Shown here one piece after another: positions 1 through 34,199 of a stretch of 34,199 nucleotides of DNA. Below the pieces are notes generated by a model. The model made no database searches and was not told where the DNA came from. It saw nothing but the letters and a program-made list of their open reading frames with translations. The translations under genes and the position numbers were made by a program. How positions within the stretch are numbered: position 1 is the first letter of the stretch; every line of letters starts with the position of its first letter. Origin of the DNA: Candidatus Nanoarchaeia archaeon. Lineage in GTDB: Archaea; Nanobdellota; Nanobdellia; SCGC-AAA011-G17; GW2011-AR17. The stretch is taken from the NCBI GenBank assembly GCA_028706745.1, contig JAQTVM010000016.1, positions 1-34,199 on the forward strand, written 5' to 3'.

Positions 1-53
1 AACCCTTTTGTTTTTAGCTTAAAAAATTCGCGTCTTACATCTTCTTTTTTCAT
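1..53 (-). CDS. IS transposase, N-terminal fragment (runs off left edge)
   Basis: Reading leftward from an ATG at 53, the frame MKKEDVRREFFKLKTKG stays open to the window edge. A short basic, helix-rich start like this is usual for the N-terminal helix-turn-helix of IS481/IS3-type transposases, but 17 residues cannot prove it. The link comes from context: the 30-bp sequence at 97-126 also occurs, inverted, next to the transposase C-terminus at the right edge. Inferred to be the 5' end of the same kind of element. Confidence 0.5.
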   Translation of the reverse strand, partial: MKKEDVRREFFKLKTKG

Positions 54-96
54 AAATACCACCAAAATTCAGCGGAAACCGCTGAATTTAAAGGGT
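54..96 (-). other. Nested hairpin in the IS 5' leader
   Basis: A perfect 11-bp stem (65-75 with 79-89, loop aaa) sits between outer arms accacc (58-63) and ggtggt (94-99). It lies between the transposase start codon at 53 and the element end. Read on the minus strand it would form in the transposase mRNA leader. A hairpin here could reduce translation from read-through transcripts, as known for several IS families; that role is inference. Confidence 0.5.
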
Positions 97-126
97 GGTG
101 ACATATGTCACTTGACTATACACTGC
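97..126. repeat. Terminal inverted repeat of left IS copy
   Basis: The layout is ggtgacatatgtca, eight variable bases, then tacactgc. The same layout with the same spacing occurs inverted at 34020-34049. The inner part is a palindrome (gtgacatatgtcac, 98-111). Read inward the end begins TGTA and outward it ends TACA, matching the TG...CA ends of IS3/IS481-type elements. The exact outer boundary (TACA or TACACTGC) cannot be fixed from one copy of each end. Confidence 0.6.
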
Positions 127-526
127 CCGCTTTCTTCAAAAATTACTGCAAAGGCTTAAAAGAAAGCAAAATAACTGATTAGGGATGGAAAATGCCCTGC
201 AGGCGGCATCTTAATTTTAATTGGTGCAACAAAACACATAAAGTCATTTGGAAAGTGCCTGAAGTGAAATTTATTTGATATAGATAACTGCGCAAGATGC
301 AGCATAAAATAGGCGCAGTTATCTGATGAATAACTGCATACAAAATAGTGCTATAACTTATGCAGTTATCCATATCTATAATATCTAGAATATCTAGGGA
401 TTGAATTTAAATAGGGCTTTTTTCGCCAATATTATATGACTGAAAGACATGCTTATTTAAGCACCATTAGCTTTATATATGAGTTAGTAAATAATAATTA
501 TAAGTTAATAACTATAAGTGATATAT
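127..526. other. Intergenic region with tandem inverted repeats
   Basis: No convincing gene lies in this 400-base gap. It holds two tandem perfect inverted repeats (283-323 and 330-369, listed separately) and short direct repeats aatatctag at about 379-396. A TATA-like box (ttaaata, about 406-412) lies about 27 bases before an ATG at 436. An open frame runs from 436 to 711, but its later part overlaps the better-supported gene at 527-799 in another frame and shows no family features, so I do not call it. Confidence 0.5.
283..369. repeat. Two tandem 11-bp perfect inverted repeats
   Basis: Arm pair one is gataactgcgc (283-293) with gcgcagttatc (313-323). Arm pair two is ataactgcata (330-340) with tatgcagttat (359-369). 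All four arms share the core ATAACTGC or its complement, and the two spacers are 19 and 18 bases. This could be a pair of operators for the downstream HTH/MNT/HEPN cassette, or two hairpins of a small RNA. The perfect arms are seen directly; the function is unknown. Confidence 0.75.
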
Positions 527-799
527 ATGCAAAGAGCAATACAAATTCAGGAGCACTCCCCAACGCTGAACACTGTGATTATGGTGGAAGATGCTTTAAA
601 GAAAGCAGGCAAGAGCGCAATATCTGTTGCAGAGCTGAAAAGAAAGCTGCCAAAGCAGGTAAACCATTACACACTGATGGCTATCCTGGAATATCTGGAG
701 GAAAGCAATAAGATTGCTGTGTCTTTAAGGGGAATAACATGGATACACAGCGCAAACCAGAATCTGAAGAAAGCCGTGAAGCAGGGCTTGGAATTGTAA
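527..799 (+). CDS. Small winged-helix-like archaeal protein
   Basis: A 90-residue protein with helical segments and a likely recognition region (ISVAELKRKLPKQVNHYTLM) followed by LEYLEESNKIAVSLRGITWI, which reads as helix then beta-wing. This fits the small archaeal winged-helix DNA-binding proteins that often sit beside toxin-antitoxin genes; I know the pattern but not a named function. I chose ATG 527 over GTG 518 because gtgat lies just before it. It ends 65 bases before the MNT gene, on the same strand, so it may regulate that cassette. A frame starting at 436 overlaps it and is rejected as the gene here. Confidence 0.65.
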   Translation: MQRAIQIQEHSPTLNTVIMVEDALKKAGKSAISVAELKRKLPKQVNHYTLMAILEYLEESNKIAVSLRGITWIHSANQNLKKAVKQGLEL

Positions 800-864
800 A
801 GCAGGTAATATGCTTTGGATTAAGAACCATAAAGCTTTTATATGTGTATGTTATTAGAATACAT

Positions 865-1473
865 ATGACTGTTAATAACATACAATTCACAAAAATTGAG
901 ATTCAGATAGCTAAGTATCTCTTTAAGCACTATAGAGATAAGTATAATGCAAGGCAGTTGGCAAGGATTTTGAATATCAACCATGCCCATGCAAATAAGC
1001 TATGCAGGCTTTTGGCTGATAAAGGGCTGTTGATAAAGGAAAATATGGGCAATTCCACCTTTTTTTCTTATAATTATGATAGCAAGCCGGCTGTCAAATT
1101 TATAGAATTTCTGCTAAGCTTGGAAGATAAAGATTTTCCTAACTGGCTGGCTCCCTTAGCGCACAGCCTGAAAAAATTTAAAGGATGCATCGAATTGGGC
1201 TTGGTTTTTGGCTCATCCATAAAAACAAAGGATTTTAATGATATAGATATTTTGCTGGCATATGATGCTGAAAAAATCAAGGAAGTTAAAAAGGTAAAAG
1301 AGGATATAAGGAAATCCGGGCTGGTTGAAAAGCCGATAAGATATGTAGATATAACTGAAAAGGATATCCTGTTAAATAAAGAGGATAAAATATTTTATAA
1401 TATGCTGTCCGAGAGCCTTATATTTTATAATCCTGAAAAATATGCGGAGGCAGTTAGAAAATGCCGCAAATAG
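865..1473 (+). CDS. HTH-nucleotidyltransferase (MNT) antitoxin
   Basis: A 202-residue protein. Residues 1-70 form a winged helix-turn-helix (NARQLARILNINHAHANKL, then a wing). Residues about 110-200 form a minimal nucleotidyltransferase with the signature LVFGSSIKTKDFNDIDILL, i.e. the GS...DxD pattern of the polymerase-beta superfamily. In HEPN/MNT systems this enzyme neutralises the HEPN RNase by nucleotide transfer. The ATG at 865 lies about 25 bases after a TATA-like box (cttttatatg, about 834-843), so the mRNA is probably leaderless; the longer frame from 739 runs through the previous gene and is unlikely. It overlaps the HEPN gene by 13 bases, which supports a translationally coupled pair. 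Confidence 0.85.
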   Translation: MTVNNIQFTKIEIQIAKYLFKHYRDKYNARQLARILNINHAHANKLCRLLADKGLLIKENMGNSTFFSYNYDSKPAVKFIEFLLSLEDKDFPNWLAPLAHSLKKFKGCIELGLVFGSSIKTKDFNDIDILLAYDAEKIKEVKKVKEDIRKSGLVEKPIRYVDITEKDILLNKEDKIFYNMLSESLIFYNPEKYAEAVRKCRK

Positions 1474-1943
1474 ATAAGCATTTGAAATGGTGCCTGAAAG
1501 ACCCAAGGAGGCTGATAAAAGCAAGTCCTGATTTGGATTTGGCGCAAAAGCACCTTAGGAAGTCTGAGTATAATTATGGTGTTGTGCAAACTCTTGAAAG
1601 CCTAAAAATATATGACTGGGCATTGAATGTAGGCTTTTATGCCATTTATCATTGTTTTTTGGCAATTCTTGCGAAATACGGCTATGAATCCAGAAACCAG
1701 GCATGCACTGTAAGCGCCCTGCTTTCTTTGATAAATGAAAAGAAAATTGGCTTGGATAAGGAATTGGTAGCCCAATTTGATATGCTTGACGTTGAAAAGA
1801 ACATTACCGGCCCGACAGTAAGAGAAAGCCGGGAACTATCCACGTATGGTGTTGAGACGAGCATTGATTTGCAGCAGCTGAAGAGGGTAAAAGAGCTTGT
1901 CATAAAAGTGCAAAGAGAGACAATAGGGATATTGGAAGGGTAA
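1461..1943 (+). CDS. HEPN-domain toxin (UPF0332-like)
   Basis: A 160-residue all-helical protein. DLAQKHLRKSEYN, YDWALNVGFYAIYHCFLAIL and the late motif RESRELSTYG match the HEPN fold of the UPF0332/COG1895 type, where an R...YG motif is typical. The canonical RX4-6H RNase motif is not obvious: no His follows the Arg, so catalysis may differ or be lost. It starts inside the MNT gene. The pair is expected to act as an RNase toxin (this gene) and its modifying antitoxin. Downstream it converges on thrS with only 37 bases between stops. Confidence 0.8.
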   Translation: MPQIDKHLKWCLKDPRRLIKASPDLDLAQKHLRKSEYNYGVVQTLESLKIYDWALNVGFYAIYHCFLAILAKYGYESRNQACTVSALLSLINEKKIGLDKELVAQFDMLDVEKNITGPTVRESRELSTYGVETSIDLQQLKRVKELVIKVQRETIGILEG

Positions 1944-1980
1944 GGATGGAATAATAATCTGTGCCCAAATAATTGGAAAT

Positions 1981-3729
1981 TTAAGGCAATCGCTTCTCTT
2001 TAATCTCTTTCAGGACTTCTTCTATGAAATCTTTTGTCTTAACCCCGAACTTCACTTGCCCGTCCAAGGTCCTTACTGCAAGAGTATCCGCTTCCTGCTC
2101 CTTGTCTCCGATAATGAGAATCTTGGGCACTTTCTGCAATTGCGCGTCCCTTACTTTCTTGGGGATTGTTCCTGTGTCCAAGTCCAGTTCAGCCCTTATT
2201 CCGTTTTCCAGCAGTTCAGCATGCACTTTTTCAGCGTGCTTGTTGTTCCTGTCAGTCACTGTGAGGACTTTTACCTGCACAGGAGAAAGCCATAACGGGA
2301 ATCTTCCTGCGTAATGCTCAATCAAACATCCGATGAATCTTTCCATTGAACCTAATACTGTCCTGTGAACCATTACAGGGCGGTGCTTTTTCCCGTCCTG
2401 GCCTTCATATGTGACATCAAATTTCTCAGGCAGATTGAAATCAACCTGTATTGTGGGCCCCTGCCATTCCCTGCCCAATGCATCAACTGTCTTTATGTCT
2501 ATTGAAGGGCCGTAGAATTTTGCCTCTCCCTCTCCAACGCGATACTTCAGATTCTTGATATTCAATGCATCTTTCAATGCGCCTTCTGCCTTGTTCCAGA
2601 CAGCATCTTCTCCAAGATACTTTGCCTTATTGTCAGGATCTCTTACACTTAATTCAATTACATATTCCTTGTATCCGAATGTCTGAAGCATGAACAATGA
2701 AAGCTCAAGAACTCCTATGATTTCATCTTTCAATTGTTCAGGTGTGCACAATATGTGGGCATCGTCCTGCGTAAAGCCCCTGACTCTTGTCATTCCGTGC
2801 AATACGCCTGACTTCTCGTACCTATATACAGTGCCTAATTCAGCATACCTTAACGGCAGTTCCCTGTAGCTGTGCAGTTTTGTCTTGTAAATGTGCAGGT
2901 GGAACGGGCAGTTCATCGGCTTCACGAGATATTCTATCTCGTCAATCTTCATCGGGCTGTACATGCTTTCCCTGTAAAAGTTCCAGTGCCCTGAGGTTTT
3001 CCAAAGCCCTAAATTACCAATATGGGGTGTATAAACATACTTGTAACCCCTTCTTCTGTGTTCAGCCTTCCAGAAGTTTTCAATCTCCTCCCTTATTATT
3101 GCACCGTTCGGATGCCAATGTACTAATCCTGCGCCGACTTCTGCGTGGGTGCTGTAAATTTCCATCTGCTGCCCCAGGACAGTGTGGTCTCTTTTTGCAG
3201 CTTCCTCTATTCTTTTAACATACGCATCTAATTCTTCTTTTGTCTGGAACGCCAGCCCGTAGATTCTCTGCAATTGCTTGTTGTTTTGGTCGCCCCTCCA
3301 GTAAGCAGATGATATTTTTGTCAAGGAGAATGCCTTGATGTCTGCTGTTGAATTAACATGAGGACCCCTGCACAAGTCAATGAAGTTTCCGTGCTTGTAG
3401 AATGTGGGCTTTTCCCCTTCTTTTATTAAGTCATTCATTAATTCAATCTTGTACGGCTCGTCCTTGAATAATTCCCTTGCTTCTGCTTCTGAATATTCTA
3501 TTTTTTCAAATTTCTCAGCCGCCTTTATGTGCCTTCTCATCCTGTCTTCAAGCTTTTTCAAGTCTTCAGGACTGAATGGTGTTTCCCTGTCAAAGTCATA
3601 GTAGAATCCGTTCTCCACATTAGGACCTATTCCAAGCTTTGTTTCCGGGAAAAGCTCTTTCACAGCCTGCGCCAGAATATGGGCTGCGCTGTGCCTGATG
3701 GTTTCAATAGGATATTTCTCTGCTGCCAT
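1981..3729 (-). CDS. thrS: Threonyl-tRNA synthetase, bacterial type without TGS domain
   Basis: A 582-residue class II synthetase charging tRNA-Thr. The start is the N2 editing domain: HSAAH near residue 13 and DLCRGPH near 118 supply its metal-binding-type residues. The catalytic core has KPMNCPFHLH (zinc ligands Cys and His), motif 2 (YRYEKSG...TRVRGFTQDDAHI) and motif 3 (VMVHRTVLGSMERF), followed by the C-terminal anticodon domain. Bacterial and eukaryotic ThrRS carry this N2 editing domain, whereas many archaea use an unrelated DTD-like editing domain, so the gene is of bacterial type. It lacks the roughly 60-residue N-terminal TGS (N1) domain of E. coli ThrRS. The ATG is preceded by a TATA-like box (ctttatata), divergent from the next gene. 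Confidence 0.95.
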   Translation of the reverse strand: MAAEKYPIETIRHSAAHILAQAVKELFPETKLGIGPNVENGFYYDFDRETPFSPEDLKKLEDRMRRHIKAAEKFEKIEYSEAEARELFKDEPYKIELMNDLIKEGEKPTFYKHGNFIDLCRGPHVNSTADIKAFSLTKISSAYWRGDQNNKQLQRIYGLAFQTKEELDAYVKRIEEAAKRDHTVLGQQMEIYSTHAEVGAGLVHWHPNGAIIREEIENFWKAEHRRRGYKYVYTPHIGNLGLWKTSGHWNFYRESMYSPMKIDEIEYLVKPMNCPFHLHIYKTKLHSYRELPLRYAELGTVYRYEKSGVLHGMTRVRGFTQDDAHILCTPEQLKDEIIGVLELSLFMLQTFGYKEYVIELSVRDPDNKAKYLGEDAVWNKAEGALKDALNIKNLKYRVGEGEAKFYGPSIDIKTVDALGREWQGPTIQVDFNLPEKFDVTYEGQDGKKHRPVMVHRTVLGSMERFIGCLIEHYAGRFPLWLSPVQVKVLTVTDRNNKHAEKVHAELLENGIRAELDLDTGTIPKKVRDAQLQKVPKILIIGDKEQEADTLAVRTLDGQVKFGVKTKDFIEEVLKEIKEKRLP

Positions 3730-3819
3730 TGGGGTATATGTAAAGAGGCGGAATATATAAAGATAACGCTAAAATACGATTAAAAAAGTATTTAAAAGGG
3801 ATTTACCAATTATATACCT
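3730..3819. promoter_or_regulatory. Divergent promoter, thrS / surface protein
   Basis: Two TATA-like boxes face away from each other. The thrS box, on the minus strand, is at about 3754-3762. The surface-protein box is gtatttaaaa (3788-3797), about 26 bases before its ATG. That spacing suggests a leaderless or near-leaderless mRNA on the right side. Confidence 0.5.
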
Positions 3820-5697
3820 ATGAAAAAGAGGTTATTTTGCATACTAATCGCTGTCTTGCTGCTTATGCAGTGCGCTTTTGCCTATGTCACTATCTCAAGC
3901 ACTCCGAGAGACAAGTATAATATAGGGGAATCATTCCAGGCAGCAGGCACTGTGTCTTCTGAAGAAGGCATGACCGGATTCATAAGGACAGGGGTTGAAT
4001 GCAACGGGGAAGTTTTTCCTTCTTCGCTTGTTCCTGTTTCAATAAGCGCGGGCGCAAAAATAAACATACCTTCCCAGACAGCTGTCCCGCCTGTAATGTT
4101 CACTTCATCAATGGAAGGAATCTGCAGCATAAGGATTGGGCTTGTTGAGGCGGGTGTTGAACATGATTATGCGCTTTCAAAGGAGTTTGAGGTTGTAAAG
4201 GAATTGAAAGCAGCTTTCAGGGTTGAAGAAAAAAACCTGCAGGCAGGAGTTCCGCTGAGAATAACAGGCGCAATAGCGCTTATGAATCTTGAACCGATAA
4301 CAGGCGTTGCAGAGATATACAATGTTTTAGGCGGCACAAGATATCTTGTTTCAGTTATCCCTGTTGACAAGGGAAACTTTTCATTCACTTATCCTACAAA
4401 AGGAATGCCGGCAGGCGCATACACTATTGAAGTGCTTGCAAGGGACATGTACGGAAACGAGCAGCTTTTTGAGGCTGCATCATACACCCTTTCTGACAAG
4501 CTGCATCTTTCTGCCTCGCCCGGAAAGGCGGATTATCTTCCGGGAGAGGAAGCTGCAATCACGGGGGAACTGAGGGATGTGCATAATGCCCTTGTGCAGG
4601 ATGCGCTGGCTTATGTTTCTTTTGAAGGGACTGAGACAGCGGTCAGGGTTGTTGACGGAAAGCTAAAGCACAATTTACTAATTCCTGAAAGCATAAAATC
4701 AGGCAAGCATACTGTAAGCATAAGCGCAAGCGATAATCTGGGCAATTCAGGCGCTGCTTCTGTTGAAATTTTTGTTGTCCCTGTTGCAACATCGCTAAGG
4801 GTTGAGATGGAGAATGCAGAGGCAAAGCCGATGGGTTCTGTCGGCATTGTGCCAAGGCTTCTTGACCAGGCCGGCGACTTGATTGAAGCTGATGTTGACA
4901 TTGAAATAAGCGATGCAAAAGGCAGGGATGTTGTCGGCGGAAAATACGCAAGCGGCAGAAAGATGTTGTATGAAATACAGCAGTATGCACCGCCCGGCGA
5001 ATGGGAAGTGTCTGCAAGGCACGGAAAGCTTTCATCAAAGACTTTGTTCAGTGTTTCAGAAGTCAAGGACATAAAAATTGAGGTTTCAGGAACAAGGGTT
5101 TTGTTCACAAATACAGGCAATGTCAAGTGGAAAGACAATGCCGGCATGGAATTGAACGGGGTGAACGGCATTTTCACAGACAGGATGACTTCAAATATCA
5201 ATCCCGGAGAAACATTTGTTGTTGACTTGGGAAAGCAAGCTCCTACAGGAGGGTATACACTTACTGTAACCTTGCCTGACAGGGCTGAGACATTCTATGA
5301 ATTCGGAATACCCGACGGAAAGAATGTTTACAATCTGAATATTGTTTACATAATCATGCTTTTGCTTGTTGCAGGGCTTATCGCTTACGAAACTACTCTT
5401 CTTTTGAAAAAAGGCAGAAGAATGACTCCAAAGCTCGACCATGATGACTTAAGAAGGCTTTCAAGGAAAGCCGTAAGTTCTGTTGATGCTGAAAATGCAG
5501 CCGCCCGCGAAAAGCAAAGGCTGGTTGATGATTACAAGAGAATGACTCTGGAAGAGATTAAGAAGACAGAGAATGCAATGAAGCCGATGTATCCTGACAA
5601 GCCGTGGAGAAGAAGAGTGGAAAGAAAGCCTTCAGCTCCGCAAAAGAAAGACGAGGGCAATGCAGGCGGCGCAGCAAGCTTTTTCGGCGGATTCTAA
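3820..5697 (+). CDS. Secreted, membrane-anchored protein with Ig-like repeats
   Basis: A 625-residue protein with a signal peptide (KKRLFCILIAVLLLMQCAFA, cleavage likely after AFA). Several beta-sandwich segments of about 90-100 residues follow, showing recurring patterns such as YNIGESFQAAGTV, GVPLRITGAI and YLPGEEAAITGEL, typical of Ig-like or bacterial-type macroglobulin repeats. A single membrane helix lies near residues 505-530 (VYIIMLLLVAGLIAYETTLL). After it comes a charged cytoplasmic tail of about 95 residues ending in a Gly/Ala/Phe patch (GGAASFFGGF). The topology is therefore extracellular repeats, one helix, short inner tail. Probably a cell-surface or adhesion protein; I recognise no enzyme motif. 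Confidence 0.75.
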   Translation: MKKRLFCILIAVLLLMQCAFAYVTISSTPRDKYNIGESFQAAGTVSSEEGMTGFIRTGVECNGEVFPSSLVPVSISAGAKINIPSQTAVPPVMFTSSMEGICSIRIGLVEAGVEHDYALSKEFEVVKELKAAFRVEEKNLQAGVPLRITGAIALMNLEPITGVAEIYNVLGGTRYLVSVIPVDKGNFSFTYPTKGMPAGAYTIEVLARDMYGNEQLFEAASYTLSDKLHLSASPGKADYLPGEEAAITGELRDVHNALVQDALAYVSFEGTETAVRVVDGKLKHNLLIPESIKSGKHTVSISASDNLGNSGAASVEIFVVPVATSLRVEMENAEAKPMGSVGIVPRLLDQAGDLIEADVDIEISDAKGRDVVGGKYASGRKMLYEIQQYAPPGEWEVSARHGKLSSKTLFSVSEVKDIKIEVSGTRVLFTNTGNVKWKDNAGMELNGVNGIFTDRMTSNINPGETFVVDLGKQAPTGGYTLTVTLPDRAETFYEFGIPDGKNVYNLNIVYIIMLLLVAGLIAYETTLLLKKGRRMTPKLDHDDLRRLSRKAVSSVDAENAAAREKQRLVDDYKRMTLEEIKKTENAMKPMYPDKPWRRRVERKPSAPQKKDEGNAGGAASFFGGF

Positions 5698-5698
5698 A

Positions 5699-6178
5699 TT
5701 ACTTTTTGCTGATTAGGATGTAATCTTTTTCATCTTCATTTATTTCTTCCAGACAGAATGCTTTCTCCAGCTTTTCCTTTATTTCAACTGCATTAGCTGC
5801 TTTTTTCAATATGGTGAATGCGTATATGCACCCGTCATTTGAAACTCTCTTGATTTCTTTTATTGCCTTTTCAATGTCTGCGTGATGCAATGCTGTTATT
5901 GAGATTATTGTGTTGAAGTATTTGTCAGGAAAAGGGATGCTTTCTGCTTTTGCAATAACCTTTTCCCCCTTGTACTGCTTGAGCATTTCCTCAGAAGGCT
6001 CCAAAGCAACTGCCTTTACCCTGAAGAACGAAGTTGAAATCCCTGTGCCTGCGCCGATGTCAAGCAAAGGCGCTTTTGGCTTTATGTGCCTTGCAATTAT
6101 CCGCAGTTTCCTTAACTGCTCTTCCTTATGCAGGGCATCATACCCTTTCGCGATTGAGGAATAATAGTCAGAAGGCAT
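5699..6178 (-). CDS. SAM-dependent methyltransferase
   Basis: A 159-residue class I methyltransferase of the Methyltransf_11/UbiE-like type. Motif I is LLDIGAGTG near residue 40. The acidic motif II is replaced by ALEPSEEML, and the post-motif region FPDKYFNTIISITALHHAD is typical. The substrate is unknown. The protein is short for the family and may lack a substrate lid. It starts 4 bases after the stop of the metzincin-like gene at 6183 on the same strand, so it belongs to that transcript. Its stop faces the stop of the surface-protein gene with a 1-base gap. Confidence 0.85.
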   Translation of the reverse strand: MPSDYYSSIAKGYDALHKEEQLRKLRIIARHIKPKAPLLDIGAGTGISTSFFRVKAVALEPSEEMLKQYKGEKVIAKAESIPFPDKYFNTIISITALHHADIEKAIKEIKRVSNDGCIYAFTILKKAANAVEIKEKLEKAFCLEEINEDEKDYILISKK

Positions 6179-6182
6179 TTTT

Positions 6183-6803
6183 TTACCAGAACCTGTGCTT
6201 GTACTTGGTTATTACTGCTTTCTCATCATCGCACCAGTTGTCAAACCTGAAGCAGGCGCGGTGATGGAACATGACGCAATCTGGGTTGTTTGAATGCTCT
6301 GCATAAAACATATGCCCGAATTCGTGGAGCAGGGTGCTTTCAAGGCATTCCCTGTATTGTGAATATGCAATTATGATGCTGTTGTCTCTCCTGTTTGCAA
6401 GCCCCTGCGTTGTTTCAGCATCTGCCTTGTTTGAATCAGGAATTTCAGGAACAAAGAATAAGGAGATGTCTGCGTTATTCTCAAGGCATTCGTCCTTGCT
6501 TTCGGCTGTTTTTTCGCTCATGACCCTGAACACAATGTTAAACTCATCCCTGTATTCTTCCCTTGCATTCTCAAATGCTGCTCTTGAATTGATTGCTTGT
6601 TTTCTTGTAAGGGAATTTTCATAGCATAATTCTATGCTTATATCCGCTTCTCCTTCAGTGCCCAGCAATGCATTTCTTATTGTGCAGTAAGCGGTGTTTG
6701 TTGCATAATACAGGTTATAATGCCTGTCAATCTGCGTTGCTGCAATTGTTCCAATTCCCAGGGCGCCTGCCGCAATCAATGCAATATTTCTTTTCTTTAC
6801 CAT
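6183..6803 (-). CDS. Metzincin-like metalloprotease, paralogue 1
   Basis: A 206-residue protein with an N-terminal hydrophobic segment (NIALIAAGALGIGTIAA) that should anchor or export it. The active-site stretch is HEFGHMFYAEH near residue 160, the three-His HExxHxxxxxH zinc motif of metzincins, followed by DCVM as in archaemetzincins (CxM). Differences from archaemetzincin: Tyr replaces the Gly at position 8 of the motif, the Cys after the third His is absent, and only one late Cys (NWCDDE) remains of the CxxC pair. It ends in YKHRFW. It overlaps the upstream paralogue by 7 bases, so translation is probably coupled. The protease role is inferred; the substrate is unknown. Confidence 0.75.
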   Translation of the reverse strand: MVKKRNIALIAAGALGIGTIAATQIDRHYNLYYATNTAYCTIRNALLGTEGEADISIELCYENSLTRKQAINSRAAFENAREEYRDEFNIVFRVMSEKTAESKDECLENNADISLFFVPEIPDSNKADAETTQGLANRRDNSIIIAYSQYRECLESTLLHEFGHMFYAEHSNNPDCVMFHHRACFRFDNWCDDEKAVITKYKHRFW

Positions 6804-7432
6804 AGCCTCACCTTGTATTTCTCTATGGTTTCCCGCTCTTCATCGCACCACTGCAGCGGGCTTGTTGTGCTGCGGTAATGCATATAGCATCTCTCATCAT
6901 CAGTATGTTCTGCGTAAAACAAGTGCCCTATCTCGTGGAGCATTACGTCCCTTACTTCTTCAGTTTCCATTCGCGCGACAACCTGTATGGAATTTGCAGC
7001 AAGGCTTGAAAGCCCGATATTGCACTCATTTTCCTGCTGGTAAATGCGGCTCACGCAGTACAAGTTTATGCTCGCTTCCCTGCTTCCAATTTCCCTCAAA
7101 TAAAACATGCTAATATTTTCAGGCAGCCCTCTTGCGCCTGAATCAATCATATTGAACTTAATGCCGAACTGCCGCAGCATTTCATCCTCTGCCATTGAGT
7201 ATGCATTGTAGCATCTGTCTATATCCTCTCTTTGCAGGAATCCGTCGTAGTAAACTGCAATAGGGATTTCAACAATTTCTTCCCTGTCAAAATCATTGAA
7301 AATGTTTCTTGCTGTGCAGTATGCGTAATTAACAATGCGCTTGTCTCCTGCATAATAATTGCAGGTTGAAACTCCGCCAAGCAGCCCTGCGATGCCTAGG
7401 GCGGCGCCTATTAGTGCTTTTTTTACCCCCAT
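6797..7432 (-). CDS. Metzincin-like metalloprotease, paralogue 2
   Basis: A 211-residue paralogue with an N-terminal membrane segment (KKALIGAALGIAGLLGGVST), the zinc motif HEIGHLFYAEH, then RCYM, QWCDEE and a C-terminal YKVRLW. A shared region near residue 40 (YAYCTARN) matches the other two copies. A TATA-like box (cttataaat, 7455-7463) in the 36-base gap behind paralogue 3 lies about 27 bases from ATG 7432, so I prefer this start; ATG 7441 is the alternative and adds three residues. This promoter could drive paralogues 2 and 1 and the methyltransferase independently. Confidence 0.75.
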   Translation of the reverse strand: MGVKKALIGAALGIAGLLGGVSTCNYYAGDKRIVNYAYCTARNIFNDFDREEIVEIPIAVYYDGFLQREDIDRCYNAYSMAEDEMLRQFGIKFNMIDSGARGLPENISMFYLREIGSREASINLYCVSRIYQQENECNIGLSSLAANSIQVVARMETEEVRDVMLHEIGHLFYAEHTDDERCYMHYRSTTSPLQWCDEERETIEKYKVRLW

Positions 7433-7476
7433 AAATTGCATTTTAAATTAGAAGCTTATAAATCTTATTATTATGA

Positions 7477-8112
7477 TTACCAAATCTTGTGCTTGAACAT
7501 CCTTATTGTGCTTATTGTTTCATCGCACCATTCAAGTTCAGGATTGCCCGGGCTTGTGCTTCTGTTCATGTAGCAGTTCTCCCCTTCTGTGTGCCCTGCA
7601 TAGAAAAGGTGCCCAATTTCATGAATAAGTATGTTCTTTATTGTAACAGAACTGTAATATTCCGAATATACGAAAACAACATTTGAAGTAGGGTCTGCAT
7701 ACCCTATGGAGCTGTCATTCTTAAGCCAGCATTTCTTGTTTGTGAAAACAATTGCCATGTCATAATCACTGCTTATTGCTTCAAATGAATGCAAATAAAC
7801 CTGCCTTGGAATCGCTATTTCTTTCGGCTCGCTCATATGGATGCTGATTCCGAATTCCTTAAGGTATTCAGCCCAAACATCCGATGCTGCTTCAGAGCAG
7901 TTTTCCCTTGATTCTTCGTCAAGCTCATTGTCAATGTAAACTGCGGCGCTGACTCTTACAATATCATTCCTTTCAAATCCTTCTGCAGCATATCTTGCCG
8001 GGCAATATAGGTGGTTTGTCAGATAGCTGTCGATGACAGTGTTGTCCAAGGCAAGAACATTTGCAACAAGCCCCCCGGCAATCATCAAGGATGCGTGGGT
8101 TGTGCTTTTCAT
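7477..8112 (-). CDS. Metzincin-like metalloprotease, paralogue 3
   Basis: A 211-residue paralogue. A weakly hydrophobic N-terminus (ASLMIAGGLVANVLAL) may be a signal peptide or anchor. The zinc motif HEIGHLFYAGH is followed by NCYM, ELEWCDET and a C-terminal FKHKIW. The conserved early segment is HLYCPARYA. It starts 3 bases after the stop of the metallo-beta-lactamase gene, so the two share a transcript. Sequence divergence among the three copies is large outside the motifs, which points to an old duplication rather than a recent one. Confidence 0.75.
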   Translation of the reverse strand: MKSTTHASLMIAGGLVANVLALDNTVIDSYLTNHLYCPARYAAEGFERNDIVRVSAAVYIDNELDEESRENCSEAASDVWAEYLKEFGISIHMSEPKEIAIPRQVYLHSFEAISSDYDMAIVFTNKKCWLKNDSSIGYADPTSNVVFVYSEYYSSVTIKNILIHEIGHLFYAGHTEGENCYMNRSTSPGNPELEWCDETISTIRMFKHKIW

Positions 8113-8115
8113 GTG

Positions 8116-8700
8116 TTAATGTCCTGGGCAGAGTATCTTGTAATTGAACCTGGCAAGCCGTTTCAGCGAATCTTCATAGTCGTCAGGCGCGCTGTTAGGC
8201 AGGTCTGTCCTTCCAAGAATATTGTTGTGGAACAATGTGTCGCCTGTGAACAGGATTTTCTTTTCCCTTACCCATATGCATATTGAGCCCCTTGTGTGCC
8301 CCGGAGTTTCTATTATCGTGAATCTCGAATTGCTTTTCAACGGCTTTAGCTCAATGCCTTTCAATAATGCATTGGGGTTTGTGCCGAACAAAGCGAAAAA
8401 AGCGCCGATTTTATTGTTTTTAAGGTCGCTGATTTCTGTTTCAGAAGCAAAAAACTCTGCGTTTTTGAAAACATTCGGGTCGCCGATATGGTCAAAATGC
8501 AGGTGGGTGTAAACAACTTTTTTTATGTCAGACGGAGAATACCCTATCTGCCTCAGCCCCCTTACAAGGCTGCCTGAGAATTCTTTTGAGCCTAAGTCAA
8601 TCATTGTTGGAACATCTATGTCAATAAGGTAGACATTTGAGCACAATCCCGCCCAGTCAGTGAATTTCCAAACCCCTCTTGCCAGCTTTTCTATTCTCAT
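8116..8700 (-). CDS. Metallo-beta-lactamase fold hydrolase
   Basis: A 194-residue MBL-fold protein with THLHFDHIGD (HxHxDH, near residue 66), ETPGHTRGS (third metal His), FTGDTLF (bridging Asp) and a final CPGH. This is the glyoxalase II-like metal-binding set, so a hydrolase of a thioester or lactone-type substrate is likely; the substrate is not evident. The stop codon follows directly after the last metal-binding His, so the usual C-terminal helices are missing. A TATA-like box (cttataaac) about 30 bases upstream indicates its own promoter, leading into the protease genes. Confidence 0.85.
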   Translation of the reverse strand: MRIEKLARGVWKFTDWAGLCSNVYLIDIDVPTMIDLGSKEFSGSLVRGLRQIGYSPSDIKKVVYTHLHFDHIGDPNVFKNAEFFASETEISDLKNNKIGAFFALFGTNPNALLKGIELKPLKSNSRFTIIETPGHTRGSICIWVREKKILFTGDTLFHNNILGRTDLPNSAPDDYEDSLKRLARFNYKILCPGH

Positions 8701-8781
8701 TCGCTTTCTTTTATATGAATTAGATGTTTATAAGTATTTTGCTGGGGCATATAGGACAAAGGGGGCCGCAATTAAGGCATT

Positions 8782-10044
8782 TCATAAAGAATTCAAGTCA
8801 GCTTTCTCTTCGTTTCCAGACTTCATATCCCTTATTGTGACTTTCCCTTCCTTCAAGTCTTTCTCTCCGACAATGACTATTTTCCTGGCACCTATTGAGT
8901 TTGCATAGTCAAACTGCTTCATCAGGTTCTTTCCAGCCAAGTCCATCTCGACGTTTGCCTTTTTCCTTAATTTGTTTGCAACTTCCAATGCCCGCTTCAC
9001 GACTGCTTCATTTACGGGAGCAACATAATAATCAACTTCTGGTTTTGCCTCCGGGAGCTTCCCTGATTTCTTAAGGAACAAACTCAATACAACATCCCCC
9101 ATTCCATAGCCGACGCCCGGGCATTTTTCCCCTCCAAAATCAGAAACCAAGTCATCATACCTTCCGCCGCCTGCAATAGCCCTGAATTCCCCTGACTTGT
9201 CAAACACCTCGAACACAGTGCTTGTGTAATAGTCAAAGCCGCGCATTATTGTAAAATCTATTTTGCAGTACTTGAAAATTCCGTATGCATTCAGCCAGCC
9301 GATAAGCTCCATCAATTCCCTGTACCCTTTTTTTCCTGATTCATCAAGTTTTTCTTCTTTTATGTCTGCTATGTCTGACTTGAGCATCACAAGGATATTG
9401 TCTATTGCTTCCTGCTTTACATTCAGGTCTTTCAGTGTGAGTATGAAATCCTTTTCAGACAGCTTATCTTTCTTGTCAATAACTCTGCTTACTTCCTGCA
9501 GTTTTGTTTTTTCAATGCCTGCGTTAAGTATCAAAGATGCAATCAGCTTCCTGTTGTTTAATCTTACATAAAAATCATTTTCAGTGCAGCTGAAGGATTT
9601 CATTATTTCAACAGCGGTTGCAATGACTTCTGCGTCAGCCATCATGCTTTCTGCGCCAAGGCAGTCAACATTCAGCTGAAAAAATTCCCTTAATCTTCCT
9701 GACTGCGGAGCTTCATAGCGCCAGCATCTTGCAATCGAAAACCATTTTATCGGCTTTTGCAGTTCTTTTTGCTTCGCGGCAATCATTCTTGCCAATGTTG
9801 GTGTTAATTCAGGGCGCACTGCAATCTTTTTTCCTGATTTGTCATCAAAGCAGTACATCTGCTCCGGTATTTCAGCGCCTGATTTTAAAGTCCAGAGCTC
9901 TGCAGGCTCAAGCATTGGGCCGTCGAATTCCTGATAGTTGAATTTTCTTGCTGATGATTTCCACGCATTGAAAATTAAGTTAAGCTCATTCATCTCTTTA
10001 GGATAAAAATCCCTTGTTCCCTTAAGCCCTTGGACAGTTGTCAT
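8782..10044 (-). CDS. hisS: Histidyl-tRNA synthetase
   Basis: A 420-residue class II synthetase that charges tRNA-His. Visible are GTRDFYP at the start, the motif 2 region (RCWRYEAPQSGRLREFFQLNVDCLG), the His-specific loop (GGGRYDDLV) with the motif 3 region (GYGMGDVVLSLFL), and the C-terminal anticodon-binding domain (KKANVEMDLAGKNLMKQFDYANSIGARKIVIVG). Length is normal. A good ribosome binding site (gaggtg) lies 4 bases before the ATG. The gene for its own substrate, tRNA-His, lies 70 bases upstream on the same strand, and the spacer between them can fold into alternative hairpins. Confidence 0.97.
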   Translation of the reverse strand: MTTVQGLKGTRDFYPKEMNELNLIFNAWKSSARKFNYQEFDGPMLEPAELWTLKSGAEIPEQMYCFDDKSGKKIAVRPELTPTLARMIAAKQKELQKPIKWFSIARCWRYEAPQSGRLREFFQLNVDCLGAESMMADAEVIATAVEIMKSFSCTENDFYVRLNNRKLIASLILNAGIEKTKLQEVSRVIDKKDKLSEKDFILTLKDLNVKQEAIDNILVMLKSDIADIKEEKLDESGKKGYRELMELIGWLNAYGIFKYCKIDFTIMRGFDYYTSTVFEVFDKSGEFRAIAGGGRYDDLVSDFGGEKCPGVGYGMGDVVLSLFLKKSGKLPEAKPEVDYYVAPVNEAVVKRALEVANKLRKKANVEMDLAGKNLMKQFDYANSIGARKIVIVGEKDLKEGKVTIRDMKSGNEEKADLNSL

Positions 10045-10065
10045 ATTGCACCTCTTGAAATACCA

Positions 10066-10118
10066 GGGCGACAGTCAAAAGCAAGCTTTTGAGCCGCCCT
10101 TTGCTTACGCAAAGGGCG
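10066..10118 (-). promoter_or_regulatory. hisS leader with competing hairpins
   Basis: Hairpin A is a perfect 10-bp stem (10095-10104 with 10109-10118, loop ttac) whose one arm is the 3' end of the tRNA itself. Hairpin B pairs gggcg (minus strand, just downstream of hairpin A's loop) with a second copy of the tRNA 3' end, ctgtcgccc (10066-10074), around the palindrome tcaaaagc/gcttttga (10075-10092). A and B share the gggcg arm and cannot both form. The arms are seen directly; a regulatory or processing role is inference. Confidence 0.6.
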
Positions 10119-10187
10119 ACAGGGGAGAATCGAACTCCCGTCACAAGGTCCACAGCCTCGTATACTAACCACTGTACTACTGCCGCC
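10115..10187 (-). tRNA. tRNA-His (anticodon GTG)
   Basis: The minus strand folds into a full cloverleaf. The acceptor is GCGGCAG with CTGTCGC, the D stem GTAC/GTAT, the anticodon stem CGAGG/CCTTG with loop CTGTGGA, and the T stem GGGAG/CTCCC with loop TTCGATT. The anticodon is GTG. An extra G is encoded before position 1 and faces C73, the G-1:C73 identity pair of tRNA-His. CCA is not encoded. It stands directly upstream of hisS. Confidence 0.95.
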
Positions 10188-10215
10188 ATCAATGATTATA
10201 GAATTGAGAATCTTA

Positions 10216-10230
10216 TTTGGTATATAAAAC
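10216..10230 (-). promoter_or_regulatory. Promoter of tRNA-His (TATA box)
   Basis: On the minus strand the box reads ttttatatacc, centred about 35 bases before the tRNA 5' end, a normal distance for an archaeal stable-RNA promoter. No gene lies between it and the tRNA, so it probably drives the tRNA-His/hisS transcript. Confidence 0.5.
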
Positions 10231-10329
10231 TGACTATTAGAATTGCCGATGATGAACACAATCACTTTGTTTCATTTGTATACTCCAATATAGATATTGC
10301 AGTATATAGGCGTATTTAAGCTTTTCGAA

Positions 10330-11151
10330 TCAGAAAAAACAGCACTTTTTGAACTTATCCTTATACTCCCCTGCCTTCTCAGGATACCTTAAGAAGTATG
10401 CAATCTCCGGCTCGTGCAGAAGCCCGTAAATGCCGTGCGCCTCTTTCAATCCCCTTGATTTTGCAAACTTCTCAATGAAATCAGTATGGGCTAAAGAACG
10501 GAGCGCGCAGAATCTCTCGAAATAATCATCATCAATGCTTGATTCAATATAGCCGTGCTCAAGCCTTTCAGGAAGGCGGATGTCGCTTATGTAAACAGGC
10601 GTATCTCCGATTATCATTATAAGCCGCTCGTTTTCAGCTGCAGACTGCGCCTGCAGGCATTTCATGTCTTCCCGGTATTCCTTTCCCTGGAATTTTGCCC
10701 AAGCCCAATAAAGAAAGCTTTTTCCGTAAAGCATTCCGAAGGACCTTGCAGTGTCAATCAGAGGCACATACTTGCATTCATCAAATCTGCTCTGGTCAAT
10801 GAGATTCGGAAGCTTAAATAATCTTTTCAGGTTTGTTTCGCAGACAACTTCCTTTATTTCTGAGAAGTTTTCATGCACGTAGGGGATTCTTTCTTCAATG
10901 TGCATTAACCCGTGGATGCAGTAGTCAATGCCTTCTTTTTCAACAAGCGTTCCCGGAATCTTGCTTTTTCTTTCAGCAGGCATTGCAGCAGCGCCGTACA
11001 TTGCGCCGTAATAAAACAAGAGCTCGTATTTCTTTATATTGTCCTGCCCGCTTTGCATTTTTATTATCTTCTCAAGCTCATTCCAGCATTCAACATTCTC
11101 AAGAAATTCAACATTTTCTTCTGCTTGTTCAGGATGTACCCATAGAGGCAT
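10330..11151 (-). CDS. Conserved-looking protein of unknown function
   Basis: A 273-residue, mostly helical soluble protein that I do not recognise. It has clusters of His and acidic residues (IHGLMHIEERIPYVHENFSE and HGIYGLLHEPEIAYFLRYPEKAGEY) that could bind a metal, and ends in KKCCFF. No signal peptide or membrane segment is seen. Codon use resembles neighbouring housekeeping genes, so it looks like a real, resident gene. Transcription goes away from the lipoprotein gene across a 126-base divergent gap. Confidence 0.7.
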   Translation of the reverse strand: MPLWVHPEQAEENVEFLENVECWNELEKIIKMQSGQDNIKKYELLFYYGAMYGAAAMPAERKSKIPGTLVEKEGIDYCIHGLMHIEERIPYVHENFSEIKEVVCETNLKRLFKLPNLIDQSRFDECKYVPLIDTARSFGMLYGKSFLYWAWAKFQGKEYREDMKCLQAQSAAENERLIMIIGDTPVYISDIRLPERLEHGYIESSIDDDYFERFCALRSLAHTDFIEKFAKSRGLKEAHGIYGLLHEPEIAYFLRYPEKAGEYKDKFKKCCFF

Positions 11152-11277
11152 TTATTATTATATAACGGCTTTTTGCATTTATAACCCTTTGCAATTGGGA
11201 AAATGTTATAAATGCAGGCATTATTCTGCCTATGGAATTGCTTTTTGCAGTTTTATAAAAATATGGGAGTGAGACAA

Positions 11278-11775
11278 ATGAAAAGAACATTAGCCACATT
11301 GGCGGGAATTGCGGCATTGGGAATAGGCTGCGCAAAAGACGTGCCTGTGTATGACCAGACAGAATTGTTTGCACAGGGGCAGGGAATGACAGTTTACCAA
11401 AGGGTAAGAAGCGATGCAGAAACTCTTGCGCTTTCATTGTTTACAGGAGACCAGAACAGGGAAGAGGCAAGATGGACAAGATATGAGCCTGCGAATTCAA
11501 CGCAATGCCTTAAGAAAGAGCTTTATCTTGAAGGCAACGGAGAGACACTGACATTTGTTGATGACGGCTGCGACAATATAGTTGATTCAGCTCTTTATCA
11601 GGGAATGACACTGCAGAGGGGAATTGATTTTGGCGCGGATGTTGACGCTGTTTTTGTACAGGCTGAAGCGGATTTTGATTCAATCTTCGGTTTGGAAAAC
11701 CAGATTAATCAGTGGCACGCAAGAAAGGGTTTTAAGTCTTTCGAGCGGAGTGAAGAGAGACTTGGAACGCAGTGA
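11278..11775 (+). CDS. Putative lipoprotein, unknown function
   Basis: A 165-residue protein starting MKRTLATLAGIAALGIGC: a short signal peptide with a lipobox-like end (LGIGC), so it is probably exported and lipid-anchored at Cys18. The ATG at 11278 has ggagtga 6 bases upstream; upstream ATGs at 11212 and 11263 would hide the signal peptide. The mature part has two further Cys that could pair (TQCLKKE, DDGCDN) and no recognised domain. The last 13 residues are encoded by cgagcggagtgaag-type sequence resembling the short repeat elements found in the ribosomal operon. A T-rich stretch follows the stop. Confidence 0.65.
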   Translation: MKRTLATLAGIAALGIGCAKDVPVYDQTELFAQGQGMTVYQRVRSDAETLALSLFTGDQNREEARWTRYEPANSTQCLKKELYLEGNGETLTFVDDGCDNIVDSALYQGMTLQRGIDFGADVDAVFVQAEADFDSIFGLENQINQWHARKGFKSFERSEERLGTQ

Positions 11776-11783
11776 CAAAGCTC

Positions 11784-11823
11784 TTTATTTTCTTCTTTTT
11801 CTTCTTTTTTCATCTTTATTTGT
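11784..11823 (+). terminator. T-rich archaeal-type terminator
   Basis: Immediately after the lipoprotein stop the plus strand is almost pure pyrimidine with several runs of four to six T. Archaeal RNA polymerase terminates at such T tracts without needing a hairpin. The next gene, dcd, has its own TATA-like box (ctttaaaa) downstream. Confidence 0.5.
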
Positions 11824-11874
11824 AATGAGATAACTTTAAAAAACCGTTTAACCATTAATTAAACAGGTGATATC

Positions 11875-12381
11875 ATGTGCGTATTATCAAAAGACAAAAT
11901 AATGAAGCTGATTAACAAGGGAAAGATAAGGGTTGAGCCGTTTGTTCCTTCCAATGTGGGGCCTGCCTCAATTGACTTAAGATTAGGCAATGAGTTCAGG
12001 ATTTTCAAAAAAGGCGGCGCAATAACTGCTGAGGAAAGCATTAGGGCTGACAATTACACAAAGCTTGTGAAGGCTGAGAAAATCACGATAAATCCCGGAG
12101 AGTTCATACACGGCATTACAATGGAAAACATCACGCTTCCTGAAAACATTTGCGGCTTTCTTTATGGCAGAAGCAAGTATGCAAGATTAGGGATTGTTGT
12201 TCACGCAACTGCTTCTTTTATTCAGCCGGGGATTAACAACAAGCAGGTGCTTGAGATAAAGAACATTTCTCCAAGAAAAATTGTATTGACTCACGGCCTG
12301 AGAATCTGCCAGTTAATACTTATGAACATGAAAGGCAGGGGAAAATACACTGGCGGCTTTGCAAAGCAGGACGGGCTCTGA
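11875..12381 (+). CDS. dcd: dCTP deaminase family protein
   Basis: A 168-residue trimeric-fold protein of the dCTP deaminase/dUTPase family. Motifs are GPASIDLRLGNEF near residue 23, FLYGRSKYARLGIVVHATA (Ser/Arg nucleotide-binding loop) and FIQPGINNKQVLEIKN (Glu at the deaminase catalytic position). It should convert dCTP to dUTP, possibly also hydrolysing dUTP, in thymidylate synthesis. The ATG follows aggtgat by 2-3 bases, so the Shine-Dalgarno is close. Its stop overlaps the start of the iscU-like gene (TGATG). Confidence 0.9.
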   Translation: MCVLSKDKIMKLINKGKIRVEPFVPSNVGPASIDLRLGNEFRIFKKGGAITAEESIRADNYTKLVKAEKITINPGEFIHGITMENITLPENICGFLYGRSKYARLGIVVHATASFIQPGINNKQVLEIKNISPRKIVLTHGLRICQLILMNMKGRGKYTGGFAKQDGL

Positions 12382-12770
12382 TGGCTGATTCTCCCGGCGG
12401 GGTATATACAAAGAAGGTTATGAATCGATTTTCAAACCCTAAGTTTGCAGGCGAAATCAAGAACGCTGACGGGGTAGGGCAAGTCGGAAATATGAAGTGC
12501 GGGGACGTAATGCGTGTTTACATAAAGGTTGAGAAGAACAGGATAAAGGACATTAAGTTCAAGACATTCGGCTGTGTTGCAGCTATCGCATCTTCGGATG
12601 CAATGTGCGAAATGGCAAAGGGAAAGACAATTGCCGAGGCAATGAAGATTACTGACAAGCAGATTGCGGAGTTTGTAGGCGGGCTGCCGTGCATAAAACA
12701 CCACTGCTCTGTTCTTGGCTCAGAAGCATTAAGGAAGGCAATTGAAAATTATAAGAAAAAAGCTAAATAG
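12381..12770 (+). CDS. iscU: IscU/NifU-like Fe-S cluster scaffold
   Basis: A 129-residue NifU N-terminal-domain protein. The three cluster-ligand Cys are all present: KCGD (C40), FGCVAAIASSD (C65) and KHHCSVL (C109). It assembles Fe-S clusters for transfer to apoproteins. No cysteine desulfurase gene is nearby, so its sulfur donor must lie elsewhere. Translation is coupled to dcd by a TGATG overlap, an odd pairing of nucleotide metabolism and Fe-S assembly. Confidence 0.93.
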   Translation: MADSPGGVYTKKVMNRFSNPKFAGEIKNADGVGQVGNMKCGDVMRVYIKVEKNRIKDIKFKTFGCVAAIASSDAMCEMAKGKTIAEAMKITDKQIAEFVGGLPCIKHHCSVLGSEALRKAIENYKKKAK

Positions 12771-12773
12771 CCA

Positions 12774-13406
12774 TTAAGTTCCGAAATACCTGTCCCCGAA
12801 ATCACCCAAGCCGGGAAGAATGTATGCCTTTTCATTCAGGCTCTTGTCAATGACTCCTGTTATGACTTTTACTTCAGGATATTTTCCTGTAAATTCCTTT
12901 ATTCCTTCAGGGCAGGATATGAGATTCACGAATATTATCTTGCTTTCATTAACTCCTTTTCCCTTTAGTATCTCAACTGCTTTTACTGCCGAGCCGCCTG
13001 TCGCAAGCATAGGGTCTAACAGCAATACATATCTTTCTGCTATGTCTTCCGGCAGTTTATGGTAAAAGAGGATTGGCTTTGCCGTGTTTTCATCCCTTTG
13101 GATTAATATTTTTCCTATTCTTATTTTCTGGCAAATGTCCCTTACGGCTTTTTCCATCGCCTCGCCTGAGCGCACTATTGATACAGCGCAAATCTTTCCA
13201 ACAAATTCCTTTCCGGCGTATTCGCTTTCCGTGGGTGTTCTTATTGTCTTTTCCCTGGTAGGAAGAAACTCGGTTGCTTTTTCAACAAGCAGCCTTATAA
13301 TCCTGTCTGCGCAGAAGATGAATTCGTCTCTTTTTGTCTTTTCATCGCGGATGATTGTGTATAATGCAACAAGCTGGTCTGTCTGCTCAAGTTCATATAC
13401 AGCCAT
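12774..13406 (-). CDS. upp: Uracil phosphoribosyltransferase
   Basis: A 210-residue type I phosphoribosyltransferase that salvages uracil with PRPP to give UMP. The PRPP loop is LLDPMLATGGSAV near residue 128, the N-terminal region VSIVRSGEAM fits the family, and the uracil-binding tail PGLGDFGDRYFGT is intact. Length is normal. It converges on iscU with 3 bases between stops and lies just downstream of the HAD gene on the same strand, 38 bases away. Confidence 0.96.
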   Translation of the reverse strand: MAVYELEQTDQLVALYTIIRDEKTKRDEFIFCADRIIRLLVEKATEFLPTREKTIRTPTESEYAGKEFVGKICAVSIVRSGEAMEKAVRDICQKIRIGKILIQRDENTAKPILFYHKLPEDIAERYVLLLDPMLATGGSAVKAVEILKGKGVNESKIIFVNLISCPEGIKEFTGKYPEVKVITGVIDKSLNEKAYILPGLGDFGDRYFGT

Positions 13407-13444
13407 GATATAAAGAATATTCTTGTTCTTTATTAAATTAACCT

Positions 13445-14113
13445 CTATAGCTTTTTAACTGCTTTCAGAATGTCACTAAACTTTGCCGCCCTGTAGTCAG
13501 CATAAACTATTTTTCCTTTTCCCAAATAGCCGTATCTTGCGAAGATTGTCTTCATTCCGATGGACTTTGCGCCCTTGATGTCCTTGTCAGGCCAGTCGCC
13601 GATGAATACCGCTTCACTCGGCTTTACTTTCAATTCTTTTAGCGCTTTCCTGAAAGGAATTTTTGACGGCTTTTTCCTTCCTGTATCCTCGTATGCTATC
13701 ACTGTGTCAAAGAATTTTGTAAGCTTCAGCTTTTCCAGTCTTTGGTATACTTTCAGCTTTGGAGCGTCAGAGACAATCGCCAGCTTGTAATGATTTTTCA
13801 GCTTCCTTAACACCGGTATTACTCCGGGATAAGGCCTGAGGTTTTTCCATTTGCTTGAAGTGTAGGCATTTATTCCTGCCGCAAGAATTCTCTCGTCGCA
13901 CTGCCTGTGCTTTTTCAGGAATCTCTGGAACGGCTTGCTGCTTTCAATGCCTGCTTTCATGTATTCTTTCATCAGGCATTCCTTTGCTTCATTTATCGGC
14001 ATTTTTAATCCGGCTTTGCACATTGCCCTTGCAGCGTTGTTTGTCGCCAGTGTCTTCCATTTCATGAAGTCAGAAATCGTGTTGTCGAAGTCAAAGAGGA
14101 TTGCCTTTATCAC
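13445..14113 (-). CDS. HAD-superfamily phosphatase
   Basis: A 222-residue hydrolase with motif I FDFDNT near residue 7 (nucleophile and acid Asp), motif II AIVSDAP, a Lys in motif III (GRKKPSKIPF) and motif IV FIGDWPDKD. A helical cap lies between motifs I and II, as in phosphoglycolate- or nucleotidase-type enzymes; the substrate is not clear. I chose the GTG start at 14113, which puts motif I at the N-terminus and follows a TATA-like box (tttttata) by about 25 bases. An ATG-started extension from 14269 would be encoded by a dispersed repeat and is unlikely. Confidence 0.88.
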   Translation of the reverse strand: MIKAILFDFDNTISDFMKWKTLATNNAARAMCKAGLKMPINEAKECLMKEYMKAGIESSKPFQRFLKKHRQCDERILAAGINAYTSSKWKNLRPYPGVIPVLRKLKNHYKLAIVSDAPKLKVYQRLEKLKLTKFFDTVIAYEDTGRKKPSKIPFRKALKELKVKPSEAVFIGDWPDKDIKGAKSIGMKTIFARYGYLGKGKIVYADYRAAKFSDILKAVKKL

Positions 14114-14160
14114 TATATATAATAGGCGGAGAGGGTATAAAAAACTAGCGGGGGTTGGAG

Positions 14161-14426
14161 AAAGCCCGCTTTCAGCATATATTTTCTTATTATTTTGTTT
14201 GGGCATTTCTTCAGGCAGGTTTGACGAGGGGAATGAATTTTGCCTTCCGGAGATGTTGGAAAAATGCATCTTTTTGCCTTGATTTTCTGAAACCTTTTCA
14301 GCAGATTGTCTTGATATTCCAACTCTTGTGAAAATCCTGCGGATTTATTCAAAAATCGAAGATTTTTGGATATCCGAAAATCCCGAAGGATTTTCGAATA
14401 TTTGTGCGAAGAGTTTATGAATAAGA
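14161..14426 (+). repeat. Dispersed direct repeat, copy 1 (with promoter)
   Basis: The two conserved blocks are about 14161-14265 (begins aaagcccgct, contains tgccttccggagatgttgg) and 14407-14426 (cgaagagtttatgaataaga). Both blocks recur in the same orientation and order at 16661-16874; the middle differs. The second block contains the TATA-like box gtttatgaataa, about 25 bases before the ORF6N gene start, so the repeat carries that promoter. Between the blocks lie two hairpins (aaaatc/gatttt at about 14353-14367; cgaaaatcc/ggattttcg at about 14376-14397). The rest of this 330-base gap holds no gene. Confidence 0.7.
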
Positions 14427-14443
14427 TGTGATAAATCCCGCTT

Positions 14444-15382
14444 ATGCAAAAAGAGAAGGATAATTCACCGGCATTAGCCGCTGACAGCATAAGAAGCAGG
14501 ATTTATACAATAAGAGACAGGCAGGTAATGCTTGACTCAGACCTTGCAGAGCTGTATAATGTAAGGCTAAAGCGATTAAACGAGCAGGTTAAAAGGAATA
14601 TAAGCCGATTTCCGCAGGAGTTTATGTTCCAGTTAACAAATTCTGAATTTAATTCTTTAAGGTCGCAATTTGTGATCTTAAACAAAGAAGGAACGCAGGA
14701 GTGCCTTAATGACTTGAAGTCGCAAATTGCGACTTCAAGTTGGGGAGGCAAAAGAAAGCTGCCTTACGCCTTTACAGAGCAGGGAGTGGCCATGCTTTCA
14801 GGCGTCCTAAAAAGCGATATTGCCGTAAGAATGAGCATTCAGATAATAAATGCATTTGTCGCAATGAGGCGATTTATCTCCTCAAATGCCTTGGTATTCC
14901 AGAGATTGGATAATGTTGAGAGAAAGCAGGTTGAGCATGACAAAAAATTTGAGGAAGTATTTGATGCAATACAAAGCAAGGGCATAGAGCCAGAGAAGGG
15001 CATATTTTTTGACGGGCGGGTGGTTGATGCGTATAAGCTTGTTTCAGATGTGATTAGGTCTGCTGAAAAGTCAATAGTTCTTATTGACAATTATGTGGAT
15101 GATTCTGTTTTAGTGCTGTTAACCAAGAGAAAGAAGAATGTGCAGGCTAAGATATTCACTAAACAGATTTCAAAGCAGTTATTGCTTGACGTTGAGAAGC
15201 ATAATTCCCAGTATCCTTTTGTTGAACTAACGGAGTTTAAGCTGTGCCACGACAGGTTTCTTATAATTGATGATAAGGAGGTTTATCATTTTGGGGCTTC
15301 TTTGAAGGATTTGGGCAAGAAGTGGTTTGCGTTTTGTAAGTTTGGGAGAGAGGATTTGGGTATGCTGGAGAGGATTCGGTAG
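14444..15382 (+). CDS. ORF6N-domain protein with PLD-like C-terminal domain
   Basis: A 312-residue protein. Residues about 15-145 form the ORF6N (KilA-N-related) DNA-binding domain: YTIRDRQVMLDSDLAELYNV, QVKRNISRFPQEFMFQL, YAFTEQGVAMLSGVL. A coiled region around residues 150-175 precedes a C-terminal domain that resembles the phospholipase D superfamily (SAEKSIVLIDNYVDDSVLVLL; HDRFLIIDDKEVYHFGASL, an HxR/K-type half site). ORF6N proteins are common on phages and mobile DNA; the role of this fusion is unknown. A TATA-like box in the upstream direct repeat gives a leaderless mRNA. Homologues are widespread, so recent transfer is plausible. Confidence 0.82.
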   Translation: MQKEKDNSPALAADSIRSRIYTIRDRQVMLDSDLAELYNVRLKRLNEQVKRNISRFPQEFMFQLTNSEFNSLRSQFVILNKEGTQECLNDLKSQIATSSWGGKRKLPYAFTEQGVAMLSGVLKSDIAVRMSIQIINAFVAMRRFISSNALVFQRLDNVERKQVEHDKKFEEVFDAIQSKGIEPEKGIFFDGRVVDAYKLVSDVIRSAEKSIVLIDNYVDDSVLVLLTKRKKNVQAKIFTKQISKQLLLDVEKHNSQYPFVELTEFKLCHDRFLIIDDKEVYHFGASLKDLGKKWFAFCKFGREDLGMLERIR

Positions 15383-15438
15383 GATTATGCAAAAACCAAA
15401 AGGCTTAAATATATACAAGTATATTCTTGGATATACAA

Positions 15439-15762
15439 ATGAAATGCGGCATATGCAAGTCGGAAATGAAAAAACAGCTTGTTGAGCACAGGGAATTAGG
15501 TGTTTCCTTAGGCAGGTTTCCTGCAATGGTCTGCTCAAAATGCAATGAAAGATTCTATGATTCTGCAACAGTTGACAAGATACAGGCTGCCTCAAAAAAG
15601 GCAGGCATATTCGGAATGGCAAACAGGGTAAAGGCTGCCAAGATAGGGAACAGCATTGCAATAAGGGTGCCGAAGGGGATTGCAGAAGCTGTGCATCTTA
15701 AGCCGGGCATGGATGTTGTTATACATCCGGAAGAAGGCAGGATGGTTGTAGAGGTTTTGTAG
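15439..15762 (+). CDS. Zinc-ribbon / AbrB-type regulator (antitoxin-like)
   Basis: A 107-residue fusion. Residues 1-45 are a YgiT/MqsA-type zinc finger with CxxC at 3/6 and 32/35. Residues about 62-107 are an AbrB/MazE swapped-hairpin DNA-binding domain (AAKIGNSIAIRVPKGIAEAV...LKPGMDVVI). Such proteins are usually antitoxins or autoregulators. No obvious toxin partner is adjacent. I chose ATG 15439 because a TATA-like box (ttaaatatata, about 15404-15414) lies about 28 bases upstream; TTG 15427 would only add four residues. Confidence 0.8.
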   Translation: MKCGICKSEMKKQLVEHRELGVSLGRFPAMVCSKCNERFYDSATVDKIQAASKKAGIFGMANRVKAAKIGNSIAIRVPKGIAEAVHLKPGMDVVIHPEEGRMVVEVL

Positions 15763-15817
15763 AGTCTTATTTAACATAACCTTATAAGCAGGCTAATGCT
15801 TTGAGTGCTTGTTTGAT

Positions 15818-16660
15818 ATGAACTCGCACATATTATCAATCAATGGAATGGAAGGAAAGACAGCCTATAATCCGACTGTTCCTTTCAAGGTTAACAATAA
15901 GGAATATATTGGGCTTCGCGTTGAGTCCCTGTCTTCTGAATTAAATTCAAGAATAATGTTTGCCTGCAAGAAAGGCGAGGAATGGGTTATTGAGAATTCT
16001 TCCTTTAATTTGCAGGATCCTGCGATAATGCACATTGCCGGCAAACTGCTTCTTGCAGGAGTTTATGTTGAGAGATTCGGCAAAGGGCTCCGCTGGAAAA
16101 CTGATTTTTATTATGGGAGTTCTATAGATAATCTTGAGAAGATAGCTTCAGGCCCGTGGGGCATGAAAGACATAAGGCTTGTTGACTTACAGGACAGGAT
16201 AGGGGTTTTTACAAGGCCTCAGCGAAAGCGGTTTCGCAAGGGAAAGATAGGGTATCTTGAGATTAATTCTTTGGATGAGCTTGCTAATCTGGATTGGTAT
16301 TCTGCAAAAATACTTAACAGGCTTTTTGACAGGAAGTCGTGGGGCGGAGCGAACCAGGCATTGAGGCTTTCTGATTCTAAGGTTGGCGTGATAGGGCATA
16401 CTGCGTATGCTGACAGGAAAGGAAAGCATTATTCTGCAATGAGCTTTGTGTTTGATGTTAATACCTTGAAGTATTCTGATTACAGGGTTATTGCTTCCAG
16501 AAGTGATTTTCCTCAGTCCTTGTCCAAACGGAGTCCGGAACTGGATGACGTTGTGTTTCCTGCAGGGATTAGTGATGTTAAGGGTAAGTATGTTGACTTG
16601 TATGCTGGATTGTCTGATTACTGCTGCGGGAAAGTGAGGATAAGGAATCCGTTTGTATAG
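15818..16660 (+). CDS. DUF1861 (MTP-1 family) beta-propeller protein
   Basis: A 280-residue protein matching my memory of DUF1861: VNNKEYIGLRVES, FNLQDPAIMHIAGKLLLAGV, GPWGMKDIRLVDLQDRIGVFTRPQ, GKIGYLEINSLDEL, WGGANQALRL and IASRSDFPQSLSKRSPELDDVVFPAGI. The family belongs to the five-bladed beta-propeller glycosidase-like clan that includes GH43/GH130-type proteins, but has no assigned reaction as far as I know. It is unusual for an archaeon with otherwise lean gene content. A TATA-like element (cttataag) precedes the start. The gene ends exactly where the second direct repeat begins. Confidence 0.75.
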   Translation: MNSHILSINGMEGKTAYNPTVPFKVNNKEYIGLRVESLSSELNSRIMFACKKGEEWVIENSSFNLQDPAIMHIAGKLLLAGVYVERFGKGLRWKTDFYYGSSIDNLEKIASGPWGMKDIRLVDLQDRIGVFTRPQRKRFRKGKIGYLEINSLDELANLDWYSAKILNRLFDRKSWGGANQALRLSDSKVGVIGHTAYADRKGKHYSAMSFVFDVNTLKYSDYRVIASRSDFPQSLSKRSPELDDVVFPAGISDVKGKYVDLYAGLSDYCCGKVRIRNPFV

Positions 16661-16874
16661 AAAGCCCGCTTCCAGCATTAATTCTTTCCTTGTTTTGTTT
16701 TGGCATTTTTTCAAGCCGGGTTTGACGAGGGGGATGAATTTTGCCTTCCGGAGATGTTGGAAAAATGAATGGTTTTTCTTTGTGCCTTAAATATTGTTTT
16801 CAGCTGAGTTGTTGGGTTTTTCGGGGTGTGCCGGAAAAACAGATGTTTTTTAGCCGAAGAGTTTATGAATAAGA
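16661..16874 (+). repeat. Dispersed direct repeat, copy 2 (with promoter)
   Basis: Same two blocks as copy 1: about 16661-16767 and the 20-base promoter block 16855-16874. Copies 1 and 2 flank the three-gene block ORF6N, zinc-ribbon/AbrB and DUF1861. In both copies the promoter block lies about 20-35 bases before a start codon. Here that start belongs to the truncated NYN gene. Confidence 0.7.
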
Positions 16875-16893
16875 ACAGTTGCATAATTCTCCA

Positions 16894-16995
16894 ATGGCAA
16901 TGGAAAAGAAAAGCATGGTGTTTATTGATGCAGGAAACCTGTTGGGCGGTTGGTGGACCTATTGCAGGCAGAGCCGCATAAAAAGAAAGGATTAA
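16894..16995 (+). pseudogene. NYN/PIN-like nuclease gene, truncated after 33 codons
   Basis: The frame begins MAMEKKSMVFIDAGNLLGGW and stops after KRKD. The stretch VFIDAGNLLGGWWTYC is the strand-1/Asp motif that opens NYN-domain (LabA/DUF88-type) ribonucleases, which are normally 150 residues or more. The rest of the fold is absent in all three forward frames of the following 100 bases as far as I can see, so this is a remnant left by deletion. Its promoter comes from the direct repeat just upstream. Confidence 0.55.
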
Positions 16996-17095
16996 ATACA
17001 AGCTCAGGCAATATCATATTCATACGAGACGGAAGGGGAGATAGGGGACTTACCCAACGGCTTCCCTTCTGGTTTATTCTTTTAAGGTTCCCGCT

Positions 17096-17272
17096 ATGGC
17101 ATTTATTGTAGCTTATTATCGTGCAGACGGCACTCACGCCATTAAGGGAGCTGAGAGCATTAAAGCCAAAGATATGGAAACGGCGTTTGAGAGAACACAG
17201 AATGGCTTTAAGGCTAATATAGTCATACTCAAGAATAAGAAGAATAAGGCAGAGATTGAGAAGTTGTTTTGA
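17096..17272 (+). CDS. Small protein, paralogue A (58 aa)
   Basis: A 58-residue ORF starting MAFIVAYYRADGTHAIKGAE. It is nearly identical to the ORF at 18548, sharing SIKAKDMETAFERTQNG in the middle and KNKKNK...EIEKL at the end. Conservation of the frame in two copies, with mostly conservative differences, supports a real protein. Predicted fold: short strand, then helix. Function unknown. Just after the stop is ggagg followed by an 8-bp hairpin (17286-17304), a layout repeated at the second copy. Confidence 0.6.
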   Translation: MAFIVAYYRADGTHAIKGAESIKAKDMETAFERTQNGFKANIVILKNKKNKAEIEKLF

Positions 17273-17285
17273 ATAGAGAAGGAGG

Positions 17286-17304
17286 ATGAGCACGATGTGC
17301 TCAT
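17286..17304 (+). other. Hairpin behind small-ORF paralogue A
   Basis: Perfect stem atgagcac (17286-17293) with gtgctcat (17297-17304), loop gat, directly after ggagg (17281-17285). The second paralogue carries ggagg and a different-sequence hairpin at the same place. The hairpin may be a terminator or RNA end. The ggagg resembles a ribosome binding site but no gene follows. Confidence 0.55.
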
Positions 17305-17384
17305 GGTGTGATGGCAAAGCCCGCAGGCTTCGCCTGTGCCTTCGAAGCGTTGCTTCTCAGGCGAAATGAAATTTATAAACCCTC

Positions 17385-17410
17385 ATACTGCAACCTATAT
17401 ATTGCAGTAT
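17385..17410. repeat. 9-bp perfect inverted repeat, possible operator
   Basis: The arms are atactgcaa (17385-17393) and ttgcagtat (17402-17410) around an 8-base AT-rich centre. It lies upstream of the 76-residue ORF at 17487, next to TATA-like sequence (atttataaac, 17371-17380). It could be an operator or a hairpin; no regulator is linked by sequence alone. Confidence 0.5.
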
Positions 17411-17486
17411 AATACTATTTAAAAAGTCATTTAGTCACTTTTTAAGAAGGATATTTGCTTATAGTTGGGAAAAGAGGTGATACCTG

Positions 17487-17717
17487 ATGTTTGCTATTGT
17501 TGTGCTTTGTGCCTTGTTTAATGGAAAAGCTTTTAAATCTGCTAATAGAAACCATTGTCACGGGGTAAGATTAATGGATATTAAACAATTTAGCGGGGAT
17601 GCCGGCGGCAATCATTTGCCCAGTTTTATGGCTAATAATAAGGAATATGTTACTCATAAAGACAGGGAAAGAATCTGGAAAAAGATAATATCCCTGGAAA
17701 AGAAGAAGATTATTTAA
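17487..17717 (+). CDS. Small hypothetical protein (76 aa)
   Basis: The ATG at 17487 has a near-perfect Shine-Dalgarno (gaggtgat) 5 bases upstream, the strongest reason to call it. The first 16 residues are hydrophobic (MFAIVVLCALFNGKAF). The rest is basic and ends KKIISLEKKKII. If translation instead began at ATG 17574 the product would be 47 residues starting MDIKQFSGDAGGNH. No family recognised. It overlaps the PIN gene's 3' end by 4 bases, in convergent orientation. Confidence 0.5.
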   Translation: MFAIVVLCALFNGKAFKSANRNHCHGVRLMDIKQFSGDAGGNHLPSFMANNKEYVTHKDRERIWKKIISLEKKKII

Positions 17718-18292
17718 TATTCTGACAGTATTTTAACTCTTGTTAAAGGTTTATTTGGTGCTTCATATAATAGGACAAATTCTATCCCTTCAGATAGGAG
17801 TATGTCTCTTATTTCTTTGACTAATAATGCCTCTTTTAGTTTACCATCTGTTGTTATAAAATAATACTCTTTTCCAAGTTCTTTTAATGAAATAAGGATT
17901 GCTAAATCTTCACGATGTAATGCATACCATTTTCTGCCGGTATCATCGGTGTCGCATAGTCCTTTTTCTTCAAGAATCTTCTTTATTTTATGATTCTTAA
18001 TAAGTTGATCTGCCTTAATCTTATAATACTCCGCATCATATTTTGGTTTAATAAATGTCCAACCAATTGTCCCGCCCATTTTTAAGGCCTTTAAAAAAGT
18101 AAGGGGATCATCTTTTTCGGTTATATGGCAATATAATTCTTTTAAAATTAAAGCAGGCATAATAACTTCAAACTTATGCTCGGCAAGGTATGCTTTCCAG
18201 CGGGCAACTTTTTCAGGCTGTTCTACAATTGTCAGAAAATTAAGCCATTTATTGGTATCCAATGCGAGCGTGTTTTTATCAGTATCTTTCAT
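17714..18292 (-). CDS. PIN-domain-like ribonuclease
   Basis: A 192-residue protein with the PIN layout: LALDTNKWLNFL (first Asp) near residue 10, LILKELYCHI (Glu) in the first third, and HREDLAILISLKELGKEYYFITTDGKL (Asp and Asp) near residue 130, so the acidic metal-binding quartet is present. PIN domains are Mg-dependent RNases, usually toxins, but no clear antitoxin is adjacent. ATG 18292 follows a TATA-like box (tttaaaccc on the minus strand) by about 25 bases; TTG 18298 would add two residues. Base composition is more AT-rich than the housekeeping genes. Confidence 0.7.
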   Translation of the reverse strand: MKDTDKNTLALDTNKWLNFLTIVEQPEKVARWKAYLAEHKFEVIMPALILKELYCHITEKDDPLTFLKALKMGGTIGWTFIKPKYDAEYYKIKADQLIKNHKIKKILEEKGLCDTDDTGRKWYALHREDLAILISLKELGKEYYFITTDGKLKEALLVKEIRDILLSEGIEFVLLYEAPNKPLTRVKILSEY

Positions 18293-18547
18293 TGCCAAGA
18301 TTGAACAATTAAGGGTTTAAATTCATATTGGTGATGGAGAATATAATCCATTTTTCCGTCCTCGCCGTAAATTTTCCGGAAAATCGTGGCAAACTAATTT
18401 AAACAGCTAAAATATAACGCCTTTATGCGCATAAAAGAGATTTCACAGGCTAACAGGCCGCGGGAGAGGTTTATAATGGTAAAGGTGATGCTCTTCGTGC
18501 GTGCTGGAGAAGAATCTTTATAAATTTCTGTGCGTTCACGTTTTGTT
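18293..18547. other. Intergenic region with a 32-codon frame
   Basis: Holds the PIN promoter at its left end and a TATA-like box (ctttataaa) at about 18515-18523 before the next small gene. A short frame (18425-18523, MRIKEISQANRPRERFIMVK...) ends at that box. It could be the stub of a lost gene but has no support beyond being open. No RNA gene is seen. Confidence 0.35.
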
Positions 18548-18733
18548 ATGGAATTTATTGTAGTTTATTATCGTGCAGACGGCACTCACGCCATTAAGGA
18601 AGTTGAGAGCATTAAAGCCAAAGATATGGAAACGGCGTTTGAGAGAACACAGAATGGCTTTGCTGTTAATATGGTAATACCCAGGAATAAGAAGAATAAG
18701 GAAGAGATTGAGAAGTTGTTGAAGATGTTTTGA
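18548..18733 (+). CDS. Small protein, paralogue B (61 aa)
   Basis: A 61-residue ORF starting MEFIVVYYRADGTHAIKEVE, the close partner of the ORF at 17096. I start it at ATG 18548 because that matches the start of paralogue A and follows a TATA-like box by about 28 bases; an upstream ATG at 18530 is less likely. Function unknown. Differences cluster in the last third (FAVNMVIPRNKKNKEEIEKL), as expected under relaxed but protein-level constraint. It is followed by ggagg and a 7-bp hairpin (18747-18764). Confidence 0.6.
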   Translation: MEFIVVYYRADGTHAIKEVESIKAKDMETAFERTQNGFAVNMVIPRNKKNKEEIEKLLKMF

Positions 18734-18746
18734 GTAAGGAAGGAGG

Positions 18747-18764
18747 TTAAGGGAGCGCCCTTAA
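18747..18764 (+). other. Hairpin behind small-ORF paralogue B
   Basis: Stem ttaaggg (18747-18753) with cccttaa (18758-18764), immediately after ggagg (18742-18746). Same position as the hairpin behind paralogue A but with a different stem sequence, so the structure rather than the sequence may be what is kept. Confidence 0.5.
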
Positions 18765-18786
18765 GAACCCCACGACGTGAAAACTT

Positions 18787-19377
18787 CTATCTAAGAATAT
18801 TTTTAAATTGCTGTTGTGTAAGTATTATTACATTTCCAGTCTTAAATGTAGGTTTACCTGCTTTTTGCAAGAAGTAAAGATAATATAATAACCTAACAAA
18901 TATTCTTAAAACCTTTTCATTTTTTGCTACAATAATACCTATTCTTCCCATTGCCGCAACGTTCACAATATCTGCTAAAACTACTTTTCTATCTTCCCTG
19001 CCTTCAATCTCAATAGCAATAAAACTCCTTGAATTTGGATTTGTATAACCTCCTTCTCTAAAATCATCTAAAATTTGTACATCTCTCGGAATATGATTTT
19101 CTCTTAAATTTTGATTATGAATATCTATGACTTTTTGAATGAACGAAGAAACTCTTGTATTTTCAAACAATAAATTATACTCATTTATCCTTGTTGTAGT
19201 TATTGCTAAAGGACCGACGACAACATCAATAATGGGGGAAGAAATATTTTTTTGGTCACTAAAAGGATGCCATTCTTTTCTTATTTCAATGGGTATATGT
19301 TCTATTTTGCTTGGAAATAATCTTTTAAGGCATTTAACACTTAAATTTTGTAATTGTCTTGTTTCTTCGTTTGGCAT
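18787..19377 (-). CDS. Restriction-endonuclease-like protein (tentative)
   Basis: A 196-residue protein. SSPIIDVVVGPLAI supplies an Asp on a strand, and SFIAIEIEGREDRKVVLADIVNVAAMGRIGIIVA supplies acidic residues plus Lys on the next strand, followed by a helix and strand. This resembles the D...(D/E)xK core of restriction-like nucleases, but alignment would be needed. A C-terminal segment (VRLLYYLYFLQKAGKPTF) is helical. I start it at ATG 19377, one base after the upstream stop, rather than the overlapping longer frame. The two genes form a tight operon and share a very AT-rich composition. Confidence 0.5.
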   Translation of the reverse strand: MPNEETRQLQNLSVKCLKRLFPSKIEHIPIEIRKEWHPFSDQKNISSPIIDVVVGPLAITTTRINEYNLLFENTRVSSFIQKVIDIHNQNLRENHIPRDVQILDDFREGGYTNPNSRSFIAIEIEGREDRKVVLADIVNVAAMGRIGIIVAKNEKVLRIFVRLLYYLYFLQKAGKPTFKTGNVIILTQQQFKNILR

Positions 19378-19378
19378 C

Positions 19379-20386
19379 TTAGTTCTCAATATCTCCCTTA
19401 TAACCCTTAAATCCATCTGCTCCAGATGGGAACTTGTTAAATTCAAATTCGATAAGTTCATAAAATAAGTCCCATCTGTCCTTTTCTAATATATTGGCAA
19501 TATTCTTAGATTTAAGATGGGACAAATTTAGTTTTACTCTTGCAATAAGGATAGGTACATCGTTCCCTTTGTTATTTATCCCTACACCTTCATATTCTAC
19601 AATTACTTCTTTATATTTCAAAAGAGAAGGGTCAATTTTAGTAGACGGATTGCTGCAATTTGTTCCAAAAAATGATCTTCCGTACGCATTATAAGACCAT
19701 AAAGGAAGAGATTCTAATGAAAGCAAGATTGTATGAAAATCATAAAAAACAGCACTATTCAAAGATTGCCTTTTTTTTATTAATTGGTTTTCTAAAGTTA
19801 GTCTATAATCGGGAGTATAATCTACTTTATAATTTTTAAATTTGATAAGGATTATTTTTTGTTTAATCGAGATTGAACAATTTTTTAAAAATTCTTCATT
19901 AAAAGAAGTAGGCGGATAGCCAACTAACTCTTCCCTTGAATATTCTGAAAGTAATATGTGCTCATTAAAATCACGAGAATATCCATTCCAAAAAACAAAA
20001 TAAAATTTATATAACAGACTTAGGTTTATATCCCTATAGCTTTCAAAAATAAAACTATTACAATAATCACAATAATTGAATAATCCGATTTTCTTTATCA
20101 TTCCAAAATCAGATAGCGACTTGATTATACTACTAATCCCTCTTAAAAGTTTAAGTTTTAGCATTGTAATATTCTTGCTAAAATTACTTTCTGCAGGATA
20201 TTTTTTACTCCAATAATCTTGTTTTTGTTTAATCCACTCTAATCTTTTAAGATATAAGTTATATTGCTTTTGGTACTCTTTAGGATACAGTTTTTTACCG
20301 CACAAACTACATTCATTCTGGTAGTCACTAGAATAAAATCTTCTATCTTCAAAATTTGTAATGTCAAAATCATTACTTTGATTCAT
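19379..20386 (-). CDS. Zinc-binding-like orphan protein of AT-rich operon
   Basis: A 335-residue protein that I do not recognise. Two CxxC pairs, ECSLCGKKLYPKEYQKQY near residue 25 and NYCDYCNSFIFE near residue 105, could form one zinc site and a recognition-type domain. The C-terminal half (EVIVEYEGVGINNKGNDVPILIARVKLNL) looks like a beta domain. Composition is far more AT-rich than the ribosomal genes (19741-19800 is 14 G+C of 60), suggesting acquisition. ATG 20386 lies about 28 bases after a TATA-like box (tatataaa); ATG 20407 sits too close to it. Together with the downstream nuclease-like gene it may be a small defence module; that is inference. Confidence 0.55.
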   Translation of the reverse strand: MNQSNDFDITNFEDRRFYSSDYQNECSLCGKKLYPKEYQKQYNLYLKRLEWIKQKQDYWSKKYPAESNFSKNITMLKLKLLRGISSIIKSLSDFGMIKKIGLFNYCDYCNSFIFESYRDINLSLLYKFYFVFWNGYSRDFNEHILLSEYSREELVGYPPTSFNEEFLKNCSISIKQKIILIKFKNYKVDYTPDYRLTLENQLIKKRQSLNSAVFYDFHTILLSLESLPLWSYNAYGRSFFGTNCSNPSTKIDPSLLKYKEVIVEYEGVGINNKGNDVPILIARVKLNLSHLKSKNIANILEKDRWDLFYELIEFEFNKFPSGADGFKGYKGDIEN

Positions 20387-20614
20387 AACCTCCCTTAATA
20401 ATGACATTTATATAAAACTATTGATTTTGTGTATATGGAAAGATTAGAACTTTTTATAATGCCTATTAAATAAAGTCTTATTGTATCTAAGGGGATTATA
20501 ATGGGCTTCGCCCCTTATCCGCCTTCTTTGGGTTCTGGGGCAAAATCCCACAAACGGCGATGATTTCCCGAAAGGTTTATAAACAACCCCATATATCCAT
20601 TTCCTAATCAAGTG

Positions 20615-20740
20615 AAGCTCGTACGGAGCTTTTCTAACAGGCGAGTGCAGGGCCGAAGTCTTTAGCCCCGCTATCCGGAAGGATAATCTTGGGATGCTCT
20701 TAAGGCACTGTTGGCGCTATGCGCAATGTGCTGCTGTTAG
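20615..20740 (+). ncRNA. Candidate structured leader or small RNA
   Basis: Arms ctaacag (20634-20640) and ctgttag (20734-20740) can close a domain containing three local hairpins: gggc/gccc (20650-20668), tatcc-ggaa-ggata with a GNRA tetraloop (20672-20685) and gcgc-tat-gcgc (20714-20724). A separate 6-bp hairpin aagctc/gagctt (20615-20631) precedes it. A TATA-like box about 35 bases upstream would start a transcript here. It does not match tRNA, RNase P or SRP RNA landmarks that I know. It may be the leader of the ribosomal operon or an independent RNA. Confidence 0.35.
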
Positions 20741-20742
20741 AC

Positions 20743-20754
20743 ACTATATATAGT
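20743..20754 (+). promoter_or_regulatory. Promoter directly before rpl3
   Basis: The palindromic TATA-like box actatatatagt is centred about 20 bases before the rpl3 ATG. No Shine-Dalgarno precedes that ATG (acacacaatg), so the operon mRNA from this promoter would be leaderless. Confidence 0.55.
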
Positions 20755-20767
20755 AAGGCAACACACA

Positions 20768-21751
20768 ATGGCAGGAAGCAACCAAATGCACCACCCGCAC
20801 AGGGGGGGCATGCAATTCTGGCCCAGGAGAAGGGCTGCAAGAGCTTTGGCTAAAGTGAGAAACTGGGCTCAGCACAAGGATGTCAAGCCCGAGGGATTCA
20901 TTGCATACAAGGCAGGGATGACTCACGCATTTGTCATGGACAAGAACGCAAATTCGCCTACAAAGGGAATGGAAGTTTCAAGGGCAGTCACAATCATTGA
21001 ATGCCCGCCTATGAAAGTGTCAGGAATAAGATTCTACAAGAATTCAAATGACGGATTAAAGCTTGTTGGCGAGGTATTCTCCTCAAAGGTTGACAAGGAA
21101 TTAAAAAGAAAAACAGGCATTGGAAAGAACACAGAAGCGCCAAAGGAATTTGACGACGTAAGGCTTGTCGTGTACAGCCAGCCGAAGCTTACAGGCATCG
21201 GAAAAAAGACGCCTGATGTTTCAGAAATAGGAATCGGCGGAAGCACGCCTGCTGAAAAGGCAGAGCACGCAAAAACACTTCTTGACAAGGAAATAAAAAT
21301 ATCAGAAATATTCAAGGAAGGGCAGTTGATAGATGTCCACGGAGTTTCAAAAGGAAAGGGATTTCAGGGAACAGTAAAGAGATATGGAGTAAAGAGAAGG
21401 CAGGCAAAATCAGAGAAGACAATCAGGGGAATCGGAACACTTGGCTCATGGCATCCCAACAGGGTTCTTCACACAGTTGCGCAGCCCGGCAAGATGGGAT
21501 TTCACCAGAGGACAGAATACAACAAATTAATTTACAAGATAAGCTCAAAGCCCGAGGAAATAAATCAGGACGGCGGAATAACGCATTTCGGAAATGTGAA
21601 AAGCGATTATGTTTTAATCAAGGGCTCTGTTGTCGGCGTTAAGAAAAGGGCAGTACTGCTCAGCCAGCCGATGAGGCAGAAGGCAAAGTTCAAGCAGGTG
21701 CAGCCTGAACTGACATACATAAGCACAGCGTCCAAGCAGGGGTTAAGATAA
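20768..21751 (+). CDS. rpl3: Ribosomal protein uL3
   Basis: A 327-residue large-subunit protein, first gene of the operon. The archaeal N-terminus is clear (HPHRGGMQFWPRRRAARALAK), and the central VHGVSKGKGFQGTVKRYGVKRRQ loop reaches the peptidyl-transferase region. The C-terminal half (GTLGSWHPNRVLHTVAQPGKMGFHQRTEYN) is intact. Length is normal for archaea. One base separates its stop from the uL4 start. Confidence 0.98.
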   Translation: MAGSNQMHHPHRGGMQFWPRRRAARALAKVRNWAQHKDVKPEGFIAYKAGMTHAFVMDKNANSPTKGMEVSRAVTIIECPPMKVSGIRFYKNSNDGLKLVGEVFSSKVDKELKRKTGIGKNTEAPKEFDDVRLVVYSQPKLTGIGKKTPDVSEIGIGGSTPAEKAEHAKTLLDKEIKISEIFKEGQLIDVHGVSKGKGFQGTVKRYGVKRRQAKSEKTIRGIGTLGSWHPNRVLHTVAQPGKMGFHQRTEYNKLIYKISSKPEEINQDGGITHFGNVKSDYVLIKGSVVGVKKRAVLLSQPMRQKAKFKQVQPELTYISTASKQGLR

Positions 21752-21752
21752 A

Positions 21753-22553
21753 ATGAAAGCTGAATTACTCTCACTTGAAGGAAAAAAGGAAAAGGAAATC
21801 ACGCTTCCTGAGCAGTTTGAAGAGGAATTCAGGCCCGATGTAATAAAGAGGGCTGTTATTGCAATACAGGCAAACAAGAGGCAGAAGTACGGTGTCACTG
21901 AAACAGCAGGCAAGAGATATTCTTCAAGGCTTTCAAGAAGGAGAAGGCAGTACAGGGGCAGCTACGGAAAAGGAATTTCAAGAATCCAGAGAAAAATCAT
22001 GTCCAGAAGGGGCGCTCACATCAATATGGTAGGGGCATTTGTTCCGGGAGCAAGAGGCGGAAGAACAGCTCATCCTCCAATCGCTGCAAAGGAATGGGGG
22101 CAGAAGATAAATGACACAGAGAGAAGGCTTGCAATCAGGTCTGCAATAGCGGCAACAGCAAGCAAGGAAATAGTGGCTGCAAGGGCTTCTTTCTCAAATG
22201 TTCCGTTAATAATCGCAGAGGGAATTGAATCAATTGCAAAGACAAAGGATGTCGAGGCATTGATGCTCAAGCTTGGAATGGAAAAAGAGCTTGAAAGAAT
22301 CAAGGAATCAAAGGTAAGGGCAGGCAGAGGAAAGACAAGAGGCAGAAGGCACAAGAACAAATCCAGCGTGCTGTTTGTTGTTTCAGGAAAGTGCGCGCTT
22401 CAGAAGTCTGCAAAGAACCTGCACGGCGTTGATGTTTCAGATGTAAAATCATTAAATGCAGAGCTTTTGGCTCCGGGCGCAGTCGCAGGAAGGCTTACTG
22501 TGTGGAGCTCAAAGGCAGTTGAAAAAATGGAAAAGGAGAAGTTGTTCAGATGA
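21753..22553 (+). CDS. rpl4: Ribosomal protein uL4
   Basis: A 266-residue exit-tunnel protein. The basic extended loop (KRYSSRLSRRRRQYRGSYGKG...SRRGAHINMVGAFVPGARGG) and the C-terminal archaeal/eukaryotic extension are present (RAGRGKTRGRRHKNKSSVLF). Its stop overlaps the uL23 start by four bases (ATGA). Confidence 0.97.
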   Translation: MKAELLSLEGKKEKEITLPEQFEEEFRPDVIKRAVIAIQANKRQKYGVTETAGKRYSSRLSRRRRQYRGSYGKGISRIQRKIMSRRGAHINMVGAFVPGARGGRTAHPPIAAKEWGQKINDTERRLAIRSAIAATASKEIVAARASFSNVPLIIAEGIESIAKTKDVEALMLKLGMEKELERIKESKVRAGRGKTRGRRHKNKSSVLFVVSGKCALQKSAKNLHGVDVSDVKSLNAELLAPGAVAGRLTVWSSKAVEKMEKEKLFR

Positions 22554-22813
22554 CAAGCCTGCATTCAGTAATAAAATTCCCGCTGACAACTGAAAAGTCA
22601 GTAAGGGTAATGGAAGCTGAGAACAAGCTGATATTCATAGTTGACAGGCAGGCTTCAAAGCACGAAATAAAAAAGGCTGTTGAAGAGATGTTCAAGGTAA
22701 AGGTTGTAAAGGTAAACACAACAATCCTGCCGTCAGGCGAAAAAAAGGCTTATGTTGCGCTGGCTGCCGAAACTCCGGCAATAGATGTTGCGACAAAGCT
22801 GGGATTGATATAA
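22550..22813 (+). CDS. rpl23: Ribosomal protein uL23
   Basis: An 87-residue protein that binds near the tunnel exit and serves as docking site for SRP and the translocon. IKFPLTTEKSVRVMEAENKLIFIVDRQASKHEIKKAVE is the family signature. Length is normal. It starts within the uL4 stop and is followed by a short aggtaaataaaa spacer before uL2. Confidence 0.97.
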   Translation: MTSLHSVIKFPLTTEKSVRVMEAENKLIFIVDRQASKHEIKKAVEEMFKVKVVKVNTTILPSGEKKAYVALAAETPAIDVATKLGLI

Positions 22814-22824
22814 GGTAAATAAAA

Positions 22825-23550
22825 ATGGGAAAGCGACTACTGCAGCAAAGGATGGGGAAAGGCTCTCTTACTTACAGGAGCCCAAGCCACAGGTATGTCG
22901 GCACATTAAAGCACAGGAATTATGATGACTCGGAAAAAACAGGCATTACAGAAGGAAAGATAGTTGATTTGGTAAACTGCCCCGGGCATTCAGCTCCCTT
23001 GGCAAGAGTTGCATATCCGAAAGAACAGGTTCTTGTTCCGGCGCCTGAACTTGTAAAGGTTGGCGACGAGGTAAAATCCGGCGCAGGCGCGCCCGTAGGC
23101 ATAGGGAATACACTGCCTTTGAAGAACATACCTGAAGGAACACTCATATATAATATTGAACTGCAGCCGGGCGACGGCGGAAAGCTGGCAAGAACAGCAG
23201 GCTCTTTTGCAAGGGTTGTCACAAAGATTGGAAACAAGGTTGTAATAGAACTGCCTTCAAGAAAGCAGAAAGCATTTCTTGCAGACTGCAGGGCGACAAT
23301 CGGAGTTATTGCAGGCGCAGGCGCAAAGGAAAAGCCGTTCATGAAGGCAGGAAAGAGATGGCACGCAAAGAAAGCAAGGGGCAGAATGTACCCGAGAACA
23401 AGCGGAGTTGCCATGAACGCAGTTGACCATCCGTTTGGATGCGGAAGGGGAAGGCATGTAGGAAGGCCGAAGACTGTCTCAAGAAACGCTCCTGTCGGAA
23501 GAAAGGTAGGTTTAATAAGCTCGAGAAGGACAGGAAGGAAGAGGAAGTAA
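22825..23550 (+). CDS. rpl2: Ribosomal protein uL2
   Basis: A 241-residue protein of the peptidyl-transferase region. HRNYDDSEKTGITEGKIVDLVNCPGHSAPLARV at the start, the SH3-like domain, and the C-terminal GVAMNAVDHPFGCGRGRH segment holding the conserved His are all present. After its stop comes a 60-base spacer holding a short start-to-stop element before uS19, while most junctions in this operon overlap or are a few bases long. Confidence 0.98.
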   Translation: MGKRLLQQRMGKGSLTYRSPSHRYVGTLKHRNYDDSEKTGITEGKIVDLVNCPGHSAPLARVAYPKEQVLVPAPELVKVGDEVKSGAGAPVGIGNTLPLKNIPEGTLIYNIELQPGDGGKLARTAGSFARVVTKIGNKVVIELPSRKQKAFLADCRATIGVIAGAGAKEKPFMKAGKRWHAKKARGRMYPRTSGVAMNAVDHPFGCGRGRHVGRPKTVSRNAPVGRKVGLISSRRTGRKRK

Positions 23551-23554
23551 TCAA

Positions 23555-23608
23555 ATGGTTACCGAGACGAAGGCGAAGGGAACCCTCGAAGGGAACGGAG
23601 TGAACTGA
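23555..23608 (+). other. Mini-ORF repeat element A, before uS19
   Basis: It starts ATGGTT, encodes MVTETKAKGTLEGNGVN and stops at TGA, followed by GA and then the uS19 ATG (TGAGAATG). Two other elements with the same beginning (ATGGT, Met-Val-x-Glu) and the same ending occupy the spacers before L32e and L18. It also holds ggagtga, which can act as ribosome binding site for uS19. Whether it is translated or only a repeat is unknown. Confidence 0.6.
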
Positions 23609-23610
23609 GA

Positions 23611-24009
23611 ATGGCAAAGAAAGAATTCACATACAGGGGAAAGACATTGGAAGAGCTTAAGACTTTAAGCATACAGGATTTTGCAAAGCTTCTGCCTTCA
23701 AGGCAAAGAAGGAGCCTGATTAGGGGCTTTAATGACGCTGAAAAGAAACTTCTTGCAAAGATAAAGAAATACAAGGCAGGAAAAACAAAGAAGCCTGTAA
23801 AGACACACTGCAGGGACATGGTAATACTTCCTGACATGGTCGGTTTGACAATTCACATTCACAAGGGAAAGGAATTTGCTCCGGTTTTAATCGAGCCTGA
23901 CATGCTCGGGCATGTGCTGGGCGAATTCACAATGAACAGGCAAAGGGTTGCGCACTCAGCTCCGGGTATTGGAGCTACAAGGTCAAGCGCCTCTGCATCG
24001 GTGAAGTAA
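23611..24009 (+). CDS. rps19: Ribosomal protein uS19
   Basis: A 132-residue small-subunit head protein. EFTYRGKTLEELKTLSIQDFAKLLPSRQRRSL is the archaeal N-terminal part, KPVKTHCRDMVILPDMVGLTIHIHKGKEFAPV the conserved core, and LGEFTMNRQRVAHSAPGIGATRSSA the tail. The start is the ATG right behind mini-ORF element A. Confidence 0.97.
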   Translation: MAKKEFTYRGKTLEELKTLSIQDFAKLLPSRQRRSLIRGFNDAEKKLLAKIKKYKAGKTKKPVKTHCRDMVILPDMVGLTIHIHKGKEFAPVLIEPDMLGHVLGEFTMNRQRVAHSAPGIGATRSSASASVK

Positions 24010-24011
24010 AT

Positions 24012-24578
24012 ATGGCTGAAAAATTAATGGCAACTGCAAAAGGAATGTCGCTTCCTATCTCAAGGAAGCAGGCTGTTGAGGTATGCAGGTTTATCAACAG
24101 AAGGGACATTGAGACAGCAAGAAGAAGGCTCAAGAGGGTTCTTGTGTTTAAGATGGCTGTTCCCTCAACAAAGTTCAAGAGAGACATTCCGCACAGGGCA
24201 GGCTCAGTAGGACCCGGAAGATTCCCGATAAAAGCTGCCGAGATGATACTCGGAGTATTGGAGTCTGCTGTTTCAAACGCAGAAAACAAGGGAATGAAAG
24301 CTTCATCATTGGTTGTTGCGAAAGCATCTGCCTGCAAGGGGCCCACTGCGTGGAGATACGGAAGGCAGTCAAGAAGGCACGCAAAGAGAACTCATGTTGA
24401 GATTGTTGTTGAAGAAGGCGAAGCTAAGAAGAAGGAAGTTAAGCCGAAAGCAGCGGCAAAGCCTGCTGAGAAAACAAAAGCAGAATCAAAGGAAGTTAAG
24501 GCTGAGCCGAAGGCAAAGCCGGAATCAAAGAAGGCAAATAATGAAGCAATAAAGGCGCCTTCTGAGGAGAAAAAATGA
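24012..24578 (+). CDS. rpl22: Ribosomal protein uL22 with K/E/A-rich tail
   Basis: A 188-residue protein lining the exit tunnel. The core (AKGMSLPISRKQAVEVCRFI to RRHAKRTHVEIVVEE) covers about 135 residues. The last 50 or so residues are low-complexity Lys/Glu/Ala/Pro sequence (KEVKPKAAAKPAEKTKAESK and onward), not part of the usual family and presumably disordered. The stop overlaps the uS3 start (ATGA). Confidence 0.96.
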   Translation: MAEKLMATAKGMSLPISRKQAVEVCRFINRRDIETARRRLKRVLVFKMAVPSTKFKRDIPHRAGSVGPGRFPIKAAEMILGVLESAVSNAENKGMKASSLVVAKASACKGPTAWRYGRQSRRHAKRTHVEIVVEEGEAKKKEVKPKAAAKPAEKTKAESKEVKAEPKAKPESKKANNEAIKAPSEEKK

Positions 24579-25387
24579 TTGAGAGAAAATTCGTCGCAGA
24601 AAAGATGAAAGAGCTTGAGGTAGAGGAATACATTGCAAGGGAAATAGGAAAAGACAAGTACAGCTATCTGCAGATAAAGAGAACGCCTCTCGGAGAGAAA
24701 ATCACAATCTACACTTCAAAGCCGGGATTTATTGTAGGCAAGAAGGGAGAAACAATCAAGAAGATGACTTATGTTTTGAAGAACAAGTTCAAGATGGAAA
24801 ACCCGCAGGTTGAAGTTGCCGAGTTTGACAATCCTGATTTGGATGCAAAATCAGTCGCTGACTATGTTGCAGGCTCATTGGAAAGGTTTGGCGCAAACAG
24901 GTTCAAGTCAATCGGATACAGGTGCCTGCAGAGAATAATGGATTCAGGCGCAATGGGCGCTGAAATAGTAATCAGCGGAAGGGGAGTTCCAAGCAGCAGG
25001 GCAAAATCATGGAGATTTTACGCAGGATATTTGAAAAAGTCAGGAGACATAGCTGTTTCACACGTCCTGAAGGCAATCACTTCGGCAAACTTGAAATCAG
25101 GAAGCGTTGGAATAAAGGTAAGCATAATGCCAAAGGATTTGCAACTGCCTGACAGGATTATATTCACAACAGCTGCTGAAAAAACAGAGGAGAAAAAGGA
25201 AGAAGCTCCAAAGGAAGAGAAAGCAGAAGAAGCAAAAGCAGAGGAAGCTGTTGAAACATTGAAGGAAGAGGCAAAGAAGGAAAAGAAGAGCAAGCCTAAA
25301 AAGAAGGAAGGCGAAAAAAAGCATAAGGCTGAGAAGAAAGAAAAGCCCAAGAAAGAAGAAGAAAAGGCAGAAGAGAAAAAGGAATAA
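24575..25387 (+). CDS. rps3: Ribosomal protein uS3 with long K/E-rich tail
   Basis: A 270-residue protein at the mRNA entry. The KH domain has its GxxG loop (PGFIVGKKGETIKKM), and the C-terminal domain (YAGYLKKSGDIAVSHVLKAI) is normal. From about residue 200 on, 70 residues of almost pure Lys/Glu/Ala repeats follow (KTEEKKEEAPKEEKAEEAKA and onward). The previous gene, uL22, ends in the same kind of tail. Confidence 0.97.
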   Translation: MIERKFVAEKMKELEVEEYIAREIGKDKYSYLQIKRTPLGEKITIYTSKPGFIVGKKGETIKKMTYVLKNKFKMENPQVEVAEFDNPDLDAKSVADYVAGSLERFGANRFKSIGYRCLQRIMDSGAMGAEIVISGRGVPSSRAKSWRFYAGYLKKSGDIAVSHVLKAITSANLKSGSVGIKVSIMPKDLQLPDRIIFTTAAEKTEEKKEEAPKEEKAEEAKAEEAVETLKEEAKKEKKSKPKKKEGEKKHKAEKKEKPKKEEEKAEEKKE

Positions 25388-25388
25388 A

Positions 25389-25667
25389 ATGACCAAAAAA
25401 GCCAAAGCTATCAGGGGAATGAGGAAGGAGCAGATGCTTGAGAAGATAGTTGAGCTGAAAAAAGAGCTCCTGAAGATGAATTCCCAGATTGCGGTTGGAA
25501 CAACTCCTGAAAGCCCCGGAAGGGTAAAGCAGATAAAGAAGGAGATAGCCAGAATACTCACGATTATGAGCGAGCCTGTGCAGAAAAAAGAATCTGCAAA
25601 GGCTGCGTCAGTTCCGAAAGGGGCTGCCGTGAAAGAAAAGCACACGGAGGCTGGAAAAACTAAATGA
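25389..25667 (+). CDS. rpl29: Ribosomal protein uL29
   Basis: A 92-residue helical hairpin protein near the tunnel exit: IRGMRKEQMLEKIVELKKELLKMNSQIAVGTTPESPGRVKQIKKEIARILTIM. About 25 extra residues rich in Lys and Ala follow the core. One base separates it from uS3, and it overlaps the SUI1 gene by 4 bases. Confidence 0.93.
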   Translation: MTKKAKAIRGMRKEQMLEKIVELKKELLKMNSQIAVGTTPESPGRVKQIKKEIARILTIMSEPVQKKESAKAASVPKGAAVKEKHTEAGKTK

Positions 25668-25975
25668 GCGAAGTCTGCTCAAAGTGCGGGTTGCCCAAAG
25701 ATCTTTGCGTTTGTGAGACAATCGCCAAGGAAGAGCAGAAGATAGAAGTCAGGCTTATCAAGAAAAAGTTTGGCAAGCTCTCAACCCTTGTCGAGGGAAT
25801 AAACGACAAGAACATCAACATGAAAGACCTCCTGAAGGAGCTCAAGTCCAAGCTCGCATGCGGCGGGACAATGAAGGGCGGAGTGATAGAGCTTCAGGGG
25901 AACCACCTCGTAAAAGTAAGGAAAAGCCTGGTGGAGTTCGGGTTTCCTCCGTCGACAATCAAGGTGCAGGGTTGA
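25664..25975 (+). CDS. Translation initiation factor aIF1 (SUI1)
   Basis: A 103-residue factor that controls start-codon selection on the small subunit. The N-terminal archaeal Cys cluster (CSKCGLPKDLCVC) is followed by the SUI1 fold: EVRLIKKKFGKLSTLVEGI, KDLLKELKSKLACGGTMKGG and ELQGNHLVKVRKSLVEFGFP. Location between L29 and Rpp29 is the standard archaeal order. Its stop overlaps the next start as TGATG. Confidence 0.96.
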   Translation: MSEVCSKCGLPKDLCVCETIAKEEQKIEVRLIKKKFGKLSTLVEGINDKNINMKDLLKELKSKLACGGTMKGGVIELQGNHLVKVRKSLVEFGFPPSTIKVQG

Positions 25976-26226
25976 TGAACGACATCATCAGGCACGAGCT
26001 CATCGGGCTTGAGATTGAGGTTACCGCCTCAAAAAACCAGAGCCTCGTGGGAATCAAAGGTAAGATTGTGGACGAGACGAAAAACACGCTCAGGGTCAGG
26101 GCAAACAGCCGCGTGCTGACAATCATGAAAAACACGATAATGTTCAAGGCGAATGTCGATGGAAAAAACATCGAGATTGACGGGAACTGCATCATGGGCA
26201 GGCCCGAAGACAGGATAAAAAAATGA
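25975..26226 (+). CDS. RNase P protein subunit Rpp29
   Basis: An 83-residue Rpp29/Rnp1 protein, part of the archaeal RNase P that trims tRNA 5' ends. RHELIGLEIEVTASKNQSLVGIKGKIVDETKNTL and DGNCIMGRPEDRIKK form the Sm-like barrel and its ending. I start it at ATG 25975 (TGATG overlap with aIF1) rather than the longer frame from 25858. Short but normal for archaea. Confidence 0.94.
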   Translation: MNDIIRHELIGLEIEVTASKNQSLVGIKGKIVDETKNTLRVRANSRVLTIMKNTIMFKANVDGKNIEIDGNCIMGRPEDRIKK

Positions 26227-26573
26227 AAAAGGAAAAACAGAAAACAAGGAAACTGGGTATTGAAGTAAAGGAGCCAAAGTCAGTTTGCACTGACAGGCAC
26301 TGCCCGTTCCACGGAGAACTGGGGCTTCACGGAAGGACATTTACAGGAAAGATTGCAACTACTGATTACAACAGGACTGCAAGCATTGTCTGGGAAAGAA
26401 GCGTTTACCTGCCTAAATATGAAAGATATGAGCTTAGGAGAAGCAAGGTAAAAGCCCATAACCCTGACTGCATCGGCGCAAAAGTCGGCGATATGGTCAA
26501 GATAATGGAGTGCAGGCCCATCAGCAAGACAAAAAGCTTCGTCGTAATAGAGAAGCTGGGGAAGGAAGAATAA
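26223..26573 (+). CDS. rps17: Ribosomal protein uS17
   Basis: A 116-residue OB-fold protein. It has the archaeal form with CTDRHCPFHGELGLHGRTFTGKI at the N-terminus, then TASIVWERSVYLPKYERYELRRSKVKAHNPDCIGAKVGD and ECRPISKTKSFVVIE. It starts in the Rpp29 stop (ATGA). Confidence 0.97.
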   Translation: MKKEKQKTRKLGIEVKEPKSVCTDRHCPFHGELGLHGRTFTGKIATTDYNRTASIVWERSVYLPKYERYELRRSKVKAHNPDCIGAKVGDMVKIMECRPISKTKSFVVIEKLGKEE

Positions 26574-26574
26574 A

Positions 26575-26976
26575 ATGAAGGCAGTTCCGGCATATGTTGC
26601 AAGGTCTTTGCCTCTTGGCGCAAGGATTCAAACCTGCGATAACTCAGGAGCAAAAATAATCCAGCTTATCAATGTAAGGACAATCAAGACAACCAGAAGA
26701 AGGGTTCAGTCTGCCGGCGTCGGGGATTTGATAATGGCATCTGTCCTCAAGGGAAAGCCGGAAATGAGAAAGCAGGTTGTGTTCGGAATAATCGTCAGGC
26801 AGAAGAAGGAATACAGAAGGCCGAACGGGCAGAGAGTCAAGTTTGAGGACAATGCCGCAATCGTGCTCAAGGATGACAAGGGAAACCCTAAAGGTACAAT
26901 GTTCAAGGGACCAATTGCCAAGGAAGTTGCCGACAGATGGCCGCTGGTGGCAAAGGTTGCGAGCGTGGTGTTATAA
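26575..26976 (+). CDS. rpl14: Ribosomal protein uL14
   Basis: A 133-residue protein at the subunit interface. The family signature is clear: ARIQTCDNSGAKIIQLINV, then GDLIMASVLKGKPEMRKQVVFGIIVRQKKEYRR and DNAAIVLKDDKGNPKGTMFKGPIAKEVADRWP. Length is normal. One base separates it from both neighbours. Confidence 0.98.
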   Translation: MKAVPAYVARSLPLGARIQTCDNSGAKIIQLINVRTIKTTRRRVQSAGVGDLIMASVLKGKPEMRKQVVFGIIVRQKKEYRRPNGQRVKFEDNAAIVLKDDKGNPKGTMFKGPIAKEVADRWPLVAKVASVVL

Positions 26977-26977
26977 A

Positions 26978-27364
26978 ATGATGGAAAAATGGAGCAGTAA
27001 CTGGAAGGCAAGCAAGAGGCCGAGAAAGCAGAGAAATTATGCTTACAAGGCGCCTTTGCATGTAAAGCAGAAATTTGTTTCAGCCCACCTGTCTAAAGAG
27101 CTCAGGAAAAAGCACGGAAAGAGGAGCATAGGAATAAGGAAGGGCGACAAGGTAAAGATAATGAGAGGGCAGTTCAAGGGAAAGACAGGGGCTGTCTCGC
27201 TGGTTAATGTCAAGCAGTCAAAGGTTGCTGTTGAAGGAATTGACAACATAAGAAAGGACGGAACAAAGACTCCTTACATGTTTGTGCCTTCAAACCTGAT
27301 GATTACAGAGATTATGATTGAAGACAAGCAGAGAAAAGCAATGCTGGAAAGGAAGGGAAAGTAA
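26978..27364 (+). CDS. rpl24: Ribosomal protein uL24
   Basis: A 128-residue protein with a KOW motif (RKGDKVKIMRGQFKGKTGAV) and the archaeal N-terminal extension (HVKQKFVSAHLSKELRKKHGKRSIGIRKGD). I chose ATG 26978, one base after the uL14 stop, which gives normal length; a longer frame from 26843 would overlap uL14 heavily. Confidence 0.96.
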   Translation: MMEKWSSNWKASKRPRKQRNYAYKAPLHVKQKFVSAHLSKELRKKHGKRSIGIRKGDKVKIMRGQFKGKTGAVSLVNVKQSKVAVEGIDNIRKDGTKTPYMFVPSNLMITEIMIEDKQRKAMLERKGK

Positions 27365-27365
27365 T

Positions 27366-28067
27366 ATGGCTAAAAGACACTTGAAAAGAATGAACGCGCC
27401 AAAAACATGGCCGATTGCAAGAAAGGGAATTAAGTGGATAGTAAGGCCGCAGGGCGGACACACTCTCCAGCACAGCATGCCTCTCGCAATAATGCTGAGA
27501 GAAATGCTAAAGCTTGCAAGAACAGGAAAAGAGTCAAGAACAATACTTAACCAGAAGCTTGTTAATGTTAACGGCAAGCCGAGAAAAGACCCTAAATACG
27601 GAGTGGGATTGATGGATGTCATTGAAGTTCCTTCATTGAAAATCAGGTTCAGGGTTCTGCTTACCAAGCAGGGAAAGCTGGCAGTACACGCTATTGACGA
27701 GAAAGAAGCAGCCCTTATCCCAAGAAAAATAACCGGAAAAAGGCTTTTGAAGGGAAAGAAGATGCAGTTCTCGTTTTCAGACGGATATTCATTTGTGTCA
27801 GATTCAAAGGATTACAAGGTAGGGGACACTATTGTATTTGAAGGAGAAAAGGCAAAGGAGCACCTTAAGTTTGAAAAGGGGGCGCTTGTTTACCTTGTGT
27901 CCGGAAAGCAGATTGCAATGCACGGAAAGGTTGAGGGAATAAAATCATTTGCAGGCGCGCAGCCTGACAATTTAATACTGAACATTGGCGGAAAGTCATA
28001 TGAAACAAGAAAGGAGTATGCAATGGTAATAGGCAAGGAAAAGCCTGTTGTGTCATTGATTGAATAA
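27366..28067 (+). CDS. rps4e: Ribosomal protein eS4
   Basis: A 233-residue protein found in archaea and eukaryotes but not bacteria. KRHLKRMNAPKTWPIARKG at the start, then an S4-like domain (PLAIMLREMLKLARTGKESRTILNQKLVNVNGK), a central domain and a KOW-type C-terminus. I start it at ATG 27366, one base after the uL24 stop; the longer frame from 27318 is not needed. Confidence 0.97.
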   Translation: MAKRHLKRMNAPKTWPIARKGIKWIVRPQGGHTLQHSMPLAIMLREMLKLARTGKESRTILNQKLVNVNGKPRKDPKYGVGLMDVIEVPSLKIRFRVLLTKQGKLAVHAIDEKEAALIPRKITGKRLLKGKKMQFSFSDGYSFVSDSKDYKVGDTIVFEGEKAKEHLKFEKGALVYLVSGKQIAMHGKVEGIKSFAGAQPDNLILNIGGKSYETRKEYAMVIGKEKPVVSLIE

Positions 28068-28071
28068 AAAA

Positions 28072-28587
28072 ATGAATCCGATGAAAGAAATAAAAGTTGA
28101 AAAGATAACTTTGAATATTGGAACCGGAAAGCCCGGGCCCCAGCTTGAAAAAGCTGTAAAGCTGCTCGAGCTTATTGCCGAAAGAAAGCCTGTTGAGGCA
28201 AAAACACAAAAGAGAATCCCTACATGGGCTCTTAGACCGGGCCTGTCAATAGGTACAATGGTGACTTTAAGGGGCAAGCAAGCGGAAGAGCTTCTTAAGA
28301 GGCTGTTCCAGGCAATTGACAACAAGATGCATTCATACAAGATTGGCAAGGACGGAAACTTTGCATTTGGAATCAAGGAATATATTGACATTCCTGGAAT
28401 AAAATATAACATGGACATAGGAATGATGGGGCTTGAAGTGGCTGTTACATTGAAAAGGGCGGGATTCAGGTTAAAGAAAAGAAAGATAATGCCCCGGAAG
28501 CTGCCTGACAGGCACAAGATTCATAAGGACGAGACAAAATTATTTTTACAGCAGAAATACGGAATAAAATTTGACGAGGAGAAGTAA
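28072..28587 (+). CDS. rpl5: Ribosomal protein uL5
   Basis: A 171-residue 5S rRNA-binding protein: [45 protein letters not shown] and [22 protein letters not shown]. Starting at ATG 28072, four bases after the eS4 stop, gives a normal archaeal N-terminus. Confidence 0.97.
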
Positions 28588-28592
28588 AACAA

Positions 28593-28823
28593 ATGACAGC
28601 GGGAACCCACACAAAAATGCTTAAGCAGCTTTCAGCAAAGCCTGCGCAGCTTAAAAAATATGAAAAATTCAATGTTCCTAAAAAAAGGACAACAGGAGTA
28701 AACCTCAGGCCGTGCAAGATTTGCGGCAGAATAGGCGGGCACATACAGGCATACGGCCTTCATTTGTGCAGGCAGTGCTTCAGGGAAAAGGCAAAAACAC
28801 TGGGGTTCAAGAAATACAGGTAG
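28593..28823 (+). CDS. rps14: Ribosomal protein uS14 (zinc form)
   Basis: A 76-residue protein with the four zinc ligands of the C+ form ([25 protein letters not shown]) and the [14 protein letters not shown] ending. Archaeal versions are often near 50-55 residues. This one carries roughly 25 more at the N-terminus ([20 protein letters not shown]). An internal ATG at 28617 would shorten it; no ribosome binding site settles the choice. Confidence 0.93.
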
Positions 28824-28832
28824 GTACACAAA

Positions 28833-29225
28833 ATGAGCATGAACGACACACTCGCAACGGCAATGTCAAACATATTGAATGCCGAGAAAACAGCAAAGCC
28901 ATTCTGCTTTGCAACACCAATATCAAAGATGCTGACAAAGGCGCTTGACATTATGCAGGAGAAAGGATACATTGCAGGATATGAAGTCGCTGACAAGGGC
29001 AGGGGCGGAAAATACAAGATTAACCTTAACGGCTCAATAAACAAGTGCGGCGTTATAAAACCGCGCTTTTCAGTGACAAAAGATGAGTTTGAGAAGTTTG
29101 AGAAAAGATACATGCCTGCAAAGGACTTTGGGTTCATACTCATATCAACTACAAAAGGGCTCATGACTCTTGAAGACGCAAGGGAGAAAGGGCTTGGAGG
29201 AAGGCTGATTGCCTTTGTATACTGA
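28833..29225 (+). CDS. rps8: Ribosomal protein uS8
   Basis: A 130-residue central-domain 16S-binding protein: MNDTLATAMSNILNAEKTAK, the core GRGGKYKINLNGSINKCGVIKPRFSV and the C-terminal STTKGLMTLEDAREKGLGGRLIAFVY with the conserved GGxLIAFVY ending. The stop overlaps the uL6 start (TGATG). Confidence 0.97.
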   Translation: MSMNDTLATAMSNILNAEKTAKPFCFATPISKMLTKALDIMQEKGYIAGYEVADKGRGGKYKINLNGSINKCGVIKPRFSVTKDEFEKFEKRYMPAKDFGFILISTTKGLMTLEDAREKGLGGRLIAFVY

Positions 29226-29770
29226 TGATAGAAGAAAGAAGGCTTAAGAAGGAAGTAACAATCCCTGAGGGGGTTTCAGTAATTGCTGACGGCGGATTTA
29301 TTACAGTCAAGGGGCCGAAAGGCGAGATTAAAAGAAAAATATTCGACCCGACTGTTTCAATAGCAGTTGCAGACGGAAAAGTCCTTCTTTCGCCAAAAAA
29401 GCTGACAAAAAAGCAGAAAGCGCTTATCAACAGCTATTTAGCGCACATAAAAAACATGATGTCAGGGGTGCAGAATGCTTACCAGTACAAGATGAAGGTA
29501 TGCTCAAGCCACTTTCCAATGTCAGTTTCTGTAGAAGGCTCAACAGTTGTAATAAAGAATTTTTTCGGAGAAAAGGTTGCAAGAAAGGCAAAGATAGCGC
29601 CCGGAGTGAAAGTTGAAGCAAAGGGAGACATCGTTACTGTTTCAGGCGTTGACATTGAGGCTGTCGGGCAGACATGCACAAACATAGAGCTTGCCTTGAG
29701 GATTACAAACAGGGACAGAAGAGTATTCCAGGACGGGGTATGGCTCTTTGAGAAAGGGAGAGTGCAGTAA
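29225..29770 (+). CDS. rpl6: Ribosomal protein uL6
   Basis: A 181-residue protein with two tandem alpha-beta domains: VTIPEGVSVIADGGFITVKGPKGEI, then YQYKMKVCSSHFPMSVSVEGSTVVIKNFFGEKV and the ending NRDRRVFQDGVWLFEK. The stop is followed by a spacer of about 100 bases holding mini-ORF element B. Confidence 0.97.
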   Translation: MIEERRLKKEVTIPEGVSVIADGGFITVKGPKGEIKRKIFDPTVSIAVADGKVLLSPKKLTKKQKALINSYLAHIKNMMSGVQNAYQYKMKVCSSHFPMSVSVEGSTVVIKNFFGEKVARKAKIAPGVKVEAKGDIVTVSGVDIEAVGQTCTNIELALRITNRDRRVFQDGVWLFEKGRVQ

Positions 29771-29772
29771 AA

Positions 29773-29871
29773 ATGGTCTGCGAACGAAGTGAGTGTGCTC
29801 GAAAATCCGAGATTTTCGGCACCCCGAAACAAAGTTTCGATGGGACCTTCGAACGAAGGGGGACTGAGTGA
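29773..29871 (+). other. Mini-ORF repeat element B, before eL32
   Basis: A 32-codon frame starting MVCERSECARKSE and ending GTFERRGTE, with TGA then GA before the eL32 ATG: the same TGAGAATG junction as element A. It includes internal hairpins (cgaaaatccgagattttcg at 29810-29820 region; cgaaacaaagtttcg at 29826-29840). Compared with element C it carries an insertion of about 50 bases in the middle. Confidence 0.6.
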
Positions 29872-29873
29872 GA

Positions 29874-30449
29874 ATGGAAAAAATGCTGATAATCAAAAAG
29901 AAGATTAACAAGAGAAGGCCGAAGTTTGTGAGGCAGGAAGGAACAAGCAAGAGAATACTTCAGAAAGTTGGCTGGAGAAAGCCGAAGGGTTATCATTCAA
30001 AGATAAGAAGGAAGTTCAAGGGCAGGAGAAAGATGCCGAATGCAGGATACAGGAGCCCGCTGCTTGTAAGAGGGCTGAACATGCAGGGACTGAAGCCTGT
30101 GCTTGTAAAAAATGTTGCAGAGGCAGCCGCCTTGGTTGCAAAAACAGACGCTGCAATCATTGCAAAAGTGGGCAAGAAGGCAAAGGTTGAAATACTAAAG
30201 AAACTGGTTGAGGCAAAAGTAAAAATACTGAATATTCTCAATCCTGAAAAGTTCATAGCTGATGTCGAGGCTGAAGTAAAGAAAAGAAAGGACGAAAAAA
30301 AGGCAAAGGAAGAAAAGAAAAAGAAGTCAAAGGAAGAAAGCCTCAAGAAAGCAGCCGAGAAAAAGAAAGAAACAGAAGAAAAATCAGAGGAAGAAAAGAA
30401 GAAGGAGCAGGCTGAGGAGCAGAGAAAAGTGCTCGCACAGCCGCAGTGA
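29874..30449 (+). CDS. rpl32e: Ribosomal protein eL32 with K/E-rich tail
   Basis: A 191-residue archaeal/eukaryotic large-subunit protein. The core RRPKFVRQEGTSKRILQKVGWRKPKGYHSKIRRKFKGRRKMPNAGYRSP is clear, and IAKVGKKAKVEILKKLVEAKVKILN closes the fold. The last 55 residues are Lys/Glu/Ala repeats, an extension not seen in compact homologues. I start it at ATG 29874, as in the two other element-containing junctions; GTG 29868 or ATG 29883 are alternatives. Confidence 0.95.
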   Translation: MEKMLIIKKKINKRRPKFVRQEGTSKRILQKVGWRKPKGYHSKIRRKFKGRRKMPNAGYRSPLLVRGLNMQGLKPVLVKNVAEAAALVAKTDAAIIAKVGKKAKVEILKKLVEAKVKILNILNPEKFIADVEAEVKKRKDEKKAKEEKKKKSKEESLKKAAEKKKETEEKSEEEKKKEQAEEQRKVLAQPQ

Positions 30450-30454
30450 AAACA

Positions 30455-30958
30455 ATGAACCTGACAAACAAAAAAAGGATGGCGGCAAGGCTGCTTAAGG
30501 TTGGAGAATCAAGGGTTTGGTTTGACCCTGAAAGGCTCAGCGAGATAAAGGAAGCAATCACAAAGGCAGACATAAGAAGGCTGATACAGGATTATGCAAT
30601 CCAGGCAAAGCCTGCAACCGGGGTTTCAAGGTTCAGGGCAAAAAAGATTGCAGTCCAGAAAAGGAAAGGAAGGCAGACAGGAGAGGGCTCAAAGAAAGGA
30701 ACATTCAGGGCAAGGCTGCCAAAGAAGCAGGCATGGATGGCAAAGATAAGATCGCAAAGAATTTTCATAAAAGACTTGAAGGACAATGAGCTTGTCAAGC
30801 CCGCTGATTACAGGAAGATTTACCTCATGTGCAAGGGAAGCTTTTTCAGAAGCATAAGGCATATAAAGCTGTACATGGAAGAGCACAAGATGTTCGTTAA
30901 GAAGGAGAAAAAATGGTCTGCGAGCAAAGCGAGTGGACCTTCGAAGGAGCAGGAGTGA
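30455..30958 (+). CDS. rpl19e: Ribosomal protein eL19, tail encoded by a repeat
   Basis: A 167-residue archaeal/eukaryotic protein: [26 protein letters not shown], then [35 protein letters not shown]. The last 15 residues ([15 protein letters not shown]) are read from mini-ORF element C in a different frame, so the element probably inserted near the original stop and changed the C-terminus. I prefer ATG 30455 over GTG 30446 because the family starts MNL. Confidence 0.95.
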
Positions 30959-30963
30959 ACTGA
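30913..30963 (+). other. Mini-ORF repeat element C, before uL18
   Basis: A 16-codon frame, [16 protein letters not shown], ending TGA then GA before the uL18 ATG: again TGAGAATG. It shares its beginning with element B (ATGGTCTGCGA) and its end with element A (ggagtgaactgagaatg). Unlike A and B it overlaps the upstream gene, supplying the last codons of eL19 in another frame. Confidence 0.6.
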
Positions 30964-30965
30964 GA

Positions 30966-31463
30966 ATGAAGCACAGAAGAAGATTCATACCATTCAAGAG
31001 AAAGCTGGAAGGGAAAACAGACTACAGGAAAAGGCTTGCGCTGTTGAAATCAGGAAAGCCGAGGCTTGTTGTAAGAAGGTCCCTTAATAATATTTCAGCG
31101 CAGATTATAATGTATGAGACGGCAGGAGACAAGGTTCTTGTTTCCGCGCACAGCAAGGAGCTTTCAAAGCTTGGCTGGAAAGGAAGAAGGAGAAACATAC
31201 CGGCTGCTTATCTTGTAGGATATCTTTGCGGAATGAAGTCAAAAAAGGCAAAGGTTAATGAAGCAATATTTGATTCAGGGCTTTACACAACTGTGAAAGG
31301 CTCTGTGATTTATGCTGTTTTGAAGGGAGCATTGGATGCAGGGCTTAATATACCGCACAGCGATGAGGTTTTGCCTCCCGATGACAGGATAAAGGGAAAG
31401 CATATAAAGGCAGGAATTTCTGATTTTGAAGCTGTCAAGAAGAAAATAGGAGAAAAAATATGA
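30966..31463 (+). CDS. rpl18: Ribosomal protein uL18
   Basis: A 165-residue 5S rRNA-binding protein: [68 protein letters not shown] and the C-terminal [22 protein letters not shown] start it at ATG 30966, behind element C, because this matches the family start (basic residues then the PF box). The stop overlaps the uS5 start. Confidence 0.97.
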
Positions 31464-32221
31464 TGAAGAAGAGAAAGAAGGGCTCAAGGGATGAAATAAC
31501 AGGAATCTCCAAGGAAAAGGAGTTTGATCCCGGCACATGGCAGCCAAAGACTGAAATTGGAATGAAAGTCAAGGCAGGCGAAATCACAGATTTAGACACA
31601 ATTCTTGATTCAGGAAAAAGAATAATGGAGCCTCAGATTGTTGATATGCTGCTTAAGGGTCTGCAGGTTGACTTCCTTGAGATAGGGCAGTCAAAAGGCA
31701 AGTTTGGCGGCGGAAAAAGGACAATCTGGAGAACAACACAGAAAAAGACAAAGGAAGGAAACAAGCCAAAGTTCACTGCAATGGCAATTGTCGGAAACAA
31801 GGACGGATATATTGGCATTGGAATGGGCAAGGCAAAAGAAACAATGCCTGCAAAAGAAAAGGCAATAAGACAGGCAAAGCTTAATATAATAAAAATCAAG
31901 AGGGGCTGCGGCTCGTGGGCATGCAACTGCAGGGAACCGCATTCTTTGCCGTTTGCTGTTCGCGGAAAGAACGGCTCATCTGATATTACCATTATGCCTG
32001 CTCCAAAGGGAACAGGGCTTTGCGCAGAAAGCGAGTGCAGGAAAATGCTCGCAATTGCAGGCGTAAAGGACGTTTATTCGCAGACAAAAGGGCAGACAGT
32101 CACAAGGGTAAATCTGACTCTTGCATGCTACAAGGCATTGCAGCATACTGCTCAAATGAAAGTTAAGCATGATTACATCGCAAAAGCCGGCATTGTTGCA
32201 GGCAGGAAGGCGGCGCAATGA
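31460..32221 (+). CDS. rps5: Ribosomal protein uS5
   Basis: A 253-residue decoding-fidelity protein. [37 protein letters not shown] is the double-stranded-RNA-binding-like region, then [39 protein letters not shown]. It has the archaeal N-terminal extension and normal length. It overlaps both neighbours by four bases. Confidence 0.98.
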
Positions 32222-32688
32222 AACGAATAGCAATTGTCCGTGTTCACGGAAATGCAAAGCTAAGGCATGATGTTGTAAAGACATTTGACTTATTGAGGCT
32301 TTACAAAAAGCACACGTGCATTGTTGTTCCGGCGACATCAGGTTATACCGGCATGCTGAGAATGGTGAAGGATTTTGTAACTTGGGGAGAGATTTCCCCT
32401 GAAGTTTTCAGGAAGATGCTTGAGAAAAGGGGCAAACTGCCCGGGAACAAGCCTTTGACTGAAGCTTATCTGAAAGAGAAGTTGAAAATGAGTTTTGATG
32501 ATTTCACAAAGCAGTATTTTGAAGGCAAAAAGGAACTTAAGGATGTTCCCGGCTTGAAGCCGTTTTTCAAGCTGTCTCCGCCATTGAAAGGTTTTGAGAG
32601 AAAGGGAATAAAAACTCCTTTCAGCTTGGGCGGCGCCTTGGGTTACAGGAAAGAATTGATTAATGAACTGCTGGAGAGAATGATATGA
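32218..32688 (+). CDS. rpl30: Ribosomal protein uL30
   Basis: A 156-residue protein of the long archaeal/eukaryotic form: IAIVRVHGNAKLRHDVVKTFDLLRL, SGYTGMLRMVKDFVTWGEIS, FKLSPPLKGFERKGIKTPFSLGGALGYR. Bacterial L30 is only about 60 residues. Four-base overlaps with uS5 and uL15. Confidence 0.97.
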   Translation: MKRIAIVRVHGNAKLRHDVVKTFDLLRLYKKHTCIVVPATSGYTGMLRMVKDFVTWGEISPEVFRKMLEKRGKLPGNKPLTEAYLKEKLKMSFDDFTKQYFEGKKELKDVPGLKPFFKLSPPLKGFERKGIKTPFSLGGALGYRKELINELLERMI

Positions 32689-33155
32689 CAGTCAACAAGC
32701 GAAAGAAAAATACAAGGTACCGCGGAAGCAAGACTCACGGTTGCGGCTCAATGAAAAAGAGAAGGGGCTCAGGCAATAAAGGCGGCACCGGCATGGCGGG
32801 TTCTGGAAAGAGGGCGCAGTCAAAGAAGCCTTTGATACTGAAGCTTTATGGAAATGATTATTTTGGAAAGCACGGTTTCAAAAGGACAATGACTGAGCAT
32901 TTCAGGGCAGTCAACATTATTTTTCTTGAAGAGAAGTTTGATGAATTGGTTGCAAGCGGAAAGATTAAAAATGAGAAAGGGATGTTTGAAATTGACTTGA
33001 GCTCTGTTAATGCTGACAAGCTGCTTGGCTCAGGCAAGCCGTCGAGGAAATACAGGATTAAGGCAAAGATGGTTTCTGCAGGCGCCGCAGAGAAGATAAA
33101 GGCAGCCGGCGGAGAAGTCGTTGCAGAAGAAAATTCCGAAGAGAAAGAAGAGTAA
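32685..33155 (+). CDS. rpl15: Ribosomal protein uL15
   Basis: A 156-residue protein and the last ribosomal gene here. The glycine-rich start (RYRGSKTHGCGSMKKRRGSGNKGGTGMAGSGKRAQ) and the C-terminal SRKYRIKAKMVSAGAAEKIKAAGGEVV are clear, followed by an acidic tail (EENSEEKEE). In most archaea secY follows directly; here it does not. Confidence 0.97.
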   Translation: MTVNKRKKNTRYRGSKTHGCGSMKKRRGSGNKGGTGMAGSGKRAQSKKPLILKLYGNDYFGKHGFKRTMTEHFRAVNIIFLEEKFDELVASGKIKNEKGMFEIDLSSVNADKLLGSGKPSRKYRIKAKMVSAGAAEKIKAAGGEVVAEENSEEKEE

Positions 33156-33160
33156 TTGTT

Positions 33161-33178
33161 AAGGGGGTAAATAAAATG
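33161..33178 (+). promoter_or_regulatory. Shared leader agggggtaaataaaatgg, first copy
   Basis: The same 18 bases, including the ATG and first G of codon two, precede both genes after uL15 (here and at 33591-33608). The ggggg run can pair weakly with 16S rRNA as a ribosome binding site. A similar shorter form (aaggtaaataaaaatggg) precedes rpl2. Confidence 0.5.
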
Positions 33179-33559
33179 GCAGATTCATTGGAAAAAAAGT
33201 TTGAGACTATAGGCTCAGGCGCTTATTGCGGGCATTTTTTACAAGGGGATTATGTGGTTAAGGATGGACAGCAGTGGAGCAACTTATGGGATAAAGTTAA
33301 TTCTATAAATATTCCACCACCGGCGTTGCCACTTATTGATTTTAATAATGACATGGTTATAGCTGTTTTTCTGGGTACAAAACGCTCTGGAGGATATGGC
33401 ATAAAAATATCAGAACTTAGGGAAACGGACAATTGCCTTGAAGTATCTGTTGTTGAAACAGGGCCAGCACCAGGCGGGCGAGTAACTATGGCCTTAACCC
33501 AGCCTTATCATTTAATAAAAACTTCTTTGACAGATAAGGAAGTAAAATTTATCAGGTGA
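33176..33559 (+). CDS. PrcB-domain-like protein
   Basis: A 127-residue protein resembling the PrcB C-terminal domain: QQWSNLWDKVNSINIPPPALPLIDFNNDMVIAVFLGTKRSGGYGIKISEL, then VSVVETGPAPGGRVTMALTQPYHLIKTS. That domain occurs in treponemal dentilisin-complex and other secreted or lipoprotein proteins, but no signal peptide is seen here, so it may be cytoplasmic. Its biochemical role is unknown. It sits 20 bases behind uL15, where secY is usual, and composition is more AT-rich than the operon. Confidence 0.75.
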   Translation: MADSLEKKFETIGSGAYCGHFLQGDYVVKDGQQWSNLWDKVNSINIPPPALPLIDFNNDMVIAVFLGTKRSGGYGIKISELRETDNCLEVSVVETGPAPGGRVTMALTQPYHLIKTSLTDKEVKFIR

Positions 33560-33590
33560 TTCCGTAGGGTTTAGAAAGGATAAATATTGG

Positions 33591-33608
33591 TAGGGGGTAA
33601 ATAAAATG
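33591..33608 (+). promoter_or_regulatory. Shared leader agggggtaaataaaatgg, second copy
   Basis: Identical to 33161-33178. Here it is preceded by a 46-base spacer containing aaggataaatattgg, which may include a weak TATA-like element. An identical leader before two unrelated proteins suggests duplication of the leader or a shared translational signal. Confidence 0.5.
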
Positions 33609-33902
33609 GGATTATTTAAATCAGCAGCGCAAAAAGAATTAGAAAGAAGGCTTGTCGAATTAGACAGATTTACAGGTAGTCTTGAAGAATATAATGCCCT
33701 TAAGGGCTCAGAGCATATGATTATTGATACTGAAATAGCACAAAAATATGTATATATTGATGCTGAAAAGCGCCGAGACATTTCCTTATTGCAACAACTT
33801 CTTAACAAAGGTTGCACAGGATTTATAAGATACATGTCTTTATCTCATAATGCCTATGGCGGTATCTTTGGCGGGCACGGCATTCCAGTCAAGAAAAAAT
33901 AA
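33606..33902 (+). CDS. Small hypothetical protein (98 aa)
   Basis: A 98-residue soluble protein with a helical first half (KSAAQKELERRLVELDRFTG, a likely short coiled coil) and a glycine-rich end (HNAYGGIFGGHGIPVKKK). I recognise no family. It uses the same leader as the PrcB-like gene, is moderately AT-rich, and is the last gene before the right IS copy. Confidence 0.55.
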   Translation: MGLFKSAAQKELERRLVELDRFTGSLEEYNALKGSEHMIIDTEIAQKYVYIDAEKRRDISLLQQLLNKGCTGFIRYMSLSHNAYGGIFGGHGIPVKKK

Positions 33903-33979
33903 ATTCTTCTTATTGATTTAATTTATTATTTTGAATTCACGGCGGAGCCCTGCCTTTTTTGTGTTTGCATTGATTGACT

Positions 33980-34013
33980 AGAAAGCTTTTGTCACTACGT
34001 TCCAAAGCTTTCT
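33980..34013. terminator. Hairpin beside the right IS end
   Basis: Perfect 10-bp arms agaaagcttt (33980-33989) and aaagctttct (34004-34013) with a 14-base loop, ending 6 bases before the IS terminal repeat. The T run cctttttt lies about 25 bases upstream. It may be a terminator or the palindromic target that the IS chose. Confidence 0.45.
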
Positions 34014-34019
34014 GCTTTC

Positions 34020-34049
34020 GCAGTGTATTCTATCATGACATATGTCACC
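34020..34049. repeat. Terminal inverted repeat of right IS copy
   Basis: It reads gcagtgta, eight variable bases, tgacatatgtcacc: the inverted match of 97-126 with identical spacing. It lies four bases beyond the transposase stop codon (34054), as expected for the 3' end of a compact IS. Confidence 0.6.
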
Positions 34050-34053
34050 AGCA

Positions 34054-34199
34054 TCAAAAGAGGTTGGCAAACGCGAAATAAACCTCTGCCGGAGGTTTAT
34101 TATTGAGGCTGCTATGCGGCCGAAAATGATTATAACGCATCCTAAACGTCTCAAGATCATTATTACAAAACTCCATTTCTTCATCCATTGTCTTGAATA
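34054..34199 (-). mobile_element. IS481/IS3-like transposase, C-terminal fragment (runs off right edge)
   Basis: The minus-strand frame is open from the window edge to a TGA at 34054. It encodes 48 residues including NNDLETFRMRYNHFRPHSSL followed by NNKPPAEVY. The pattern YNxxRPHSSL...PPAE is the hallmark end of DDE integrase-type transposases of the IS481/IS3 groups, and the last catalytic Glu would lie in or just before the visible part. The gene reads in the same direction as the fragment at the left edge, so both ends may be the same multicopy element. Confidence 0.8.

Follow-up and report, generated by a model that had tools for sequence, protein, structure and literature searches.

The window, that is, the whole stretch of 34,199 nucleotides of DNA analysed, carries a tRNA-His(GTG) gene on its minus strand, followed after a spacer of about 70 nt by hisS, the gene for the histidyl-tRNA synthetase (Table 1). 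ARAGORN puts the tRNA at 10186-10114, while the sequence itself sets its ends from G-1 to C73 as tabulated; the match to Rfam RF00005 scores 62.8 bits. Farther along the same strand (6797-8112), two adjacent related ORFs carry a zinc-metalloprotease motif of the HEIGHLFYAxHT type together with hydrophobic stretches at the N-terminus.

A preliminary description of this locus had reported a perfect 10-bp hairpin, a common GGGCG arm and a second CTGTCGCCC between tRNA-His and hisS, and all three were confirmed in the sequence. Hairpin 1 (CGCCCTTTGC-GTAA-GCAAAGGGCG, 10 perfect pairs) borrows the CGCCC of tRNA-His itself, and its GGGCG arm also serves hairpin 2. The latter consists of the left arm GGGCGGC, an apical hairpin with a CUUG loop, a CT bulge and the right arm GTCGCCC (10072-10066), which belongs to the second copy of the tRNA 3' end, here called the echo. 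The space between the echo and hisS is too small for a promoter, so co-transcription of tRNA-His and hisS is plausible; a sigma-70/terminator scan is uninformative for archaea.

Table 1. Features of the tRNA-His/hisS locus in window coordinates.
Feature	Position	Strand	Basis
tRNA-His(GTG), G-1 to C73	10115..10187	-	ARAGORN; Rfam RF00005
CTGTCGCCC copy 1, tRNA 3' acceptor strand, C73 plus one base further	10114..10122	-	sequence
Hairpin 1, tRNA 3' strand with inverted copy, 10 bp, GUAA loop	10095..10118	-	sequence; fold
Left arm GGGCGGC, imperfect inverted tRNA 3' end, common to hairpins 1 and 2	10093..10099	-	sequence; fold
Core (apical) hairpin TCAAAAG-CTTG-CTTTTGA	10075..10092	-	sequence; fold
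Echo, CTGTCGCCC copy 2, right arm of hairpin 2	10066..10074	-	sequence; copy census
Hairpin 2 (echo hairpin), acceptor-stem-like, CT bulge on 3' side	10066..10099	-	fold
hisS (HisRS, 420 aa), neighbour; no demonstrated control by the element	8782..10044	-	Pfam tRNA-synt_His, 1.7e-45

The region is more structured than expected by chance, with a folding energy of -59.5 kcal/mol for the 122-nt stretch as compared to -38.7 +/- 3.7 kcal/mol in shuffles (z = -5.7). For the 53-nt core of the spacer, z is -4.4. The three-way pairing claimed for the tRNA 3' strand is real as well: in the unprocessed transcript the 5' acceptor strand of the tRNA can pair with either 3' copy at near-equal predicted energy, and predictions for three congeners give comparable alternatives. 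The best predicted fold of the window transcript has -61.5 kcal/mol versus -54.5 kcal/mol for the native cloverleaf with trailer hairpins, and the corresponding pairs in the congeners are -53.0/-51.4, -82.1/-79.3 and -69.2/-64.2 kcal/mol. These energies leave out tertiary structure, modification and co-transcriptional folding, and we therefore claim no switch. Moreover, any order of target, inverted target and target (T, inverted T, T) yields such competing folds automatically, so that they are no evidence for the switch of mutually exclusive hairpins put forward in the preliminary description. The idea that left-arm mismatches protect tRNA folding found no support, with a median gap in class 1 elements (see below) of 1.6 kcal/mol for the real arms and 0.0 for perfect arms. 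Palindrome density in the window is barely above that of shuffles (15 vs 5-17). The window also holds two adjacent perfect hairpins in an intergenic region at 14350-14396 (CAAAAATC-GAA-GATTTTTG and CGAAAATCC-CGAA-GGATTTTCG) and a perfect 13-bp palindrome with a 3-nt loop at 14712-14740.

The genomes with the closest HisRS relatives (92, 84 and 83% identity) all have copies behind tRNA-His. There is one copy at locus L002 and there are two in tandem at L004, each array lying directly 5' of hisS, and at both loci the left arm lies where GGGCGGC does in the window. At the third (L003, genome G002) two copies follow tRNA-His and hisS lies 1.8 kb away, beyond another coding region and with its own TATA-like sequence upstream. 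tRNA-His often adjoins hisS in other genera, where the spacer is short (mostly 10-35 nt) and the copy is absent. More broadly, the hisS loci L013-L038 indicate that a tRNA-His immediately upstream of hisS is widespread in this archaeal order, usually with a short spacer. Upstream of tRNA-His, two small adjacent hairpins (CGAAAACC-TTC-GGTTTTCG and AAAAATGC-GAA-GCATTTTT) break the TATA region in L002 (1700-1855) and L004 (180-265); the corresponding TATA region of the window (10270-10188) is without this pair. L002 has one more two-hairpin insertion, immediately 5' of tRNA-His. All of this is in the double-hairpin style of the echo elements.

Echo hairpins behind tRNA genes

A copy of the tRNA's own 3' end, defined as the last 10 nt with at most 1 mismatch within 500 nt downstream, was found behind 18 of the 40 tRNA genes in the window's genome (Nanoarchaeota/Woesearchaeales-type). 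The numbers for three congeners were 9/36, 16/32 and 14/34, the tRNA sets of G001-G003 being less than the full complement of those genomes. When the tails were swapped for those of other tRNAs, 1.6-2.9% matched, part of which were real neighbouring tRNA genes, and the upstream flanks gave 0-1 matches under the same criterion. Throughout the four congeners the echoes at tRNAs always lie downstream and in sense orientation. At the genus level, echo hairpins thus stand behind a quarter to half of the tRNA genes, whatever gene comes next. The titled relatives are metagenome assemblies, the congeners are related so that their elements are not fully independent, and for tRNAs with introns some of the isotypes assigned by ARAGORN may be incorrect. 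The CTGTCGCCC copy in the window is one of dozens of such copies genome-wide, which is beyond what a single window could show. The window spacer is one copy of this family and no special switch for the histidine enzyme.

The members of the family have a common structure of about 45 nt: a stretch imperfectly complementary to the 3' strand of T-stem and acceptor, then a small core, in many cases CGAACGNAGTGAG, and a repeat of tRNA positions ~58-74. The left arm occupies about 13 nt 5' of the core. The core mostly spans 17-20 nt; its stem is short, frequently with G.A pairs in tandem, and its loop is small, for instance GAA, AAA, GCA, GAGA or GCAA. At tRNAs the echo repeats 13-18 nt, beginning near A58 of the T-loop and ending one nucleotide beyond the discriminator. 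The 3' side has a bulge of 2-3 nt, which in many elements corresponds to A58-A59-T60. Taken together, the echo hairpin resembles half a tRNA, made up of acceptor and T-arm, whose T-loop contains an additional hairpin.

Two classes, distinguished by their position, dominate. Class 1 elements start 2-19 nt past the tRNA, with an added unit of about 47 nt for tRNA-Gly, and the window element belongs here as a variant lacking the G.A core. Class 2 elements start mostly 44-48 nt past the tRNA, behind an AT-rich spacer whose sequence varies between tRNAs and whose constant length of ~46 nt is about that of one class 1 unit. Their tandem period is about 93 nt, roughly two units. Tandem elements follow, for example, the Ala-CGC, Arg-CCT and Met tRNAs in G002.

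Conservation, occurrence and spread

Several lines of evidence address whether the fold is kept. Among 23 aligned elements, two-sided changes occurred at 17 of 19 pairs, and the covariation score was 0.543 compared to 0.177 after shuffling and at most 0.154 in slid controls. This covariation is partly expected because the arms are inverse copies matching different tRNAs, and we therefore give more weight to wobble pairs and mismatches. On the tRNA-sense strand, deviations from perfect complementarity kept a wobble pair (G.U) in 31/167 cases and broke it (A.C) in 1/257 (p = 1e-12); with an independent register, set by the other pairs, the counts were 21/85 versus 5/97 (p = 2e-4). As no copying error is commoner than the G.T mispair, the wobble test alone does not separate selection from error-prone fold-back copying. 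Purine-purine mismatches of class 1 elements concentrate at pairs 4:69 and 49:65 (20/30 vs 2/60), and these position-specific mismatches argue for constraint. Echoes also follow the changes of their own tRNA, with 15 own against 3 other assignments at informative sites, a count that rests on few sites and partly uncertain orthologues. At position 67 of tRNA-Pro(CGG), for instance, the tRNA and its echo have both changed from G to A, and the left arm from C to T. The class 2 hairpin of this tRNA is retained in four species, the 46-nt spacer having diverged.

Presence and absence of the elements differ between congeners. Behind tRNA-Gly(GCC), G000 has a 47-nt element that is absent in G001 ahead of similar flanking sequence, and the tRNA-Phe element is found in three species and absent in G002. 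The covariance model R1 (E<0.001) gave 23 matches in G000 and 5-15 in congeners, and no match in other genera of the same family. It did match in other families of the class, at tRNA-Thr, -Pro, -Glu and -Lys and at Trp/Arg loci whose own ends are echoed, and the core CGAACGNAGTGAG is frequent in elements from those families, too. The spread across the class is patchy.

The model also matched away from tRNAs. Four such loci in G000 (L190, L207, L201 and L193) and one in another family (L225) repeat local sequence. At L190 and L207 the echo hairpins lie at the 3' ends of permease-like genes ending DALRYE, where they create new stop codons; L207 has two in tandem, and L219 in G003 is a relative of these two sites. 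The L201 echo lies at a gene start (MKLGGG) in the opposite orientation. Altogether, a target duplication of 13-18 nt was present at 6 of 11 non-tRNA sites; the echo was short or missing, and in no case significant, at L196, L200 and L203-L205. Matches at window positions 33975-34018, L222 and L229 had no echo and were taken as chance. Judged from these sequences, the process is not restricted to tRNAs, with tRNA 3' ends as its main place. Two variants from another family (G126) may be intermediate forms: behind the tRNA-Cys of L265 lies the entire T-arm again, in direct orientation and with a T-loop insertion, and behind the tRNA-Asn of L240 an inverted T-arm copy and then an echo.

Origin and upkeep of the echo hairpins

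How do such hairpins come to lie behind tRNA genes? The reading we favour, with our confidence evenly balanced, is that these 'tRNA echo hairpins' are a small family of palindromic insertions that duplicate their target and are maintained as single-stranded, probably RNA, hairpins. For the making of the inverted copy and the later role of the hairpin, we infer the following course. Insertion would take place just behind a target T, usually the 3' end of a tRNA, taken from its T-loop as far as the first base beyond the discriminator, and would add about 46-47 nt or about double that length. The added piece would comprise T in imperfect inverted form, a short core hairpin and a second T. The tRNA would be left intact and presumably still be cut at the first copy. 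The order T, T', T with hairpin-forming joints could be the product of two successive fold-back copying steps. Thereafter, the hairpin would most likely be kept as RNA in the tRNA trailer, the alternative being that it serves a putative insertion machinery as a hairpin of single-stranded DNA. The fold appears to be maintained after insertion, as it retains wobble pairs and fixed non-Watson-Crick positions, and the shared core argues that something is inherited or copied between sites. Against insertion stands that no insertion enzyme was found, that the Y1 transposase does not track the elements and that several model matches away from tRNAs have no significant echo. In addition, the constant ~46-nt spacing of class 2 and the position-specific mismatches suggest a function beyond passive insertion.

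A second explanation, which we regard as possible but doubtful, is that the echo hairpins serve primarily as trailer RNAs with a function of their own. Each would mimic the top half of a tRNA, namely the acceptor and a T-arm whose loop carries a hairpin, would be kept matched to its own tRNA and would act in 3' maturation, in folding or as a decoy for enzymes or nucleases reading the acceptor/T-arm. The invariable downstream sense position, the mimicry of acceptor and T-arm with mismatches fixed at the two pairs, the retention of the tRNA-Pro(CGG) hairpin and the co-tracking of tRNA changes (15/18 cases) are all consistent with such a role. However, more than half of the tRNAs have no echo, other genera of the same family have none at all, protein genes have them too, and template switching between close repeats could give the co-tracking. 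A combination of both ideas, in which target copying in both orientations would create the hairpins and selection would then keep them in several families as tRNA-matched trailer RNAs, serving many tRNAs as custom decoys or backup 3' ends, is offered more tentatively still.

The preliminary description had alternatively suggested an integration scar at the tRNA 3' end, and this came near the mark. Att sites in the T-loop would leave copies that run from the T-loop to the tRNA end, which is what the echo spans, and integrases recombining there might also account for repeated tandem copies. We nevertheless consider site-specific integration improbable. It accounts for the echo and leaves the inverted left arm, the shared core and the 46-47-nt unit unexplained, as well as the sense-strand wobble bias and the copies at protein genes, and at the tRNAs read there is no cargo between the copies. 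Distinctly improbable, too, is a pure mutational by-product of repeated snap-back template switching at hairpin-prone tRNA ends, involving neither mobile element nor function. The T, inverted T, T order, the two-hairpin insertions upstream of tRNA-His in L002 and L004 and the G.T bias of copying errors fit this process, but a core shared across tRNAs and across families of the class is unexpected, as are position-specific mismatches if errors were random. Highly improbable, finally, is the proposal of the preliminary description that hisS expression, or processing of the tRNA, is coupled to the state of tRNA-His: the competing folds are near in predicted energy, co-transcription is plausible and an acceptor-stem mimic with the G-1:C73 element might in principle be recognised by HisRS, but the same elements follow about half of the tRNAs whatever the next gene, the array persists where hisS is 1.8 kb distant, and other genera keep tRNA-His next to hisS with no echo, an outcome that the preliminary description itself had named as refuting its model. 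The window echo hairpin has no demonstrated role for hisS.

Comparison with known systems

The family of echo hairpins is apparently undescribed. At the gathering threshold Rfam matched only the tRNA in the window, at E<=0.5 it gave no match for echo elements at five loci, and no earlier description was found in a full-text literature search whose scope excluded most subscription journals and preprints. Either reading would be unusual, whether a palindrome takes the sequence of its target into its arms or individual tRNAs each have an RNA hairpin tailored to them. For an archaeal group of which little is known, the elements matter to the annotation of tRNAs, the processing of their 3' ends and the biology of mobile elements, and they illustrate that a local riboswitch-like pattern can prove to be one copy of a genome-wide repeat.

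The closest parallels are REP/BIME palindromes with their RAYT (Y1) transposases, which are likewise short, imperfect, bulged, intergenic, present many times per genome and folded in a strand-specific manner (PMC12306157). Their palindrome is constant, in contrast to echo arms that are rewritten for each host tRNA around an only partly constant core, and echo hairpins have a copy of the target on both sides. The survey of REP/RAYT makes no mention of DPANN archaea or of tRNA genes as sites (PMC12306157). A Y1 transposase as mover was rejected, since PF01797 showed no correlation with the elements, being absent from G000, G062, G084, G126, G176 and G205 and present in many element-free genomes. 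MITE-like non-autonomous elements share the small size of the insertion, the direct target duplication and the presence/absence between relatives, but have constant terminal inverted repeats, whereas the left arm of an echo hairpin complements its own target and varies from site to site. Synthetase-gene leaders (T-box, thrS-type tRNA mimicry) also place a tRNA-like acceptor hairpin a few nt 5' of a synthetase start codon; echoes are not synthetase-specific and have no anticodon mimic. Each of these three readings fails at least one tested defining feature. Were the element an archaeal T-loop tRNA intron, spliced at a BHB motif so as to link tRNA 1-57 with the echo copy, excision between the copies would yield an identical tRNA; the hairpin has one 3-nt bulge on its 3' side.

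Integrase att-site duplications and partial tRNA copies resemble the echoes in duplicating the 3' part of the tRNA from the T-loop on. Echoes differ by their inverted copy and core hairpin, by their occurrence at protein genes and by having no island or cargo between the copies, which are only 30-100 nt apart at the tRNAs read. tRNA 3' ends are a known target of casposons. Casposon/CRISPR-type integration there has short target duplications and tandem growth in common with the echoes (PMC6614799, PMC6977970). The echo insert is a target-complementary palindrome and neither a spacer nor a casposon end, and no fixed ends were seen in echo elements, as opposed to the dedicated ends of casposons. 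Arms rewritten to each host tRNA are predicted by none of the known kinds compared here.
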